A DNA stretch of 64,000 nucleotides, from contig JAHCHY010000021.1 in assembly GCA_026129485.1 (NCBI GenBank), positions 18,238 through 82,237 of the forward strand, written 5' to 3'. Under the pieces are notes generated by a model, which was given only the letters and a program-made list of their open reading frames with translations, was not told the DNA's origin and ran no database searches. Numbering within the stretch: position 1 is the first letter of the stretch; every line of letters begins with the position of its first letter. This document shows, piece by piece, positions 1 through 64,000 of this stretch. The position numbers were made by a program, and so were the translations under genes. Origin of the DNA: Cyclobacteriaceae bacterium (lineage in GTDB: Bacteria > Bacteroidota > Bacteroidia > Cytophagales > Cyclobacteriaceae).

Positions 1-177
1 ACCTATCGCGAAAGCAACACGCTCTATGGAACCGAACGCAATCTTCTGCTGGAGTTTGATGATGCTTCCGGCAAGCCGCTTTTGGCCCGATATAAGTTAA
101 CCGGAGTTCAAAAAATGGTTTTGAGCGATTCTGTTACATTTTCTGTTGAGGGTACCTTAGTACCGGGCATCTTCTGA
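1..177 (+). CDS. C-terminal end of an unknown protein (5' truncated)
   Basis: Frame 1 is open from the first base to a TGA at 175-177, giving 58 residues that end in LVPGIF. The piece alternates hydrophobic and polar residues, as a beta-rich domain would, but I recognise no family. The ABC exporter starts 16 bases downstream on the same strand, so the two may be co-transcribed. The start of the gene lies outside the window. Confidence 0.55.
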   Translation, partial: TYRESNTLYGTERNLLLEFDDASGKPLLARYKLTGVQKMVLSDSVTFSVEGTLVPGIF

Positions 178-193
178 CAGGCATCGATTTTCT

Positions 194-1981
194 ATGGCAA
201 AACGCAATCGTCAGGAGGACGGAGAGAAAAAACCACTCAATAAAGCCGGGATCAAAAAATTCCTCGGGGTGTTTCGTTTTGTGCTCCCCTACAAATGGAC
301 CTTCGCTATCGGATTGGCAGCGCTATCCCTGTCCAGCGGTGTTTTACTATCCTTCCCCTATCTCTCCGGAAAATTGTTAGATGTGGCCCAGGGTAAAGCC
401 GATTTCTATTTAACCACCATCAACCAGGTTGCATTGGCCATGATAGCCGTGCTGCTGATCCAGGGAGTGTTTTCGTTCCTGAGAGTATATACTTTCACCT
501 ATGTAAGCGAGCATGCGTTGGCCGACCTTCGCATGAAGCTGTACTCAAAAATTATCTGGCTGCCTTTACCCTTTTTTGACAACCGGAGAGTGGGTGAACT
601 GATGAGTCGCATTACATCGGATGTAAGCATTCTGTATGATACGTTTACGTTCACATTGGCAGAGTTGCTGCGGCAGATTTTAATCCTGGTAATCGGCATT
701 CCTTTGCTGGTTGTACTCTATCCCAGGTTAACAGTGTTTATGCTGCTCACATTCCCCGTGCTTATCCTTGCTGCACTCTTTTTTGGTAAGTTCATTCGCA
801 AGCTCTCCAAAAAAACACAGGATCAATTAGCCAATGCCAATGTAGTGGTGGAAGAAACTCTTCAATCTGTAACGGTAGTAAAAGCTTTCACCAACGAAAC
901 CTTTGAAATCAACCGGTATAAAAATTCGCTGGCCGATGTGATAAAAACAGCTATCCGAACCTCGCGCTACCGCGGAGCCTTTATTTCGTTTACAATCGTG
1001 GCTTTGTTTGGCGGTATTGTAGCGGTGGGTTGGTTCGGGGCCTCGCTGGTTCAGTCCGGTGAAGTACCGGTGGGTGCGCTTTTTTCATTTATCATTTACA
1101 CGGTTTTCATTGGTGGTTCAATTGCAGGCCTGGGCGATATTTACAGCCAGTTGCAAAAATCAGTAGGCGCTTCGGAGCGTATTCTTGAAATCCTGGAAAC
1201 TGCCGATGAAAAGCCGGGCATGGCGCCCGGTATAAAACTCAGCGGTAAAATTGTTTTCAATCAGGTACAGTTTGCCTACCCTGCCCGGCCTGATATCCAG
1301 GTTCTCAAAGGCATTCATGTTACCATCCGTCCGGGGCAAAAGGTGGCGCTTGTGGGCCCAAGTGGTTCCGGAAAATCCACAATAATCAACCTGCTGTTAC
1401 AATTCTATCAACCGGGTGGCGGAAGCATTGAGGTAGATGACCAACAGGTTACCCATTATAACCTTCATGCCTACCGCAGCAACTTTGGCGTGGTGCCACA
1501 GGAAGTTATTTTATTTGGCGGTACCATCCGTGAAAACATTGCCTATGGCAAACCCGGGGCTACTGAAGAAGAAATAATAACTGCGGCACAACGGGCCAAT
1601 GCATGGGAGTTTATTGAGAGCTTTCCGGAAGGAATAAACACGGCTGTGGGCGACCGGGGCGTGAAGCTTTCAGGAGGCCAAAGGCAACGCATCGCCATTG
1701 CGCGCGCTATTCTGAGAAACCCCGCCATCCTGGTACTGGATGAGGCCACCAGCTCGCTGGACGCACATTCGGAAAAGCTCGTGCAGGAAGCGCTTGAAAC
1801 CCTGATGCAAAACAGGACAACGTTAATTATTGCACATCGCCTCAGCACTATCCGGAAAGCCGATACTATCCTGGTGATTAAAGAGGGTGTAATTGCAGAG
1901 GCCGGCAGCCATGCCGAACTAAGTGCCCGGGATAATGGTATTTATAGTAACTTGCTCAAATTACAGGTGGACGCAAAATGA
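194..1981 (+). CDS. ABC exporter, fused membrane and ATPase domains (MsbA/BmrA-like half transporter)
   Basis: This 595-residue protein has the layout of a type IV ABC exporter half-transporter that works as a homodimer in the inner membrane. Residues about 30-315 hold the six-helix membrane domain. Residues about 345-590 hold the ATPase, with Walker A GPSGSGKS near 388, the signature LSGGQ near 492, Walker B ILVLDE near 513 and the H-loop IIAHR near 548. The length is normal for the family. The substrate cannot be read from sequence; lipid, peptide or drug export are all possible. The stop codon overlaps the start of the Fur-family gene (ATGA), so the two are translationally coupled. Confidence 0.9.
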   Translation: MAKRNRQEDGEKKPLNKAGIKKFLGVFRFVLPYKWTFAIGLAALSLSSGVLLSFPYLSGKLLDVAQGKADFYLTTINQVALAMIAVLLIQGVFSFLRVYTFTYVSEHALADLRMKLYSKIIWLPLPFFDNRRVGELMSRITSDVSILYDTFTFTLAELLRQILILVIGIPLLVVLYPRLTVFMLLTFPVLILAALFFGKFIRKLSKKTQDQLANANVVVEETLQSVTVVKAFTNETFEINRYKNSLADVIKTAIRTSRYRGAFISFTIVALFGGIVAVGWFGASLVQSGEVPVGALFSFIIYTVFIGGSIAGLGDIYSQLQKSVGASERILEILETADEKPGMAPGIKLSGKIVFNQVQFAYPARPDIQVLKGIHVTIRPGQKVALVGPSGSGKSTIINLLLQFYQPGGGSIEVDDQQVTHYNLHAYRSNFGVVPQEVILFGGTIRENIAYGKPGATEEEIITAAQRANAWEFIESFPEGINTAVGDRGVKLSGGQRQRIAIARAILRNPAILVLDEATSSLDAHSEKLVQEALETLMQNRTTLIIAHRLSTIRKADTILVIKEGVIAEAGSHAELSARDNGIYSNLLKLQVDAK

Positions 1982-2391
1982 ATTCCGGGGGTAAGATTCT
2001 GAAAGACTACCAGCTAAGAACAACCAATAGCCGCGAAGCTATTCTGGATTTGTTCCTTAAGAATGGCTTTGCGCTTTCATACTCGGATATTGAGCGTGAA
2101 ATAGCAGCTTCTTTTGACCGGGTTACCGTTTACCGAACCCTTAAAACCTTCCTGGACAAAGGCGTTATTCATAAAGTGCTGGATGATGAAGGTAGCTTAA
2201 AATATGCCCTTTGCAGTGAGCCTTGCTCAACACATGAGCACCACCACGAGCACGTGCACTTTAAATGCGAAAAGTGCGGGCAGACAAATTGCCTGGAATC
2301 CGTTACCATCCCCGAGGTTTCCTTGCCCAAAGGTTTTTCCGTTAAGGAGATGAACCTGCTGATACAGGGCCGGTGCGATAAATGTCAATAG
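1978..2391 (+). CDS. Fur-family metal-responsive repressor, possibly Zur-like
   Basis: 137 residues. An N-terminal winged helix (about 10-85) contains the family's RVTVYRTLKTF recognition-helix region. The C-terminal dimerisation domain carries a His-rich stretch (HEHHHEHVH, about 86-94), the CEKC pair at Cys97/Cys100 and a second pair CDKC at Cys133/Cys136, which are the expected structural zinc ligands. Fur-family proteins repress metal-uptake or stress genes when metal-bound. The His-rich loop hints at zinc sensing, but Fur, Zur and PerR cannot be separated safely by eye. It overlaps the ABC exporter by 4 bases. The paired operators near 13.0 and 15.5 kb are possible targets (inference). 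Confidence 0.85.
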   Translation: MNSGGKILKDYQLRTTNSREAILDLFLKNGFALSYSDIEREIAASFDRVTVYRTLKTFLDKGVIHKVLDDEGSLKYALCSEPCSTHEHHHEHVHFKCEKCGQTNCLESVTIPEVSLPKGFSVKEMNLLIQGRCDKCQ

Positions 2392-2440
2392 GCCGGAGGG
2401 TTCCCTTTTAGAGCCTGCCTGCATTAACAAACGGCCTCTT
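2390..2440 (+). terminator. Possible weak terminator after the Fur-family gene
   Basis: AGGCCG at 2390-2395 can pair with CGGCCT at 2432-2437, followed by a short T-rich run. The loop is long (36 bases) and the stem only 6 bp, so this is a weak candidate. It would separate the exporter-fur unit from terC. Confidence 0.25.
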
Positions 2441-2468
2441 TTGCAATTTGAATTAATTTGTAGCTTTG
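2440..2468 (+). promoter_or_regulatory. Bacteroidota-type promoter for terC
   Basis: TTTG at 2440-2443 and TAGCTTTG at 2461-2468 are separated by 17 bases. They match the -33 TTTG and -7 TAnnTTTG elements of the Bacteroidota sigma factor, with spacing at the lower end of the known range. Transcription would begin around 2474, just before the leader hairpin. Confidence 0.5.
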
Positions 2469-2478
2469 GCGTCTAATT

Positions 2479-2524
2479 AAGAGGTGATTACCTGCCCATT
2501 AGGACCGATAATCACCTCTTTTTT
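2479..2524 (+). promoter_or_regulatory. Leader hairpin with T-tract upstream of terC (attenuator-like)
   Basis: A perfect 12-bp inverted repeat (2479-2490 with 2509-2520) with an 18-base loop is followed by a T run at 2519-2524, the shape of an intrinsic terminator. It lies between the predicted promoter and the terC ATG at 2545, so it could act as an attenuator or metal-sensing leader. I could not recognise the conserved core of the yybP-ykoY manganese riboswitch, which often precedes terC-family genes. It could instead be a plain terminator. Confidence 0.45.
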
Positions 2525-2544
2525 AACCCCTAACCACCCGCTTA

Positions 2545-3561
2545 ATGTTGTGTTTTGATTTGTTTGGCTTAGATCTGACTGATGAGTCCTTTCTCTTTGG
2601 TGTTTTTGGCCTGATTATCCTGGTGTTCCTGCTTCTTGACCTGGGCATTTTCAATAAAACAGCACATAAGATATCTACCAAATCGGCTCTTTACCAATCC
2701 ATTTTCTGGGTATTTATCAGCACGGTTTTCGGTTACCTGATCTATGCTTTTGACGAAGAAAGCGGTGGCGCTAACGGGGCCTTCGAATATTTCTCGGCTT
2801 ACCTCACCGAGTACGCCCTTTCTGTAGACAACATCTTTGTAATCCTCCTTATCCTGAAATACTTCAAAGTAAAAGAGGAGTACTACCATAAAATTTTGTT
2901 TTGGGGCATCCTCGGGGCTGTTTTCTTCCGCGGCATTTTCATTTTTGTTGGCGCTATCCTCATTCACCACTTTCACTTCATCCTGTATATATTCGGAGTG
3001 TTCCTGATTTATTCGGGTATCAAAATTTACTTTGAAGACAGCGATGAAAAGATCGATCCCGAAAAGAATCCGATCTTAAAATTCTGCCGCAAGTATTTGC
3101 CCATTACCAAAGATGAAATGGGGGGTAAGTTTGTTACACGGGTGGATGGCAAGCTGATGTTTACCCCGCTGTTCCTGGTTATTGTATTAATTGAAACAAC
3201 CGACCTGATTTTTGCAGTCGACTCAATCCCGGCAGCATTTGCCATTACAACCAACGAGTTTATTATTTATACGTCCAACATTTTTGCCGTAATGGGATTA
3301 CGCGCCATGTTCTTCCTGCTTTCGGGGATAATAGACAAGTTTTACCTGTTGCAGAAAGGCTTGTCCATCATCCTGTTTTTTATAGGAGCCAAAATGTTAC
3401 TGGAAATCGGTAAGGATTATGATTTTATTCCGAAGGTGCTTACCGACATGCCACCCACCATTTCGTTTATTATCATCCTGGTAACACTTACGCTTTCCAT
3501 TGTATTCTCTATTCTCATTCCTAAAAAGCAGGATGAATCGAAAGAGCTGAAAGAGGATTAG
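2545..3561 (+). CDS. TerC-family integral membrane protein
   Basis: 338 residues with about eight or nine hydrophobic helices. Family hallmarks are visible: the acidic transmembrane sequence EYALSVDNIFVILLI near residues 88-102 and IETTDLIFAVDSIPAAFAIT near 217-236, whose Asp and Glu residues are thought to handle divalent metal ions. TerC/Alx proteins are linked to manganese export and metallation of secreted proteins, and to tellurite resistance in some operons. The length fits the longer TerC (TIGR03718-like) subfamily. It is transcribed alone, behind a leader hairpin, and converges on the LETM1-like gene 8 bases away. Confidence 0.88.
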   Translation: MLCFDLFGLDLTDESFLFGVFGLIILVFLLLDLGIFNKTAHKISTKSALYQSIFWVFISTVFGYLIYAFDEESGGANGAFEYFSAYLTEYALSVDNIFVILLILKYFKVKEEYYHKILFWGILGAVFFRGIFIFVGAILIHHFHFILYIFGVFLIYSGIKIYFEDSDEKIDPEKNPILKFCRKYLPITKDEMGGKFVTRVDGKLMFTPLFLVIVLIETTDLIFAVDSIPAAFAITTNEFIIYTSNIFAVMGLRAMFFLLSGIIDKFYLLQKGLSIILFFIGAKMLLEIGKDYDFIPKVLTDMPPTISFIIILVTLTLSIVFSILIPKKQDESKELKED

Positions 3562-3569
3562 GATGCTGA

Positions 3570-4832
3570 TCAGGCTACCTGGGCAAAGAAATCCTGGGGC
3601 AGGATTTTCATGAGCATGGGTAGCGTAAGAAACTTCTGCGGAAGCGATATGATCACGAACGAAGGAATGATTTTTAATACCGCAACAAGCAATTCCTGCA
3701 TGCGCAGCTTTTCCGTTTCATTCAATTCCTGCGCGCGGGCTTTGCGCAGTAATTCCATCAGCTCCTTGCTCTCCTGAACTTCCTTAAGCAAGCGATTTTT
3801 ATGACTGCTGGTAACCCTCGCCATACGCTGGATAAACTGCTCACTCACCTGGTTAAAGTCCTGCTTGTTCTGCAGGTAGTTCAACTTTTCCCAATGCTCC
3901 AGCACAAATCCTTCTATGGCCAGCATACTGTGATCCAGGTCTTCTTCTGCAAAACCAAGATATTTACACAACTCTTTCAGAAATAATACCTCAGAATCCT
4001 CCACACGCTTGTCGGCCCAGATGGTAAGGATGGCTATCTCCAGGAAATACTTTTTCAGTATCCATGAATTGTTGGTTGGCAGGTTGATCTCCTCCATTAC
4101 AATACCCTGATCGAAAATCTGCTTAGCTTCCCGCTTTTTGTCCAATGGCAATTCCGTGCTCTGAAGGAAGAACTCCAGCAGCCTGCGTTCTTCGTATTCA
4201 ATGGTGGAGTTGGCATGTGCCGCGCACGCTATCACTTTTACCACGGAGAACCGAAGCTCTTCCCGTTCATATTTAAAGAAGTCTGAAACGATCCTGTCGG
4301 CATTGGTGTGAATCCACTGGCCGAAAATGAATACATCCAGAAACAACAAGCTGTTATGGAATAGCTGAACCCAGAAGTTGGTATCAAACTCCGTTGTGCG
4401 GGCAATACGTTTATCTAAGATTTTTTCCGCTACTTCCAGTGGCGATTTTCGCTTGCCAAAAAAGCTTTTGGACGGTGTTTCCAGTTCCGGAAAAATGTTG
4501 TTGTAAAAGTTTCCGATGCTTTCCAGTGTTTTCACAATCACTTTTGAAAGATCTTCCGGGGACTGGATGTTCTTGTTATGAAACAAAAGCGCACTGCTGA
4601 TCAGGCTCTCGGCCAACAGAATTTTCATCCTGTCTTTCTCATCCCAATTGTTGGAATCGGGTAAACCGGGCATCCCGACCGGCTGTCCATACATGATTCC
4701 GGTTGGTTGAATTACACGATACAACGACTGCTCAGGATGATGCGCAATTTTCGCTTCTCCCGTAAGGTCTTTAAGCAAGACCTGCCTGAATTCCAGGTAT
4801 TCTTTTAGCCAGCCCTTTTCGCCAGGGTTCAT
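3570..4832 (-). CDS. LETM1/TerB-like protein (LETM1-related biofilm-associated type)
   Basis: 420 residues, no signal peptide. A central helical stretch (about 195-310) with FSVVKVIACAAHANSTIEYEERRLLEFFL resembles a TerB-type domain. The C-terminal 60 residues contain the pattern LRKARAQELNETEK followed by IIPSFVIISLPQKFLTLPML, which resembles the ribosome-binding-like domain of LETM1 proteins. Similar Bacteroidota proteins are annotated as LETM1-related biofilm-associated proteins; their biochemical role is unknown to me. The gene stands alone between terC (convergent) and purE. Confidence is good for the family resemblance and low for any function. Confidence 0.65.
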   Translation of the reverse strand: MNPGEKGWLKEYLEFRQVLLKDLTGEAKIAHHPEQSLYRVIQPTGIMYGQPVGMPGLPDSNNWDEKDRMKILLAESLISSALLFHNKNIQSPEDLSKVIVKTLESIGNFYNNIFPELETPSKSFFGKRKSPLEVAEKILDKRIARTTEFDTNFWVQLFHNSLLFLDVFIFGQWIHTNADRIVSDFFKYEREELRFSVVKVIACAAHANSTIEYEERRLLEFFLQSTELPLDKKREAKQIFDQGIVMEEINLPTNNSWILKKYFLEIAILTIWADKRVEDSEVLFLKELCKYLGFAEEDLDHSMLAIEGFVLEHWEKLNYLQNKQDFNQVSEQFIQRMARVTSSHKNRLLKEVQESKELMELLRKARAQELNETEKLRMQELLVAVLKIIPSFVIISLPQKFLTLPMLMKILPQDFFAQVA

Positions 4833-4902
4833 GAATAAGGTTAAAAGGTAAATTTGCTATAAATTTTTCATTTTTTTAAGCAAAAACCTTACATGGTTCG
4901 CT

Positions 4903-5415
4903 TCATTGAAGGTCTTTCCAGCCTTTTTTTTCGATTGTCCGGAATGAATCTTCCACTTTTTTGCGCAGGCTTCTTTTAAATGCCTCAAGCTTTTTTGCCA
5001 GTGGCTTGCTTTCGGTGGCCAGGATCTGCGCAGCCAAAATGCCTGCATTGCGGGCTCCGTTCAGGGCAACGGTTGCTACCGGCACTCCGGATGGCATTTG
5101 CAGGATGGAAAGCACCGAGTCCCAACCATCAATTGAGTTGGATGATTTTACCGGCACACCGATAACCGGAAGCGTGGTAAACGAAGCTATCATGCCCGGC
5201 AAATGTGCGGCTCCGCCAGCCCCGGCTATAATCACTTTTAAACCCCTGCTTCGCGCTGAGTTCGCATAGTCGGCCATGCGTTGTGGTGTACGGTGCGCAG
5301 AAACTACGGTGAGCTCGAATGGTATGCCCAGCTCTTCCAGGAATTCTGCGGCCTCTTTCATGATCTTCAGATCAGACTGGCTTCCCATTATGATTCCCAC
5401 AACCGGTTTGCTCAT
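4903..5415 (-). CDS. purE: 5-(carboxyamino)imidazole ribonucleotide mutase
   Basis: 170 residues. PurE converts N5-CAIR to CAIR in de novo purine synthesis and acts as an octamer in the cytoplasm. Visible motifs are GIIMGSQSD near the N terminus (nucleotide phosphate binding), SAHRTPQRM near 40-48 with the catalytic His, and the glycine-rich [17 protein letters not shown]. The length is typical of class I PurE. Its start overlaps the purK stop by 4 bases, so it is the second gene of a purK-purE operon. Confidence 0.96.
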
Positions 5416-6548
5416 GCTTTTACTTTAAGGGTTTCTTTTACAAAGTTGGCTTTCTTTTTTAAACTATTCAGGTCTGCATCTACAATTGTAACATGGCCCA
5501 TCTTACGAAATGGCTTGGTGGTCTTTTTACCGTAGAGATGAACATGTACGCCTGCTGTTTTCAGGACCTCCCCTAATCCTTCATAGCGGGCGTTTCCGGC
5601 ATAGCCTTCTTCGCCTAAAAGATTGACCATAGCGCTGGGCGCTGTTAACTGTGTGCTTCCAGCCGGCAAACCAAGAATTGCCCTTAAATGCTGTTCGTAC
5701 TGCGAGGTTACGTTACCTTCAATGGTCTGGTGCCCGCTATTGTGCGGACGCGGGGCAACCTCATTTACCAGAACTTCTCCATTATGGGTTACAAACATTT
5801 CCACGGCCAGCAAGCCAACCATATCGAGGCGGGCAATAACTTTTCTTGCAATCGCTTCTGCCTCGCTGGCAATGCTTTCGGCAAGTTGTGCCGGAGAAAA
5901 TAGATATTCTACCAGATTAGCTTCCGGGTGAAACACCATCTCCACAGCCGGATAAGCAGACACTTCTCCTCCTGCATTTCGCGATACAATCACCGCTATC
6001 TCTTTTTGAAACGGAATCCATTTTTCAAGTAAGCCGGGTGCATCAAATGCTTTTGAAAAATCTGCCCGGGTTTTGATTACCTGGACACCCCGGCCATCAT
6101 AGCCTTCCTTGCCCAGCTTGTTTACTGCCGGAAGAAAATCCGGATGCCCGGCAACATCTTCGCGGCTATTAACCAGGACAAAAGGTGCTGTTGGAATTTG
6201 ATTATCGGCAAAAAATTGTTTCTGAACACGCTTGTCCTGGATCAGCTCGATTACGGCCGGCTGCGGAAAAACTTTCTTCCCGGCCTTTTCAAGATCGGCA
6301 AGCGCGCGGATATTTACGTTCTCAATTTCGATCGTGAGGATGTCGCAATCTTTCCCAAAGTCCATTACTGCCTGGTAGTCGGTAAGCTTGCCAACCGTAA
6401 ATCTCGACAACCCGGCACAGGGCGCCTGCGGATCGGGATCCAATACCCGAAAGTTGAGATCAAGATTAATACCGGCCTGTATAAGCATGCGGCCCAACTG
6501 GCCTCCGCCTAAAACGCCAATTGTAAAATCAGGATTGAATGCTGCCAT
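5412..6548 (-). CDS. purK: N5-carboxyaminoimidazole ribonucleotide synthase
   Basis: 378 residues from the ATG at 6548. PurK is an ATP-grasp enzyme that makes N5-CAIR from AIR, bicarbonate and ATP, feeding PurE directly. Motifs: [12 protein letters not shown] at the N terminus, [15 protein letters not shown] in the ATP-grasp centre, and [20 protein letters not shown] near the metal and substrate site. The frame stays open to a TTG at 6560, but the ATG is preferred because a -7 promoter box occupies 6558-6565. The operon is transcribed leftward and overlaps purE by 4 bases. Confidence 0.96.
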
Positions 6549-6557
6549 GAATGGCTG

Positions 6558-6588
6558 CAAAAATACAGGTTACCTGCGGTAGTTCAAG
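6558..6588 (-). promoter_or_regulatory. Promoter of the purK-purE operon, very close to the start codon
   Basis: On the minus strand TATTTTTG (6565 to 6558) matches TAnnTTTG, and CTTG (6588 to 6585) lies 19 bases upstream in the -33 position. Only 9 bases separate the -7 box from the purK ATG at 6548, so the transcript would be nearly leaderless. Confidence 0.5.
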
Positions 6589-6590
6589 AA

Positions 6591-6974
6591 TTAATAATCG
6601 GTGAGGGCCTGGGCGCGGGCTACCACATCATTAAATTCTATGCCTGCGCTTTTAATGGTGTACAGCAACAACCGGACTTCTTTAATATGCACACGCCCAT
6701 CTATTTCCGACATTTTGTAGAGGTGAACAAATGCATTCAGTTTTTCTTCTTCTGTGCAATTATTCATCAGCTCTATTCCTTCGCGGTAAATATCGCGTTC
6801 TCTTTTACTTCTTACTGTTTCTTCAAATGTTTTGAAATCCTGGTCGCTGATTGATTCCTTAATCCTGATTTTGGCCAGGGCCTGGTATTCTTTCGCATCA
6901 ATTATTCCATCGGCACTTATAAGCAGGTGTGCCAGATATAACAAACCTAATTGCGAATTACTAATGGCGTTCAT
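6591..6974 (-). CDS. Small TerB-like (tellurite-resistance family) helical protein
   Basis: 127 residues, cytoplasmic, helical. It begins ISNSQLGLLYLAHLLISADGIIDAKEY and later has LNAFVHLYKMSEIDGRVHIKEVRLL. These are two copies of the DG-containing acidic turn followed by a helix that is typical of TerB domains. TerB proteins bind metal at acidic sites, but the cellular role of stand-alone versions is unclear. It lies between purK and feoB on the same strand with gaps of 42 and 67 bases, and may be separately transcribed. Confidence 0.6.
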   Translation of the reverse strand: MNAISNSQLGLLYLAHLLISADGIIDAKEYQALAKIRIKESISDQDFKTFEETVRSKRERDIYREGIELMNNCTEEEKLNAFVHLYKMSEIDGRVHIKEVRLLLYTIKSAGIEFNDVVARAQALTDY

Positions 6975-7041
6975 ACAGGTGTCGGCTCGAAATATAACGA
7001 GAATTATTACCCGTTAAGCAGAACACTTGCCAAATGTAAGA

Positions 7042-9156
7042 TTATACTAAACTTTGATAAATAATGAAGGCCGAAACGTAGGCGAGTACGGTCATATATA
7101 CCAACTGTATCAGGGGCCATTTCCAGCCTTTGGTTTCGCGTTTTACCACAGCCAGTGTGCTCATACACTGCATGGCAAACGTATAAAAAACAAGAAGCGA
7201 AAGACCCACTGCCGGAGTATACCGTGCACCCCCGGTTTTGGGATTTATTTCAGACCGCAGTCTGCCTTTTATGGTTTGTTCATCTTCTGTGCCTCCCAAA
7301 CTGTAGATGGTTGCAATGGTGCTAACGAAAACTTCGCGCGCAGCAAAAGAGGTTACCAGCGCAATCCCTATTTTCCAGTCATAGCCCAAAGGTTCAATCA
7401 CCGGCTCCAGCGTTTTACCGATAATGCCGGCATAGGAATGCTCCAGCTTGTAAGAGGCAACCCGTGCCTCAAGCTCTTCCTCACTTAACTCAACCTCGCT
7501 GGCCTCGCTTTTAACAACTTCTTCTGCGCGGGTCATGGCATCGCCCGGGCCATAGCTGGCGAGTACCCACAGCACAATAGATATGGCCAGTATTACCTTG
7601 CCTGCTTCAAACACAAACGACTTTGTCTTTTCGATAATGGTATATCCTACGTTGCTCCACTTCGGCCTGCGGTAGGTTGGCATCTCCATAATTAAATAGC
7701 TGCGCTCCCGGGTTTTAATAATGAACTTTAAAACAAAGGCGGAAATCAATGCAGCAAAAAATCCCAACAGGTAAAGCCCCATCAGCACCAGGCCCTGATA
7801 ATTGAAAAACCCAAACAGCTTATCATCGGGGATAATTAAGGCGACCAGGATGGTGTACACCGGTAATCGGGCCGAGCAGCTCATAAACGGAGTTACAAAA
7901 ATTGTTATAAGCCTGTCTTTCCAGTTTTCAATAGTGCGGGTAGCCATAATAGCCGGAATGGCGCACGCCAGGCCCGATATCAGCGGAACAACACTTTTAC
8001 CATTCAGTCCGAACTTGCGCATGAGCTTGTCCATCAGGAAAACCACGCGTGCCATATAGCCGCTTTCTTCCAGTATGGAAATACAGGCAAACAGGATTGC
8101 GATTTGCGGAATGAAAATTACGATGCCGCCAATGCCCGGAATTATGCCTTGCGTAACCAGATCAAAAAAGGGGCCGTCAGGAAAATGCTCATCCAATACA
8201 TTGCTCAGTTGAGCAAACGTGTTGTCGATAAAATCCATCGGTATCTGCGCCCATGCAAAAATGGCCTGGAAGATGAGGAGCAATACAGAAAAGAAAATCA
8301 GGTAACCCCAGACTTTATGCGTAAGTACTTTATCAATGCGGTAAGAGAATTTTTTCCATTCCGGATCGGATGATTTCAGCGTAACTTTATTCAGCAAATC
8401 CTGGATAAACCCATAACGCATTACCGTTTCTGCACCCTGATATTTATGCTGAAAGAAGCTGGACGCTTTTGCGCTTTCAGAGATATACGTTTTCTCTTCA
8501 GACGAAAGAAAAGAAAGATTATCGGTTTGCTGCAAAAACTGGTAGGCCTGGTAGGGCGTTGCCAGGTTAAACTTCTGCTGAATGTCGTTCACCAGCAGTT
8601 CAAGCTCTTTGCCTGTTTTGTAAATCGTTTTGGATGAAGCCTTAAAACGGGTTGCCAGTAATTTCCTGAGCTCTGCCACACCTTGCCCGGTGCGTGCGTT
8701 TATCATTACCACAGGTAGATCCAGCGCAGCCGCCAATGCCTGCACATCTATATTTTGCCCCGACTTTGCTGCCAGGTCCATCATGTTTAAAGCCAGCACG
8801 GTGGGTATCTGCAAATCAATTAGCTGGGTTAGCAGCAGCATGCTGTTTTTAAGATTGGTGGCATCGGCTACCAGCACAACGCAATCCGGGTAGTGCGCTC
8901 CGTTTCGGTTGGTGAGAATATCCGTTACGATTTTTTCATCAACTGTGCGCGGATACAAGCTGTAAATGCCCGGAAGATCCATGACCTGGGCCATTGTATC
9001 GTCATCAAGCTGACAACTTCCGGTACGCTTGTCAACCGTTATTCCCGGAAAGTTTCCGATCCGCTGATTAAGACCTGTGAGTAAGTTAAACAGTGACGAC
9101 TTACCTGCATTTGGCTTGCCTGCCAGTGCTATGCGCAAGGTTTTGGAGGCGGCCAT
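7042..9156 (-). CDS. feoB: Ferrous iron transport protein B
   Basis: 704 residues. FeoB imports Fe2+ across the inner membrane. The cytoplasmic G domain (about 5-165) has G1 GKPNAGKSS, G3 MDLPGIYSLYP, and NMMD as the G4 box. The membrane part (about 280-700) carries two Gate regions, with GLACAIPAIMATRTIENWKDR and MSCSARLPVYTILVAL, and the C-terminal AMQCMSTLAVVKRE motif containing conserved Cys. The size is normal for FeoB. It follows feoA with a 3-base gap. There is no feoC in this locus. Confidence 0.97.
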   Translation of the reverse strand: MAASKTLRIALAGKPNAGKSSLFNLLTGLNQRIGNFPGITVDKRTGSCQLDDDTMAQVMDLPGIYSLYPRTVDEKIVTDILTNRNGAHYPDCVVLVADATNLKNSMLLLTQLIDLQIPTVLALNMMDLAAKSGQNIDVQALAAALDLPVVMINARTGQGVAELRKLLATRFKASSKTIYKTGKELELLVNDIQQKFNLATPYQAYQFLQQTDNLSFLSSEEKTYISESAKASSFFQHKYQGAETVMRYGFIQDLLNKVTLKSSDPEWKKFSYRIDKVLTHKVWGYLIFFSVLLLIFQAIFAWAQIPMDFIDNTFAQLSNVLDEHFPDGPFFDLVTQGIIPGIGGIVIFIPQIAILFACISILEESGYMARVVFLMDKLMRKFGLNGKSVVPLISGLACAIPAIMATRTIENWKDRLITIFVTPFMSCSARLPVYTILVALIIPDDKLFGFFNYQGLVLMGLYLLGFFAALISAFVLKFIIKTRERSYLIMEMPTYRRPKWSNVGYTIIEKTKSFVFEAGKVILAISIVLWVLASYGPGDAMTRAEEVVKSEASEVELSEEELEARVASYKLEHSYAGIIGKTLEPVIEPLGYDWKIGIALVTSFAAREVFVSTIATIYSLGGTEDEQTIKGRLRSEINPKTGGARYTPAVGLSLLVFYTFAMQCMSTLAVVKRETKGWKWPLIQLVYMTVLAYVSAFIIYQSLV

Positions 9157-9159
9157 TTT

Positions 9160-9390
9160 TTAATTGAGAATCGTAATGGTGGACGCCTCGGCAATGCGAA
9201 GCGATAAGTCATAACCCGAAACCGTTATGCAGACCGGGTCACCCAAAGGAGCCGTAAAGTTGAAGCGCACCACGGTGCCGGGAAGCAGGCCCATCTCCAG
9301 CAGCTTCACTGAAAGCATATCATCCCGAAATCCGGAGATAACTGCAGTTTCTCCGGGCAACATTTCGGCAATGCTTTTCAGGCTCTCCAA
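9160..9390 (-). CDS. feoA: Ferrous iron transport protein A
   Basis: 76 residues with the SH3-like FeoA fold: MLPGETAVISGF, then LLEMGLLPGTVVRF, then DPVCITVSGYDLSLR and a final small strand. FeoA is a small cytoplasmic partner thought to regulate FeoB. The frame most naturally starts at the TTG at 9390; the only downstream ATG would cut the first strand. The start therefore appears to be TTG, which is rare and may limit translation. It leads the feoA-feoB operon. Confidence 0.9.
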   Translation of the reverse strand: MESLKSIAEMLPGETAVISGFRDDMLSVKLLEMGLLPGTVVRFNFTAPLGDPVCITVSGYDLSLRIAEASTITILN

Positions 9391-9415
9391 TCTTATTTAG
9401 ATTAAATTTAAATTG
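9391..9415 (-). promoter_or_regulatory. AT-rich iron-box-like sequence before feoA
   Basis: TTTAGATTAAA at 9397-9407 is a small inverted repeat (TTTA-N3-TAAA) in an AT-rich stretch directly before feoA. It resembles iron-regulator boxes in general shape only. No clear TAnnTTTG promoter is visible here. Confidence 0.2.
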
Positions 9416-9447
9416 TGCGAATATAACGGGAGCAAGACTTCCAAACA

Positions 9448-9609
9448 ATGATTATATTGGGGTTGGTGAAAAAGAAAGCCGCATCAAAAAAGAAGACTAA
9501 AAAAGCAGTGAAGGTTGATCCACCCAAGCCGGTTGACACGAAAGACGACCGTTTTGATTTTGGCGGTCTTCCGGATATTAACCTGAAAAAAAACCTGGGT
9601 TGTGGTTAA
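9448..9609 (+). CDS. Very small conserved-looking protein, Lys-rich N terminus and FDFGGLPDINLKKNLGCG tail
   Basis: A 53-residue frame from ATG 9448 to TAA 9607-9609, with a GTG alternative at 9466. After a strongly basic segment (KKKAASKKKTKK) it has an acidic/Pro region and ends FDFGGLPDINLKKNLGCG. I recall short proteins with a similar FGGLPDxxLKKNLGCG ending in related bacteria, which favours a real gene; no function is known to me. It is divergent from feoA and 14 bases upstream of another very small gene on the same strand. Confidence 0.5.
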   Translation: MIILGLVKKKAASKKKTKKAVKVDPPKPVDTKDDRFDFGGLPDINLKKNLGCG

Positions 9610-9623
9610 CCTTATAATAGCAA

Positions 9624-9770
9624 ATGAAAAAGCCGATCTTTAAGATACTCGCAAAAGTCAATAAGGTAATTCTGCCGCGCATCAGCAAGCGCAATCTTAA
9701 CCGGTTAACCAAATTTGAAAAAGCCGTTGTGGCCTATCGCTATTGGGTTACGATTAATGCGTTGGATTAG
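9624..9770 (+). CDS. 48-residue conserved basic protein
   Basis: ATG 9624 to TAG 9768-9770. The product begins MKKPIFKILAKVNKVILPRI and ends AYRYWVTINALD. Similar short basic proteins, with a LxKxNKxxLP start and a YRYWVTxNALD end, are found in Bacteroidota, some mislabelled as SsrA-binding protein fragments (recollection). No function is known. It is the second gene of a possible two-gene unit and ends 1 base before the convergent murF-alr stop. Confidence 0.55.
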   Translation: MKKPIFKILAKVNKVILPRISKRNLNRLTKFEKAVVAYRYWVTINALD

Positions 9771-9771
9771 C

Positions 9772-12216
9772 TTATATGCTTTCCGTATAAAATACACGCT
9801 TCACTCTTTCACTGGTGCTGGTTAATATCTCATAAGGAATTGTGCCAATGCTTTCCGCTACTTGTTGAATGGGTAAAGCATCTCCGAAAATAATCACCTC
9901 ATCACCTTCGCGTGCATCTATGCCGGTAATGTCGATCATCGTCATATCCATGCATACATTACCCATTACAGGAGCTGTTTTACCATTAACCAATACTTTA
10001 CCCTTACCGTTGCTGAATGCCCTGTTAAAGCCATCGGCATAACCAATGGCAATGGTGGCAATGGTTTTACCGGCTTCTGCTTTGCCCCACCGGCCATAGC
10101 CGACTGTATCCCCGGGCTTAATCTCTTTTACCTGGGATATTACGGTTTTAAGTGTTGCCGCTGGCTTAAGGTCCTGGTTGGGTTCGGTAGTAGGATTTAT
10201 TCCATATAAGCCAATCCCTAACCTTACCATGTCCATCTGGTATTCGGTAAACCGAATTATTCCGGGCGAGTTGAGCATGTGCCGGACAGGGTTAACACCC
10301 AATGCCTCTGAAAACTTTTTGTAGCCGGCATTGAACACCGAAACCTGGTGGCGGGTGTACGCATCATGCGCTGAACCATCGGCTGCAGCCAGGTGCGAAA
10401 AAATACTCGTTACTTCCAGGTTGGGGTTGGCTTTCAGTATTTCAATCGCTTCTGCATAACCAGGAGGTTCGAGACCCAGCCGGTGCATTCCCGTTTCCAG
10501 TTCAATATGAATGCGGCACCGGTTACCCTGAAGGAACCCGGCAAGCGCCTTTATCATACCCACGCTGTAAAGCACCGGTTCAAGGTTATGCATCAGCAAA
10601 GCATGGAAGCTTTCTTCTGCAGCATTCATAACCATAATCGGGACGGTAACCTGGCTTTTACGTAATGCTATTCCTTCATCGGCATAGGCCACACTAAGAT
10701 AATCCACCCGGTGAAACTGCAGCAGGTTAGCCACTTCTTCACTTCCGCTGCCATAGGCAAAGGCCTTTACCATAGCCATTATTTTTACCCCCGGCTTAAG
10801 TTTCGACTTGAAAAAATTGAGGTTGTGAACTAACCTGCCCAGGTCTATTTCCATACGCGTGCCATGTACTTTGCGCTGAAGGAGGCTTACAATTTTTTCA
10901 AACTGAAATACACGGGCGCCTTTCAGCAGGACAACCTCATCGCGTAAACCATTCCACAACGCATGATCCTGCAGCGCCTTACTTGTGGTTTCGAAAAAAT
11001 AGCTGTGCGCAACCGTGTCTTTGAATATGTGCTGATATTGAACAAACAATTTCCCTATTCCCACTAACCGCCCCACACCGCGTTGCCGGATAAGCGCAGC
11101 CATCCGGTTTGCGAGCTGCTCATCTTCCATCCCCGATTGTAATATATCTGACAGCACCAATGTTTTACCCGGTTTACGAATGCTGTTCAGAAAATCGAGG
11201 CTGATCTGAAGACCGGCCAGGTCATTGTTGTAGCTGTCATCAATCAACTGGCAGTTGTTCGTCCCTTGCTTTAATTCCAGGCGCATGGGCACAGCGCGCA
11301 ACGTATTGATGCGTTGCTGAATTACTCCGGGCTGCAAGCCCAGCTCAAGCATAACTACGAGGCAATGAACCAGGTTTTCTACCGATGCCTTGTCCGTTAC
11401 CGGGAGCTCAAAGGTGTACGTCCCGGTTTTGTTTCTTAATGTCAGGAGCCGCGTTTGTAACTCCGCCTTATAGCCGGCTTCTGCTGTAAATGCCCAGCTT
11501 ATTTTTTTTGATTTCAGCTTAGCTACGGCATCACTAACCTGACTATTATCCGAACAATAAACGATCGTTTCCGCCTGCGCAAACAGTTTAAGCTTCTCCT
11601 CAATTTTTTGGTCAAGCGAATCAAACCCTTCATCATGAGCCGTGCCGATGTTGGTCAGCAACCCGATGGTTGGCCTGATCAATTCTGCCAGTATTTCCAT
11701 TTCTCCCGGCTTTGAAATTCCGGCCTCAAAAATTCCAAGCTCATGGTAAGCTTGCATTTGCCATACCGACAAAGGCACCCCTAACCGGGAGTTATAGCTA
11801 CCCGGGTTCTTCACAATTTTATAATCAGGCGAAAGGAGCTGGTAAAGCCACTCTTTTATAATTGTTTTACCATTGCTGCCTGTTATACCAATTACCGGGA
11901 CGATAAACTGGTTGCGGTGATACTTTACAATCTCCTGTAGCGCCTTCAGGGATGACTTAACCAGGAGCACGTTTGCTTCAGGCATCAACGCCAGGTCCAC
12001 TGCACGTTCAACCACAAACTGCCTGATGCCCTGTGCGTACAGATCATTAAGAAAAACATGCGCATCATGCCGCTCGCCATGCATGGCAAAGAACACGGCA
12101 CCCTCGGTAAGCACAATTTTGCGGCTATCCGTAACCAGGTCGGTTACGGGTTTGTCATGGAATATGGCTTGAGGCTTTCCCTCGCAAATTTTCTTTAAGT
12201 CTGAGAACAGCATCAT
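9772..12216 (-). CDS. murF-alr: Bifunctional UDP-MurNAc-tripeptide--D-Ala-D-Ala ligase / alanine racemase
   Basis: 814 residues. Residues 1 to about 445 are a MurF ligase with the P-loop GITGSNGKT near 108 and DDSYNNDLAG in the central domain; it adds D-Ala-D-Ala to the peptidoglycan precursor. Residues from about 450 are an alanine racemase with the PLP lysine in MAMVKAFAYGSG, GIGLYGINPT near the PLP phosphate site, and the catalytic Tyr region VCMDMTMID. The pair makes D-alanine and uses its dimer in one polypeptide, a fusion known in Bacteroidota. Two ATGs are in tandem at the start; the first is used here. csaA ends 2 bases upstream, so the two form an operon. Confidence 0.95.
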   Translation of the reverse strand: MMLFSDLKKICEGKPQAIFHDKPVTDLVTDSRKIVLTEGAVFFAMHGERHDAHVFLNDLYAQGIRQFVVERAVDLALMPEANVLLVKSSLKALQEIVKYHRNQFIVPVIGITGSNGKTIIKEWLYQLLSPDYKIVKNPGSYNSRLGVPLSVWQMQAYHELGIFEAGISKPGEMEILAELIRPTIGLLTNIGTAHDEGFDSLDQKIEEKLKLFAQAETIVYCSDNSQVSDAVAKLKSKKISWAFTAEAGYKAELQTRLLTLRNKTGTYTFELPVTDKASVENLVHCLVVMLELGLQPGVIQQRINTLRAVPMRLELKQGTNNCQLIDDSYNNDLAGLQISLDFLNSIRKPGKTLVLSDILQSGMEDEQLANRMAALIRQRGVGRLVGIGKLFVQYQHIFKDTVAHSYFFETTSKALQDHALWNGLRDEVVLLKGARVFQFEKIVSLLQRKVHGTRMEIDLGRLVHNLNFFKSKLKPGVKIMAMVKAFAYGSGSEEVANLLQFHRVDYLSVAYADEGIALRKSQVTVPIMVMNAAEESFHALLMHNLEPVLYSVGMIKALAGFLQGNRCRIHIELETGMHRLGLEPPGYAEAIEILKANPNLEVTSIFSHLAAADGSAHDAYTRHQVSVFNAGYKKFSEALGVNPVRHMLNSPGIIRFTEYQMDMVRLGIGLYGINPTTEPNQDLKPAATLKTVISQVKEIKPGDTVGYGRWGKAEAGKTIATIAIGYADGFNRAFSNGKGKVLVNGKTAPVMGNVCMDMTMIDITGIDAREGDEVIIFGDALPIQQVAESIGTIPYEILTSTSERVKRVFYTESI

Positions 12217-12218
12217 GG

Positions 12219-12551
12219 TTAAAACAACCTGGCTCCGTTCGGTACAGGTCTTTCAATTGAAGTCAAAACTACGTTATGCTGCTCATCCGGAAACCCCGTT
12301 ACCAAAACCTCGGAAACAAAGTTGGCAATCTGGCGCGCTGGCAGGTTTACCACGCATACTACCTGCCGCCCGACCAGCCGATCTGTCGAATAAAGTGTCG
12401 TAAGCTGGGCGCTCGACTTTTTTACGCCAATTTCGGGCCCAAGGTCAATCCAGAGCTTGTAGGCCGGCTTTTTAGCCTCCGGAAAGGGTTCTGCTCTTAA
12501 AATTGTACCTGCCCGAATGTCGATTATATTAAAGTCTGCCCCTGTTGTCAT
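12219..12551 (-). CDS. csaA: CsaA-like tRNA-binding / export-chaperone domain protein
   Basis: 110 residues from the ATG at 12551. It is one OB-fold tRNA-binding domain: [45 protein letters not shown], with the conserved strand [21 protein letters not shown] and the ending GARLF. CsaA in Bacillus is a dimeric chaperone that assists protein export. The frame extends to a TTG at 12575, but the family N terminus and a -7 box at 12573-12580 point to the ATG. It leads the csaA-murF-alr operon. Confidence 0.88.
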
Positions 12552-12572
12552 TTTCAAAATTTTATTACTTTG

Positions 12573-12580
12573 CAAAGCTA
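12573..12580 (-). promoter_or_regulatory. -7 promoter element before csaA
   Basis: On the minus strand TAGCTTTG (12580 to 12573) matches TAnnTTTG. The csaA ATG follows 21 bases downstream. No clear -33 TTTG is visible at the usual spacing. Confidence 0.35.
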
Positions 12581-12620
12581 ACTTTCAAAATAACTGATTG
12601 AGGTTGTAAGGTGTAAATAG

Positions 12621-12959
12621 ATGAAATTAAAGTTTTCATACCTGTTTTCATTAGCGGTGCTTTCACTTGTAGCAGTGGCCACGCACGCCCAGGAGGGTTC
12701 CCAGGGACCAGAAGAGATGCCACCTTCTATGGAATCATCTGCTAAGGAGGACAAGCCCCTGATCTACGAACCTGAAGGAAAAGCTTCCAACAACAATCAA
12801 CAACCTTCTGTCGCTCCAGTTATTACCAGCAAGCCAAAGTCAAAGTCGCCTGATACTGCCAGGAATTCTACCGGAAAACCCGAAGACGAGGCTTTGTCTT
12901 TCAACTTCCTGCTGCACATCATTCAGAAGTTCAAAAGTTCTGACGTGCTCGGCCAATAA
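12621..12959 (+). CDS. Small secreted protein of unknown function
   Basis: 112 residues. An N-terminal signal peptide (about 1-23: basic start, hydrophobic core, cleavage after ATHA) is followed by a Pro/Ser/Lys-rich, low-complexity region without recognisable domains. The C terminus ends in a short amphipathic helix (FLLHIIQKFKSSDVLGQ). It ends 66 bases before the TonB receptor on the same strand, but that receptor has its own promoter and operator, so co-transcription is uncertain. I do not recognise the family. Confidence 0.6.
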   Translation: MKLKFSYLFSLAVLSLVAVATHAQEGSQGPEEMPPSMESSAKEDKPLIYEPEGKASNNNQQPSVAPVITSKPKSKSPDTARNSTGKPEDEALSFNFLLHIIQKFKSSDVLGQ

Positions 12960-13000
12960 CCCGCTGATCAAAATTTTTCGCTGCTTTTCTATTGATGCGC

Positions 13001-13021
13001 TATATTTGCAACTCTGTTGCA
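13001..13021 (+). promoter_or_regulatory. Promoter -7 box overlapped by a TGCAAC-N3-GTTGCA operator (TonB receptor)
   Basis: TATATTTG at 13001-13008 is a -7 box. The inverted repeat TGCAACTCTGTTGCA at 13007-13021 overlaps its last two bases and covers the likely transcription start. A repressor bound here would block initiation. The same arrangement recurs at 15467-15487. Confidence 0.6.
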
Positions 13022-13025
13022 CTTT

Positions 13026-15431
13026 GTGAGAGTCTTATTACTTATCGGGTTTCTCTGGTTCAGCAGCTTGCTGCAAGCACAGGACACTTGTACCTATAGC
13101 ATTCAGGGAATTGTTACAGATGAATCCGGAAGCCCGTTGGCCGGGGCATCTGTGCTGATTGCCAATACCCGCCAGGGTGAAGCCACCGACTTAGCCGGTC
13201 GTTTTAATCTTACTCAGCTCTGCAAAGGCAGTTATACCCTTACAGTTCAATACCTGAGTTATAAAACCGCAGAACAAAAGGTTGTGCTTGAAGCCAGCAC
13301 GACAATCACCATTACGTTGCAACCTGAAGAAATAGTATTGCAGGAAGTACTGGTAGCAGGCCACACAGAAGTAGTTTCCAGAACCAGTAACTCGATTTCG
13401 CTTCATGCAAGAGAACTGAATGAGCTAAAAGGAAAGTCGCTTGGCGAAACCCTGCAAAACATCAACGGGGTTAATTCCATCCAATCCGGCCCGGCAATTT
13501 TTAAACCGGTTATACACGGTGTGCACAGCCAGCGCATTCTGATTTTAAACAATGGCATCCGGCAGGAAGGTCAGCAATGGGGCGCAGAACATGCTCCTGA
13601 AATAGACCCTTTCGTAGCCAATAACCTTACGGTGATAAAAGATGCAGGAGCCATTAAGTATGGTACGGATGCCCTGGGCGGTGTAATTGTGGTAACACCT
13701 GCCGAGCTGCCTATGGATGAAAAGATTGGCGGAGAGCTGCATTTGATTGGCAATTCCAACGGGCGTGCAGGTACCGTTTCCGGGTTACTGGAAGGAGGAA
13801 TCAAAAATCTGAAAGGCTGGGGCTGGCGTGTGCAGGGCACGCTTAGAAAAGCGGGAGATACACAAACCCCCGATTACGTACTTTCCAACACGGGCTTTCG
13901 CGAAAGAAATTATTCTGTGTCAGCCGGCTATCATACCGGGAACAAGGGCTTTGAGGTTTTTTATAGCCATTTCAACACTACCATTGGAATACTGCGCGGT
14001 TCGGTTAGCAGCAGCAGCGAAGATCTTGCGCTTGCCATGAAACGCGATGTACCTCAATACACCACCGATTTTACCTATCGCATCAGCGAACCCAGGCAGG
14101 AAGTTACACACAACCTGGTTAAGCTAAACGGCCATATTCGCAAAGACAAAAATGTTTTCAACGTTCAGTACGGTTTGCAGATCAACAACCGGAAAGAGTT
14201 TGATGTGCGCAGGGGTACACTAACAGAAAAAGCTGCCCTGGCATACAATTTATTTACCCACACTCTTGATGCGGAGTGGGAATCAACTTTGTCTGATACG
14301 CACAATCGTTGCATCGGTATCAACGGCATGGTGCAGGACAACAACAAAATAGATGGCACGCAAACCCTGCCTTTCATTCCCAACTTCAGAAATTATTCCG
14401 GGGGTATTTTCTGGATCGAAAAAATCAATCGTACCAAAATCAGCTATGATTTTGGCTTGCGGTATGACTACCGGTACTATCAGGTTGCCGGGTTTAACTT
14501 TCAGAACAGGCTTTACAAAACACAGTTTGGCTTTGGCAACGTTACCGCCACAGCCGGTGTAAATATGAAGTTGTCAGCTCCGTTTACATTTACCAGCAAT
14601 GTAGGCAGTGCGTGGCGGCCACCCAATGTTGCCGAGTTATACAGTTTAGGCACCCATCAGAGCGCAGCAGCCATTGAATACGGTTTGTTGCTAAATGAAA
14701 TAACCAGCCAGGTAATGGAAATGAAAGGGTCTGGTATAAAAGCCGAGCATGCGCTGAAGTGGGTAAACACCCTGAAGTTTGCAGAGAAGCGGTGGCAGGG
14801 TGAAGTTACCGGTTATGTGAATTACATCTTCAATTACATTTACCTGAAGCCGCGGGGCATTACTGAAGCCGGCCGCGGGCCTTTTGCCTATTTCCGGTAT
14901 ACGCAGACCGATGCTTCCTTTTTAGGTTTGGATGCCAGCATACAGTATGAAATTGCTTCCGGCTTTTCCATTCGGCCCGGAGCCTCGCTGCTACGGGCAA
15001 AAGACGAAGCACAAAATGATTATCTCATTTTTATTCCATCCAACCGGTATGATGTTTCCTTCCGCTACGAAAAGAAACCCGGAAGAGGTCATCATGGATT
15101 TTTCACACAATTGCGTGTGAAGCATATAGCAAAGCAAACCCGCGCGCCACGGGTAGTTTCTCCTGAAGAAATTCTGCAAGCCAGGCAGCAGGGTGTTGAT
15201 TTGTTTGAGCAGGATGCGCGCAATTTTGATTTTATGGCCGCACCTGAAGGCTACTGGCTGGTGGGCTTTAGCACCGGCTTATCTGTTCCGGTTAAACGCT
15301 CCAAGCTGGATTTTCGCCTTTCGGCTGATAACCTGGCCAACGCCCGTTACCGCGAATACACCAACCGCATGCGTTATTTTGCCAATGATGCAGGCCGGAA
15401 TATCTCCGTTGGTGTAAATCTCAGCTTTTAG
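13026..15431 (+). CDS. TonB-dependent outer-membrane receptor with carboxypeptidase-like N-terminal domain
   Basis: 801 residues from a GTG at 13026, chosen because the signal peptide RVLLLIGFLWFSSLLQA starts there; an upstream TTG at 13017 lies inside the operator. Residues about 25-100 form a CarboxypepD_reg-like beta domain (IQGIVTDESGSPLAGASVLI). Then come the TonB plug (about 120-225, with GVHSQRILILNNGIRQEGQQWG and GTDALGGVIVVTPAEL) and a 22-strand-type barrel ending in SVGVNLSF. Such receptors import metal chelates, vitamins or other scarce nutrients using TonB energy. The plug pattern HAPEIDPFVA recalls zinc or iron receptors. A lipoprotein with the same operator follows. Confidence 0.9.
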   Translation: MRVLLLIGFLWFSSLLQAQDTCTYSIQGIVTDESGSPLAGASVLIANTRQGEATDLAGRFNLTQLCKGSYTLTVQYLSYKTAEQKVVLEASTTITITLQPEEIVLQEVLVAGHTEVVSRTSNSISLHARELNELKGKSLGETLQNINGVNSIQSGPAIFKPVIHGVHSQRILILNNGIRQEGQQWGAEHAPEIDPFVANNLTVIKDAGAIKYGTDALGGVIVVTPAELPMDEKIGGELHLIGNSNGRAGTVSGLLEGGIKNLKGWGWRVQGTLRKAGDTQTPDYVLSNTGFRERNYSVSAGYHTGNKGFEVFYSHFNTTIGILRGSVSSSSEDLALAMKRDVPQYTTDFTYRISEPRQEVTHNLVKLNGHIRKDKNVFNVQYGLQINNRKEFDVRRGTLTEKAALAYNLFTHTLDAEWESTLSDTHNRCIGINGMVQDNNKIDGTQTLPFIPNFRNYSGGIFWIEKINRTKISYDFGLRYDYRYYQVAGFNFQNRLYKTQFGFGNVTATAGVNMKLSAPFTFTSNVGSAWRPPNVAELYSLGTHQSAAAIEYGLLLNEITSQVMEMKGSGIKAEHALKWVNTLKFAEKRWQGEVTGYVNYIFNYIYLKPRGITEAGRGPFAYFRYTQTDASFLGLDASIQYEIASGFSIRPGASLLRAKDEAQNDYLIFIPSNRYDVSFRYEKKPGRGHHGFFTQLRVKHIAKQTRAPRVVSPEEILQARQQGVDLFEQDARNFDFMAAPEGYWLVGFSTGLSVPVKRSKLDFRLSADNLANARYREYTNRMRYFANDAGRNISVGVNLSF

Positions 15432-15466
15432 CTTCTGTAACATTGTTGCATATTCCAATTAAACAA

Positions 15467-15487
15467 TATATTTGCAACTGTGTTGCA
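15467..15487 (+). promoter_or_regulatory. Second promoter/operator of the same type (lipoprotein gene)
   Basis: TATATTTG at 15467-15474 is overlapped by TGCAACTGTGTTGCA at 15473-15487. This matches the 13001-13021 site except for the centre base of the spacer. The identical geometry at two adjacent genes argues for one repressor controlling both. Confidence 0.6.
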
Positions 15488-15504
15488 TTTTAAATCCAGT
15501 CTTT

Positions 15505-16101
15505 ATGAAATTCTCTTTCAAGGTTTTTAGTCTTGTGCTGTTGGCAGGCGGTGTACTTATGTTTAGCGGTTGCGATAAGGACCCCGAACCCGAAAACATT
15601 CCGGAAATGATTACACGCGTGGTGCTTACGTTTACGCCCGCAGGAGCTGCCCCGATAGTGGCAGAAGCAAACGACCCCGATGGTGATGGGCCACAGGATA
15701 TTGAGATCGAACCCATTGTGCTGAATGCCAATACCGATTACACGCTTACCATTCAGCTCTATAATGGCTTATACGAACCGACCGATCCGGAGTATAACAT
15801 TACTGAAGAAGTGGAAGAAGAAGGAGATGAGCACCAGTTTTTCTTTGGCTGGTCTGCAGGGTTGTTTACATCGCCAACCGGTACAGGTAATATCGGGGCT
15901 GCCGGGACTGTAAACTATGCTGACGAAGATGCCGGTGGCTTACCGATTGGTTTAACCACCACATGGACTACCGGAACTGCAACCAGCGATAAAAGCTTCA
16001 GGGTCATTTTAAAACATCAGCCAGACATTAAGTCGGTAACATCCACTTCTGCAGACGGTGAGAGCGACCTGGATGTAACTTTCCCGATCAGCATCAATTA
16101 A
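15505..16101 (+). CDS. Lipoprotein co-regulated with the TonB receptor
   Basis: 198 residues from ATG 15505; the frame opens earlier, but only inside the operator. A lipoprotein signal (LAGGVLMFSGC, Cys about 24) puts it on a membrane surface. The mature part is acidic and beta-rich: ITRVVLTFTPAG, then DPDGDGPQDIEIEPIVLNANTDYTL, then DEHQFFFGWSAGLF, then GLPIGLTTTW and the ending DLDVTFPISIN. It looks like a single immunoglobulin-like or barrel-type domain. Homologues beside TonB receptors are familiar in Bacteroidota, but I know no established function. Shared control suggests it helps capture the same substrate (inference). Confidence 0.75.
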   Translation: MKFSFKVFSLVLLAGGVLMFSGCDKDPEPENIPEMITRVVLTFTPAGAAPIVAEANDPDGDGPQDIEIEPIVLNANTDYTLTIQLYNGLYEPTDPEYNITEEVEEEGDEHQFFFGWSAGLFTSPTGTGNIGAAGTVNYADEDAGGLPIGLTTTWTTGTATSDKSFRVILKHQPDIKSVTSTSADGESDLDVTFPISIN

Positions 16102-16121
16102 TTCCAGAGGTTTAGGTTAAG

Positions 16122-16155
16122 GCTGTCGCAGGTAAAGCTGCGGCAGCTTTTTTTT
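16122..16155 (+). terminator. Intrinsic terminator after the lipoprotein gene
   Basis: GCTGTCGCAG at 16122-16131 pairs with CTGCGGCAGC at 16138-16147 (one G-U pair), followed by eight T at 16148-16155. It ends the lipoprotein transcript and touches the stop of the convergent hisA-like gene. Confidence 0.8.
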
Positions 16156-16897
16156 ATTTGTCGGACTTTACCAGGAACTGTTCGAGCTCTTTCAGCTTCA
16201 GAACGCCTTCGTAATAGGCTTTGCCAAAGATTACGGCAAATACCCCAATATCATTCAATCGCTTAATGTCATCTATACCCCGTATGCCTCCGCTGGCCAG
16301 CACCTGCAAATCCGGGAAACGGGCTACGATTTCTTCATAGAAAGAAAAGGCCGGGCCTTCCAGCACGCCATCGCGCGAAATGTCAGTCGACTTTACGTAC
16401 TTCAATCCGCGGTCGAAAAAAAACTGTAAATGATCGAATAATGTAATGTCTGCTTTTTTCTGCCATCCCCGAAACGCAATGTTTTTGCTTTCAATATCGG
16501 TAACATCTGCGCCCAGAGTCATCTTCTCTCGACCGTACGAAATAATCCAGGAGGCAAACAGCTGGGGATTGGTAACGGCAATACTGGATGCCGTGATATA
16601 AGCGGCCCCGTATTCAAAAACCTTTCCAATATCGCCATCGGTACAGATGCCGCCCGTAAAATCAATTTTCAGGTCGGTATGCCCGACAATGGCCTCCAGC
16701 ACGTGGTAATTCTTGGGGCTTCCGCGTTCAGCGCCATCCAGGTCTACCAGGTGCACAACTTCTATTCCATGGTCTTCAAAACGCTTAGCCAGATCCAGCG
16801 GATTTTCGTCATAAGCCTTTTCGCTGGTGGGGTCGCCCTTTCGCATCTTTACCACCTTCCCCTTTCGGATTGCAATAGAGGGAATTACCTGTATCAT
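16154..16897 (-). CDS. HisA-like phosphoribosyl isomerase family protein lacking the first catalytic Asp
   Basis: 247 residues from ATG 16897, a TIM barrel of the HisA/HisF family. HisA converts ProFAR to PRFAR in histidine synthesis. Matching features are VVHLVDLDGAERGSPKN, FTGGICTDGDI, the second general acid/base region LGADVTDIESKNIAFRGW, and STDISRDGVLEGP plus ASGGIRGIDDI for the phosphates. In the first strand, where HisA normally has PAIDL with a catalytic Asp, this protein has IPSIAIRKG, so that Asp is replaced by Ala. No other his genes are nearby. It may be a paralogue with another substrate, so I give no symbol. Confidence 0.75.
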   Translation of the reverse strand: MIQVIPSIAIRKGKVVKMRKGDPTSEKAYDENPLDLAKRFEDHGIEVVHLVDLDGAERGSPKNYHVLEAIVGHTDLKIDFTGGICTDGDIGKVFEYGAAYITASSIAVTNPQLFASWIISYGREKMTLGADVTDIESKNIAFRGWQKKADITLFDHLQFFFDRGLKYVKSTDISRDGVLEGPAFSFYEEIVARFPDLQVLASGGIRGIDDIKRLNDIGVFAVIFGKAYYEGVLKLKELEQFLVKSDK

Positions 16898-16933
16898 TTC
16901 GCCCTGCGTTATTAATCTGTTATTGTATAGTGT

Positions 16934-16941
16934 CAAAAATA
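16934..16941 (-). promoter_or_regulatory. -7 promoter element before the hisA-like gene
   Basis: On the minus strand TATTTTTG (16941 to 16934) matches TAnnTTTG, 36 bases upstream of the ATG. No convincing -33 element is visible. Confidence 0.35.
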
Positions 16942-16987
16942 CCACCGGATTGGTAAAATTCCTTACAGATTTACAGATTGTAGCGGT

Positions 16988-17539
16988 TTATTTCACCGTA
17001 AACGGTACCGAAACGAGGGTTTTATCCCACATGAAGATCAATTGTATTTCTTCACCCCATCGCTCAACTGAAATCGTAAATTGTTCAAACTCCTTCTCCT
17101 GCCGCACAGAAAGCGCCTGCACCGCTAACACATCATTGGCCGGATCGCGGTTGGCCTCGCCAGAAACAAAGTCAATTCCCCACTGCCCCGTTTCAGAATT
17201 GAATAGAATTGTCCAGTCTTGTTCTTCGGGTATTGTAAACAGTGAATATTTTCCTGCTTTCAGAACTTTATCTTCAAACAGCAGGTCTTTGTTCGTTTCA
17301 AAAATGGTGGCTTCGTTGGCCCCGGTGCGCCATACTTTGTCATAGGGAACCAACTCCCCGAAAATAACCCGTCCTTTTTTAAAGGGCCTGTTATACAGTA
17401 CCGAAATCTGCAGATCACCATTACTAAAATTACTCTTGTCGGCAGGGCTGAATGATTTGGTATACACCAGGCGTATGTAAAGCAAAACACCCATAATCAG
17501 CACCAGCAAAACACCAAGCGCAAGCAGGAACTTCTTCAT
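16988..17539 (-). CDS. DUF2911 domain protein, membrane-anchored
   Basis: 183 residues. One N-terminal transmembrane anchor (about 4-24) is followed by a DUF2911 domain, recognisable from ISVLYNRPFKKGRVIFGELVPYDKVWRTGANEAT and then LKAGKYSLFTIP and DWTILFNSETGQWG. DUF2911 proteins are common periplasmic or secreted proteins of Bacteroidota with no known activity. It precedes the hisA-like gene on the same strand, but that gene has its own -7 box, so the two may be separate transcripts. Confidence 0.8.
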   Translation of the reverse strand: MKKFLLALGVLLVLIMGVLLYIRLVYTKSFSPADKSNFSNGDLQISVLYNRPFKKGRVIFGELVPYDKVWRTGANEATIFETNKDLLFEDKVLKAGKYSLFTIPEEQDWTILFNSETGQWGIDFVSGEANRDPANDVLAVQALSVRQEKEFEQFTISVERWGEEIQLIFMWDKTLVSVPFTVK

Positions 17540-17615
17540 TTTTGACGATCGTTTATAATGGCTTTAACTGACTGAGAACTATTAAGTTCACGAGTTTACA
17601 ATTTTTAATGCGGAT

Positions 17616-17650
17616 TTTGCAAATAATAAGCCCCTTGTAGCCTAAATTTG
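17616..17650 (+). promoter_or_regulatory. Promoter for the 35-residue membrane protein and LOG gene
   Basis: TTTG at 17616-17619 and TAAATTTG at 17643-17650, separated by 23 bases, match the Bacteroidota -33/-7 pair at the long end of the spacing range. The small gene starts 25 bases downstream. Confidence 0.45.
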
Positions 17651-17675
17651 TTCATCTTAAAAACAAGGATCTGAT

Positions 17676-17783
17676 ATGGCTGTTTTCGGAGTTGTAATTG
17701 CGTTGTTTGTTCTTGCTATTGTTTCCATCTGGTTGTTTCCCAACAGCAAATTGAGCGACAACGAGCACGACAAAAAACACTAA
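17676..17783 (+). CDS. 35-residue single-helix membrane protein
   Basis: ATG 17676 to TAA 17781-17783. Residues 3-22 (VFGVVIALFVLAIVSIWLFP) form one transmembrane helix, followed by a short charged tail rich in Asp, His and Lys. A promoter directly upstream and a 24-base gap to the LOG gene support a real small gene. Its function is unknown. Single-helix proteins of this size often act as small subunits of membrane complexes, but nothing here names a partner. Confidence 0.4.
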   Translation: MAVFGVVIALFVLAIVSIWLFPNSKLSDNEHDKKH

Positions 17784-17807
17784 GATTTTCTTTCTGCTGT
17801 TGTGCCC

Positions 17808-18350
17808 ATGAATATCTGTGTCTTTTGTGGATCGGGCACAGGGCATAATCCTGTGTATGCCGGGGCCGCGCGAACTCTCGGCAAGCTGTTGGTTCAGCAT
17901 CAATCTACTTTAATTTACGGAGGGGGTAACATCGGGCTGATGGGTATTGTGGCCGACCAGGTTATAGACGGTGGCGGCAAGGTTATTGGTATTATCCCCG
18001 ATTTTCTAATGCAAAAGGAAGTAGGCCATAAAGGGCTTACACAGCTTGAAGTAGTGGGCAGCATGCACGAACGGAAAAGGCGCATGGCCGACCTTGCTCA
18101 TGCTTTCTTGGCATTGCCTGGCGGTTGGGGAACTTTAGATGAGCTGGCCGAAATTTTAACATGGCGACAACTGGGATTGGTTAACGCCCCGGTTGCCATC
18201 CTCAACACACAAGGCTATTTTGATACGCTGATCAAGCAGATGGAGGTAATGGTTCATGAAGGATTTCTTTCATCTCAAAATCTTACAGATGTTTTGATTG
18301 TTGATAAGCCTGAGCTGTTATTTCCTCACTTCGGCCAATCACCCGATTGA
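17808..18350 (+). CDS. LOG-family (TIGR00730) nucleotide 5'-monophosphate phosphoribohydrolase
   Basis: 180 residues from ATG 17808 (GTG at 17802 is possible). The N terminus NICVFCGSGTG and YGGGNIGLMG form the Rossmann-like nucleotide site. PGGWGTLDELAEILTW is the family signature PGGxGTxxE. LOG proteins release the free base from cytokinin riboside or related nucleoside monophosphates; in most bacteria the physiological substrate is unclear. Residues HERKRRMADLAHAFLALPGG also match. It may be co-transcribed with the 35-residue membrane protein. Confidence 0.92.
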   Translation: MNICVFCGSGTGHNPVYAGAARTLGKLLVQHQSTLIYGGGNIGLMGIVADQVIDGGGKVIGIIPDFLMQKEVGHKGLTQLEVVGSMHERKRRMADLAHAFLALPGGWGTLDELAEILTWRQLGLVNAPVAILNTQGYFDTLIKQMEVMVHEGFLSSQNLTDVLIVDKPELLFPHFGQSPD

Positions 18351-18430
18351 AACTGTTTTAAAAAGTAGTAGCTTTAGCTGGAAGGCTTGCGCAGTATCCT
18401 TAAACACTGCATACCAGGCCGGGTGTCGGC

Positions 18431-19660
18431 ATGCGAAGTATCTGTATCCTTTTTTTTGTTCTGGCAGGTTCATTGTGCGAAGCACAGACCTTGGGGTTTT
18501 CGCTACCGGAGGGAAAATCAAAAGTGCAGTTTCCAATCGAGATCTATAACAACCTGGTGGTGGTGCCGATCATACTCAATCACCAATTGCCTTTAAAATT
18601 TATCCTGGATACAGGTGTTCGTACTTCGATTTTAACCGAGAAGGCATACAGCGATATTCTCAACCTGCCTTACACACGCCAGTTGGTTATTTCCGGGCCG
18701 GGCAATGAGCGTTTAGTAGTAGCGTATGTAACCAATAATGTTTCATTGGATATGCCGGGGGTTCAGGGCCGGGGGCATGCCATGCTCGTGCTGGAAGAAG
18801 ATTACCTGGAGCTACGCAATTACCTCGGTACCGATGTGCAAGGCGTTTTGGGTTACGAGCTTTTCAGCCGCTTTATTATCCAGGTTGACTATGAACGAAA
18901 GATGCTTACCCTTATGTTACCCCATCGCTTTAAAGAGAAACGAAAGTTTAAGTGGATTCCTACTTTGATCCAGGATACCAAGCCTTACATTACTGCTAAC
19001 CTTAAGCTAAACGATACTACTTCGGTAAGCGCAAAGCTACTGGTAGACAGCGGGGCCAGCCACGGATTGTTCCTGGAATCCGGCTCGAATACAAAAATCG
19101 TAGTTCCCCCCAAGCATGTAAGCAGTATAATCGGGCGTGGATTGGGCGGAGTTATAACCGGAAAGATTGGAAAGATAAAATCCATTAACCTGGGCGACTA
19201 CGATATACACGATGTGATTACAAACTTTCCCGATCCCGGGGCCTACATGGATACCCTTAAGGCAAGCCGTGTTGTATCCAGGAATGGTTCTATTGGCGGG
19301 GAAATTCTCAGCCGTTTTACCGTGATCTATAACTTTCCTGCTGAAAAAATCTACCTCAAAAAAAATAGTGCGCTTAAGAAAAAATTCTATTTCAATTTAA
19401 GCGGGCTTACCATCAGGGCCAGGGGGTCGCGCCTGAAGAATTTTGAAATCAATAATGTGCGCGAAGGTTCAGTTGCAGCAAGGGCTGACATTCGGGTAGG
19501 CGATCACATTGTGAGTGTTAACGGGGTGCAAGCCAGTGATCTTAGTCTTAACGTGATAAATGCTTTTCTCAACTCCAGGCCAGGCAAGCGAATTGTCTTG
19601 CAGATTGAACGGGGATCAGAAAAATTAAAAAAGGAATTCAGGCTGGAGGATCCGCTTTAA
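18431..19660 (+). CDS. Secreted retropepsin-like aspartyl protease with PDZ domain
   Basis: 409 residues. A signal peptide (about 1-19, ending LCEAQ) leads to two retropepsin-like lobes, each with a catalytic-type triplet: FILDTGVRTSIL near residue 57 and LLVDSGASHGLF near 199. Both lobes are present in one chain, so one protein can form a complete active site. A C-terminal PDZ domain (about 325-405) has GSVAARADIRVGDHIVSVNG. Such proteins are common in Bacteroidota with unknown targets in the periplasm. It starts 80 bases after the LOG gene and ends directly against the convergent receiver-domain gene. Confidence 0.85.
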   Translation: MRSICILFFVLAGSLCEAQTLGFSLPEGKSKVQFPIEIYNNLVVVPIILNHQLPLKFILDTGVRTSILTEKAYSDILNLPYTRQLVISGPGNERLVVAYVTNNVSLDMPGVQGRGHAMLVLEEDYLELRNYLGTDVQGVLGYELFSRFIIQVDYERKMLTLMLPHRFKEKRKFKWIPTLIQDTKPYITANLKLNDTTSVSAKLLVDSGASHGLFLESGSNTKIVVPPKHVSSIIGRGLGGVITGKIGKIKSINLGDYDIHDVITNFPDPGAYMDTLKASRVVSRNGSIGGEILSRFTVIYNFPAEKIYLKKNSALKKKFYFNLSGLTIRARGSRLKNFEINNVREGSVAARADIRVGDHIVSVNGVQASDLSLNVINAFLNSRPGKRIVLQIERGSEKLKKEFRLEDPL

Positions 19661-20131
19661 CTAATCCTGAAACTTAACCATCCTTGAAAATTGTCCCTTC
19701 CGCTTTTTATAAGCTTGCTGCAGGTATTGCTGGGTGCGTCTGAACTTTAACGAGTTCATAAACGCAGTATAAAGCACATCGCCTGTTACAGACTGCTTCA
19801 ACACATAATCCATTACACCGGCATTAATCGTATCTATGTAGTTGGAGTTTTTAAGAACCGTAACCGGAATATCTTTTGTTTTACGATGGGTTTGCAAAGC
19901 CTGCACAATCAGGCGAAGGCCTGTTGATCCTAAATTATCATCCAGCAAGATAAAGTTGGGGCGAAACCGTGAAAGCCTCTCCAGAATACTGGTTAAGTCA
20001 AATGCTGTTTCCGTTACCACGCGATGGCTTCTGATCTGGCCAAGACCTGCTTCCGTACGACTTAAGTCGATCGGGTTATTGCCCACCAGCAACACGTTCA
20101 ACTGCGTTTCAGATTTAACAACATTTCCCAT
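19661..20131 (-). CDS. Stand-alone receiver-domain protein with degenerate acidic pocket
   Basis: 156 residues from ATG 20131. Residues about 12-130 have the CheY-like pattern: strand LNVLLVGNN, NFILLDDNLGSTGLRLI with the candidate phospho-acceptor Asp64 or Asp65, DIPVTVLKNSN and VMDYVLKQSVTGD with the conserved Lys. The pair of acidic residues that normally follows strand 1 is replaced by Asn18-Asn19, so Mg2+ binding and phosphorylation may be weak. A basic C-terminal tail (KKRKGQFSRMVKF) replaces an output domain. No kinase is adjacent. It ends with no gap against the protease gene. Confidence 0.7.
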   Translation of the reverse strand: MGNVVKSETQLNVLLVGNNPIDLSRTEAGLGQIRSHRVVTETAFDLTSILERLSRFRPNFILLDDNLGSTGLRLIVQALQTHRKTKDIPVTVLKNSNYIDTINAGVMDYVLKQSVTGDVLYTAFMNSLKFRRTQQYLQQAYKKRKGQFSRMVKFQD

Positions 20132-20287
20132 AGCCAACTGTGCTTTTTAAATAAACGATATTACCGGGTTTATGGATCTGGAATTGTCCTAAAAAAATTT
20201 TGTGCGGCTTACAAACCATAGACACAGCTTTTTCGATAAAGTTTAAATTCCGAGCGAAAAATGTGCCTGACTTCGTTTAAATCAACG

Positions 20288-21235
20288 CTAAAGCTGCAAA
20301 AGGTGCGAAGTGTCCAAGAAAAGCCAGGTAAAAAACGCATTCAAGCAGGTTGCGGTCAGCCCGCTTAGCCATGTAATGCGCTTATTATTGACCTCTTCCG
20401 GGTTGCTGTAAATTTTATAAGACCAGGACAGGAACAACGCTACCGGAATAAGTGTGAGCATGTACACAAGGGCATGTTTAAAAGAAAAGTACATCTTGAA
20501 ATAAAGCACGAAGGCAACGGCAACTAACGCAAGCAGGATAAAGGCAGGTACAACCGTGCTGCGCAAACCTGACTTCTGCCTTAATACACCCCAGCTACTG
20601 TTCTCCTCATTTTGCCAGACCTGGGTTGGCGGATAAAAGGCCAGCAGCATAAGTGTTGAAAGCAAAGCCGGCAGAAGCACCCGCACACGCAAGAGATTAG
20701 CGCCTGTAAAATTATTGATGCCTACATAGCAAATCAAAAAAGCAAACGCCCCCTGAAATAGCGCAACTATTACCCAATCGGCTATCGGATATTTTTTTAA
20801 CCGGACGGCCGGGTGATAATACATTTTGAATATCAGCCCATAAAGAAAAAGCATAGCGGCAAACCCGGTGTTGATAAAATGCCAACCCAGTAATATCGCT
20901 GCTGCTTCCAGGAGCAATGCCGTAAGGAAAAGTAACTTGTTAACAGGCGATGGGCTTTTGGTTGTTACACGGGATACCTTTTGAAGGTTATTAAAATAAC
21001 TAAGGTACCCGTTACCGGCCGGGTAAAGCAACAGGTGAATGATCACAAAAGACCAAAGCAGCTTGCTCTCATTCAGGTTAGGAGAAATAACCAATGCAAA
21101 GAGATAAACCGGCAGCAACAGGTAAGCGAAAGCAAGCCGCAGGTTCAAAAAGACAGACCCTACCACAAGGTTATTTTTAGCACTGACCAAACTGGCACAA
21201 TTTTTACTAATTTGGTGATTAAATTGTAAAAACAC
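20288..21235 (-). CDS. UbiA-like prenyltransferase-family membrane protein
   Basis: 315 residues with about eight or nine transmembrane helices. The second half of helix 4 and its loop (YYHPAVRLKKYPIADWVIVALFQGA) matches the UbiA pattern YxxPPxRLK..P..D......G. The usual first Mg-binding motif (NxxxDxxxD) appears only as NGYLSYFN, lacking the Asp residues, so prenyl transfer is doubtful. UbiA enzymes attach isoprenoid chains to aromatic acceptors for quinones, haems or pigments. The start is a GTG at 21235; no better ATG is seen. It is divergent from the lipoprotein at 21243, only 7 bases away, so the two promoters must overlap the coding starts. Confidence 0.6.
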   Translation of the reverse strand: MFLQFNHQISKNCASLVSAKNNLVVGSVFLNLRLAFAYLLLPVYLFALVISPNLNESKLLWSFVIIHLLLYPAGNGYLSYFNNLQKVSRVTTKSPSPVNKLLFLTALLLEAAAILLGWHFINTGFAAMLFLYGLIFKMYYHPAVRLKKYPIADWVIVALFQGAFAFLICYVGINNFTGANLLRVRVLLPALLSTLMLLAFYPPTQVWQNEENSSWGVLRQKSGLRSTVVPAFILLALVAVAFVLYFKMYFSFKHALVYMLTLIPVALFLSWSYKIYSNPEEVNNKRITWLSGLTATCLNAFFTWLFLDTSHLLQL

Positions 21236-21242
21236 TCACACT

Positions 21243-21791
21243 ATGAAAACCCGGTACTTCTTTGCAATGGTAACTTTTCTTATAGCAAGCGCGTGCGGTT
21301 CAAGCCCATTCGGTCAAAAAGTGAAGGAGCCCTTTCGCGGAAACGCATACGAATCAAATAACCGCTTTTTCCGCGGCACCGGCAAAGGTGAAAGCTCGCA
21401 GGATAACATTGCCCGTAGTAAGGCCGATTTAGATGCCAAAGCACAGCTGGCCGGCCAGGTAAACACCACCATGAAGCAAGTGGCCGACCAATACCTGGGC
21501 CAGACTGAAAATGAACGCGCGGCCGATGTAGCCGACAAGTTTCAAAGCTTAGTAAGGCAAACCATGAACACCAGCATTGCCGACCTGCGCAAAATTGGCG
21601 AGCAGAAATACTTTGATGCCAAGGCTAACAAGTACACCGTGTTTATGGCGTATGAAATAAAGAAGAACGCCATGTTCCGCTTTATGAAGAAGCAAGCCAA
21701 AACCGATCAGACTATTGACGAACGCCAGATGAAGATTATTGAAGAAATCCTGGACGAACAGATTAAACGCGCAGACGAAGAAGACAATTGA
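21243..21791 (+). CDS. LPP20-like lipoprotein
   Basis: 182 residues. A lipoprotein signal (FLIASAC, Cys18) leads to a domain with RFFRGTGKGESSQDNIARSKADLDAKAQLA, typical of the LPP20/FlgT-N type, where a family of small lipoproteins shares the pattern G.G......A...A...A...L. The C terminus is a long charged helix (IDERQMKIIEEILDEQIKRADEE). The role is unknown, presumably at the outer membrane or in the periplasm. It is followed by a strong hairpin and the convergent prfA. Confidence 0.7.
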   Translation: MKTRYFFAMVTFLIASACGSSPFGQKVKEPFRGNAYESNNRFFRGTGKGESSQDNIARSKADLDAKAQLAGQVNTTMKQVADQYLGQTENERAADVADKFQSLVRQTMNTSIADLRKIGEQKYFDAKANKYTVFMAYEIKKNAMFRFMKKQAKTDQTIDERQMKIIEEILDEQIKRADEEDN

Positions 21792-21801
21792 TCGATTAGT
21801 C

Positions 21802-21845
21802 AATATGCCAATTAGCCAATTGCTCCATTGGCTAATTGGCATATT
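21802..21845. terminator. 19-bp perfect hairpin between convergent genes
   Basis: Arms 21802-21820 and 21827-21845 are exact reverse complements with a 6-base loop (TGCTCC). It lies between the stops of the LPP20-like gene and prfA. There is no T-tract on either side and the stem is AT-rich, so it may be a bidirectional terminator, an mRNA-stabilising hairpin or a dispersed palindrome. Confidence 0.6.
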
Positions 21846-21851
21846 AACGCA

Positions 21852-22919
21852 TCACTTCCCTTCCGCCATCTTCTCAGCCGTTTCGGCAATCTTAAGCTGG
21901 TTGATAAACTCATCCACCTCGCCATTCATCACAGCAGGAAGATTATGTTGCGTGTAGCCAATGCGGTGATCGGTTACCCGGCTTTGCGGGTAGTTATAGG
22001 TGCGGATTTTTTCTGACCGGTCGCCACTGCGCACCTGGCTCCTGCGTGAGTCGCCTATTTCTTTATTCTTTTTCTCAAACTCTATTTCATACAGCTTGGT
22101 ACGCAGCATTTGCAAAGCACGTTCGCGGTTGCCATGCTGCGAGCGTTCTATCTGACAGGTAACCATAATGCCTGTAGGCTTGTGCGTAAGCTGCACTTTG
22201 GTTTCTACTTTGTTTACGTTCTGTCCGCCTGCACCGCTGGAGCGTGCGGTTTGATACTCCAGGTCGGCCGGGTTAATTTCCACATCTACTTCTTCGGCTT
22301 CGGGCAGCACCACTACCGATGCAGCCGAGGTGTGCACACGACCCTGTGTTTCGGTTGCCGGCACACGTTGCACGCGATGCACACCAGACTCGTATTTAAA
22401 AATCCCGTAAGCACCCTCGCCTTCAATGGTGCTGATCACTTCTTTATAACCACCGGCTGTGCCTTCGGTTACATCCACTACCTGCATTTTAAGACCTTTA
22501 CGATCGCAAAAGCGCTGGTACATCCTCCAAAGATCACCGGCAAAAATGGCGGCCTCATCGCCACCGGTTCCTGCCCGTATTTCCAGAATGGCATTCTTAT
22601 AATCGTTGGGGTCTTTGGGCATGAGCAGCTCCTTTATCTCGGCCTCAAGCGCATCGCTTTTAGGTTCTAATTCTTCCAGCTCCATCTTGGCCAGCTCGCG
22701 CATCTCCGTGTCTTTTTCCTTTTGCAAAAGATCTTTGGCATGCTGCAAGCCATCCAGCACCGCCTTATACTCGTTATACTTCACTACAACTTTCTCCAGG
22801 TCGCGGTATTCCTTGCTCAACTGGCTGAATTTTTTGCGATCACTAACCGTATCGGGCTGAACCAGCAACTGGCCCACTTCCTCAAAGCGATCCTTTATTT
22901 CAATTAATTTGTCAATCAT
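21852..22919 (-). CDS. prfA: Peptide chain release factor 1
   Basis: 355 residues. RF1 reads UAA and UAG stop codons and triggers peptide release. The catalytic GGQ is in [22 protein letters not shown] near residue 232, and the stop-codon recognition domain contains the RF1-type tripeptide PAT in [16 protein letters not shown] (RF2 would have SPF). Length and N-terminal coiled domain are normal. It ends next to the 19-bp hairpin. Confidence 0.97.
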
Positions 22920-22954
22920 ATTTATTACCTGACTTTACGCAAATTTATAACAGG

Positions 22955-22979
22955 GCGTCAGGTTGAGCCTGTCGAAACC
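22955..22979. repeat. Small imperfect hairpin resembling a dispersed intergenic repeat
   Basis: The sequence around CAGGTTGAGCCTG (22959-22971) followed by TCGAAACC resembles short palindromic intergenic repeats of the TTCGACAGGCTCA type that recur in many genomes (recollection). Only one copy was noticed here. It lies in the 167-base gap between prfA and the next lipoprotein gene. Confidence 0.3.
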
Positions 22980-23086
22980 GGTCTATTACAGGGGTGCAAA
23001 TTTAATAACTGTAAGAGATACTCCTACCGGATAGAAATTATTCGGAACGGAGTTTCTATTTTAGCCACACGTTAAATTCAGCGGCT

Positions 23087-23554
23087 ATGAAATACCTCGT
23101 ATTGGCTTGTGTGATCTTAAGCTCGTGCACCGGCACCCTTACAGAAGAACAGCGTAAAAAAATGAAGGAGAACATGGCGCAGGGCGAAATCAAAAAAGTA
23201 TCGGAAGCTGAAATTACAGATGCCACTTATAGCTGGGGACGCAAGCTTGCTGCTAAGATCGAAAAGCAAGACCGCATGTTGACCAATACGCTATTCCTCG
23301 ATTCGCTTGCGAAAGCCGAAGACGTGGAGATTCTTCCGCTTCAATCCAACCGTGAAGGCTTACGCAAAGTCGAAAAAGAATTGCTGGAAGCTTATACGGT
23401 TAGTGCCGGTGGCGATAACGTGCAAAAGATGGGAACGGATACCCTGCTTTATACAAAACCGGTTTTTCGTGAGCATCCGGATGGGTCAACCGAATTTCTA
23501 AAAGCCATTGCCATCCGCTTTACGCGAAAGCAGGTTGTACTCTCAATCAAGTAA
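23087..23554 (+). CDS. Lipoprotein of unknown function upstream of 5-oxoprolinase
   Basis: 155 residues with a lipoprotein signal ending LSSC (Cys14). The mature protein is charged and helical at first (EEQRKKMKENMAQGEIKKVSEAEI), then has ATYSWGRKLAAKIEKQD, and ends in a beta-rich stretch with IRFTRKQVVLSIK. The region TYSWGRKL recalls Tll0287/DUF3365-like sensor domains, but the match is weak. The oxoprolinase GTG start lies 3 bases after its stop, so the two genes are probably co-translated. Confidence 0.6.
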   Translation: MKYLVLACVILSSCTGTLTEEQRKKMKENMAQGEIKKVSEAEITDATYSWGRKLAAKIEKQDRMLTNTLFLDSLAKAEDVEILPLQSNREGLRKVEKELLEAYTVSAGGDNVQKMGTDTLLYTKPVFREHPDGSTEFLKAIAIRFTRKQVVLSIK

Positions 23555-23557
23555 GAA

Positions 23558-26500
23558 GTGCCTGCACCCCAGCTTACACCGTGGAAAATCTGGGTTGATA
23601 CCGGGGGCACTTTTACCGATTGCATTGCTTTTACGCCTGCCGGAAAAATAAAACGGCTTAAGATTTTAAGCAGCAGCGTAATCAAAGCCGAAGTAAGGGC
23701 GGTATTGCCTGGCAACTGTCTTGCTGTTGAGGTAACCTTTCACACCGTTCTCGATATTTTTAAAAACTTTTCTGTTCATATTCCCGGCACAGCGATAGCG
23801 CTCGCTATTCATCATACCCATCCCGATAAGGGGCTGATCTATTTGAAATCCCGCATCCCGAGACAAATCAAAGCGGGTACGCGAATTGAAATTACCAGCC
23901 ATGAAGAAGTGCCCGTGCTGGCCGCAAGGCTGCTTACCGAAACCCCGCTCCATAAAAAGTTTCCGCCAATCGAAATGAAGCTGGGTTCCACACGCGGCAC
24001 CAATGCCTTGCTGGAACGAAAAGGCGCCCCTACCGCGCTCATCATCACCAAAGGATTTAAAGATTTGCTGCGCATCGGTACACAGCAACGGCCCGATCTG
24101 TTCGCGCTTCACATCGTAAAAGAAGAGCCGCTTTACAAAATAGTGCTGGAAACAGATGAGCGTATGAATGCAGCCGGTAATGTGCTGGTTCCGCTTTCGC
24201 CTGGCGCGATACCTTCGCTTGTCAAAAAAATTAAAGAGGCCGGATGCACTTCTGTGGCCATCGCGTTATTACACAGCTATAAAAATCCCGCGCATGAAAA
24301 AACGATTAAACAAGCCCTGCTTGCCGCAGGACTTAATTATGTAACGGCATCGCATGAAATATCGGAGCAAATCAAAATTTTACCGCGTGCTGAAACAGCA
24401 GTAGCCAACGCTTACCTCGCGCCTGTTATCCATGCATACCTGCACCGCGTGCAATCCGGATTAGCGGCCAATCTTAAAATCATGACCAGTGCGGGTGGAT
24501 TAGTAAGCGCACAAAAATTTTTTCCGAAAGACAGCCTGTTAAGCGGCCCGGCCGGTGGTGTGGTAGGCGCAGCTATTTCCGGTGCACGCTCCGGAATGCA
24601 ACAGCTTATTGCCTTTGACATGGGCGGCACGAGCACCGATGTATCCTTGTTCAATAAAGCCTATTCGTACCGGTATGAATCCAAAGTTGGGCATGTACGC
24701 ATTCTCTCCCCTTCACTGGAAATTGAAACCATTGCTGCCGGTGGCGGATCGATTTGCGATTTCGATGGATATAAATTAATTGTTGGCCCGCACAGTGCCG
24801 GGGCTGCTCCCGGGCCTGCGTGCTATGGTGCGGGCGGGCCGTTAACGATAACCGATGTAAATCTTTTGCTCGGAAGAATAGCTTCCGGCTTTTTTGCCGT
24901 TCCGCTTTATCGCGATCCTGCCAAGAATGCACTCGAAAAAATTCTTGAAAAAATTTACAAGCACACCGGTAAGCGGGCAGAGCCCGAACAAGTGCTGGAA
25001 TCGTTTTTGCAAATCGCCAACGAAAAAATGGCCGAGGCTATCCGCAAGGTTTCCGTACAGCAAGGACACAACCCGGCCGATTACACCTTGCTGAGCTTTG
25101 GTGGTGCCGGAGGACAACATGCTTCTGCGCTTGCTCACTTGTTAGGTTCCAAAAAAATTCTGGTACCCTACGATGCCGGTTTGCTCAGCGCGTATGGGAT
25201 CGGTCATGCAGACATTACGCATTTTGAAGAGCAGCTTGTATTAAAGCCGTTAGCGCAAGCCATTCAAAAATGGGAACACCTGTTTACCCGGCTTAAAAAG
25301 CAGGGCTTCCAAAAATTAGTGCGCGATGGCTACGCACCAAAAGAAATAACCATTCAAAAGCAAATTGCTTTTTTAAGATTCAAAGGACAGGAGAGCTGTA
25401 TTGAGGTGGATGCGAACGATCCCGCTAAACTGATCTCTCAATTTAAGCTAAAGTATAAAGCGATATACGGCCACTGGCTGCCGCATCGTGAAATTGAAAT
25501 AGAATCCGTGCGGTTGGTTGCAGTGGTAAAAGGTTATCAATCCAAAACCCGTCCATCGCGCATACGCAAGTACACACCGGCATCTCAGCATAAACAACAA
25601 ATGCACATTGCCGGCAAGTGGATTAATGCTGATGTTTTTCAGTGGGAAAAGCTAATGCCCGGGGCAATTATAAACGGGCCGGCATTGGTAGTAAGCCAGA
25701 ACTCCACTACCGTTGTACCACCGGCTTGGCAATTCAGGTTAGACAGGCACAACCATGCGTTGCTGCACCAATCCAAAAAGCAAAAACGGGTACAGCAAGT
25801 GTTTGCTGCCGAAGCTGCCTTGGAATTGTTCAGCAACCGGTTTACTGCTGTTGCACAAGAGATGGGGGCGTTGCTGCAACGCACTTCTTTCTCGGTAAAC
25901 GTAAAAGAGCGGCTTGATTTTTCCTGCGCCCTGCTGGATGCTAATGGATACCTGATCGTAAACGCACCCCACATTCCCGTGCACCTCGGCAGCATGGGCG
26001 TATGCGTGCGCGAAGTGATGAAAAGCATTTCCATCCGCGAAGGGGATGTAATCATTACCAACCACCCGGCTTACGGAGGCTCTCACCTGCCTGATATTAC
26101 GCTGATCAAGCCTGTTTTCGTAAATAAAAAACGGGTAGGCTTTGTGGCCAACCGCGCACACCATGCCGAAATAGGCGGAACTAAACCGGGCTCTATGCCG
26201 GCAAACGCCACCACACTTACCGAAGAAGGCGTAATCATCGCACCCATTTACCTTGTAAAGCATGGCAAGCCGCAATGGATTGAAATAAAAAAGCTATTTA
26301 CAGAGGTCATCTATCCCACACGATTAATAGATGAAAACCTGGCGGACCTGAACGGAGCGCTGGCATCGGTAAACACAGGTGAGCTGCTATTAAAAAAACT
26401 ATGCCGTGCACATGGCACATACACCGTGCTCACCTACATGAAAGCCCTGCAACAATATGCCGCGCAACAGGTAAGCGAAAAAATCAAGTCGTTACAACGA

Positions 26501-27352
26501 AAAACCTATGCTGCCACCGAGCGATTGGATGACGGCCGCAAGCTGCATGTAACGCTTACGCGCGAAAAAGATAAATTAGTTATTGATTTCACGGGTTCGG
26601 CTGACGTGCATCCGGGCAACCTCAACGCCACACATGCCATTGTACAAAGTGTAATCCTGTATGTGTTGCGCGTATGGATCAATAAACCCATTGCCATGAA
26701 TGAAGGCTTGATGCAACACATTCGTGTTGTGCTCCCGCAGGGCATCCTGAATCCTGATTTTAAAAAACAGCAACCGGCTGTAGTGGGCGGCAACACCGAA
26801 GTAAGCCAGCGATTGACGGATACATTAATGAAGGCACTGGAATTAAGCGCGTGCAGCCAGGGCACCATGAATAACTTTTTGTTTGGCAATACACGCTTTG
26901 GCTTTTACGAAACGATTTGTGGCGGAGCCGGTGCAAGCCCCGGCTATAACGGAGCTGATGCTGTACACACGCACATGACCAACACACGCATTACCGATGC
27001 TGAAATATTAGAGCACCGCTACCCGGTTTTGCTTAAGCGATTTGAGATCCGGAAAAGCTCTGGCGGAAAAGGAAAATGGCGTGGGGGTAATGGTGTGATC
27101 CGCGAAGTGCAGTTCAATGAAAGTATGGAAGTGAACCTGTTAACGCAACATCGCGTTGAGGCACCTTATGGTATGGCTGGCGGTAAACCGGGTAAGCGCG
27201 GCACACAACATCTTATTCGTGCTAACGGAGAAAAAATTCAACTGGCGGGTCTGGCTACTATAGAAGTGAATGCAGGCGATAAAATTGTGATTGCTACTCC
27301 GGGCGGAGGTGGGTGGGGTAATACTGCTCCACAAAATAACAAAGGGATGTAA
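23558..27352 (+). CDS. 5-oxoprolinase (ATP-hydrolysing), fused HyuA and HyuB halves
   Basis: 1264 residues, the size of the eukaryotic-type fused enzyme. It opens 5-oxoproline to glutamate using ATP, recycling glutathione breakdown products; hydantoinase activity is an alternative. The HyuA half (about 8-740) begins WVDTGGTFTDCIAF and contains LGSTRGTNALLERKG and AFDMGGTSTDVSLF, the nucleotide-binding motifs of this actin-like fold. The HyuB half (about 765-1255) has NHPAYGGSHLPDITLIKPVF and ends ATPGGGGWG. The start is a GTG. The last 121 bases before the tail are duplicated at 36367-36487. The fused form favours oxoprolinase. Confidence 0.9.
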   Translation: MPAPQLTPWKIWVDTGGTFTDCIAFTPAGKIKRLKILSSSVIKAEVRAVLPGNCLAVEVTFHTVLDIFKNFSVHIPGTAIALAIHHTHPDKGLIYLKSRIPRQIKAGTRIEITSHEEVPVLAARLLTETPLHKKFPPIEMKLGSTRGTNALLERKGAPTALIITKGFKDLLRIGTQQRPDLFALHIVKEEPLYKIVLETDERMNAAGNVLVPLSPGAIPSLVKKIKEAGCTSVAIALLHSYKNPAHEKTIKQALLAAGLNYVTASHEISEQIKILPRAETAVANAYLAPVIHAYLHRVQSGLAANLKIMTSAGGLVSAQKFFPKDSLLSGPAGGVVGAAISGARSGMQQLIAFDMGGTSTDVSLFNKAYSYRYESKVGHVRILSPSLEIETIAAGGGSICDFDGYKLIVGPHSAGAAPGPACYGAGGPLTITDVNLLLGRIASGFFAVPLYRDPAKNALEKILEKIYKHTGKRAEPEQVLESFLQIANEKMAEAIRKVSVQQGHNPADYTLLSFGGAGGQHASALAHLLGSKKILVPYDAGLLSAYGIGHADITHFEEQLVLKPLAQAIQKWEHLFTRLKKQGFQKLVRDGYAPKEITIQKQIAFLRFKGQESCIEVDANDPAKLISQFKLKYKAIYGHWLPHREIEIESVRLVAVVKGYQSKTRPSRIRKYTPASQHKQQMHIAGKWINADVFQWEKLMPGAIINGPALVVSQNSTTVVPPAWQFRLDRHNHALLHQSKKQKRVQQVFAAEAALELFSNRFTAVAQEMGALLQRTSFSVNVKERLDFSCALLDANGYLIVNAPHIPVHLGSMGVCVREVMKSISIREGDVIITNHPAYGGSHLPDITLIKPVFVNKKRVGFVANRAHHAEIGGTKPGSMPANATTLTEEGVIIAPIYLVKHGKPQWIEIKKLFTEVIYPTRLIDENLADLNGALASVNTGELLLKKLCRAHGTYTVLTYMKALQQYAAQQVSEKIKSLQRKTYAATERLDDGRKLHVTLTREKDKLVIDFTGSADVHPGNLNATHAIVQSVILYVLRVWINKPIAMNEGLMQHIRVVLPQGILNPDFKKQQPAVVGGNTEVSQRLTDTLMKALELSACSQGTMNNFLFGNTRFGFYETICGGAGASPGYNGADAVHTHMTNTRITDAEILEHRYPVLLKRFEIRKSSGGKGKWRGGNGVIREVQFNESMEVNLLTQHRVEAPYGMAGGKPGKRGTQHLIRANGEKIQLAGLATIEVNAGDKIVIATPGGGGWGNTAPQNNKGM
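27198..27318 (+). repeat. 121-bp direct repeat, copy 1 (inside the oxoprolinase 3' end)
   Basis: This coding segment recurs at 36367-36487 with 7 mismatches and no gaps. The copies point the same way and bracket about 9.05 kb. Confidence 0.9.
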
Positions 27353-27622
27353 ACTCAAATAGATTATGAAAATAAAAATAGATGCCCTGGGTTTGTGCCA
27401 CAAATGACGAACTCCATTGATTACTTTTTACTAATCCCATTTGCCGGGCAGTTTTAATGGCCCAATCAACGGTGGAAGGCTTGGTAAAATTCTTGAAGAA
27501 AAATTCGTTCTGCCAGTAAACTATCAGATCAAAATAAATAAAAAACTACAATTACGAATAAAATATGTAACTATTTTTACTACAATTACGATTAATATCA
27601 TTATAATGCTGGAATACATAAT
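27353..27622. other. 270-base AT-rich gap before the DUF4386 gene
   Basis: No gene is supported here. On the minus strand a frame without a start codon is open over about 60 codons (around 27350-27545) and reads like protein (WQNEFF and TVDWAIKTARQMGL), so it may be a gene remnant. The right half is very AT-rich and contains two exact copies of CTACAATTACGA at 27546-27557 and 27580-27591, possible binding sites for the PadR regulator encoded downstream. Confidence 0.35.
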
Positions 27623-28339
27623 ATGGAGACGACCCTTACTTCCAACAGCAGAACAGCGAGGTTAGCTGCATCCTTGTTTTTCTTTGTTTGTGTCCCCCTG
27701 TCGCTATGGGAGACCAACTATGTTCATTCAAAGATTTTCGTGCCGCAGGATCCCGTTACAACCGCTGCAAACCTGCTTTCGAACGAGTTCATTTTTCGAG
27801 CCTCGATCGTCACTCACCTTGCCGGCTTCTTAATTTTTGTGATGATGGTACTGCTGTTTTATCGCGTGTTCAGGCCGGTGGACAAACACCTGTCGCGGCT
27901 TATGCTGGTTTCGATATTAGCCCAGGTTCCGGTCGTCTTTGTCTTTGAAGTCTTCAACTTCACAGCGCTTATGATCCTCAAAAGCGAGCCGCGTTCTACT
28001 TTTGATGTCGCTCAGCAACAGGAGGCCGCATATTTCCTGATGCGTATGCCCCGGTATGGAACTGGGGCTGGCATGGGCAAGCTCTTCTTAGGACTATGTT
28101 TTATTCCTTTTGGGATGCTGGTTTTCCGATCGGGGTTCGCACCACGGATTATTGGTATACTGCTGATCATCGGTGGAGTGGGTTATGTCGCGGACTGTTG
28201 CATTTCTATTCTCCTGCAACGGGCTGACTATGTGATGGTACGGTCGTTCCTGATGTACACTACCGTGGGATATGCCCTGGCCCTGCTGTGGTTCCTGGTC
28301 AAAGGTGTGCGTGAACAAAAGGTAGTCGTTCGTCAATAA
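27623..28339 (+). CDS. DUF4386 family membrane protein
   Basis: 238 residues with about six transmembrane helices. The order of conserved pieces fits DUF4386: a hydrophobic N-terminal helix, FRASIVTHLAGFLIFVMMVLLFYRVFRPV, a central pair of helices, and the GKLFLGLCFIPFGMLVFRSGFAPRIIGILLIIGGVGY segment near the C terminus. No biochemical role is known for the family. It stands 18 bases before a PadR regulator and may be the first gene of a PadR-controlled unit with the permease at 28693. Confidence 0.75.
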   Translation: METTLTSNSRTARLAASLFFFVCVPLSLWETNYVHSKIFVPQDPVTTAANLLSNEFIFRASIVTHLAGFLIFVMMVLLFYRVFRPVDKHLSRLMLVSILAQVPVVFVFEVFNFTALMILKSEPRSTFDVAQQQEAAYFLMRMPRYGTGAGMGKLFLGLCFIPFGMLVFRSGFAPRIIGILLIIGGVGYVADCCISILLQRADYVMVRSFLMYTTVGYALALLWFLVKGVREQKVVVRQ

Positions 28340-28357
28340 CTGGAATTATATAGTAAT

Positions 28358-28696
28358 ATGAAAAAAACAAAGCTTGGAGAATTTGAAGAATTGGTACTCT
28401 TAACCGTTGCTGCACTCCAGCAAGATGCCTATGGAGTGGAGATAAAGCGGGAATTGGAAGAAAGATTGAAACACAAATTAAGTGTTGGCTCTATCCAATC
28501 CTCGCTTAAGCGCATGGAAGAGAAAGGCTTTCTCACTTCTCAATTTGGAGAAGCAACGCAGAAGCGGGGCGGCAAACGCAAACGGATTTATGCCACTACC
28601 TCACACGCCCGAAAAGTGCTGGAAGAGATGAAAGAAATACGTGCCGGTTTGTGGAGTGCCATTCCCAAGCTTGCTTATGAATTGAAGGTGATATGA
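28358..28696 (+). CDS. PadR-family transcriptional regulator (copy 1)
   Basis: 112 residues. It is a winged helix of the PadR type: LGEFEELVLLTVAALQQDAYGVEIKRELE at the N terminus, then VGSIQSSLKRMEEKGFLTSQFG as recognition helix and wing, and a wing sequence GGKRKRIYATTSHARKVLEEM. PadR proteins often repress neighbouring transporter genes until a ligand or stress relieves them. Its stop overlaps the start of the permease (ATGA), a strong sign of coupling. A second PadR-permease set is at 36983-42711. Confidence 0.9.
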   Translation: MKKTKLGEFEELVLLTVAALQQDAYGVEIKRELEERLKHKLSVGSIQSSLKRMEEKGFLTSQFGEATQKRGGKRKRIYATTSHARKVLEEMKEIRAGLWSAIPKLAYELKVI

Positions 28697-31299
28697 ACAA
28701 CCCGCTTTCCATCCGTCCGCCACAGTGGCCGGTAAAATTCCTCCGGTTCTTTTTGAAAGAAAAGTACCTCGAGGAGATTGAAGGCGACATGGAAGAAATT
28801 TTCTATGAAAATGTAGAACGTTTTTCGGTTCGCAAAGCTAAACGATTGTATGCCTGGGAAATGATAAAACTCCTGCGGCCCAACCTTATCAAAAATCTTG
28901 AATTCGTTAATTATTTAATTCAATCCGGCATGTTCAAAAACTATTTTAAAGTTTCCTTTCGGGGATTGATGAAAAATCCGGTCAACTCTTTCATTAATGT
29001 TTTTGGGTTAGCCGTGGCAATCGGGTTGTGTGTGTTTGGCTATGCCTTTGCGCGTTGGACTTTCAGCACGGATCAATTTCATAAAAACAAACACTCTGTT
29101 TATCTCACCACCTTTTTTGCAAACCGGGATGGAGTGGCTCAGCAATACGGAACAACACCTCGACCGCTTGGTGAAATGCTGCGTGAAGATTTTGCGCAAA
29201 TCAAAAACGTATGCCGGGTTGAAGACAGAAGTGTAGTGATGAAGCATGACGACAATGTTTTCCATGAACGTGTTCGGTATGTCGATCCTGAATTTCTTGA
29301 AATGTTTACGTTTCCGCTAAAGTGGGGAACAACCAATGCTTTGAAAGATGTAAACAGCATCATCCTGAGCGAACCGATATCAGTAAAATATTTTGGAGAC
29401 GAAAACCCAATCGGCTCAAGCATCCAGATGATTTATGGAAAGGATCAAAGCAAGGTTTTCAAAATTGTTGGAGTGGCTGCTGAATTCCCGAAGGCACGCA
29501 CGATTAGCTTTGACTTCCTTGTCAACTTCGAAAACTTCAGAACAACTGATCGGGCTTACGACTTCCATGACTGGAATGCATTTGTCAATGCCACGTTCAT
29601 CCAGGTCGATAATCCTTCAGACCTGTTGGTCATCAAAGAGAAAATGGACAAGTATAAGGTATTGCAAAATAGTGCAGTGAAAGAAGACTGGGCTATTTCA
29701 TCATTTTCATTCGAGCCATTAGCTACACTTCATGAGCAGTCGGAATATATTAAAAACGATATATCAAGAAGTTCTAAAAGTAATTATGTGAGCATTTATT
29801 TCATGGTGGTCATTGCAGTGTTTATGCTGGCACTCGCATGCACAAACTATATTAACATTGCTATCGCCACGGCCGCGAAGAGATTAAAAGAAATTGGCGT
29901 TCGTAAAACAATAGGCGCCACCCGTAAAGTGGTAATCACCCAGTTTTTAACTGAAAATATTGTACTAACCTCATTTGCCTTACTTATTGGGGTGGCATTG
30001 GGATACTTTTTTTTCATCCCGGGTTTCGAATCACTCTGGCATTTCAACATGGACTTCCGTTTCACGGATGTCAACCTCTGGATATATCTTCCGGTTATTC
30101 TGCTTGTAACCAGCATCGCTTCAGGGATTTACCCCGCCTTATACATTTCACGATTTCGTGTGACCACGATTTTGAAGGGCAGTGTAAAATTTGGTCAGCG
30201 AAACCTGCTGACGAAAGTGTTCTTGTGTTTTCAACTAATATTCGCCTGCATCTTCATCACCATGTCGGTAATGTTTACACAGAACACCAATTATATGAGC
30301 AAACGCAGCTGGGGCTATAACCGGGCCGGTACGCTTTACGCTATGGTTCCGGATCAATCTTCTTTTGAAAAACTAAGCGCCATCATGGTACAAAGCCCAA
30401 ACGTACTTTCGATATCCGGGTCTGCGCATCATGTTGGTAAAACTCACAAGTCAACCGTTCTGCATTTTCCGGATCACGACTATGAAGTCGATCAGCTTTC
30501 AGTGGATGCCAACTACTTCGGGACGATGGGACTTGAACTGAAAGAAGGCAGAACGTTCAATGATTTCGAGGGCAGCGACCGGCACGCAGTAGTTATCAAT
30601 GAAACACTTGCAGGAAACATTAAAGGAAATCCCATCGGCCTGGTTTTTCGCATCGACACCGTTCAATATGAAGTAATCGGTGTGTTGAAAGATTTTCATA
30701 GCTATACGTTTCGCCAACTCGTGCGCCCCATTATTTTTAAAGTGGCTGATAAACCTGATTATCGTTTTCTCTCCTTAAAAGCGCGAGGTGATTCAGATAT
30801 GGAAGTGTATAAAGCGCTTCAGGCAGGCTGGTCTGAACTTTTCCCGGAGATCCCGTTCGAGGGCGGGTTACAGGAAGACGTTTGGGGATTTTATTACCGG
30901 GAGATTGGAATATACAAATTGGTTTGGAAGGTATTCGCCTTCCTTGCAGTTTCGCTGGCCACTCTTGGGCTTTATGGTTTAGTGCGCCTTAATGTAGAAG
31001 GCCGCACGAAAGAATTCAGCATTAGAAAAGTGTTGGGTGCGGGTATAAAAAATATATCGGCTAATGTAATCAATCAATACCTCGTTCTGTTCATTGTTGC
31101 TCTATGTATCGGGGCACCTTTGGGTCATTGGCTTGGCACGTGGCTGATTGAGTTCAGTAATGAATACCACATGCCGATTACTCCTTCAGGCGCTATGATC
31201 TCGACAGTAATCACAGCCGTTGTTTTATTGGCAACAGTCTCCACACAGATTTGGAAAGTAATGAAATCAAACCCGGTAAGTGGATTGAAGGTGGAGTAG
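28693..31299 (+). CDS. FtsX/MacB-type ABC permease with N-terminal prefix domain (copy 1)
   Basis: 868 residues. Residues 1-85 are a permease prefix domain (PPQWPVKFLRFFLKEKYLEEIEGDMEEIF). Then comes a transmembrane helix with KNPVNSFINVFGLAVAIGLC, a MacB-type periplasmic region, a three-helix FtsX block containing the ACTNYINIAIATAAKRLKEIGVRKTIGATRKVV motif, and a second half with the repeat RTKEFSIRKVLGAGIKN. Family members move peptides or lipids, or act as sensor transporters, driven by a separate ATPase. No ATPase gene is in this window. It overlaps PadR by 4 bases. Confidence 0.88.
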   Translation: MNNPLSIRPPQWPVKFLRFFLKEKYLEEIEGDMEEIFYENVERFSVRKAKRLYAWEMIKLLRPNLIKNLEFVNYLIQSGMFKNYFKVSFRGLMKNPVNSFINVFGLAVAIGLCVFGYAFARWTFSTDQFHKNKHSVYLTTFFANRDGVAQQYGTTPRPLGEMLREDFAQIKNVCRVEDRSVVMKHDDNVFHERVRYVDPEFLEMFTFPLKWGTTNALKDVNSIILSEPISVKYFGDENPIGSSIQMIYGKDQSKVFKIVGVAAEFPKARTISFDFLVNFENFRTTDRAYDFHDWNAFVNATFIQVDNPSDLLVIKEKMDKYKVLQNSAVKEDWAISSFSFEPLATLHEQSEYIKNDISRSSKSNYVSIYFMVVIAVFMLALACTNYINIAIATAAKRLKEIGVRKTIGATRKVVITQFLTENIVLTSFALLIGVALGYFFFIPGFESLWHFNMDFRFTDVNLWIYLPVILLVTSIASGIYPALYISRFRVTTILKGSVKFGQRNLLTKVFLCFQLIFACIFITMSVMFTQNTNYMSKRSWGYNRAGTLYAMVPDQSSFEKLSAIMVQSPNVLSISGSAHHVGKTHKSTVLHFPDHDYEVDQLSVDANYFGTMGLELKEGRTFNDFEGSDRHAVVINETLAGNIKGNPIGLVFRIDTVQYEVIGVLKDFHSYTFRQLVRPIIFKVADKPDYRFLSLKARGDSDMEVYKALQAGWSELFPEIPFEGGLQEDVWGFYYREIGIYKLVWKVFAFLAVSLATLGLYGLVRLNVEGRTKEFSIRKVLGAGIKNISANVINQYLVLFIVALCIGAPLGHWLGTWLIEFSNEYHMPITPSGAMISTVITAVVLLATVSTQIWKVMKSNPVSGLKVE

Positions 31300-31352
31300 T
31301 AAGGCGAGAAAACTTCCTGACATCAATTAATTCCTCACAATAAATAACAGGT

Positions 31353-31817
31353 ATGGATATAAAGGAGATTATTGAAACATGGGAAATCCACAATAGGATT
31401 AACCTGTACTTATTGAAGGCCATTAAGGATGAACACCTGTCTGATCTTTCTGCTTCGAAAGGCAGAAATGTTGGCGAGCAGTTTGGCCACATGCACAACG
31501 TGCGATTAATGTGGTTGAAAGCCGCAATGCCCGACTTACTTAAGGGTCAGTCAAAAATTGATAACGATACTAAGATAACCAAAAAAATACTCTCGGATGA
31601 ACTGGTAAGAAGCTCCAAAGCCATTGTTTCATTGTTTCAAATTGGAATTGAGGAGGGAAAGATAAAAGGATTTAAACCACACCCCCTTGCTTTTTTTGGT
31701 TATCTCATTTCGCACGAAAGCCATCATCGAGGGCAAATCATGTTGACCCTTAAACAATCCGGACACATGGTAGATCAGAAGACCCGGTATGGATTATGGG
31801 AGTGGGGCTCAAGATGA
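31353..31817 (+). CDS. DinB-like four-helix metalloprotein
   Basis: 154 residues, helical. The histidines expected of the DinB/YfiT metal site are present: GEQFGHMHNVRLMW near 46-60 and ISHESHHRGQIMLTL near 126-140. The family has varied roles, for example thiol transferases and stress-induced proteins, but no substrate can be read here. The start at 31353 has an A-rich upstream region. It lies between the first permease and a TPR protein, all on the plus strand, with gaps of 53 and 31 bases. Confidence 0.8.
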   Translation: MDIKEIIETWEIHNRINLYLLKAIKDEHLSDLSASKGRNVGEQFGHMHNVRLMWLKAAMPDLLKGQSKIDNDTKITKKILSDELVRSSKAIVSLFQIGIEEGKIKGFKPHPLAFFGYLISHESHHRGQIMLTLKQSGHMVDQKTRYGLWEWGSR

Positions 31818-31848
31818 ATTTTAAATCAATAAACGATCACTGCCAATT

Positions 31849-32640
31849 ATGAAACTTAAACACTACCTGATTGCCTTTTCATTCCTAATCACTTTTATTA
31901 CGAATGGCCAAAGTAATCTTCAACGGGGAATTTCACTTTATCAATCAAAAAAATATAGTGAGGCTATCCAATTGTTGAACTCTGTTAATGAAAAATCAGA
32001 AGATTATGCTGAAGCCCGTTATTATTTGGGTCGAATAGCCTATGACAAAAAATTATATAATGATGCTGTTGATTACTTTAAGGAAGCCAGTAAGGCAAAC
32101 CCAAAAAGTGGCGATTATTTTAATTGGTTGGGAGACAGTTATTCAGCAATCGGTAGCACCGCCAGCATGTTTACCCAGATGTCAGTTGGCCCTAAAGCGC
32201 TAAAAGCCTGGGAGAAGGCAACAGAACTTGATCCGAAGAATATCAGGGCGCGTGTTTCACTTGTTGACTCCTACATGATGGCCCCGGCATTTATGGGAGG
32301 CGGAGAAGATAATGCGAAGAAAATGGCAGGTGAGGTATTCCCTCTTTTAGAAGAATCATTTCAAAACTCATCAACCAATTTTCTGCATCACTACTGGTAT
32401 GGAAAAATTGCAGCGATTACAGGTTTAAAGCTTGATAAGGGCGAGCTCTCATTGGAGAAATACTTAACCTACACACCGCAAAAGGGTGAACCTTCTCTGG
32501 CCGGAGCCAACATGCGTCTTGGTCAAATTAAGGAGAAGCAGGGAAATAAAGCAGAAGCAAAGAAGTATTATGAAGCTGCTTTAAAGCTTGATAGTAAACT
32601 TGAAAGTGCGCAAAAGGGATTGGAGAGAGTTTCTAAATAA
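31849..32640 (+). CDS. Periplasmic tetratricopeptide-repeat protein
   Basis: 263 residues. A signal peptide (about 1-20) leads to TPR units: GISLYQSKKYSEAIQLLNSV, EARYYLGRIAYDKKLYNDAVDYFKEASKANPKS, and near the C terminus MRLGQIKEKQGNKAEAKKYYEAALKLDS. TPR domains bind protein partners; none can be named. The middle part (SVGPKALKAWEKATELDPKNIRARVSLVDSYMMAPAFMGGG) resembles TPR proteins seen in other Bacteroidota. The sequence is AT-rich compared with genes at either end of the window, in line with the accessory block. Confidence 0.8.
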   Translation: MKLKHYLIAFSFLITFITNGQSNLQRGISLYQSKKYSEAIQLLNSVNEKSEDYAEARYYLGRIAYDKKLYNDAVDYFKEASKANPKSGDYFNWLGDSYSAIGSTASMFTQMSVGPKALKAWEKATELDPKNIRARVSLVDSYMMAPAFMGGGEDNAKKMAGEVFPLLEESFQNSSTNFLHHYWYGKIAAITGLKLDKGELSLEKYLTYTPQKGEPSLAGANMRLGQIKEKQGNKAEAKKYYEAALKLDSKLESAQKGLERVSK

Positions 32641-32651
32641 GAGAAACCAAT

Positions 32652-32711
32652 ATGAAGAACTATACATTATTATCACTTTTCTTTCTATTCATACTCCTGT
32701 TCATTGTTTAA
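32652..32711 (+). other. 19-codon frame resembling a truncated signal peptide
   Basis: ATG 32652 to TAA 32709-32711 encodes MKNYTLLSLFFLFILLFIV, which looks like a signal peptide without its mature protein. It sits in the 206-base gap after the TPR gene. It may be the decayed start of a lost secreted protein; no further matching frame follows. Confidence 0.2.
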
Positions 32712-32846
32712 TAAAGGTTAAATCGTACGCAACTGAACGGTGGGAATACATTTGCGTACACATTCCGGTAAAAATACTTTGAAATCAGACCAAAATGACG
32801 GTGGCGCGAATTTGGAGTAAAGAATGCATCATTTAATTCATAGACT

Positions 32847-35258
32847 ATGATTAAAAATATTCTGATCACATCGCTGAGAAATTTTTTTCGCAACCGGATT
32901 TTTTCTCTCATAAATCTTATTGGTCTCTCCGTTAGCATGTCATTGGGTATGCTTATTATAATGATTATAAAAGATCAATTTGCATTCGATAATTTTCATA
33001 AAGACAGTGATCGGATTTACAGGGTGAATACGCTCCTTCTCCATCCTGAATGGGGAACGGTAGATTTTGCATCAGCCCCGTTGTCTGTTGGCCGGACGCT
33101 GAAAGATGACTATTCATTTAGTGAAAATACAGTACGGATTAATCGCGAACTAAATGGCGATGCAACCTACATGAACGTGAATGTTCCGGTCAAAGGATTG
33201 CTTGTCGATCCATCGTTTCTTGAAGTGTTCAACTTTCCTTTTCAAAAAGGGAATCCGGCAACGGCACTGGCATTACCCAACAGCCTGGTTCTCACAAAGC
33301 AAACTGCTGAAAAGATTTTTGGAACGACCGACCCCATCGGACAAACTATTTCCATCGCACGCTATGGTGATTTTACGATAACAGGAGTTTTGCAGGAATT
33401 CGCCAGCAAAACGCATTTTGAATTTGAGGTGCTTTGCTCCATATCAACCCTTCCTGTTCTTGAAAAGAATAAGGCCGTGAGTCACTCGCTCGACAATTGG
33501 AGCGCATACTACAACAACTATGTTTATATTAAATTAAAAGACGGTCGAAATGCTGATGAAGCAGAACAAGCTCTTGCGGAAATAAACAGAAAACACTGCA
33601 TCGGCCTGAAGTCGCAAGGGCAGGATATTGAATATTCTTTTTACTTGCAGCCGTTAGAAAAGATCACACCGGGTCCCGAACTATCAGGTCAAATGGGTAA
33701 GGGAATGCCTGCTTTCTTTTTAATTTTTCTGGGTGTATTGGCCGGAGTTGTATTACTGATGTCGGTCTTTAATTTTACAAACCTTACCATTGCCAAATCG
33801 TTGTCGCGTGCGCGGGAAATCGGGGTTCGGAAAGTAGTGGGTGCAAACAGGCGCCAGGTATTCTTTCAATTTATGGGAGAAGCCGTGATATTTTCTCTTG
33901 CAGCGTTATCGTTCTCTTACATCCTTTTGCAATTTTTGAAAACCAGTTTCTTGCAGTTGTCGCTTAATGAGGACTTCTTCATGGAGTTGAACGAAGGTTT
34001 TTCCCTGTATATCATTTTTATTCTGTTTGCAACAGGGGTTGGTATATTGGCGGGTGTTCTTCCGGCTGCTTATTTATCTGCCTTCAAGCCATCGAGAGTT
34101 TTGAAAGATGTTCAGAATTTAAAAATCTATTCACGGCTTACCTTCAGAAAAATTTTGATGGTTGTGCAGTTCACATTGTCGGTCATTTTTGTGATTGTTG
34201 TTCTGGTGGTTTACCGGCAGATTGATTTTATGCTTACGTCAGACTACGGCATTGAACAAAAGAACAACCTCCATGTAAGCTTGCAGGGTGTAGCGTTTGA
34301 GAAAATAGCAAATGAAATCAGAAGCCTGCCGGGTGTGGTGCGGGTGGGCGGTGTATCTCATAAACTCGGCACATTTCAGACCGGTTCAGGTAATTATAGA
34401 AAGAGTGAGGGTGACAAGTCATTTGTGATGCACAATTATACAGTGGATGATAACTACATCGAGAATTTATCGCTCACTTTTTTGGCTGGCCGGAATTTTA
34501 ATCCGGATGAGCAGGTTGGTCATGAAAAGCATGTGATACTTAATGAAACAGCGCTTGATCGATTTGGGTTTCAATATCCTTTGGATGCCATTGGTCAAAA
34601 CATTTATGCAGTCGATTCCCTGGCGCTGCAAATCATCGGTGTTGTGAAGGATTTTCATTTTCGTCCGATGAACAATAAAATTGGTCCATTGGCCCTGCGC
34701 TATAACATCAATGAACTAAACTATCTGAGTGCAAAAATTTACGCGGAGCAAAAAGAAGCGGTAACGGCATCCATTGCTGAAATATGGAAGAAACACGACC
34801 CCATACATCCGGTTGAATTCATGATGATGGAAGATGAAATTGATGATGAGTACAGGCAGGCGGGCATGAACGATGTGCTAGTGATTGTAGGTTACATTAC
34901 ATTTCTTGTCATTTCACTTGCCTGTTTAGGCATGCTTGGCATGGCTATGTACGCTTCCCGGATCAGGGTTAAGGAAGTGGGGATACGAAAAGTAATGGGC
35001 GCTACTGTTACCGATATGGTTATGTTGCTCAGTAAATCCTACATGATCCTTATTGGAATTGCCATCCTGATTGGCGTTCCGGTAAGTTTTATACTGGGAG
35101 AAGTCTTTTTGGAAGGTTTTGCCTATAAGATACAGATAACACCTCTTTTGCTGGGATTTAGTATTGCCATAATTGCCGGCATGGGGTTATTAACCATTTG
35201 GTCACAAACGATAATCGTAGCGCTTTCAAATCCCGTAAAATGGTTGAGGCACGAGTAG
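32847..35258 (+). CDS. FtsX/MacB-type ABC permease without prefix domain
   Basis: 803 residues. It begins directly with SLRNFFRNRIFSLINLIGLSVSMSLGMLI, so it lacks the prefix domain of the other three permeases here. The usual order follows: first periplasmic region, FtsX helices with FNFTNLTIAKSLSRAREIGVRKVVGANRRQVF, a transmembrane helix after FRKILMVVQFTLS, a second periplasmic region with VVKDFHFRPMNNKIG, and the final FtsX block with RVKEVGIRKVMGATVTD. ATPase and adaptor genes are missing nearby. It has no adjacent PadR gene. Confidence 0.88.
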   Translation: MIKNILITSLRNFFRNRIFSLINLIGLSVSMSLGMLIIMIIKDQFAFDNFHKDSDRIYRVNTLLLHPEWGTVDFASAPLSVGRTLKDDYSFSENTVRINRELNGDATYMNVNVPVKGLLVDPSFLEVFNFPFQKGNPATALALPNSLVLTKQTAEKIFGTTDPIGQTISIARYGDFTITGVLQEFASKTHFEFEVLCSISTLPVLEKNKAVSHSLDNWSAYYNNYVYIKLKDGRNADEAEQALAEINRKHCIGLKSQGQDIEYSFYLQPLEKITPGPELSGQMGKGMPAFFLIFLGVLAGVVLLMSVFNFTNLTIAKSLSRAREIGVRKVVGANRRQVFFQFMGEAVIFSLAALSFSYILLQFLKTSFLQLSLNEDFFMELNEGFSLYIIFILFATGVGILAGVLPAAYLSAFKPSRVLKDVQNLKIYSRLTFRKILMVVQFTLSVIFVIVVLVVYRQIDFMLTSDYGIEQKNNLHVSLQGVAFEKIANEIRSLPGVVRVGGVSHKLGTFQTGSGNYRKSEGDKSFVMHNYTVDDNYIENLSLTFLAGRNFNPDEQVGHEKHVILNETALDRFGFQYPLDAIGQNIYAVDSLALQIIGVVKDFHFRPMNNKIGPLALRYNINELNYLSAKIYAEQKEAVTASIAEIWKKHDPIHPVEFMMMEDEIDDEYRQAGMNDVLVIVGYITFLVISLACLGMLGMAMYASRIRVKEVGIRKVMGATVTDMVMLLSKSYMILIGIAILIGVPVSFILGEVFLEGFAYKIQITPLLLGFSIAIIAGMGLLTIWSQTIIVALSNPVKWLRHE

Positions 35259-35413
35259 TGCGGAGTGGAATTTTCGGTCACTTGCCGGGCGACAATTAAT
35301 GCCTGAACAACACATTGTTCCTTGCAAAAACGATGTGATAGAGAGGTTGATAATAAGCCAGGCTTTTGCTGCTTCCGGCTTTAAAAAGAGTGGCCAATGG
35401 TGCTTTTATTTTG

Positions 35414-35421
35414 TAAATTTG
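35414..35421 (+). promoter_or_regulatory. -7 promoter element before the putative antitoxin gene
   Basis: TAAATTTG matches TAnnTTTG and ends 12 bases before the ATG at 35434. This supports the internal start over the longer frame that begins at 35299. No clear -33 element is seen. Confidence 0.35.
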
Positions 35422-35433
35422 GATAAGAAAATT

Positions 35434-35694
35434 ATGAATAAGAACAGGCCAGCCATTATCAATCCAGCCCTGCTGTGGGAGTATGACCTGGATACATTCA
35501 ATTACGAGAAGTCGTATAAGATTGTGATTGAAAGAATACTTCAAATGGGAAATTTGGAAGAGTGGCAAAACATGGTTTCTTTCTACACGAGAGAGCAAAT
35601 ACTTGAAACTATTGAATGGAGCGCCCAGTTAGACGGAAGAGATAAAGAGTTCTCCAGATTTTTTCTGACTTCTGATTTTTTGAATGCTGCATAA
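35434..35694 (+). CDS. Probable antitoxin-type partner of the AbiEii protein (DUF6922-like)
   Basis: 86 residues from ATG 35434 (the frame is open back to 35299, but the promoter box and the sequence character favour this start). The body reads INPALLWEYDLDTFNYEKSYKIVIERILQMGNLEEWQ, a pattern I associate with small proteins (DUF6922-like) encoded just before AbiEii nucleotidyltransferases. It overlaps the AbiEii gene by 11 bases. By analogy with AbiE-type systems it could be the antitoxin, but unlike AbiEi it shows no clear winged helix. Confidence 0.55.
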   Translation: MNKNRPAIINPALLWEYDLDTFNYEKSYKIVIERILQMGNLEEWQNMVSFYTREQILETIEWSAQLDGRDKEFSRFFLTSDFLNAA

Positions 35695-36316
35695 AACGTC
35701 ATCCATTATTTCGCCCAAAACATTTTCCTTAATTCAGGAGCTTCAACATCTGCCTGAGCTAAAAAAATTCTACCTGGTTGGAGGGACTGCGCTTGCACTA
35801 CAGTTGGGACACCGGAACTCTGTTGATATCGATTTATTCACGCAGGACGACTTCACGCAGGAAGATATTTTAAATTTACTGAAGCCAAAATACACGGTCA
35901 GGGAAATCTTTCAAAGGACTAACACAATCATCGTATTAGTCAACAATGTAAAAACGGATTTCATCAAACATGATTACCCGTTCATCAGGCCACCGGTTAC
36001 GGAAGAGGGTATTACATTTCTCAGCAAAGAAGACATTGCTGCCATGAAATTCCATGCCATCATACAAAGCGGAAAGCGACTGAAAGATTTCATTGATATT
36101 TATTTCCTGTTGGAACATTTTAGCATGAAACAGATGGTTGACTTCTTTTCAGCGAAATACACCTACTCCAACCCAATGATCGCCTTGAAAGCTGTAAACT
36201 TTTTTGATGAAATAGACGAATCCATCGATCCGCCAAAGCTTCTAAAGCCTCTCAAAATTGACCAGGTCAAAAAACGCATCCGGGAAGCAACGCAAAAACC
36301 GCTTAAAGTTTTTTAA
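35684..36316 (+). CDS. AbiEii/AbiGii-type nucleotidyltransferase (putative toxin)
   Basis: 210 residues. The nucleotidyltransferase core is clear: FYLVGGTALALQLGHRNSVDIDLFTQDDF near 29-57, with the GG motif and the metal-binding DxD (Asp49, Asp51). A further AAMKFHAIIQSGKRLKDFIDIYFL segment matches the family's KL..R...RD..D motif region. AbiEii proteins transfer nucleotides and act as toxins or phage-abortive factors, controlled by a partner. The start overlaps the upstream gene by 11 bases. It ends 13 bases before a gene-remnant scar. Confidence 0.85.
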   Translation: MLHKTSSIISPKTFSLIQELQHLPELKKFYLVGGTALALQLGHRNSVDIDLFTQDDFTQEDILNLLKPKYTVREIFQRTNTIIVLVNNVKTDFIKHDYPFIRPPVTEEGITFLSKEDIAAMKFHAIIQSGKRLKDFIDIYFLLEHFSMKQMVDFFSAKYTYSNPMIALKAVNFFDEIDESIDPPKLLKPLKIDQVKKRIREATQKPLKVF

Positions 36317-36329
36317 AGTAGTTCAAGAA

Positions 36330-36366
36330 TTATTCCGCCCGGAGGCACTTTACAGGGTTTACCAAA
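36330..36366 (-). pseudogene. Remnant of a permease 3' end
   Basis: Read on the minus strand these bases encode LVNPVKCLRAE and a stop. They match the last codons (LVNPVDSLRAE) of the minus-strand permease ending at 36983 in 31 of about 37 positions. Nothing upstream of the junction at 36366 continues the match, so only the tail of a lost permease gene remains. Confidence 0.65.
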
Positions 36367-36487
36367 GCGGCACACAACAACTTATCCGTGCCAACGGAGA
36401 AAAAATTCAACTGCCGGGCCTGGCTACTATAGATGTAAATGCAGGCGATAAAATTGTGATTGCTACTCCGGGCGGAGGTGGGTGGGG
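36367..36487 (+). pseudogene. Duplicated 3' fragment of a 5-oxoprolinase gene (direct repeat copy 2)
   Basis: These 121 bases match 27198-27318 with 7 mismatches and no gaps, and keep the reading frame (QLIRANGEKIQLPGLATIDV, then ATPGGGGWG). Homology stops abruptly on both sides. The open frame continues to a stop just before 36559 but with unrelated sequence. It is a fragment, not a functional gene, and marks a recombination or insertion boundary. Confidence 0.85.
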
Positions 36488-36558
36488 AAAGCAAGTGAAC
36501 TCATTTTTTCTTTTATGCTATAAAACTTTTTTCATTCCGCCATCATCAATATGTTAAA

Positions 36559-36981
36559 ATGTATATGAAGACTTCGTTGTTGTTTTTCTTTTTGGCGTTC
36601 GTGTATAACGTTGTGTGGTCGCAGTCCTGCACCATACCTCAACCATTAACGAAAGCGCAAAAAGAAATGGTAAAAGGGGAATGGTATGGACACTACGAGC
36701 TTGACGATGGGAAGACGGCATTTACCGTTTCAGTAGATTTCGATGCCGATTCAAATTTCGTTGAGGTTTCCAATCCGCCCCTCAAGGGAAATGTCGCACA
36801 TGAGGAATACCGGTTCTGCGGAGCAGGCTCATTTCATTTTAAGAAAGTTGTACCCGGGGGGTACTTTGAATTTGATGGCGTGCCTCAGAAAAATTCTATA
36901 AATGGCACGTTGGTCGTGTTGGTTGGAAATGTCAAAAAGACCGGTAAATTTTTCATAGAAAAGAAAGATATAAGTAAATAA
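36559..36981 (+). CDS. Small secreted protein of unknown function
   Basis: 140 residues; a signal peptide (about 1-22, ending VVWSQ) precedes a beta-rich domain with KGEWYGHYELDDGKTAFTVSVDF and an end KKTGKFFIEKKDISK. The pattern of a Trp-containing strand pair followed by a FEFDGVPQKNSINGTLVVLV strand resembles a lipocalin-like or small barrel fold, but I recognise no family. An internal ATG at 36565 is an alternative start. It is convergent with the next permease, whose stop begins 1 base after its own. Confidence 0.6.
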   Translation: MYMKTSLLFFFLAFVYNVVWSQSCTIPQPLTKAQKEMVKGEWYGHYELDDGKTAFTVSVDFDADSNFVEVSNPPLKGNVAHEEYRFCGAGSFHFKKVVPGGYFEFDGVPQKNSINGTLVVLVGNVKKTGKFFIEKKDISK

Positions 36982-36982
36982 A

Positions 36983-39622
36983 TTACTCCGCCCGAAGGCT
37001 ATCCACAGGGTTTACCAAAGACGCTTTAACGGATTGATAAGCCGTTGTTAAAAACGCAATGGTCAATGATATTATTCCGGCCAAAGCGAACATCCACCAT
37101 TGCAACGTAATGCGATAAGCAAAACCTTCCAGCCACCGGTTCATGAAATACACGGCAACAGGCGAAGCGATCATCAACGCAATAAGTACCAGCTTCATAA
37201 AATCTTTGTTGAGCATCATCACGATACTGGCAACAGATGCGCCCAATACTTTGCGTATGCCGATCTCTTTTGTGCGTTGCTCGGTTACAAAAGCAATCAG
37301 CGCAAACAAACCGAGGCACACGATGAAGATTCCAAGCCCCGTCAGGCAGGAGAACAACACTTTAAAACGTTCTTCATCTGCATGAAGGTTTTTAAAATTG
37401 TCATCTAAGAAGGTGTAGGAAAACGGGCGGTTCGGAGCAAATTCTTTCCATATCGCCTCTACCTGTCGAACGGTTTCGGTAGGATTGCCTGCCGTTGTTT
37501 TGATGAACAGCCTGGAAGTAAAATCTTCCTGCACAAAAAAATTATTCCGTATCAGGAAAGCAAAGGGTTTGATCGGATCATGGAAAGAATTGAAATGAAA
37601 GTCGCTGACCACTCCAACCACAGCGGCATACAGTACCGTATCCATTGAAGCGTCCCAGATCAGCCGTTGACCTACGGGATTATTTAGGTTAAGATCACGC
37701 ACGGCCGTTTCATTCAGGATAAGGGTATTAACGGTATCGATAAGATAGTCGGGAGAGAACTGGCGGCCTGCCAGCAGTTGGATGCCCAACGCATCTATAT
37801 AATCATAATTGATCTGGCAGAAATTGATTAGCCGGTCAGTCTGAGAATTTTCCGTGCGGATATTGCCTGTCCAGTTGGGTGCACCGGTAATACTTCCGGT
37901 AGAGGCTCCCACTTTCTTTATACCGGCAAGCTGCGCGATACGTTGCTCCATCACCGGGCGGTTGTTCAGCATCCTTGCGTTGGGAACCACGATAACATGC
38001 TCTTTGTCAAAACCGGGATGCTTGCTGCCAATATAATTCATCTGGCTTACCACCACGGTTGTGCCAATGATCAGGCAAATGGATATGGTAAACTGCACAC
38101 ACACTAACGCCTTCCGCAGCCAACCCGCACTGCCCGATACTTGCATGTTGCTGCCTTTCAAAACATGCACAGGATTAAAAGACGATAGATAAACAGCAGG
38201 ATAAAGACCGGCTATAACTCCGATGGCCACAGCAAGACCGGCCAGGGACAGCCAGACTAACCAAAGCTCCGGCTGAAACACTTCCAGTTGCTTTCCGGCC
38301 AACTGGTTAAAAGGATGAAGAAGCAATGCGATCAGAACTACGGCAAACGCAAAAGCAAGCATGGTGATCAGAACGGACTCTGTTAAAAACTGGAAGATCA
38401 GTCCGCGTTGCAAAGCGCCTGACGTTTTGCGGATACCCACTTCCTTTGCCCGTTTGGTTGATCGGGCTGTAGCTAAGTTAATGTAGTTGATCCCTGCCAT
38501 GAAAATGATGAACAAAGCAATGGTTACCAGAACCCGGATAACAGAGGCATCACCATTGGCTTCCAGTTCGCGGTTTAATTTGGAATGCAGGTGAATATCG
38601 GTGAGCGCCTGTATGTGGAATTTGTCTAACGGTCTGCGTTCGTATTTGGTTTGTGCATACGCTGCGAGCCTGGCTTCAAAATTTACCGGGTCAACTGATT
38701 CCTTTAATTTGATATAGGTGTGATACCTGGGCGGCCCCCATATCGTATTGAACCTTTCTTCGACAGTCCTTAACGGGATCAGCATATCAAACCTGAAATG
38801 TGAATTGCCCGGAACATCTTTCAGCACACCGGTTACGAAGTATTCACTGCCTTCGCTGCGCATCGGCTTCCCTATCGGGTCGTCCGTACCGAAATACTTT
38901 TGTGCAGTGCTTTCGGTAATGACAATGGATTGCTGAGTAACGAATGCTTCTTTCGGAGAGCCTTTCACAAAAGGAAAAGTGAATACCCTGAACAGGTTGC
39001 TGTCGGCTTCATACACACGGTCTTCATAAAATTGCCTGTCTTCGTATTGCATCGCCATTGGGCGGTTTTGAAAAAGCGTGGCTGCCACCTCCACCTCGGG
39101 AAACTCATTGCGCATACTCAGCGCCATCGCCCCGGGGGTTGTGGCATACGGCTCAAGCTGATCCGCATTGTTCATTTCATCACGAATGACACGATAGATA
39201 CGTTCTGCCCCATCGTGATACCGGTCATAGCTTTGCTCATGACGAACGTAAAGCAAAATGAGAATGCAACATGCCATGCCAACGGACAGACCGGTAATGT
39301 TGATAAAGCTGTATTGCCATTGAGTGCGTAGCGTGCGCCACGCGATCTTGAAATAGTTTTGTATCATGCCTGTATAAGATGAGTGTGCGAAATGATCACG
39401 ATTGGGTTCAGATAAATTTTTTCTTGAAAACGGTTTTAGCAAACGAAGCGCTGTCCAAATGTACCGTTGGCGGGCTACCTGCAAGCCATCCGTTTCAATC
39501 CAGTAATGATATAGCTCCAGCAAATCGCCCTGCACTTCTTCCAGTGTACCGGCAGGAACAAATCTTTTCAAAAGCCAGTCTGCCAGGCGGGGTGGTTTGA
39601 TATGGTTTTTCTTGTTCGTCAT
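36983..39622 (-). CDS. FtsX/MacB-type ABC permease with prefix domain (copy 2)
   Basis: 879 residues from ATG 39622; the frame extends to 39679, but those codons come from a palindrome and are not conserved. The prefix domain (KPPRLADWLLKRFVPAGTLEEVQGDLLELY) is nearly identical to that of the neighbouring permease. The standard two-module FtsX/MacB layout follows, with MAGINYINLATARSTKRAKEVGIRKTSGALQ in the first block and RTKEIGIRKVLGASVASI in the last. It ends VNPVDSLRAE. It is the third gene of a PadR-permease-permease unit. Confidence 0.88.
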   Translation of the reverse strand: MTNKKNHIKPPRLADWLLKRFVPAGTLEEVQGDLLELYHYWIETDGLQVARQRYIWTALRLLKPFSRKNLSEPNRDHFAHSSYTGMIQNYFKIAWRTLRTQWQYSFINITGLSVGMACCILILLYVRHEQSYDRYHDGAERIYRVIRDEMNNADQLEPYATTPGAMALSMRNEFPEVEVAATLFQNRPMAMQYEDRQFYEDRVYEADSNLFRVFTFPFVKGSPKEAFVTQQSIVITESTAQKYFGTDDPIGKPMRSEGSEYFVTGVLKDVPGNSHFRFDMLIPLRTVEERFNTIWGPPRYHTYIKLKESVDPVNFEARLAAYAQTKYERRPLDKFHIQALTDIHLHSKLNRELEANGDASVIRVLVTIALFIIFMAGINYINLATARSTKRAKEVGIRKTSGALQRGLIFQFLTESVLITMLAFAFAVVLIALLLHPFNQLAGKQLEVFQPELWLVWLSLAGLAVAIGVIAGLYPAVYLSSFNPVHVLKGSNMQVSGSAGWLRKALVCVQFTISICLIIGTTVVVSQMNYIGSKHPGFDKEHVIVVPNARMLNNRPVMEQRIAQLAGIKKVGASTGSITGAPNWTGNIRTENSQTDRLINFCQINYDYIDALGIQLLAGRQFSPDYLIDTVNTLILNETAVRDLNLNNPVGQRLIWDASMDTVLYAAVVGVVSDFHFNSFHDPIKPFAFLIRNNFFVQEDFTSRLFIKTTAGNPTETVRQVEAIWKEFAPNRPFSYTFLDDNFKNLHADEERFKVLFSCLTGLGIFIVCLGLFALIAFVTEQRTKEIGIRKVLGASVASIVMMLNKDFMKLVLIALMIASPVAVYFMNRWLEGFAYRITLQWWMFALAGIISLTIAFLTTAYQSVKASLVNPVDSLRAE
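39362..39598 (-). repeat. 237-bp duplicated prefix-domain segment, copy A
   Basis: This segment, coding for the prefix domain and the start of the first helix, aligns without gaps to 42100-42336 in the neighbouring permease. Most differences are single bases. The two permease genes therefore arose by duplication, at least in this part. Confidence 0.8.
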
Positions 39623-39631
39623 GCTCCCATA

Positions 39632-39664
39632 AGACCTATAAGGTTTTAAAAACCTTATAGGTCT
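39632..39664. repeat. 33-bp near-perfect palindrome between the two permease genes
   Basis: Arms 39632-39647 and 39649-39664 (AGACCTATAAGGTTTT and its complement) flank a single centre base. On the minus strand it lies after the stop of one permease (39688) and before the start of the next (39622). It may slow or stop read-through. Palindromes of the ACCTATAAGGTTTT type recur between genes in Bacteroidota (recollection), so a dispersed element is also possible. Confidence 0.65.
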
Positions 39665-39687
39665 GTTATGTTTACTCATCTTTCGTT

Positions 39688-42360
39688 TTATTCATTTTTT
39701 AATATCACTGCGGGGTTTATTCTTGCGGTTTTGATTACTACCCGGAGGATTGAGCAATACGCCAGAACAACGCTGACAAGGAATGCTACAATGAATGGTA
39801 ATACCGATAACTCCACACGGTATGCAAATTTTTGCAGCCATTGGTTGACCAGGAACCATGCAGGGTACAAGGCAAAGATATTCCCTGCGATCACCACCAG
39901 CATATATTCCTTAGAAAGCTCCTGCAGCAGGGAAAATACGGAAGCGCCAAACACTTTTCGTATCCCCACTTCCCTGGTGCGATATTCGATGAAGAAAGAG
40001 ACGACCCCAAACAAACCCAGACAAGCAAAGGCCAATGCTAATATGGTAAGGTACGTGATAAGCTGGCTGGTTGTTTTTTCTGCCTTGTATAAGGCATCAT
40101 AGCTGGCATCCAGAAAATAATAGTCAAAAGGTGATGAAGAAATACTTTTCCATACTTCTTCAATATTCTCAATGGATTCACTGCTGGCGTCTGTGTTCAG
40201 GCGAATACACAAAGTAGAATACCACGGCAGAATGTGCAGCATCAGAGGTTCCACTTTGGTATGAACAGAGGCAAAATTGAAATCCCTTACAACCCCGATG
40301 ATATGGCCTGTCTTGGGTTCACCAAAACGATATTCAAAAGGTTTTCCAATGGGGTCATCCAGGTTAAACTCTTTCACTGCTGCTTCATTAAGTAAGAATG
40401 CAGACTGTATATCGGAAGGGTTGTCTATTGAAAAATCCCTTCCTTCAATAACTTCGAGCTGGAGCGTTTTTATAAAATCGTGATCCACTGCCATCACCCG
40501 CATATCGCGTGTGCCATCATCATTTCCACTCCGGCTTCCGGCCAGGTCAGGAATTCTTACAGTAAGGAAAACCACCCGTTTGCCGGGTGCAACGGATGCA
40601 TACGTTGATCGCTCTACACCCTTCAACTTGTTCATCTCATTTTTTAAAGCTTCGCGCTTTTGATAAACATCTCCTTTTACCGGAACGATCACCACATTGT
40701 CTTTATTGAGCCCTATGTTCATGGTTTCAATAAAATCCATTTGATGCTGTATGGCAAATGCCGCCACGATCAACAGGGCTGAAATAGTAAACTGGAAAAC
40801 CAGCAGGCCGCGTCTCAGGAGCAACGAAACTACCCCTGACTTACTTGTTCCTATACCTGATTTTAGTACCTGCATAGGGTTAAATGAGGAAAGGATTATC
40901 GCAGGATAAAAGCCCGACAGAAATCCAAGAGCGATCCAGAGCACAAATGCAGGAACAAGCGTTTGATAGTTTAACAGCACATGAATGTCAAATTGCTTCC
41001 CGGTCAGTGTATTAAAGAAGGGCATAAGCAGCATCATCATCACAAAACTCAATGCAAAAGCTAACAGGCTGAACCCATACGATTCAAGAATAAAGTTGAG
41101 AAACAACTTGCCGCGTGAAGCCCCGATCGTTTTCCGGATGGCAACTTCCCGGGAACGTTTCAACGCCATTGCATTGGAGAGGTTAACATAATTGATCACT
41201 ACAATGATCAGGATAAGACAGGCCACACCAATAAAAATATAAACTACTTGTAGGCTGCCGTTTACTCCAAACTCCTTTTCAGCCTTGCTGGTCAGATGGA
41301 TCGCTGAAAGCGGCATCAATCCCAACTCAGTCTTAAAACTTTCGGGGGGATCAGGCACCCCTTTTTCATCGAGATAACCGTAGATGGCATACCAGTCATT
41401 TAACAGTTTTTCTGAAAGGGGTTTTACCTGCGCTGCCGACTTCACCCGCACATAAGAATAAAAGGCGTACATATTCCGCGACTGGTCCACATCGGGCCAA
41501 AATGATTTCAGGGGAACCACAATTTTAAAATTGAAGTGGCTGTTATCCGGCACATCTTCAAATACCCCGGTTATGACAACGGCAGCCCCATCCTTCATGA
41601 TAATTTCCCCCACCGGATCAACGTCCCCAAACAGCCTGCGCGATACTTCACCGGAAATGACAACACCATCGGGTTTGTCAAGTGCCGTATTCCGGTCACC
41701 ATAAATGAATGGGAATGGAAATACCTTGAAGAAAGAGGAGTCCACTGCAATCGCACCTAATTCTGAAAACTGCTTTGAACCGATCTTGAACTCCACTTCA
41801 TTATCATTGCGCAGGATGCGGGTGGCTGCTTCAACCTCCGGATACAATGAAGTAACAGTTGGAACCAGGAAACCTTCAGACGTAGCCCATGTTTGTTCGC
41901 CATTCCTGGAAGTAACTGTTGGCTGTATCCGAACCACGTGGTCATAACCGGGCAGGTATTCATCATAGCTCAATTCATTCCTGACAAACAGAAAGATGAA
42001 CATGCTTACGGTTAAGCCCAGGGTTAATCCGGATAAATTAATCAGCGCGTAACTTTTGTTTTTAGCAAAGTTCCGCAGCGCAATGTTGAAGCTGTTTTTT
42101 ATCATGCCTGTATAAAATGAGTGTGATGAATGATATTGATTGGTTTCAGGTAAATTTTTTCTTGAAAACGGTCTTAGTAAACGAAGCACTGTCCAGGTAT
42201 ATCGTTGGCGTGCAGCCTGCAAGCCGTCCGTTTCAATCCAGTAATGATACAGCTCAAGCAAATCGCCCTGCACTTCTTCCAGTGTGCCGGCAGGGGCAAA
42301 TCTTTTTAAAAGCCAGTCGGCTAAGCGGGGCGGTTTAGTATAGTTATCATTATTCTGCAT
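39688..42360 (-). CDS. FtsX/MacB-type ABC permease with prefix domain (copy 3)
   Basis: 890 residues from ATG 42360 (a TTG lies 9 bases upstream). The prefix domain KPPRLADWLLKRFAPAGTLEEVQGDLLELY is followed by KNSFNIALRNFAKNKSYALINLSGLTLGL and the standard modules, with VINYVNLSNAMALKRSREVAIRKTIGASRGKLF and YRTREVGIRKVFGASVFSL. It starts 12 bases after the PadR gene and is likely co-transcribed with it and with copy 2. Outside the first 240 bases it is clearly diverged from copy 2. Confidence 0.88.
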   Translation of the reverse strand: MQNNDNYTKPPRLADWLLKRFAPAGTLEEVQGDLLELYHYWIETDGLQAARQRYTWTVLRLLRPFSRKNLPETNQYHSSHSFYTGMIKNSFNIALRNFAKNKSYALINLSGLTLGLTVSMFIFLFVRNELSYDEYLPGYDHVVRIQPTVTSRNGEQTWATSEGFLVPTVTSLYPEVEAATRILRNDNEVEFKIGSKQFSELGAIAVDSSFFKVFPFPFIYGDRNTALDKPDGVVISGEVSRRLFGDVDPVGEIIMKDGAAVVITGVFEDVPDNSHFNFKIVVPLKSFWPDVDQSRNMYAFYSYVRVKSAAQVKPLSEKLLNDWYAIYGYLDEKGVPDPPESFKTELGLMPLSAIHLTSKAEKEFGVNGSLQVVYIFIGVACLILIIVVINYVNLSNAMALKRSREVAIRKTIGASRGKLFLNFILESYGFSLLAFALSFVMMMLLMPFFNTLTGKQFDIHVLLNYQTLVPAFVLWIALGFLSGFYPAIILSSFNPMQVLKSGIGTSKSGVVSLLLRRGLLVFQFTISALLIVAAFAIQHQMDFIETMNIGLNKDNVVIVPVKGDVYQKREALKNEMNKLKGVERSTYASVAPGKRVVFLTVRIPDLAGSRSGNDDGTRDMRVMAVDHDFIKTLQLEVIEGRDFSIDNPSDIQSAFLLNEAAVKEFNLDDPIGKPFEYRFGEPKTGHIIGVVRDFNFASVHTKVEPLMLHILPWYSTLCIRLNTDASSESIENIEEVWKSISSSPFDYYFLDASYDALYKAEKTTSQLITYLTILALAFACLGLFGVVSFFIEYRTREVGIRKVFGASVFSLLQELSKEYMLVVIAGNIFALYPAWFLVNQWLQKFAYRVELSVLPFIVAFLVSVVLAYCSILRVVIKTARINPAVILKNE
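42100..42336 (-). repeat. 237-bp duplicated prefix-domain segment, copy B
   Basis: Gap-free counterpart of 39362-39598. Similarity falls away upstream and downstream, so only this part of the two permease genes is kept nearly identical. Confidence 0.8.
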
Positions 42361-42372
42361 ACTTGTCAATGC

Positions 42373-42711
42373 TCAACGTCCTGATAAGTACATGGCTTTC
42401 GGGGGCAATGCTTCCCAAAACTGCATCCGGATATCTTTTACTTCCTTTAGCGCCTTCCCCCCGGCAGCGGTCAGCCGGAAAAAGCGTTTTCTCCGTCCGC
42501 CTCTTTCCGCAGTAGCTCCGCCCATTTTGGAAGAAAGGAATCCTTTTTCTTCCAGCCGTTGCAAGGTGGTGTGTACCGTATTAAACCCGACAGACCGGCC
42601 GGTTTGCTTCTCAATTTCCAGCGTAACGGAAACCCCGTAAGCACCGGCATCCAGTACGGCTACGGCCAGTAGCACGATCTCTTCAAATTCGCCTAAAAAT
42701 GTTTTTCTCAT
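42373..42711 (-). CDS. PadR-family transcriptional regulator (copy 2)
   Basis: 112 residues, the same size and layout as the PadR at 28358. It starts MRKTFLGEFEEIVLLAVAVLDAGAYGVSV, has VGFNTVHTTLQRLEEKGFLSS as recognition helix and a wing with ERGGRRKRFFRLTAAGGKAL. It leads a three-gene unit with two permeases on the minus strand. The AT-rich upstream region with inverted repeats (42721-42771) is a likely autoregulatory operator. Confidence 0.9.
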   Translation of the reverse strand: MRKTFLGEFEEIVLLAVAVLDAGAYGVSVTLEIEKQTGRSVGFNTVHTTLQRLEEKGFLSSKMGGATAERGGRRKRFFRLTAAGGKALKEVKDIRMQFWEALPPKAMYLSGR

Positions 42712-42753
42712 AGCGGCAATAAATATATTATATTATATCTTATTTTGTCGAAC

Positions 42754-42771
42754 AAATAATTTGAATTATTT
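42754..42771. promoter_or_regulatory. AT-rich inverted repeat between PadR and the divergent lipoprotein gene
   Basis: AAATAATT-TG-AATTATTT is a perfect 8-bp inverted repeat in the 86-base gap between the divergent starts, next to an ATAT-rich run at 42721-42742. It is a candidate PadR operator; no known PadR consensus is matched. Confidence 0.3.
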
Positions 42772-42797
42772 TTAAGCAACGTTAATCCGGCATAATC

Positions 42798-43706
42798 ATG
42801 AAATCGCTGAAACCATTTTTCTTTATAGGCTGCCTTTTGCCCTGTATTGTTGTAAGCTCCTGTTCGGGAGCAGGAGGCTCATCTTCAGAAATTGTTTTTG
42901 TCGGCAGCACACCGGGCGATGCGTTAATTAAATCCATGCTGGCCATACCATCGGATACCAAAGTTGATTTCATCCGGTGGAATTTAAAATTGAATACCGG
43001 TTCTTTTGTGTTGGACATTGCTTTTGGAGAATCGCAACCCAACACCCTGGGCTTTAAAGGCGGTGGAGAAAAACGTTCTTTTGAAGGAACATATACCGTG
43101 TCGAGAAGTGAGAGTAAAAATATTAACGGGAAAATTTATCATTTAAAAAGCAGCAAGCTGCCAGCCGGAATATCAATGGTCAAGCTGAACGATAATCTTT
43201 TTCACCTGTTAACACCCCAAAACCGGTTGATGATCGGAAACGGGGGATGGAGCTATACGCTTAACCGAAAAGAGCCTACCCCCTCTGCCGGGTTGCCCAC
43301 ACTGACAGCTTCATCAACGTTAACGGATAACACTTCATTACAGGTTGTCTTTGACGGCCGGACACCTTGCAGGGGATTTGCCGAAGATAATAATCTGACT
43401 GTTCCCCCTGACTGTTTTAAGCTCAAATGGAAACTCATCCTCAACCGGGATCCCAAAACTTTATTGCCAACAACATACCAGTTAAAAACGACCTTCAACA
43501 GAGAATCTGATATAGAAGGTAAATGGACAATTATCAAAGGGACGGTTTCAAATCCCAACACGATAATCTATCAGCTTTATACTGACAAGCAGGAAAAGTC
43601 CTTTTCTCTCCTTGCGGGGGATGAAAACGTTCTCTTTTTCCTGGATAAAAATAATGAGCTATATGCGGGAAACGAACACTTCAGCTTTACGCTTAACAAA
43701 AAGTGA
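42798..43706 (+). CDS. Lipoprotein of unknown function with two similar halves
   Basis: 302 residues. A lipoprotein signal ending VVSSC (Cys about 22) is followed by two comparable beta-rich halves. The first has LKLNTGSFVLDIAFGESQ, then FEGTYTVSRSE, then LFHLLTPQNRLMIGNGGWSYTLNR. The second has LKWKLILNRDPKT, then IEGKWTIIKGT, then NVLFFLDKNNELYAGNEHFSFTLNK. The parallel order suggests an internal duplication of one barrel-like domain. I know no named family. It is divergent from the PadR unit and ends before a strong terminator. Confidence 0.65.
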   Translation: MKSLKPFFFIGCLLPCIVVSSCSGAGGSSSEIVFVGSTPGDALIKSMLAIPSDTKVDFIRWNLKLNTGSFVLDIAFGESQPNTLGFKGGGEKRSFEGTYTVSRSESKNINGKIYHLKSSKLPAGISMVKLNDNLFHLLTPQNRLMIGNGGWSYTLNRKEPTPSAGLPTLTASSTLTDNTSLQVVFDGRTPCRGFAEDNNLTVPPDCFKLKWKLILNRDPKTLLPTTYQLKTTFNRESDIEGKWTIIKGTVSNPNTIIYQLYTDKQEKSFSLLAGDENVLFFLDKNNELYAGNEHFSFTLNKK

Positions 43707-43782
43707 TGGTTTGCTTTTCGTAAGCCTGTGTAAACGGAACCCCGTAAGCACCCTATTGAAAAGGCAGTGGCATGAGAAATAA

Positions 43783-43809
43783 AAAAGCCCCGCAAACCGC
43801 GGGGCTTTT
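43783..43809. terminator. Bidirectional intrinsic terminator
   Basis: AAAAGCCCCGC at 43783-43793 and GCGGGGCTTTT at 43799-43809 pair perfectly around AAACC. A-rich and T-rich flanks allow it to serve both the plus-strand lipoprotein and the minus-strand ompH gene. Confidence 0.9.
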
Positions 43810-43831
43810 AGTTTCCATAAACTCTTTTGAA

Positions 43832-44374
43832 TTACTTATTCGCTGCTTCGGGCTTAGGCGTAACCCCCAGCTTCTTCAGCACAAGCTTTGAAATGTCGTA
43901 TTTTTCATCGCTGTAAAGCAGCACATCTTCACCGCTTCCCACCAATTGCGGGTTTAAGATAAAGGCGTAGCCGTTTTCTTTTGCCACATCTTCTATTGCC
44001 TTGCCGATTTTCTTGAACACAGGGTCCATTAAAGCATTTTGCTTATTCCCTAAAGAGGTTTGGGCATCCTGCTGAAACTTTTGAAGACTCTCCTGAAGCG
44101 TTTGAAGTTCTCTTTCCTTATCGGCACGAATAGCATCCGGTGTGGTTGCAGGCATTGACGTGTATGCTTTATATTTTGCTTCAAGCTCCTGTTGTTTTGC
44201 ACGCATCTGGTTTTCCAGTTGGGTGCCGTGTGTTTTTAATTCATTTTCAATTTGTTTGAATTCCGGCATCTGTCCGAAAATATAATTCCAGTCGGCATAG
44301 CCGATCTTTTGCGTTTCCTGGGCATTAGCGCTTAGGGTTGCTGCGCAAAAAAGTAGTACAAAGAGTGTTCTCAT
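43832..44374 (-). CDS. OmpH/Skp-family periplasmic chaperone (copy 1)
   Basis: 180 residues. After a signal peptide (cleavage near SANAQ, residue 19) the protein starts QKIGYADWNYIFGQMPEFKQIENELKTHGTQLENQM and continues as long charged coiled-coil arms rich in Lys, Glu and Gln, ending in the beta body with ILNPQLVGSGEDVLLYSDEKYDISKLVLKKLG. Skp-like trimers hold unfolded outer-membrane proteins on their way to BamA. The next ompH gene is 11 bases upstream. The family is certain; a symbol is not given because two paralogues are present. Confidence 0.92.
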   Translation of the reverse strand: MRTLFVLLFCAATLSANAQETQKIGYADWNYIFGQMPEFKQIENELKTHGTQLENQMRAKQQELEAKYKAYTSMPATTPDAIRADKERELQTLQESLQKFQQDAQTSLGNKQNALMDPVFKKIGKAIEDVAKENGYAFILNPQLVGSGEDVLLYSDEKYDISKLVLKKLGVTPKPEAANK

Positions 44375-44385
44375 TTTTAGTTTGT

Positions 44386-44916
44386 TTATTTGACTTTATC
44401 GTTGGGGTCTCCCAGACCCAATTCTTCCAATATGAAATCCGTATAATCGTGCCGTGGATCGGTGTACACCATTACCAGCTCGGCCTTATCAAAAAGAATG
44501 GCCAACCGGTTCGCCTTGCACACTTTTTCTACCGCATCAAATATTTTATCCTGCAAAGGTTTAATCAATTCCGCTTTTTTCAAAAAGTATAGTCCGTTGT
44601 ACCCAAAAACCTTCTTATTATAATCTTTTAGCTCTGTTTCTTTCTTTTTAATCTCATCCAGTCGCTCGGTTTTCATGGCTTCGGTTAACAGCACCTGCTC
44701 GGCCTGGTAACTGCGGTAAAGCGCATCCACCTTGGTCTGCATTTCTTCCACTTCCTTTTGCCATGCAGCCGAAAGCTGGTCTATCTCTCCCTGCGCCTTG
44801 CTGTATTCGGGCAATTTGCTCAGCACATACTCTGAGTCAAAATATCCGAACTTCTGAGCCTGAACAAAACTCAGGCCGAAAAGCAGAACACAAGCTGTTG
44901 TTATTAAAAACCGCAT
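44386..44916 (-). CDS. OmpH/Skp-family periplasmic chaperone (copy 2)
   Basis: 176 residues. A signal peptide (about 1-20) is followed by QKFGYFDSEYVLSKLPEYSKAQGEIDQLSAAWQ and helical arms, with the C-terminal body ending VYTDPRHDYTDFILEELGLGDPNDKVK. It starts 3 bases after the bamA stop and is followed by the other ompH. Two ompH genes after bamA are usual in Bacteroidota. The two proteins probably serve BamA together. Confidence 0.92.
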   Translation of the reverse strand: MRFLITTACVLLFGLSFVQAQKFGYFDSEYVLSKLPEYSKAQGEIDQLSAAWQKEVEEMQTKVDALYRSYQAEQVLLTEAMKTERLDEIKKKETELKDYNKKVFGYNGLYFLKKAELIKPLQDKIFDAVEKVCKANRLAILFDKAELVMVYTDPRHDYTDFILEELGLGDPNDKVK

Positions 44917-44919
44917 TTT

Positions 44920-47634
44920 TTATCTGATTTGCTGGCCTATGGTGAAGTGGAATTGTGATCCGCTCTTATCCGCAGCTCCCGGCAGGCGATCGAATCCGTA
45001 GGCCCAGTTAAGCCCAATTAACCCGAAAGCCGGCATAAAGATACGGGCACCCACCCCGGCCGATTTATACAGGTTAAACGGATTAAAATCGCGGTAATTG
45101 TCCCAGTTGTTTCCTGCCTCTGTAAACAGGAAGCCATAGATAGTAGCCGATTGTCCCGTGGTTACCGGGTAGCGCAGCTCCATACCAAACTTGTTGTACA
45201 CAATACCACCTTCAATACCATTTAAAGATTGTGAACCGCGCAAGGCATAGAGTGGAGGCGTAACCTGGTTATTGGGATAACCTCTCAAGCCAATAATATC
45301 CTGGCCCAGCACAAATGAGTTGAAGCCACCGGCCAGTCCATCACCACCCACCAGGAAGCGCTGAAACGGACCCGGGCCCAGGCCCTTATCATACGTACCA
45401 ATAAAGCCCAGGTGTGCTTTGGTTTCCAGCACTAAGCTTCTGCCATCGGGCTTTTGACTACCTGCTAATTTCAGGTAAAACTTGGCATCAAACATCCATT
45501 TGTGCAGTTCCGTCCACTTGAAGCGCTGGTTGATATTCTCATAATACGATTTATCGCGCCATTGCGAATAGGGTGGTGTTAAGTTTACAGCCAATGATAT
45601 GGTTGAACCAGACGAAGGATACATCGGGTTATCAATGCTGTTCCGCGAAAGCGTGGTATTGAACATGACCTCATAGGTGCGGCCTTCAGCAGGCAGAATG
45701 GTTGAGGCTCCGCCAAAGTAGTTCCTGTAGTTGTACACGAGGAAAGAAAGCGAATGCGTAAGCGAGAAGTAGTTATCGGGCCACTCCAACCTTCGGCCAA
45801 AGCCAAGGGTAATGCCACTTTGTTTCAACGAGGTATTATCTGTGAACTCAAACCGTGCATTAGCCAGGCGCGATATCGAATGGTTCAGGCTTACGGTTAA
45901 GGAGTTTGGCCTGCGGCCGCCCAGCCAGGGTTCCGTGAATGATAAGCTGTAGCTCTGGAAAGAGCGGCCGTTAGCCTGTGCCCTAAGCGACAAACGCTGG
46001 CCATCACCTACCGGTAGGGGTCTCCATTTTTTAAGATGCGGCACATTGCGGATAGAGAAGTTGTTGAAAGAAAGGCCCACCGTTCCTACAAACCCGTAGA
46101 ATCCGCCCCATCCCCCGGAGAGCTCAATCTGGTCGTTGGATTGTTCTTCTACTTTCCATTCTATGTCCACCGTTCCGTCTGCCGGGTTTGGACGAATATC
46201 CTGGTCGATCTTTTGCGGATTGAAATATCCCATCTGCGAAAGCATTTGCTGCGTACGGATCAGGTCAGACCTTCTGAATTTCTGTCCCGGAATAGTGCTG
46301 AGCTCCCTGCGTATCACGTGGTCGTTAGTTCGCTCATTTCCGCTGATGATCACTTCATCAATCGTGGCCCGGTCGCCTTCATGAATACGCATCTCCACAT
46401 CTATCGAATCGCCCACCACAGCTACTTCTACCGGGCGCAACTGGAAAAACAGGTAACCATCGTCCATGTACAAGCCGCTAATGTCTGCACCCTTTGGATT
46501 AAAGGTTGTTTTCTTGGTGAGGAGCTCATTGTTATATACATCGCCCTTATTGATATCCAGAATTTTATTGAGCGTATTGGAGCTGTGCACGTAATTCCCC
46601 ACCCAGGTAATGTTGCGGAAGTAGTACTTACGACCTTCGTACACTTTGATCTTTACATCGATGTTTGATTTATCGAAGTTTACAATGGTGTCGGATAAAA
46701 TCTCGGCATCGCGATAACCAAGCGAATTATAGTATGCAATAAGCTTGAGTTTATCTTCCTCAAATTCGGAACGGATAAACTTGGAACCGGCAAATACATT
46801 CAGCTTTACATGCCGGTTCATAAATTCTTTTACATCGCGGGTGGTTAGCTTGCGGCTGGAATCCAGTGCTGGTTTTATTTTACCCGGCTTAAAGGTTAAA
46901 ACCTCGGCCAGCAAGGCACGATGCAGCGACATGCGCGGGTGCTCGTGTGTTTTTTTAAGTTTGTTTTTCAGCTTACCAGCCGATATATCATGGTTCCCAT
47001 CAATATGTATAGCGTTGATTTTCACTTTCGATTTCAGGTCTACATCAATGCGCAGCCGCACATTACCGCGGGTCAGGGTGTCTGATTGCGGGATAACTTT
47101 TACGGCTGTGTTCAGAAATCCCTTTTTAACAAAATGTTTTTTAACCGACAGTTCGGTGTTACGGATGGTGGCATCGTTTACAATTTTCCCCCGAATCAGC
47201 TTTAAGTCTTCTTTCAGAGAAGACTGGCGGCCTTTGCTGATCCCGGTGAAATAAAAATCATTGAGGCGCGGGCGCTCGGTCAATTCGATTTCCAGGTATA
47301 CCTGGTCGCTTTCTATTTTCTGAACGGAGATAGAAGCATCGCCAATCAAGCCGTGCTTCCATAGCCTGCGTATAGCATTGGAAATTCCATCGCCCGGAAT
47401 TTTTATTTTATCCCCGATTTTAAGGCCTGTTAAGGATACCATCGCATTTTTATCGAGCAGGCTAAGGCCTGTTACTTCTATGCCGGCAATGGTGTATTCC
47501 TGGGGGGCGGCATAGTTTAGAGTTTGTTCGCTTAATGCCGGTGAGGATGATTGTGTGCGGCTTCTGAATTGGGCTTCTGCCTGTCTGCTCATCCAAACAC
47601 ACAATACAACTGCACAAAGTAAAATTCTCTTCAT
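44920..47634 (-). CDS. bamA: Outer-membrane protein assembly factor BamA
   Basis: 904 residues from ATG 47634; the open frame extends upstream into uppS, but the signal peptide MKRILLCAVVLCVWMSRQAEA fixes the start. POTRA domains occupy about 60-480, with motifs such as YTIAGIEVTGLSLLDKNAM and RATIDEVIISGNERTND. The 16-strand-type barrel (about 500-904) includes IIGLRGYPNNQVTP, the conserved RGF/Y motif of loop 6, and ends FHFTIGQQIR. BamA inserts barrel proteins into the outer membrane. The POTRA region is longer than in E. coli, as usual for Bacteroidota. Confidence 0.95.
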   Translation of the reverse strand: MKRILLCAVVLCVWMSRQAEAQFRSRTQSSSPALSEQTLNYAAPQEYTIAGIEVTGLSLLDKNAMVSLTGLKIGDKIKIPGDGISNAIRRLWKHGLIGDASISVQKIESDQVYLEIELTERPRLNDFYFTGISKGRQSSLKEDLKLIRGKIVNDATIRNTELSVKKHFVKKGFLNTAVKVIPQSDTLTRGNVRLRIDVDLKSKVKINAIHIDGNHDISAGKLKNKLKKTHEHPRMSLHRALLAEVLTFKPGKIKPALDSSRKLTTRDVKEFMNRHVKLNVFAGSKFIRSEFEEDKLKLIAYYNSLGYRDAEILSDTIVNFDKSNIDVKIKVYEGRKYYFRNITWVGNYVHSSNTLNKILDINKGDVYNNELLTKKTTFNPKGADISGLYMDDGYLFFQLRPVEVAVVGDSIDVEMRIHEGDRATIDEVIISGNERTNDHVIRRELSTIPGQKFRRSDLIRTQQMLSQMGYFNPQKIDQDIRPNPADGTVDIEWKVEEQSNDQIELSGGWGGFYGFVGTVGLSFNNFSIRNVPHLKKWRPLPVGDGQRLSLRAQANGRSFQSYSLSFTEPWLGGRRPNSLTVSLNHSISRLANARFEFTDNTSLKQSGITLGFGRRLEWPDNYFSLTHSLSFLVYNYRNYFGGASTILPAEGRTYEVMFNTTLSRNSIDNPMYPSSGSTISLAVNLTPPYSQWRDKSYYENINQRFKWTELHKWMFDAKFYLKLAGSQKPDGRSLVLETKAHLGFIGTYDKGLGPGPFQRFLVGGDGLAGGFNSFVLGQDIIGLRGYPNNQVTPPLYALRGSQSLNGIEGGIVYNKFGMELRYPVTTGQSATIYGFLFTEAGNNWDNYRDFNPFNLYKSAGVGARIFMPAFGLIGLNWAYGFDRLPGAADKSGSQFHFTIGQQIR

Positions 47635-47642
47635 TGGATTTA

Positions 47643-48386
47643 TCAGGCGGTTGGGTTCAGCACTTTTCCAAATCTTCGTTCGCGTTTCTGATAGGCGCAA
47701 ATGGCTTCGTACAAATCTTCTTTGCGGAAGTCGGGCCAAAGAGTCGGGGTTATAAAAATTTCGGTATACGCAATCTGCCAAAGCAAAAAATTGCTTACGC
47801 GTAGCTCTCCGCTGGTGCGGATTAAAAGTTCAGGATCGGGGATACCCGATGTTTCCAGGTGTGCGGCAAAATAGGGCTCGTCTATTTCTTCGGGTTTCAG
47901 GACGCCTGCCTTGGCTTTCTCAGCCAGCTTTTTGGCCGCCTTTACAATTTCCCACCGGCCACTGTAGTTTAAGGCCAGCTGAAGCGTTAGTCCGCTGTTG
48001 TGCTGCGTAGATGCAATCGCTTCTGCAAGATTATTCTGGCAATCAACCGGCAAGTGGCTTACATCACCAATGGTTTGCAGCTTCACCTGGTTTTCGTGCA
48101 GGGTATTAATCTCTTTTTTCAATGTATTAACCAGCAGTTCCATTAATCCGTCAACCTCTTCTTTAGGGCGGCCCCAGTTCTCGGTGCTGAAGGCATATAG
48201 TGTAAGGTATTTTATCCCCAGTTCGCCACATCCTTCCGTTACATCTTTTACTGCCTGTATGGCGTTACGATGGCCAAAAATCCGTGCCGCCCCTTTGCGT
48301 TTTGCCCAGCGGCCATTGCCGTCCATGATCACGGCCACGTGCAGAGGCAGGTTGTTAAAATCTATATTTTCCTTAAACGAAGCCAC
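47643..48386 (-). CDS. uppS: Isoprenyl transferase (undecaprenyl diphosphate synthase type)
   Basis: 247 residues from GTG 48386. It chains isopentenyl diphosphate onto farnesyl diphosphate to make the C55 lipid carrier for cell-wall synthesis. Motifs: HVAVIMDGNGRWAKRKG with the catalytic Asp, LTLYAFSTENWGRP, and the C-terminal PDPELLIRTSGELRVSNFLLWQIAYTE. The longer frame to 48437 starts with TTG and has no family match; a -7 box just upstream of the GTG supports the short start. bamA begins 8 bases downstream. Confidence 0.93.
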   Translation of the reverse strand: MASFKENIDFNNLPLHVAVIMDGNGRWAKRKGAARIFGHRNAIQAVKDVTEGCGELGIKYLTLYAFSTENWGRPKEEVDGLMELLVNTLKKEINTLHENQVKLQTIGDVSHLPVDCQNNLAEAIASTQHNSGLTLQLALNYSGRWEIVKAAKKLAEKAKAGVLKPEEIDEPYFAAHLETSGIPDPELLIRTSGELRVSNFLLWQIAYTEIFITPTLWPDFRKEDLYEAICAYQKRERRFGKVLNPTA

Positions 48387-48393
48387 AAGGCGG

Positions 48394-48401
48394 CAAAAAT
48401 A
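48394..48401 (-). promoter_or_regulatory. -7 promoter element directly before the uppS GTG
   Basis: On the minus strand TATTTTTG (48401 to 48394) matches TAnnTTTG and lies only 7 bases before the GTG at 48386, so the transcript would begin at or just before the start codon. A -33 TTTG at standard spacing is not visible. Confidence 0.4.
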
Positions 48402-48490
48402 GGCTTTTTTCCAAACTTCTTCTATTTCTGCACCCAAGGGTGTTTTAAGATGTGCACCGCTGCAATAAAGTTGAATAATTGAGGTGAAAA

Positions 48491-49201
48491 TTACCGGTAC
48501 GGACTACTGGGGCACGGTATATCGTAGAACGTATAGGTTAATGTGAAGCCTGCAAAAAAGTAATTGTCTTTATCGAATACGTTGCCGTACTGATAGTTCT
48601 TGTACTGCAGATCGCCATCGGAAATATTATCGAGGTAATCGAAAAAGGTCTTGCGCATACCAAATTCAAAAGCTACGTAATATTTGGGGTTAAGTACATA
48701 CTTCATTCCTCCACCAAAGGGTATTGACATTTGCACATTACTATACTCCGCATTTTTCTGTTGTACCCCTGAAATTCCAAATAGGGCTGCTCCTGCAAAC
48801 AGGTAAGGTGTAAACCGGAGCCTGCGCTTATCATCGCGCCAGTTCAGAAAGTGATACTCAAATGTGCCCGATCCCTCCAGCAGGAACAGGTTAAACGAGG
48901 CGGCCCGGTTTACAGCAAAAGGATCGATAGGGTTTCGGGTATCGCTCGCCCCGATTTTTCCCCCTGTAATAGCTGTTCTGAAGCTGATCACCTGGCTGAT
49001 GTTAGAGCGGTAAAAAACAGTTGCCGCGGGTTTGGAGAACGCCAGGTTATAGGTACGCACAAGATCCCCGGTATAGTTAAAGGTTCCGACACCAAAACCG
49101 ATCTCGGATCGCTGCCCCAACATTTGCTGCGCCTGCGCCTGGTGCAGACCACCCAACAATACGATTAACCCAACAGCCGCAATACTTCTCGTCAATCGCA
49201 T
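48491..49201 (-). CDS. Outer-membrane beta-barrel protein (DUF6089-like), copy 1
   Basis: 236 residues with a signal peptide (about 1-24, ending AQAQ). The mature protein reads SEIGFGVGTFNYTGDLVRTYNLAFSKPAATVFYRSNIS, then KRRLRFTPYLFAGAALFGISG, then FGGGMKYVLNPKYYVAFEFGMRKTFFDYLDNIS: alternating strands of an eight-stranded-type barrel. This matches the DUF6089 proteins found between nadK and uppS in many Bacteroidota. Function unknown. It lies in the nadK-to-bamA cluster, between its paralogue and uppS. Confidence 0.8.
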   Translation of the reverse strand: MRLTRSIAAVGLIVLLGGLHQAQAQQMLGQRSEIGFGVGTFNYTGDLVRTYNLAFSKPAATVFYRSNISQVISFRTAITGGKIGASDTRNPIDPFAVNRAASFNLFLLEGSGTFEYHFLNWRDDKRRLRFTPYLFAGAALFGISGVQQKNAEYSNVQMSIPFGGGMKYVLNPKYYVAFEFGMRKTFFDYLDNISDGDLQYKNYQYGNVFDKDNYFFAGFTLTYTFYDIPCPSSPYR

Positions 49202-49214
49202 TATACTTAATTGA

Positions 49215-50285
49215 TTATCTGAATTTGGCTTTATGCATGGTAGCGCCCAGAATGTAGGTGAGCCTGACGGTTGTTACCATGTAAATATCCTTATCACTTT
49301 TCGAGCCCCGCATATTGTCCGGATGCTCGCGGCCATAACCGGGAATTGTTGCATAGTCCACTCCATTCCTGGCGGTGTAAGGAACCTGGGCCGGAATTTC
49401 ACTTGCCGGCAGCTCGCTGCTGCGATACGACATGGCGCGGGCGAGGTTGTTAGTGCCAAACACACCCAAGTCTACATAGTTTCGGCTTACATCATCCAAG
49501 TAATCAGTAAATGTATAGCGGAAGCCAATATCTGCCCAAAGGTCCATCACTTCATTGATTCTGAAACGCGCTCCTAATCCAAACGGAATCGCCACCTGAA
49601 AATTGCTATATGGTTTTATTCCATAGTTGGCATCAGACGGATCAAGGTCTGCATACTGACCTTCTGTGCCAAGCGGCCTCAGGTTTACCCAGGTGCCGGG
49701 GGTAACACCTAAATTCTCTCCGTTAAGCCCGGTGGCGGGGGCCTGTGCCTGCGGGTTGTGATGGAACCCTGCCAAACCGATATATGCATAGGGTGTCCAT
49801 TTTACACGGCTGATGTAGGTGGCGTCATTCTCAAACAAATCGAAGTATGCCAGTACGGAAAGCTCTTTTATCCGGTTTCGGAATGAAAGATTACGCTGAT
49901 AGCGGTACACACCATTTTCAGCATCGCCCTGGTCTGCCGATTGCGTATCAGACCCCCTTAAGGTTCCGTACATGAACTGGGCCATGAGTGAATAGCGCGG
50001 ACCAAACCGGTGCATAAATGAAAGCCCCAGGGCAGGGCGGGTAAATGAAATATCGGTGCTAACCCGTTGCGGGCGCGGGGCAATATCGCCATAGTAATTC
50101 AGTGCGCTTGCCGAAAAGCCAACCGCGTTGTAAACCTTATTACCAAAGCCGCCTTTCTTACCCCTGTAATTGGCTATGCGCTTGTTGTTTTTCTTTATGG
50201 CTTTGCGGTTAAACTGAGCCTCGGCTTCCGGGGCGCTGGCAAACAGGAACGCCAAGCATAACACACCAAAAAATAACTTTCTCAT
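49215..50285 (-). CDS. Outer-membrane beta-barrel protein (DUF6089-like), copy 2
   Basis: 356 residues with a signal peptide (about 1-24). After a basic stretch (NRKAIKKNNKRIANYRGKKGG) the barrel begins AVGFSASALNYYGDIAPRPQRVSTDISFTRPALGLSFMHRFG, and contains KWTPYAYIGLAGFHHN, FGLGARFRINEVMDLWADIGFRYTFTDYLDD and the ending VRLTYILG. The parallel of FRYTFTDYLDDVS with FFDYLDNIS in the neighbouring gene shows that they are paralogues. It starts the two-gene barrel pair, 13 bases before copy 1. The basic N-terminal stretch is unusual for the family. Confidence 0.8.
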   Translation of the reverse strand: MRKLFFGVLCLAFLFASAPEAEAQFNRKAIKKNNKRIANYRGKKGGFGNKVYNAVGFSASALNYYGDIAPRPQRVSTDISFTRPALGLSFMHRFGPRYSLMAQFMYGTLRGSDTQSADQGDAENGVYRYQRNLSFRNRIKELSVLAYFDLFENDATYISRVKWTPYAYIGLAGFHHNPQAQAPATGLNGENLGVTPGTWVNLRPLGTEGQYADLDPSDANYGIKPYSNFQVAIPFGLGARFRINEVMDLWADIGFRYTFTDYLDDVSRNYVDLGVFGTNNLARAMSYRSSELPASEIPAQVPYTARNGVDYATIPGYGREHPDNMRGSKSDKDIYMVTTVRLTYILGATMHKAKFR

Positions 50286-50336
50286 GTACAGACAATTTTG
50301 CCAGTTACAAACTTAAAAAAATAGTTCGGAACCAAA

Positions 50337-51212
50337 CTAATTTCGAATATCCAGCCCCCAATTAAGTTTTTGGCGCAGGGTATCGAAGAAATGCTGGCCG
50401 GGCAACTGGATGAGCTTTACGAGAAAACGTTCGCGTTTGATTTTCAGCTTTACGGTTTCATCCACTGTTTCAAAACGCGAATCAAGGGAAATCAGGTATT
50501 TCTTGCTGCGCCCCTCTATTTCCACTTCTATTTCTGATTTATCTGAAATTACAATGGGGCGTGTGCCCAGGTTATGCGGGCTAACAGCCGTTATGATAAA
50601 GCTTTCTGATTTGGGGTAAACCAAAGGCCCACCGCAGCTCAACGAATAGCCGGTTGAACCTGTGGGTGTGGAGATGATTATGCCATCGGCCCAGTAAGAG
50701 TTTAACAGCTCGCCATCCACCTTAACGTGCACGGTAATCATGGAAGAAGTGTCCTTCTTCATGATGGTGATATCGTTAAGGGCAAAGTTGCGCGGCTCAA
50801 ATAGCTTGGTTGATGAAACCAGTTTAAGCAGGGTGCGTTTTTCTACCTTGTACTTGCTGTTAAACACCGCGTCAAGCGCTTTATCCACATCATCGCGGCT
50901 GATGGTAGCCAGGAATCCCAGCCGGCCGGTATTGATACCCAGGATCGGAACCTCTGCTTTACCCACGTAGGTAACAGATTCCAGCATGGTGCCATCGCCA
51001 CCCAATGAGAAAAAACAATCGAGGCTGCGCAGGCTATCGCCTAACTGGAACGACTTATATTTTATATCGGCCAGTAAAGAAGGCTTTACCAGCTTTTCAA
51101 ATTTTTCAGATACCCATATCTCGGCTTTGCGTTCCTTTAATTGCCCCAGCAGGTGTTCAATCAGGCGGGATGATTTTTCGTTAGTGTCTTTGCCGTGAAG
51201 TCCGATGCGCAT
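50337..51212 (-). CDS. nadK: NAD kinase
   Basis: 291 residues. NadK makes NADP from NAD using ATP or polyphosphate in the cytoplasm. The GGDG motif is in FFSLGGDGTMLESV near residue 74, and the family signature appears in ISTPTGSTGYSLSCGGPLVYP, followed by ISPHNL-type sequence (TAVSPHNLGTRPIV). Length is normal. It is preceded by the CBS-domain gene with a 9-base gap, which puts it in the yqeY-cvpA-hydrolase-CBS-nadK line. Confidence 0.96.
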   Translation of the reverse strand: MRIGLHGKDTNEKSSRLIEHLLGQLKERKAEIWVSEKFEKLVKPSLLADIKYKSFQLGDSLRSLDCFFSLGGDGTMLESVTYVGKAEVPILGINTGRLGFLATISRDDVDKALDAVFNSKYKVEKRTLLKLVSSTKLFEPRNFALNDITIMKKDTSSMITVHVKVDGELLNSYWADGIIISTPTGSTGYSLSCGGPLVYPKSESFIITAVSPHNLGTRPIVISDKSEIEVEIEGRSKKYLISLDSRFETVDETVKLKIKRERFLVKLIQLPGQHFFDTLRQKLNWGLDIRN

Positions 51213-51221
51213 GGCTGCCAG

Positions 51222-51887
51222 TTAAATATCCAGAAAGCGGAGCAACATGTCAATCTTTTCTTTTTCCCCTGTATCAACACGGGTTTCGTGGTAACGCCCG
51301 ATGATGCGATACCCGAACCGTTCGAGTGTAGCTACAATACGGTTCAGCTCCACCTGGTTTATCTTCAGTGTTAGCTTGATCTTGCCTTTATCCATCGGGT
51401 CTTCCACCATCATGCTGCTGATGATCTTGGCATTGTTCTCCTCTATATAGCGGCTTATTTCCGCCAGCGAATAATCGATCAGATCCATGGACAACACGAT
51501 GATCCCTCCCGGCATTTGCACCGATGCAGTTTGCGCAAATGAAACCATGATGTCCTGCACGGTAATTACACCGGCATATTTTTGCTCTTCATTCAAAACA
51601 GCTACCATTTGCAGCTTATGATCGCCTGCTACTTTCAGAATATCGTAAAAGTGTGAGCTAAGCTGTACCGTGCAGGTTTTCCCTACCAGGTTAAACTCCG
51701 TTAGCGGGCGTTCTATATCATTCGATTCGAGAATAATTTCTTCCGATATAAAACCGAGCAATTCTCCATTTTCCACTACGGGCAAATGGGTACAACGAAA
51801 CTCTTCCATCCACACGATAGCCTTGTGTGCGTCATCGCTTGTTTTAAGCGGTGGTATCATGTGGTTGATCAGCTCTTCCGCAATCAT
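51222..51887 (-). CDS. CBS-domain pair with C-terminal ACT-like domain
   Basis: 221 residues. Two CBS motifs fill about 1-130: INHMIPPLKTSDDAHKAIVWMEEFRCTHLPVVENGELLGFISEEII, and the second with KLQMVAVLNEEQKYAGVITVQDIM. The C-terminal third (GGIIVLSMDLIDYSLAEISRYIEENNAKII) has the alternation of an ACT-like regulatory domain. CBS pairs bind adenine nucleotides and sense energy state. The neighbour nadK makes a nucleotide role attractive but unproven. It lies 4 bases after the hydrolase stop. Confidence 0.88.
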   Translation of the reverse strand: MIAEELINHMIPPLKTSDDAHKAIVWMEEFRCTHLPVVENGELLGFISEEIILESNDIERPLTEFNLVGKTCTVQLSSHFYDILKVAGDHKLQMVAVLNEEQKYAGVITVQDIMVSFAQTASVQMPGGIIVLSMDLIDYSLAEISRYIEENNAKIISSMMVEDPMDKGKIKLTLKINQVELNRIVATLERFGYRIIGRYHETRVDTGEKEKIDMLLRFLDI

Positions 51888-51891
51888 GCAA

Positions 51892-52650
51892 TCAGTTTCT
51901 GTGCACTAAAAAATCTTCTACCAGCTGGTTAAACTTTTCCGGATGCTCCATCATGGGAGCATGGCAACATTTGTCTATAAACTTCAGCTCGGAATTGGGA
52001 ATAAGCCTGTTAAACTCATGCCCTACCATTGGTGGTGTGATGGTGTCGTTCAGGCCCCAAACCAGCAGCGTGGGAACTTTAATGTTGGGCAGCTCCAGCG
52101 CCAGGTTATTGCGTTGCGCGGATTTGGCAATCGCTACAATGCGCATACACTTGGGTATACTTTTGGTGGTTTCAAATACTTCGTCCACCAGTTCTTTTGA
52201 TGCCACATTCGGATCGTAAAACGTGTACGCCACGCGCTCGCGGATGTAATCGTAGCTTCCCCTGCGCGGGTAAGAGCCGCCCATAGTGTTTTCAAATAGC
52301 CCGGAACTTCCGGTAAGCACCAGCTTGGAAACTTTGGCCGGGTTGGCCAGCGTATAGAGAATGCCTACGTGCCCGCCCAGCGAATTTCCCATGATGATCA
52401 TGTTGTCTAATTGCTTCATGGCCACAAAGCGCTCGGTAAACTCGCGCAAGCCCACCAGCCCGGCTTCTTTAATGGGCATTTCGTATATGGGCAGCATGGG
52501 TATTACTACCCTGAAATGTTTTTTATAGTGATTCACCACGCCTTCCCAGTTGCTCAACGCTCCGAAAAGTCCGTGTAAAAGCATCAGCACCTGGCCTTCG
52601 CCTTCATCTACAAATTTGAAATCTTTCTCTTCTTTAACCACCAACGACAT
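51892..52650 (-). CDS. Alpha/beta-fold hydrolase
   Basis: 252 residues, no signal peptide. Core features: oxyanion region VLMLLHGLFGALSNWEGVVNHYKKHF, nucleophile elbow MGNSLGGHVGILY near residue 90, acid region LLVWGLNDTITPP and the catalytic His in DKCCHAPMMEHPEKFNQ. This is an esterase or lyase-type hydrolase with unknown substrate. It sits in the conserved operon between cvpA and the CBS gene, a position that recurs in related genomes (recollection), so a housekeeping role is plausible. Confidence 0.88.
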   Translation of the reverse strand: MSLVVKEEKDFKFVDEGEGQVLMLLHGLFGALSNWEGVVNHYKKHFRVVIPMLPIYEMPIKEAGLVGLREFTERFVAMKQLDNMIIMGNSLGGHVGILYTLANPAKVSKLVLTGSSGLFENTMGGSYPRRGSYDYIRERVAYTFYDPNVASKELVDEVFETTKSIPKCMRIVAIAKSAQRNNLALELPNIKVPTLLVWGLNDTITPPMVGHEFNRLIPNSELKFIDKCCHAPMMEHPEKFNQLVEDFLVHRN

Positions 52651-52698
52651 GGATGTCCTGATTTACTAACCGATAAATAACTTAAAAAAAGACAAACC

Positions 52699-53205
52699 TC
52701 AGAACTGCCTGAAGGTTTCTTTGAAAAATGGTAAAAATTCCCCGAAAAAAGAAGCTGCACCGGGCGCCACCCCTGCCACCCAGGGAAATAACACCGAATC
52801 TTTGGCCTGTGCATCCAGCCAATCCAAATCAAACGACTCCAGTATCCAGATTATAACGCTGATACTGAACGCATACTTCAGCACACCCAGCACGGCCCCG
52901 GCCCACGCATCTACCCTTCCCAAAAAAGTTTTATCTAACGAATTTTTAATCCGGTTGCCAATGAACAAAACCAGCAGCAGAACCAGCCCAAAAATTAACA
53001 GGAAGGAAATATATGGCAGCACTTTCGTATCGGCATTAAACTCACGCGCCAATACCGCTACACCCCAGCCCATCAGCTTAAATCCCAAAAGCACACCGGC
53101 AACCAGCGCCAGCAAAAAGAACAACTCCATTAAGAAGCCGCGCTTATAGCCCATAAATGCACCAACAGCCAGAATGATGGCTATTACCAGGTCGGCTTTG
53201 CTCAA
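52699..53205 (-). CDS. CvpA-family membrane protein
   Basis: 168 residues with about four transmembrane helices. The family pattern appears at the N terminus: KADLVIAIILAVGAFMGYKRGFLMELFFLLALVAGVLLGFKL, and again in DKTFLGRVDAWAGAVLGVLKYAFSISVIIWIL. CvpA in E. coli is required for colicin V production and has been linked to envelope stability. Its start overlaps the yqeY stop by 4 bases. The last 60 residues are less hydrophobic. Confidence 0.85.
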   Translation of the reverse strand: MSKADLVIAIILAVGAFMGYKRGFLMELFFLLALVAGVLLGFKLMGWGVAVLAREFNADTKVLPYISFLLIFGLVLLLVLFIGNRIKNSLDKTFLGRVDAWAGAVLGVLKYAFSISVIIWILESFDLDWLDAQAKDSVLFPWVAGVAPGAASFFGEFLPFFKETFRQF

Positions 53206-53654
53206 GAGGCGAGTAATTTTTTTACCAGCTCCGAAATCATTTTGCCATCGGCTTTGCCGGCAAGCTGTTTGGTGGCCGTTCCCATCACCTTGCCCATGTC
53301 CTGCGGTCCTTTGGCGCCCACCTGCTCAATTATCTTTTTAAGCTCAGCCGAAACTTCTTCTTCAGACAATTGCTTGGGCAGATAGCGACTGATTATTTCC
53401 AGCTCAAGCAGCTCTTTCTGCGCCAGGTCGGTGCGCCCCTCTTTCTGAAAAATTTCGGCCGATTCCTTGCGTTGCTTGGCGGCTTTCATCAAGAGCTTGT
53501 TTTCTACATCAGCGCTGATCTCACCGGTAGCGCCTTTATCCGTTTCGGCCAACAGAATTAAAGACTTAACTGAGCGTAAAGCGGTAAGCTCTTCTTTATT
53601 CTTGGCTAACATGGCCGCTTTAATATCATTATCAATCTGCTGCTTCAGGCTCAT
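53202..53654 (-). CDS. yqeY: GatB/YqeY domain protein
   Basis: 150 residues, all helical: LKQQIDNDIKAAMLAKNKEELTALRSVKSLIL at the N terminus, then NKLLMKAAKQRKESAEIFQKEGRTDLAQKE, and at the end QDMGKVMGTATKQLAGKADGKMISELVKKLL, which matches the C-terminal tail domain of GatB. The protein is thought to bind tRNA or a tRNA-dependent amidotransferase, but the role of free-standing YqeY is not settled. It leads the minus-strand operon and overlaps cvpA by 4 bases. pdxJ is divergent, 85 bases away. Confidence 0.88.
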   Translation of the reverse strand: MSLKQQIDNDIKAAMLAKNKEELTALRSVKSLILLAETDKGATGEISADVENKLLMKAAKQRKESAEIFQKEGRTDLAQKELLELEIISRYLPKQLSEEEVSAELKKIIEQVGAKGPQDMGKVMGTATKQLAGKADGKMISELVKKLLAS

Positions 53655-53669
53655 AGATCAAATTCGTTT

Positions 53670-53677
53670 TAAATTTG
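53670..53677 (+). promoter_or_regulatory. -7 promoter element before pdxJ
   Basis: TAAATTTG matches TAnnTTTG, 62 bases upstream of the pdxJ ATG in the gap to the divergent yqeY. A -33 element is not clear. Confidence 0.3.
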
Positions 53678-53739
53678 TGGTAAAAATACGGCTACTTTCA
53701 GAAGATAAAAATTGAAGGCTAAAGCCGGGGAACATCAAG

Positions 53740-54453
53740 ATGACACGCCTTTCCGTAAATATTAACAAGATTGCCACGCTGCGCAATGCACGCGGAGGCA
53801 ACAACCCGGATGTAATTAAAGCAGCCATTGACTGCGAACGTTTTGGCGCTCAAGGTATAACCGTGCACCCCAGGCCGGATGAACGCCACATCCGCTACAG
53901 CGATGTGATCGAATTAAAAAAATTTGTAACCACTGAATTTAACATTGAAGGTTACCCGGATGATCGTTACCTGAAATTAGTTCGCGAAACAAAACCTGCA
54001 CAGGCCACGCTGGTGCCCGATGGGCCCGATGCGATTACTTCAAATGCCGGGTGGGATACTGTAAAAAACAAATCGCTTCTAATGGAAATTGTAAGCACGA
54101 TTAAAAGTTATGGTGTGCGTGTTTCTGTTTTTGTTGATCCGGTTGTGGCTATGGTTGAAGGCGCCAAAGCAGTTGGTGCAGACAGGATAGAACTATATAC
54201 CGAACCTTACGCTTCGCATTATCATAAAAACAGGGAAGTTTCCATCAAGCCTTATGTGGAAGCTGCAAAAGTTGCCGACCAGCTTGGGTTGGGAATAAAT
54301 GCCGGCCACGACCTGGACTTAGATAACCTGAAATATTTACACGATTCTATTCCGCATTTAGACGAAGTTTCGATTGGTCATGCCCTGATCTGCGATGCCT
54401 TGTATTTCGGGTTGGAGAATACCATTCAGCTTTACCTGAGGCAGTTGAAATAG
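53740..54453 (+). CDS. pdxJ: Pyridoxine 5'-phosphate synthase
   Basis: 237 residues. PdxJ condenses 1-deoxyxylulose 5-phosphate with 3-amino-2-oxopropyl phosphate to give vitamin B6 phosphate. Motifs: [18 protein letters not shown] at the N terminus, [16 protein letters not shown], and [16 protein letters not shown] with [17 protein letters not shown] at the end. It is divergent from the yqeY-to-ompH cluster, an arrangement seen in other Bacteroidota (recollection). A hairpin follows. Confidence 0.96.
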
Positions 54454-54455
54454 AA

Positions 54456-54491
54456 AGGCGTCTGACCCCGAACATTCGGGGTCAGTCGCCT
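54456..54491. terminator. Strong hairpin between convergent pdxJ and the esterase gene
   Basis: CTGACCCCGAA at 54462-54472 and TTCGGGGTCAG at 54475-54485 form an 11-bp stem, extended by AGGCG/CGCCT across a T-T mismatch. There is no T-tract. It is probably a transcription stop or processing signal shared by the two convergent genes. Confidence 0.65.
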
Positions 54492-54497
54492 GCTAAA

Positions 54498-56228
54498 TCA
54501 ATATCGCCAGCTCTTTACATCAGCTCCTTTGGGTGCGCTTTCCTGGATCCGTTTTAAAATTTTAGGCAGGTACATGGTGTTATAGCGCAAGCGCGATACA
54601 TAATTCGGATTTTCCTGGTCGCCATTCCAGCAGTGCTCGGCCCTGTCGCCATAATCTACTTCGCCTTTGTAAAACGGGGTTTGTGTTTTCTTTAAAAAAT
54701 CTTCCATCAAATACACGGCATTGTTCAGGTAGTAGTTGTCCATATCACCACAGTAAATATGAATCTTACCTTCCAGCTTTGGGCCTAACGTTTTCCAGTC
54801 GCGCTCCAGGATGTAGCGCAGGTCGTAATTCTCTTTCCAGTATTCGGCCACGCTTTTATCAATCTCCCCGGTTTCTTTATCAAAAATTCGTTTCGGGTAT
54901 CCGTCTTCACCTTGTGGTGAGTAAACGGCTTCCCAGATGTCCCACTGCTGGCCGCTGCGCGATTTTGTTCCCAATGCCAGCTCGTAATGATTGGTTTCTT
55001 CCATGGTGTTCTGAATCTGCCCCAGGTAATTGCGGTGTGCAGGGCGCGGAAGCTTTTTAAAGTCGCTATCGTACCAGTACGCATTTTTATCTTTATAAAT
55101 ATCCACAAGACAATACGCGCGGAAATCAATCGGATCAGGACATGCTGCAAAGCAGCCGTTGAAATCATCCGGGTAAAACATCTGTACCGCTAATGCTTCC
55201 CAACCCCCGGTAGAGCCGCCATAGGTAAAGCGTGCCCACCCTTCACCAATACCCCGAAATTGCTTTTCAATTTCAGGTACAAGCTCTTTCATAATGGCAT
55301 CTCCGTAAGACCCCAGGTTGGCCGAGTTTACCGCATAAGAATCATCGTAGTATGGATTGGCATGTTGTATTTCGATTACCAGGAAGCGTGGAAAGTTTTT
55401 GCTCGTCCACTGCCTGTAAAAATTATAAGCCTCCTGCTGCTGAAATTTTTTGTAGCCATAAATACCAAAGCGGGGAATGAAATCGGTGGTATCCATATCT
55501 GCTGGCGGAGGGTCCGTGCTGAATCCCCCGAAGTCGCTGGGAAAATGCCCGTGAAAAATCATGAGCGGATATTTCGCTTCCGGGTGTTCATCAAAGCCTT
55601 CGGGCACCAGCACATGCGCACCCAAATACATGGGGCGACCCCAAAATTCGGTGAGCAGCTTGCTCTGGATTTTAATATGCTTTACATATCTGGAATCTTT
55701 CGGCTCTTCTATCGGGGCAATTTCCTGATCCATAGAAAGCTTTATCGTTTCCTTCTTTGCAGGATCCACCAATACTTTAACCGGGTTGCTGTAAAAGTTA
55801 CCGGGCTTACGATTCCATTGCTGGCCTTCACCCTGGTCGGGAGGCAGCTTTACGGTATGGCCTGTTTTGAGGTGGAATGTTTCATAACGGTTGATCAATG
55901 CCTGCACATAATATTCACCTGCCGGAATATCTTTTATAGAACGCTTCGGAAAACCAAAAGCGTTTTCTGCATGAAGGGTGATCTCCTGCCCGGGTTGCAT
56001 AGCCTCTACATCTATTCCAAAAACAAGCTGTGTGGTTAATCCATCGTTAATCTGAAAACGCGGCTCCGATTTATCGTTATTGGCCAGCAGTAATAATAAC
56101 CGGCCATCCTGCGACTGATCACTCAATTCTTTTGTAAAAGAAATGGAAAACTTAAGCGGGGAAGACTTTTGATCTTGTTCGCAGCCAAGCAAAAACAAGA
56201 GTGCCAGCGCAGGCAGGATAGGTTTCAT
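54498..56228 (-). CDS. Large lipoprotein of the esterase type (alpha/beta hydrolase-like)
   Basis: 576 residues with a lipoprotein signal ending LLGC (Cys16). The N-terminal 170 residues are beta-rich (FSISFTKELSD, then VKLPPDQGEGQQWNRKPG). The C-terminal half contains YPLMIFHGHFPSDFGGF, FLVIEIQHANPYYDDSYAVN and the nucleophile elbow FTYGGSTGGWEALAVQM with Ser339, as in putative esterases of the IroE/Fes-like group. The final DYGDRAEHCWNGDQ includes a possible catalytic His. It is probably periplasmic, with unknown substrate, and convergent with pdxJ. Confidence 0.75.
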   Translation of the reverse strand: MKPILPALALLFLLGCEQDQKSSPLKFSISFTKELSDQSQDGRLLLLLANNDKSEPRFQINDGLTTQLVFGIDVEAMQPGQEITLHAENAFGFPKRSIKDIPAGEYYVQALINRYETFHLKTGHTVKLPPDQGEGQQWNRKPGNFYSNPVKVLVDPAKKETIKLSMDQEIAPIEEPKDSRYVKHIKIQSKLLTEFWGRPMYLGAHVLVPEGFDEHPEAKYPLMIFHGHFPSDFGGFSTDPPPADMDTTDFIPRFGIYGYKKFQQQEAYNFYRQWTSKNFPRFLVIEIQHANPYYDDSYAVNSANLGSYGDAIMKELVPEIEKQFRGIGEGWARFTYGGSTGGWEALAVQMFYPDDFNGCFAACPDPIDFRAYCLVDIYKDKNAYWYDSDFKKLPRPAHRNYLGQIQNTMEETNHYELALGTKSRSGQQWDIWEAVYSPQGEDGYPKRIFDKETGEIDKSVAEYWKENYDLRYILERDWKTLGPKLEGKIHIYCGDMDNYYLNNAVYLMEDFLKKTQTPFYKGEVDYGDRAEHCWNGDQENPNYVSRLRYNTMYLPKILKRIQESAPKGADVKSWRY

Positions 56229-56309
56229 ACATGCATGATTAATGTAAGGAAGATAAGCTGATTGGCGCTTTTGAACAAAGTTCTTTCTTTAGAGGATAAA
56301 ATTATTATT

Positions 56310-56323
56310 TGCAACAGGTTGCA
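56310..56323. promoter_or_regulatory. TGCAAC-N2-GTTGCA inverted repeat upstream of the response regulator
   Basis: TGCAACAGGTTGCA has the same arms as the operators at 13007 and 15473 but a 2-base spacer. It lies 66 bases before the response-regulator ATG and no -7 box overlaps it, so it is a weak candidate only. Confidence 0.25.
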
Positions 56324-56389
56324 GACCTTAATTTGGGTTTCCTGCTAAGCATTAGGTTATTATATTGCATCCTCTTTTTTGAAGAGCCC

Positions 56390-56767
56390 ATGACAATATA
56401 CCTGGTCGAGGACGATTTGATTTACGCTGAGTTTATTAAAAAAGCACTCGGTGGTGAAGGACGTGCGTTCTCGGTCTTTCATTCGGCCGAAGAAGGGCTT
56501 CCGGCTTTAGAAAAAGCGTTGCCTGATGTGCTGATTATCGATTATAAATTGCCCGGCATAAGCGGCATTGATTTGTATGAGAAAATCAAACCAAGACTAA
56601 AAGAAGAGAATAAAGTAATTATGCTCAGCTCGCTGGAAGACGGCAACATGGTGCTTAACTTCATTCAGCGCGGGGTACGCGATTATGTAATTAAAGATGA
56701 AAACGTGATTGATTCGCTGCAGGCTGTACTTAACGGCAGCGAGGACGATTACTACCTGTTTAACTAA
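56390..56767 (+). CDS. Single-domain response regulator
   Basis: 125 residues from ATG 56390 (the longer frame begins with TTG and adds an unlikely N terminus). The receiver pattern is complete: IYLVEDD with Asp8 and Asp9, IIDYKLPGISGIDLYE with phospho-acceptor Asp51, VIMLSSLED and VRDYVIKDEN with the conserved Lys. There is no output domain, so it signals by protein contact. The histidine kinase gene is convergent and overlaps its 3' end by 8 bases; the two may be partners, although their opposite orientation prevents co-transcription. Confidence 0.9.
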   Translation: MTIYLVEDDLIYAEFIKKALGGEGRAFSVFHSAEEGLPALEKALPDVLIIDYKLPGISGIDLYEKIKPRLKEENKVIMLSSLEDGNMVLNFIQRGVRDYVIKDENVIDSLQAVLNGSEDDYYLFN

Positions 56768-57653
56768 CTTCCGCAACCCGGCTTTCTTTTTTTGCCGGTT
56801 GTGCGCTCTTGTCTATTCTTACCGTAAACGTTGTGCCGGATCCTTCTTCGCTCTCGCAATAAATTTCGCTGTCCATTTTTTCAACCAGCGCTTTTACAAT
56901 AGATAAGCCCAGCCCGGTAGAGCTTTCGCCACCGGTGGGTCTGGCCGATAATCGTTGAAATTTACGATACAGGTTTTTCTGATCTTCTCTTGAGATTCCG
57001 GGGCCCTCGTCTTTGATCTTCACAGCCAGCTTATCACCCAGGTCATCAATAGCGATATAAATGCTCTTTCCTTCAGGGGAAAATTTCAATGCATTCGAAA
57101 TCAGGTTTTCAAAAATGCGACCCAGGTAAAGCTTATCGGCAAGCACCATAGCCTGCGATGGCGGATTGAAGTGTATCTGAATTTTTTTCTTTACTGCGAG
57201 CGTGCGGTAATTCTTTACAAGAGAGCCCAACACCAGCGCCAGGTTCAGATGTTCGGGTGTCTGATCAATTCCCTGGTCTTCCAGCCTGCGGTTATCCAGC
57301 AGGTTGCGGATCATGCTCAATCCATCCGCAACAATCTGGTGCATTTTACCCAGGTACTCGCGTTGCTCATCCAAAAGATTATCGCTGGTAAGCTCCATTA
57401 GCTGGATCAGCGCGAAGATGCGGTTAAACGGACCTTTTAAATCGTGCGACACCAGGCCGATAAGCTGTTGTTTTTCATGCACCAGGTCGCCCACTTCCTT
57501 GTTGCGCTTTTCCTGCTCCTGTATTTGTCGCTTTATCTCACGGCTTTGAACCACGATAAGCTTGTTCTTTTGCTTCAGCTTCAGGTATGCCCGCACCTGA
57601 AGCACAATTACAACCAGCAGCAAGCCAATCAGTATTGATACCAGGGTTTCCAT
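56760..57653 (-). CDS. Membrane-anchored sensor histidine kinase
   Basis: 297 residues. A single N-terminal helix (about 4-22) is followed by a coiled-coil stretch (about 25-62) and the dimerisation helix with His70 in GLVSHDLKGPFNRIFALIQ. The catalytic domain has the N box LISNALKFSPEGKSIY, the G1 box IKDEGPGISREDQ and the G2 box STGLGLSIVKALVEKM. There is no extracellular sensor loop, so the signal is probably internal or from a partner. The gene converges with the response regulator and shares its last 8 bases. Confidence 0.92.
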   Translation of the reverse strand: METLVSILIGLLLVVIVLQVRAYLKLKQKNKLIVVQSREIKRQIQEQEKRNKEVGDLVHEKQQLIGLVSHDLKGPFNRIFALIQLMELTSDNLLDEQREYLGKMHQIVADGLSMIRNLLDNRRLEDQGIDQTPEHLNLALVLGSLVKNYRTLAVKKKIQIHFNPPSQAMVLADKLYLGRIFENLISNALKFSPEGKSIYIAIDDLGDKLAVKIKDEGPGISREDQKNLYRKFQRLSARPTGGESSTGLGLSIVKALVEKMDSEIYCESEEGSGTTFTVRIDKSAQPAKKESRVAEVS

Positions 57654-57796
57654 ATTACATATCCTTTACAAAATCAGGAACGATTAATCCGTTCATTTAT
57701 TCTGATCAGTAAATGTAATGGTTTTGGCAAAGCTGTGCCACCTGCAAATGCATCAGGCTGGTTTCTTTAATTTGAATTTACGATGGGCGCAGTTTC

Positions 57797-58252
57797 TTAC
57801 AGGCGAATACGCAATTCTTCGCGATGCTTAACCGGAACTTTTACGGTAATACCATGCACGGCTACCCGCACAAACCCTACGTATTGAACTTCATACTTTT
57901 TTCCGCCCAGCAGGTTTTTGATTGTATCCACCAACCCAAGCTCTTTCAGCGAAAGTGTTGCCTGCAGGGGCACCGTAAAATCAGAACGCGGAGAAATTTT
58001 AAGCTTCATTTTCTGCCTTACCTCGGCCGATAGTTTGCCATCCACCAGCACATCCACATGAATTTCTTTCAGCTTCATTCCCATCGTATTCGGGTTATGA
58101 AAATACGCCTGCGCCAGCAGCTCCGGGTTATTGCTTTTGCCCACCTGCACCTCCACGTTGCGTATACCTTTAAATACGATGTCTTCTTTGGGGGCGCAAG
58201 CCTGCATCAGTATAAAAAATGAAATCGCGAAAAGTTTAATTCCTCTGCTCAT
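57797..58252 (-). CDS. LEA type 2 (WHy-domain) lipoprotein
   Basis: 151 residues from ATG 58252; the longer frame starts 36 bases earlier without a signal peptide. A lipoprotein signal ending LMQAC (Cys19) is followed by a LEA2-like beta sandwich: IVFKGIRNVEVQVGKSNNPELLAQAYFHNPNTMGMKLKEIHVDVLVDGKL, with the conserved NPN turn, and SPRSDFTVPLQATLSL. LEA2/WHy domains occur in envelope and stress proteins of many bacteria; the role is unknown. It is divergent from the oxygenase gene, whose start lies 47 bases away. Confidence 0.8.
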   Translation of the reverse strand: MSRGIKLFAISFFILMQACAPKEDIVFKGIRNVEVQVGKSNNPELLAQAYFHNPNTMGMKLKEIHVDVLVDGKLSAEVRQKMKLKISPRSDFTVPLQATLSLKELGLVDTIKNLLGGKKYEVQYVGFVRVAVHGITVKVPVKHREELRIRL

Positions 58253-58299
58253 ACGCTTCAAAGTTAAGTTCTGCTTGTAAATTCGCACTACTTATTTTT

Positions 58300-58920
58300 A
58301 TGACGTTTACTGATAAGCTCAATCCGCTTGCTGATGGCCTGGCCGGGCATGGCTTTGCTGTAATTGATGATTTTCTTTTGCCCGATGAAGTAACGGCCAT
58401 TCTTCAACTGGACGAATTCCAAAACGGTTTGTTACAATTCAAAAAGGCTGGTATCGGCCATCAGCAGGAAAAACAAATAAACGAAGGTGTTCGTGGCGAT
58501 TACATTCAATGGATTGACCGGGCAACTGCCATGCCAGCTATACAGGCTTACTTGGAAAAACTCAACACCCTGATCGGGTTTGTGAACCAGGCTTTGTACC
58601 TGAGCCTGAAAGATTACGAGGTGCACCTGACACAATACCCGCCCGGCACATTTTATAAGCGCCACCTCGACCAGTTTAAAAAAGACGATCACCGCAAGCT
58701 ATCGGCAATTTGTTATCTCAACACCAACTGGAAACCCGAAGAAGGCGGCCAGCTGAGGTTATATCCCGAAACAGGAGCACTTGATATATTACCCGAAGCC
58801 GGCAAGTTGGTTTGCTTTCGCAGCGATTTATTAGAGCATGAAGTATTGCCTGCCACACGCACGCGATTGAGCCTTACCGGGTGGCTGCTTGATCAGCATG
58901 CCGATTTGCGGCATCTTTAA
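58300..58920 (+). CDS. 2-oxoglutarate/Fe(II)-dependent oxygenase (prolyl 4-hydroxylase-like)
   Basis: 206 residues. Iron ligands are visible as HxD in FYKRHLDQF (His122, Asp124) and the distal His180 in DLLEHEVLPATRTR; the Arg just after (187 or 189) would bind 2-oxoglutarate. The strand LSAICYLNTNWKPEEGGQLRLYP and the fold order match the P4Hc family. Targets of such bacterial enzymes include ribosomal proteins and EF-Tu, but none can be assigned here. It is divergent from the LEA2 lipoprotein and 82 bases upstream of fumC. Confidence 0.88.
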   Translation: MTFTDKLNPLADGLAGHGFAVIDDFLLPDEVTAILQLDEFQNGLLQFKKAGIGHQQEKQINEGVRGDYIQWIDRATAMPAIQAYLEKLNTLIGFVNQALYLSLKDYEVHLTQYPPGTFYKRHLDQFKKDDHRKLSAICYLNTNWKPEEGGQLRLYPETGALDILPEAGKLVCFRSDLLEHEVLPATRTRLSLTGWLLDQHADLRHL

Positions 58921-58968
58921 AATCATCAACAAAATTTTAATTTTCAGATTCATTCATCATCAAATCAA

Positions 58969-58976
58969 TATTTTTG
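58969..58976 (+). promoter_or_regulatory. -7 promoter element before fumC
   Basis: TATTTTTG matches TAnnTTTG, 26 bases upstream of the fumC ATG. A TTTC lies near the -33 position at a long spacing of 23 bases. Confidence 0.4.
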
Positions 58977-59002
58977 CTTTACGGATATAAACACTACACG
59001 AT

Positions 59003-60388
59003 ATGAGCTACCGCATAGAAAAAGACACCATGGGCGAAGTACAGGTGCCGGCCGATAAATACTGGGGTGCACAAACCGAACGCTCGCGCAATAATTTCAA
59101 GATCGGGCCCGAGGCCAGCATGCCCAAAGAAATCATCTATGCGTTTGGCTACCTGAAAAAAGCAGCCGCCATTACCAACCACGAGTTAGGCGTGCTCGCT
59201 GCCGAAAAGAAAGATTTGATTGCTAAAGTGTGTGATGAAATTATTGCCGGCAAATTAGATGACCAGTTTCCGCTTGTGATCTGGCAAACCGGTTCGGGCA
59301 CACAAAGCAACATGAATGCGAATGAAGTGATTGCTTACCGGGCCCACGTGCTAAGCGGGGGGAAGCTAACTGACGAGAAAAAAGTGCTTCACCCGAACGA
59401 TGACGTAAACAAATCGCAAAGCAGCAACGATACATTTCCTACCGCCATGCACATAGCGGCTTACACGCAAGTGGTGGAAATCACCCTTCCGGGGATGAAG
59501 AAGCTTCGCGATACGCTGGCCAAAAAAGCAACTGAATACAAAAGCATAGTAAAGACCGGCCGTACTCACTTTATGGATGCCACACCGCTTACGCTGGGAC
59601 AGGAGTTTGGCGGCTATGTGCAGCAGATCGATAACAGCATCAAAGCCATCAACAACGCATTGGAAGCTGTGAAGGAGCTGGCATTGGGCGGCACTGCCGT
59701 AGGCACCGGCCTGAACACACCAAAGGGGTATGATGTATTGGTAGCCAAACACATTGCCGAGCTTACCGGCTACCCGTTTGTAACTGCCCCCAACAAGTTT
59801 GAGGCTTTGGCCGCACACGATGCTATGGTTGAGCTTTCAGGCGCATTAAAACGTGCTGCAGTAGCGCTGATGAAAATCGGCAATGACATCCGCATATTAA
59901 GCTCCGGCCCGCGCTCAGGTATTGGTGAAATTATCATACCCGATAATGAACCGGGTTCATCTATTATGCCGGGCAAAGTAAACCCTACACAACCCGAAGC
60001 GCTCACCATGGTTTGTGCGCAGGTAATCGGTAACGATGTGGCGGTTTCAGTTGGCGGCTCGAACGGACATTTTGAGCTGAATGTATTCAAGCCCGTAATT
60101 GCAGCCAATGTATTACAGTCTGCCCGTTTGATTGGCGATGCCTGCGTATCGTTTAACGACAAGTGTGCGGTGGGCATTGAGCCTAACCTTTCCATTATCA
60201 AACAACACATGGAAAACTCGCTGATGCTGGTTACATCGCTCAACACACACATTGGTTACGAGAACGCAGCCAGGATTGCCAAGAAGGCGCACAAGGAAAA
60301 CAAAACATTGCGTGAAGCGGCTATTGAATTGGGTCTTGTAACCAGCGAGCAGTTTGACGAGTGGGTACGCCCGGAGAAGATGGTGTAG
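59003..60388 (+). CDS. fumC: Fumarate hydratase, class II
   Basis: 461 residues. FumC hydrates fumarate to malate in the TCA cycle without an iron-sulfur cluster. Motifs: [14 protein letters not shown] near the N terminus, [14 protein letters not shown] near 97, [33 protein letters not shown], and the family signature [15 protein letters not shown] near 319. The length is normal. It is transcribed on its own; the next gene starts 113 bases later. Confidence 0.97.
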
Positions 60389-60501
60389 TTCTATCGGTCT
60401 TATCGGTAAGTTGCTAATGTGAGCTGATCTCTTGAATAGCGCATTTTCCAATAATTTTCTTACTTTTATCCTCAGATTAAACCAAACACAATCAAATCAA
60501 A

Positions 60502-61134
60502 ATGAAAACTAAAGTCGCATTACTTTGCCTGGCGCTGATTTTTTCCGGCATGCAAGTTTTCGCCCAGCTCTCCAAAGCGGAGAAAAAGGAATGGAAAAAG
60601 AAAGCCAAAGAATACGCCAAGAACCCGTCTAACCTCAAGACTTTTACCGAGGCCAAGCAGACTGCGGATAATGACAACGCATCGCTGAAAGGCCAGGTAA
60701 GCACCCTCAACTCGCAGATCAGCCAAAAGAACACCCGCATTGCCGAGCTGGAAGATCAGCTTTCGCGCATGCGTGGCGATTTAACTTCCGCAAGAGCGGA
60801 GCTGGATCAGCTTAAAGCAGCGCCCCCCTCCAACTCGATGGATTTTTCCAAAGGCGTAGTATTTAAAGTCCAGATCGGTGCCTTCAAAAACAAAGACCTG
60901 AGCAAGTACTTTGAAAACAACCCCAACTTTGGTGGCGAGGCCACTGAAAAGGGCGAGCAGAAGTTTACCATCGGCATCTTCCGCGATTACTGGGAAGCCG
61001 ATAAGTTCAAAAAATACATGCGCGAAATGGGCGTGAAAGACGCTTGGATTGTGCCCTACAAAGACGGCCAGCGTGTTGAAATTAAAGATGTATTGGAAGG
61101 CGTAGTAGCCGAAAAAGAAGCCTCTGGTAAATAA
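60502..61134 (+). CDS. Secreted coiled-coil protein with SPOR-like C-terminal domain
   Basis: 210 residues. A signal peptide (about 1-21, ending QVFAQ) precedes a Lys-rich helix (EKKEWKKKAKEYAKNPSN), a coiled coil with repeating heptads (LNSQISQKNTRIAELEDQLSRMRGDL) and a C-terminal domain VVFKVQIGAFKNKDLSKYF...FTIGIFRDYWEADKFKKYMREMGVKDAWIVPYKDG, which follows the SPOR beta-alpha-beta pattern with its typical QIGAF start. Bacteroidota homologues are sometimes labelled ezrin/radixin/moesin-like. SPOR domains bind peptidoglycan lacking stem peptides, so a role at the wall is likely (inference). A strong terminator follows. Confidence 0.75.
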   Translation: MKTKVALLCLALIFSGMQVFAQLSKAEKKEWKKKAKEYAKNPSNLKTFTEAKQTADNDNASLKGQVSTLNSQISQKNTRIAELEDQLSRMRGDLTSARAELDQLKAAPPSNSMDFSKGVVFKVQIGAFKNKDLSKYFENNPNFGGEATEKGEQKFTIGIFRDYWEADKFKKYMREMGVKDAWIVPYKDGQRVEIKDVLEGVVAEKEASGK

Positions 61135-61153
61135 TACCGGTATGTTTCTTGCA

Positions 61154-61181
61154 GAAAGGCCCCGCTATAGCGGGGCCTTTC
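61154..61181. terminator. GC-rich perfect palindrome, intrinsic terminator
   Basis: GAAAGGCCCCGCTA and its reverse complement meet without a gap at 61154-61181, followed by a T-rich stretch. It ends the SPOR-like gene. The downstream collagen-like gene has its own -7 box. Confidence 0.88.
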
Positions 61182-61203
61182 TATTTTACCCCGATTCTAT
61201 TCT

Positions 61204-61211
61204 TATTTTTG
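61204..61211 (+). promoter_or_regulatory. -7 promoter element 4 bases before the collagen-like gene
   Basis: TATTTTTG matches TAnnTTTG. The ATG at 61216 follows after 4 bases, so the transcript would start at or after the A of the ATG if this box is used. Either the mRNA is leaderless or the start codon is further downstream. Confidence 0.4.
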
Positions 61212-61215
61212 CCCG

Positions 61216-61995
61216 ATGCTGAAACTGGTGTGTGGTCTTTTCCTGAGCTTTTTAAGTGTTCATTTAGCCGCTCAGATTCGTCTTGATAAGCTGGTGCTTG
61301 AGCCCGGCAAAAGTTTCTTACTGGAAGGCTCTGACATTATCGTGGTGGATACATTAGTCATGGGCGATTCATCGCACATCATTTTGAACCGAAGCAAAAC
61401 CGATAACTTTATACATGCTAAAATTGCCCGTATAGGTAAAGGATGCACCATAGACGGTAGTGGAAAAAGAGGAGATGACGGTGCCACGGGTGCAGCAGGA
61501 GCAGACCAGCCCACACCCTGCAGGCAAGCTTATTCTGGAGCCGATGGCGAGTATGGTCATAATGGCGAAAACGGGAACAACCTTTTTATTTACTCAGACG
61601 ACATACAGATAAACGGTTCGCTGATCATTAATCTGAATGGCGGAAATGGTGGAAGAGGCGGTGATGGTGGAAATGGTGGCGGTGGTGGCCCCGGAACCCG
61701 TGTATGCCCCGGTGGTGATGGCGGCCAGGGCGGGAGTGGTATGCGTGGCGGCCACGGAGGCGATGGTGGCAACCTGTCCATTCAGTGCAAACGCTGCCCC
61801 GATTTACAGATCTGGACGGGCAGCAAATTGTATATCAAAAACTATGGTGGCATTGGTGGTGAAGGTGGAAATGCCGGGCGGGGCGGGTTAGCCGGGTTAG
61901 GTCCGTTACGTGATGGGCGAAATGGCACACGCGGTGTTCGCGGTGAGGAAGGACAGCCCGGCAAAAGTGGTTCCGTAAACTTTAACCGAAACTGA
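61216..61995 (+). CDS. Secreted collagen-like glycine-repeat protein
   Basis: 259 residues. A signal peptide (about 1-19) is followed by a beta-rich stretch (IRLDKLVLEPGKSFLLEGSDIIVVDTLVMGDSSHIIL) and then a strongly glycine-rich body with GxY-like triplets at several places (GGNGGRGGDGGNGGGGGPG, then GGDGGQGGSGMRGGHGGDGG, then GGEGGNAGRGGLAG and GRNGTRGVRGEEGQPGKSG). Four Cys residues occur around the repeats (as in TPCRQ and IQCKRCPD). Such proteins may form rigid surface or extracellular filaments. The stop codon overlaps the recJ start (TGATG), giving translational coupling to an unrelated DNA-repair gene. Confidence 0.75.
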   Translation: MLKLVCGLFLSFLSVHLAAQIRLDKLVLEPGKSFLLEGSDIIVVDTLVMGDSSHIILNRSKTDNFIHAKIARIGKGCTIDGSGKRGDDGATGAAGADQPTPCRQAYSGADGEYGHNGENGNNLFIYSDDIQINGSLIINLNGGNGGRGGDGGNGGGGGPGTRVCPGGDGGQGGSGMRGGHGGDGGNLSIQCKRCPDLQIWTGSKLYIKNYGGIGGEGGNAGRGGLAGLGPLRDGRNGTRGVRGEEGQPGKSGSVNFNRN

Positions 61996-63695
61996 TGCAG
62001 AAGCGCTGGCAATATAAACCCACACCTCCCGCTGCAGAACTGGAAGCGCTCAGCAAGACCATCAATGTTAACCCTTATCTCGCCACTGTTTTGTGGCAAC
62101 GCGGCATCCGGGATTTTGATACCGCCAGGGATTTCTTCCGGCCGTCTTTAAGCCACCTTCACGATCCCTTTCTGCTTACCGATATGGAGGAGGCTGTGCA
62201 TCGGTTAAAGCAGGCCATCGATAACCGGGAAAAGATCCTGATCTATGGCGACTACGATGTGGATGGCACCACGGCCGTTGCATTGGTCTATAGTTTCCTG
62301 AAAGACTTTTATCCGCATTGCGATTTTTACATTCCGGATCGGTACGCTGAAGGCTACGGGGTATCAGAAGCCGGTATAACCTGGGCGGAAGAAAATGACT
62401 TCTCCCTGATTATCGCGCTCGATCTTGGCATCAAGGCATCCGATATGGTAACCCTTGCGCACCACAAAGGAATCGATTTTATCATCTGCGATCATCACCT
62501 GCCCGGGGGAGAAATTCCCAATGCCGTTGCCGTGCTGGATCCCAAGCGCGAAGACTGCACGTACCCATTCAAAGAGCTAAGCGGATGCGGGCTGGGCTTT
62601 AAGCTGATCCAGGCTTATGCTACCCGTTATGGCAACCCGCAGGATGTATATCAATACCTCGACCTGGTGGTGGTAAGCATCGCTTCTGATATTGTGCCCA
62701 TCAATGACGAGAATCGCGTGCTGGCTCATTTCGGGTTACAAAAGCTCAATCAGTCGCCACGCCCCGGCTTGCAGGCGCTTAAAGATATTGCCGCGATCAG
62801 AACCGACCTGGACATTTCAGGCATTGTCTTCACCCTCGGGCCACGCATCAATGCGGCCGGTCGTGTAGCGCATGCCCGTGCGGCTGTTGAGCTGCTGATC
62901 TGTACCACGCTGGAAGAAGCCAATGAGCTGGCCGAAAAAGTAAACCTGAAAAACGATTTACGCAGGGAATTCGACCTGAGCATTACTGAAGAAGCTATTG
63001 CAATGATCGAATCAAACGAGCAGCTTCGCAATGCCCGGTCAACCGTATTGTTTAAAGAAACGTGGCATAAAGGTGTGATCGGAATTGTGGCTGCACGGTG
63101 CGTGGAAAAATTCTACCGGCCCACGATTATCCTAACGGAATCGAACGATAAAATAACCGGCTCCGCCCGAAGCGTTCAAAACTTTGATCTGTACCAGGCT
63201 ATCCATGCCTGCAGCGATCTGCTCGAAAAATTTGGCGGGCACAAGTATGCTGCCGGTCTTACTCTTGATAAATCTAACCTGGCGGCTTTCCAGCAACGGT
63301 TTGAAGAAGTGGTAGCACAGAACCTTACCGAAGACATGCTTACACCTGTTGTTGAAATAGATGTTCCCGTTCAGTTCGATGCCTTGACAGGCAAGTTTAA
63401 CAGTGTGCTGAAGCAAATGGCACCATTCGGGCCGGAGAATCACAAGCCTGTATTTGAGGCCAAAGGTGTTTTTGTGCAGAATGCCCTGGGCAGCTTTAAA
63501 GACAGGCACATTCGTTTTCTTGCCGGGCAGGAAGGAAATGAAACGGTTTTCAGCGCGGTAGCCTTCGATGCCATGGAGCATTACGAAGCGCTTGCAGCCG
63601 GGCTGAATTTCCGGATGGCATTTACTTTGGAGGAAAATACATTCAACGGAATTACGTCCATGCAACTGCGCATCAAAGACTTTAAATTCGATTAG
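61995..63695 (+). CDS. recJ: Single-stranded-DNA-specific exonuclease RecJ
   Basis: 566 residues. RecJ degrades single-stranded DNA 5' to 3' in recombination and mismatch repair. DHH-family motifs: [17 protein letters not shown] near 76-92, [12 protein letters not shown], and the DHH motif [22 protein letters not shown] near 156. The DHHA1 part has [16 protein letters not shown] near 413, followed by the OB domain. Length is normal. Its ATG overlaps the stop of the collagen-like gene, and lptB follows after 2 bases. Confidence 0.95.
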
Positions 63696-63697
63696 CT

Positions 63698-64000
63698 ATG
63701 ATACTGCGAGCCGATAACCTGATCAAACGATATAAAAAGCGAACCGTTGTAAACCATGTTTCCGTACAAGTAGAGCAGGGAGAAATTGTAGGCTTGCTTG
63801 GGCCAAACGGTGCCGGTAAAACAACCAGCTTCTATATGATCGTGGGATTAATTAAGCCCAATGAAGGGAAAATTTTTCTCGATCAGCAGGACATTACCGA
63901 CTTGCCTATGTATCAGCGCGCCAAGCTGGGCATCGGTTACCTTGCGCAGGAGGCATCGGTGTTTCGTAAGCTTACCGTAGAAGAAAACATCATGGCCCCG
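63698..64000 (+). CDS. lptB: Lipopolysaccharide export ABC ATPase LptB (3' end outside window)
   Basis: 101 codons from ATG 63698 to the window edge, with no stop. LptB drives extraction of LPS from the inner membrane with LptF and LptG. The start [24 protein letters not shown], Walker [21 protein letters not shown] and Q-loop region [20 protein letters not shown] are typical of LptB; FYMIVGL after Walker A is a good discriminator from other ATPases. It follows recJ by 2 bases, so the two are co-transcribed. Confidence 0.93.

Follow-up and report, generated by a model that had tools for sequence, protein, structure and literature searches.

A 15-bp palindrome, TGCAACNNNGTTGCA, precedes a TonB-dependent receptor gene and a lipoprotein gene in the 64 kb stretch of DNA analysed here (the window), and recurs elsewhere in the same genome. 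It is very probably the operator of the only Fur-family regulator found in this genome, and that regulator would be a zinc sensor (Zur) controlling genes for zinc capture. The palindrome is conserved in relatives, where the regulator gene is linked to it and where the two are also absent together, and many of the genes that follow it are zinc-related. The features of the window are listed in Table 1.

Table 1. Positions of the regulator, operators, promoter elements and target genes in the window
Feature	Position	Strand	Remarks
Fur-family regulator gene, probably zur, 137 aa	1978..2391	+	PF01475; two CxxC pairs; Cys/His-rich stretch ALCSEPCSTHEHHHEHVHF
Inferred -7 element TATATTTG, receptor gene	13001..13008	+	last two bases common with operator 1
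Zur-type operator 1, TGCAACTCTGTTGCA	13007..13021	.	exact palindrome; putative
TonB-dependent receptor, candidate outer-membrane zinc receptor	13026..15431	+	CarbopepD_reg_2, plug, beta-barrel (Pfam)
Operator 2a, TGTAACATTGTTGCA (1 mismatch)	15436..15450	.	37 bp upstream of operator 2b; putative
Inferred -7 element TATATTTG, lipoprotein gene	15467..15474	+	from sequence
Zur-type operator 2b, TGCAACTGTGTTGCA	15473..15487	.	exact palindrome; putative
Lipoprotein, 198 aa, lipobox Cys23, receptor partner	15505..16101	+	ATG start, 17 nt past the palindrome

Probable operators and promoters in the window

A preliminary description of this DNA had reported two matching 21-mers, TATATTTGCAACTSTGTTGCA, at 13001-13021 and 15467-15487, each directly before a start codon. 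Both positions were found to be exact. At up to three mismatches the window contained 2 matches to the 21-mer, whereas 100 dinucleotide shuffles averaged 0.00. The gap between palindrome and start codon is 4 nt for the receptor and 17 nt for the lipoprotein. The receptor probably starts at the GTG at 13026, which was preferred because a signal-peptide-like sequence begins there; an alternative TTG start at 13017 is also open. By allowing a single mismatch, the palindrome TGCAACNNNGTTGCA itself was found three times in the window (0.25 expected), and matches with three mismatches are noise (28 observed, 37.59 expected). The third copy, operator 2a, had previously been overlooked. It covers the inferred -33 region of the lipoprotein promoter, the position of which we take to be as in other promoters of this kind.

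The consensus of the -7 promoter element in Bacteroidota is TAnnTTTG. The earlier observation that the -7 box runs into the first arm of the palindrome was borne out in the named relatives, where TAnnTTTG overlapped the palindrome and pointed towards the gene at 32 of 87 sites; on the opposite strand this was so at 2 of the 87. The base preceding the palindrome was a T in 90% of these 87 sites, which fits its place in a -7-like element. Transcription would be expected to start some 5-8 nt past 13008 and 15474. In four of five cases in which paired sites preceded the lipoprotein gene of a named relative, the spacing was 36-39 bp.

The two 21-mers differ in one base and lie only 2.5 kb apart in the same window, as might result from a local duplication or from a chance palindrome around the TATATTTG promoter with no regulator involved. 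This explanation is practically negligible in view of the distribution of the sites. The 80 named loci of relatives contained 117 sites with at most one mismatch, whereas five control patterns gave 0-4; for exact sites the figures were 61 and 0. Family-wide, 160 exact sites were detected in 98 genomes and 3 for the backward control, and a third exact site is located on another contig of the host genome.

Co-occurrence of operator and regulator in relatives

Among the named loci, a site with at most one mismatch was present upstream of the receptor in 57 of 76 (shuffle mean 0.05), upstream of the lipoprotein in 20 of 71 (shuffle mean 0.10) and before all eight linked fur-family genes (shuffle mean at most 0.1). 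The fur-family gene adjoins the receptor or the lipoprotein gene in 12 of 30 family loci. In Dyadobacter, the receptor and lipoprotein genes and zur are neighbours. In ten relatives it lies just upstream of the receptor gene, and a one-mismatch site stands directly before it in eight of these. A Fur-family gene was also present in 9 of 20 regions chosen by hand from a phylum-wide search.

In 50 named genomes, the operator was found near the receptor or lipoprotein gene in 36 of the 41 with a Fur-family regulator and in 1 of the 9 without. The label changed at least four times on the receptor tree. One exceptional genome (L121) retained two exact operators and its regulator was not detected, and five (L143, L156, L164, L178 and L197) had a regulator match and no operator near the receptor. 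That a single Fur-family repressor serves both the receptor and the lipoprotein gene, as had been suggested from the window, is well supported by this pattern, by the linkage in relatives and by the single Fur-family gene of the host genome.

A regulator outside the Fur family, of the MarR or TetR type for example, might still bind the palindrome and merely share zinc genes as targets. The host fur-family gene is located about 11 kb from both operators and has no operator nearby, the nearest candidate having 2 mismatches and lying inside the upstream ABC gene, at position 1795. Autoregulation was for this reason rejected in the host genome; sites before the fur-family gene occur only in relatives. 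We nevertheless find a non-Fur repressor very improbable, since the site repeatedly has the Fur-family gene beside it or behind it as a target in the upstream-linked, named and hand-chosen loci described above, and since genomes in which it is missing tend to miss the sites as well.

The Fur-family regulator

The product of the gene at 1978 had been assigned to the Fur family by inspection, and its match to PF01475 confirms this (E=1e-13, 51.9 bits, cut-off 23.1). Its best solved relatives by phmmer were FurB/Zur of M. tuberculosis (2o03) and Zur of E. coli (4mtd). The two CxxC pairs of the structural zinc site, C97/C100 and C133/C136, were invariant in 13 aligned sequences and likewise in an alignment of 9. 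In the phmmer alignments C79 matches a Cys of FurB (2o03) and of E. coli Zur (4mtd) which we take to be the regulatory zinc ligand of Zur. C79 is absent in 3 of the 13 aligned sequences, and three of the 12 regulators linked to the receptor or lipoprotein have no Zur-type Cys.

The 1978 product scored 36.9 bits on the curated Zur model NF008646, far below its cut-off of 167, and the scores on the Bacillus-type Fur (36.7) and PerR (33.9) models were nearly equal and also below their cut-offs. For the regulators of four relatives that were scanned, the highest score came from a Fur model, and Fur and PerR structures ranked above those of Zur when a profile of the regulator orthologs was searched. 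The regulator sequence alone would thus not say Zur. The structure model was mediocre (mean pLDDT 73.4) and was left unused.

Sites across the host genome

A scan of the whole genome (4.08 Mb), as proposed in the preliminary description, revealed 3 exact copies of TGCAACNNNGTTGCA and 0 of the backward-read pattern, and all three stand just before genes. By allowing one mismatch the number increased to 10, with 7 for the backward control, and single-mismatch matches alone therefore carry no weight in this genome; two of them fall within long ORFs. They were rejected as additional targets, except for two partner sites located 37 bp from an exact site.

The third exact site is located on contig C39, between a second TonB receptor gene and a divergent operon, and has a one-mismatch partner at 37 bp, the same distance as between operators 2a and 2b. 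The operon encodes a His-rich lipoprotein, a COG0523/ZigA-like GTPase as the third gene, an ABC ATPase and two membrane proteins. The GTPase clearly matched PF02492 and PF07683 and scored 562.7 bits on the NCBIfam ZigA equivalog, below the cut-off of 600, with 161.4 bits for the next best family. Of the two membrane proteins, the one that was scanned displayed a weak match to the GldF permease model (42 bits, cut-off 288.5), and no match to a ZnuB-type permease was found in the host genome. The probable regulon extends beyond the two genes first described.

A near-site was also observed upstream of a heavy-metal P-type ATPase gene on contig C11. Of the 30 ATPase loci fetched, 21 were examined, and a site with at most one mismatch near the gene was present only in the host genome. 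Such a site lies about 1.4 kb upstream in locus L201, and L206, L208, L213 and L218 have sites with 2 mismatches 163-338 bp upstream of where the match begins.

Target genes and the sensed metal

Zinc or iron control had both been considered for these genes. Genes behind exact sites in the relatives and in the phylum encode COG0523 proteins, FolE, HisI, MerC and a ZIP transporter, next to some that are apparently unrelated to zinc (subtilases, an amidohydrolase and an enolase-like enzyme). In 7 of the 20 hand-picked regions of the phylum none of the zinc-related genes looked for was present.

The sole Fur-family protein might instead be a general iron (or manganese) repressor, with a receptor that takes up iron or haem. 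Whichever metal is sensed, a Fur-family protein takes part. The preference of the ortholog profile for Fur and PerR and of the four relatives' regulators for Fur would agree with iron, as would the best NCBIfam match of the receptor, TIGR01785, a family of haem receptors (108.8 bits, short of the cut-off of 316.85). Iron control is nonetheless judged improbable, although Zur and Fur are not told apart by the protein models. COG0523, HisI, FolE and ZIP genes are located behind exact sites, and no iron-storage or haem family was among the 25 of 46 Pfam families listed there. The regulator shares a Cys with FurB and E. coli Zur. The palindrome is unlike the Fur box GATAATGATnATCATTATC given in the excerpted text of PMC545781, and is identical to the core of the Zur box that the same text predicts. 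The co-repressor is most likely zinc and not iron, because of these target genes, the ZnuD-like profile of the receptor and the Zur-box core; of the two metals first proposed, zinc is retained and iron is not.

The receptor and the lipoprotein

A profile of 30 receptor sequences had ZnuD (4rdr) as its best solved relative (E=3e-27), the best-matching stretch being that of the plug region. On the NCBIfam ZnuD model NF038289 the receptor itself scored 60.2 bits, below the cut-off of 950.

The lipoprotein is the least known among the parts of the regulon. Its Glu34, His110 and His171 were invariant across 64 aligned sequences, and the structure model was confident and beta-rich (mean pLDDT 92.8). 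No solved relative was found in sequence searches, and Foldseek gave 0 matches at E<=0.001; weaker matches were to antibody domains, RhoGDI, CopC/PcoC and SOD1.

Proposed mechanism

We infer that regulation may proceed as follows: When zinc is replete, a zinc-loaded Zur dimer would occupy the palindrome that overlaps the -7 element, and a further dimer would cover the -33 region of the lipoprotein gene, so that RNA polymerase would be kept off. When zinc falls, Zur would release the DNA and allow synthesis of the TonB-dependent receptor and of the lipoprotein, its partner, which might then take up zinc itself or a complex of it at the outer membrane. The TonB receptor on contig C39 and the divergent operon with the His-rich lipoprotein, the COG0523/ZigA-like GTPase and the ABC ATPase would be derepressed together with them.

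Comparison with known systems

Several phyla have well-described Zur regulons, and the one proposed here is new in detail rather than in kind. No word beginning with "bacteroid" occurs in two reviews of Zur (PMC6103462, PMC8000910), and no Zur regulon of Bacteroidetes was found in the portions of the literature that the search for it returned. According to excerpts of its description, RegPrecise 3.0 covers Zur in more than 25 taxonomic groups and also contains a collection for Bacteroidaceae, so that a Zur motif of this family may exist there.

A wider reading joins three elements: a Zur regulon spread over the Bacteroidota and built on a box of the Desulfovibrio type, an undescribed zinc capture system of receptor and lipoprotein, and zinc importers of the MerC family in relatives. 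The beta-rich lipoprotein would in this case bind zinc via its invariant Glu34, His110 and His171. We regard the combination as a real possibility, though one that we would not favour as a whole. If true, the receptor and lipoprotein would be the zinc counterpart of the pairs of haem receptor and haemophore lipoprotein. A single exact and searchable operator would make the zinc regulons of Bacteroidota readable from genomes. It points to candidate zinc proteins that are uncharacterised: the receptor-lipoprotein pair, MerC-family proteins and small His-rich proteins. Genomes apparently devoid of both the regulator and the sites offer natural comparisons.

The receptor resembles ZnuD as the best solved relative of its profile, and differs from it by the CarbopepD_reg domains, by the lipoprotein partner and by the low score on the ZnuD model. 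In locus L012, small proteins without a Pfam match are, in our estimation, reminiscent of DUF3299. The same locus contains an FtsX/MacB-type permease and an ORF that looks like the ATP-binding protein of this permease. The set resembles ZrgABCDE of Vibrio, which excerpts of PMC9817125 describe as an ABC transporter under Zur repression, with DUF3299 and proteins predicted to bind zinc; the likeness is one of gene content, no protein sequences having been compared.

In Caulobacter crescentus, as far as the excerpted text of PMC4176598 describes it, the Zur regulon includes znuK with znuGHI; Zur sites serve both TonB receptors and an ABC-2-type operon of an ATPase and two permeases, and when zinc is scarce the TonB receptors are required. 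The layout at C39 is similar, with a TonB receptor gene that faces away from an operon encoding two membrane proteins and an ABC ATPase, again in gene content and with no protein sequences compared. The operator in Caulobacter is however of the GTTA-5N-TAAC type (PMC4176598), and the C39 operon has in addition the His-rich lipoprotein and the ZigA-like GTPase.

The box itself has so far been in print for Desulfovibrio, where excerpts of PMC545781 give the Zur box ATGCAACnnnGTTGCAT, predicted by comparative genomics, before znuABC-zur, a zinc-uptake operon that includes a gene of the Fur family, zur. Desulfovibrio belongs to another phylum, and the targets here are instead TonB receptors, a lipoprotein and the COG0523/ABC operon, with no ZnuB-type permease match. 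The outer A...T of the 17-bp Desulfovibrio box is not kept, being T...C in operator 1 and T...T in operator 2b, whereas its 15-bp core TGCAACnnnGTTGCA, including the 3-bp spacer, is identical to both operators.

Predicted operator copies in the window

The 21-mer that the preliminary description had placed before the TonB receptor gene and the lipoprotein gene, a -7-like box joined to a palindrome, was found exactly at both positions, and its two matches in the window compare with 0.00 expected from shuffles. By allowing a single mismatch in the palindrome TGCAACNNNGTTGCA, a predicted Zur operator, three copies were detected (0.25 expected); the third had been missed earlier and is located 37 bp upstream of the palindrome in the second 21-mer. 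The receptor most likely starts at a GTG, since a signal-peptide-like sequence begins at that codon, and the lipoprotein starts at an ATG with its lipobox Cys as residue 23. A 112-aa ORF with a signal-peptide-like start and no Pfam match lies just upstream of the receptor promoter. The Fur-family regulator gene, probably zur, shares 4 bases with the 3' end of an ABC transporter gene, and the two may therefore be co-transcribed.

Features of the window and of two further loci of the same genome (G000): L012, on contig C39, and L015, on contig C11. Positions without a prefix are those of the window.
Feature	Position	Strand	Remarks
ABC transporter and regulator genes	194-2391
Fur-family regulator gene	1978-2391	+
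112-aa ORF	12621-12959
First 21-mer	13001-13021
TonB receptor gene	13026-15431	+	start most likely
Third palindrome copy	15436-15450
Second 21-mer	15467-15487
Lipoprotein gene	15505-16101	+	198 aa
Third exact site, C39			4 bp from first gene of packed operon (one strand); 116 bp before second TonB receptor gene (other strand)
C39 operon, six genes	L012:7298 down to 1693		small protein, His-rich lipobox protein, COG0523 GTPase, ABC ATPase, two membrane proteins
C39 second TonB receptor gene	L012:7432-9690		diverges from the operon
Near-operator	L015:2591-2605 (G000:C11:67590-67604)		TGCAACCCTATTGCA, one mismatch; about 57 bp before the ATPase gene
Heavy-metal P-type ATPase gene	L015:2662-4623		cadmium-family model TIGR01512, 501 bits

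Conservation of the operator in relatives

In the family set (98 genomes, 84 genera) the exact palindrome occurred at 160 sites in 59 genomes, compared to 3 for the palindrome read backwards. Thirty loci with a receptor homolog, including the window's own, were oriented and read, and all except L052 and L070 (28 loci) displayed a site with no more than one mismatch. A Fur-family gene adjoined in 12 of the 30, directly upstream of the receptor in 10 and after the lipoprotein in 2, and these proteins were 39-57% identical to the window regulator. Directly before the regulator gene, a one-mismatch site was present in 8 of the 10 upstream-linked loci, the exceptions being L068 and L071. The position that the fur-family gene takes in other genomes, directly upstream of the receptor, is occupied in L050-L052 by a gene for a small His-containing protein (about 140 aa); a one-mismatch site precedes it in L050 and L051 and not in L052. 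In L130, L132, L137 and L138 the site stands 536-561 bp ahead of the receptor, a spacing that would also suit this arrangement.

Among the best 80 of a longer list of named loci, sites with at most one mismatch preceded 57 of 76 receptors, 20 of 71 lipoproteins and all 8 linked fur-family genes, against dinucleotide-shuffle means of 0.05, 0.10 and 0.00; the exact counts were 31/76, 18/71 and 7/8. Such sites were found in 69 of these 80 loci, 117 in all, whereas five control patterns gave 0 to 4. The linked fur-family genes belong to seven Dyadobacter loci, each with an exact site on both this gene and the receptor, and to L139. L197, a contig with receptor and lipoprotein that is labelled 'Unicellular cyanobacterium SU3', clusters with Flexithrix on the receptor tree; the assembly is probably contaminated or misnamed.

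Shared absence of regulator and operator

The regulator was searched for in 50 of the best 80 named genomes and matched in 41. Operators were counted when they had no more than one mismatch and fell in the 700 bp ahead of the receptor or the 250 bp ahead of the lipoprotein. By this measure 36 of the 41 genomes with a regulator match had one, compared with 1 of the other 9 (Fisher p=2e-5). Together with the sites before linked fur-family genes (8 of 10 upstream-linked loci of the family, 8 of 8 in named loci), this supports the earlier reading that one Fur-family repressor serves both genes. Dropping contigs cut near the receptor start left 35/40 versus 1/7 (p=3e-4). On the receptor tree, no fewer than 4 changes of the label for a missing regulator are required, so that the absence does not reflect a single event; tree neighbours are nevertheless not independent, and many genomes are drafts of unknown completeness in which a missing gene may be a gap. 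Genomes that break the pattern are L121, with two exact sites and no detected regulator, and L143, L156, L164, L178 and L197, with a regulator match (weak in L197, 45 bits) and no operator near. In the family set, an exact site was present in 57 of 87 genomes with a regulator match and 2 of 11 without (Fisher p=0.006), a test not independent of the former because the sets overlap (e.g. L134 and G017). G017, a genome of the same genus as the window with a stated completeness of 100%, had no regulator match; its receptor and lipoprotein genes lack the operator (locus L052), and the only exact site that it has falls within an ORF for a PIN-domain protein (L115).

Other sites in the genome

The genome of the window (4.08 Mb, 40 contigs, 97.96% complete) contained three exact palindromes and none read backwards. 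Two are the sites of the 21-mers, and the third adjoins the C39 operon and has a one-mismatch partner 37 bp away. The GTPase and ATPase of this operon were assigned by Pfam; the GTPase scored 562.7 bits on the NCBIfam ZigA model (cut-off 600), and its scores on other models did not exceed 161.4. The one membrane protein scanned of the two displayed weak likeness to GldF. A single Fur-family gene, that of the window, and one ZIP transporter were detected in the genome, with no match for a ZnuB-type permease or MerC. The near-operator before the P-type ATPase gene was not kept in the other 20 ATPase loci examined. In Caulobacter (PMC4176598) and Streptomyces (PMC5472717), exporter activation by Zur is reported.

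Genes behind exact sites

The exact sites were read at 41 loci (40 from relatives, one own) holding 46 sites, 44 of them intergenic by our own ORF calls. Sixty adjoining proteins were scanned. Almost all are products of first genes; the set also takes in the product of the third C39 operon gene and those of two ORFs that span a site. Among the 25 families listed of 46 in all, MerC was the commonest (8 of 60, one below the Pfam cut-off), followed by TonB plug (7), ABC ATPase (6), COG0523 (3, one being the C39 gene), pyridine-nucleotide oxidoreductase (3), HisI (2) and FolE (1). Some families have no plain zinc link, e.g. subtilases and an amidohydrolase. HisI and COG0523 are linked to Zur in PMC2770081, and folE2, hisI2 and yciC in PMC6103462; the FolE found here is of the ordinary family, not folE2. 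MerC genes adjoin the exact operator in L079, L081, L101 and L117 and also in L286, L297 and L301 of the phylum-wide regions below; those of L101, L286, L297 and L301 are divergent from a fur-family gene. MerC-family membrane proteins are candidate zinc importers.

Across the phylum (198 genomes), the exact palindrome was present in 45 genomes; its 68 sites compare with 18 for the control. This excess is far smaller than that within the family, and many of these sites may be due to chance, especially those with GC-rich spacers. Of 20 regions picked from these sites, largely because of AT-rich spacers or clustering and hence not at random, 9 contained a Fur-family gene, whose start was within 70 bp of the site in 7 cases; a COG0523 gene within 45 bp was present in a further 2, receptor and lipoprotein in another 2, and none of these in 7. 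The divergent partner of a fur-family gene in these regions was a ZIP transporter in one case and MerC in three.

Proposed mechanism and relation to known systems

The Bacteroidota -7 consensus is TAnnTTTG. This element shared its last two bases with the palindrome start at 32 of 87 sites in the gene-facing direction and at 2 of 87 on the other strand; at fur-family genes the overlap was 0/8. Where it is present the operator covers the inferred promoter, in keeping with a repressor site. The third palindrome copy, as second site of the lipoprotein gene, would cover the inferred -33 region. Zinc-loaded Zur would block the -7 and -33 sites, and upon zinc loss would leave the receptor and lipoprotein operators. 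Profile comparison gave the zinc receptor ZnuD as the receptor's best solved relative, with the match in the plug region. For the lipoprotein a beta-rich domain is predicted with a confident model, and no solved relative was found by sequence search or with Foldseek at E<=0.001. Its Glu34, His110 and His171 do not vary among 64 aligned sequences, made up of the window's and 63 of the 70 named ones, and may together bind a metal.

Zur regulons are already a known kind, and the surprise is moderate. The usefulness is greater, since the operator is exact and can be read in many genomes, and since literature searches aimed at a Bacteroidetes Zur regulon brought up no account of the receptor-lipoprotein pair. 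A Bacteroidaceae Zur regulog may exist in RegPrecise. In PMC545781, ATGCAACNNNGTTGCAT is predicted upstream of znuABC-zur in two Desulfovibrio genomes, and its core is identical to the palindrome of the window. This shared core, with the HisI, COG0523, FolE and ZIP genes behind the sites and the ZnuD match of the receptor, narrows the zinc or iron control first suggested to zinc as the most likely metal. Caulobacter Zur, according to PMC4176598, represses TonB receptors, two of which are needed under zinc starvation, and the ABC-2-type znuGHI. The C39 locus resembles znuK-znuGHI in gene layout, with a TonB receptor diverging from an ABC-ATPase operon.
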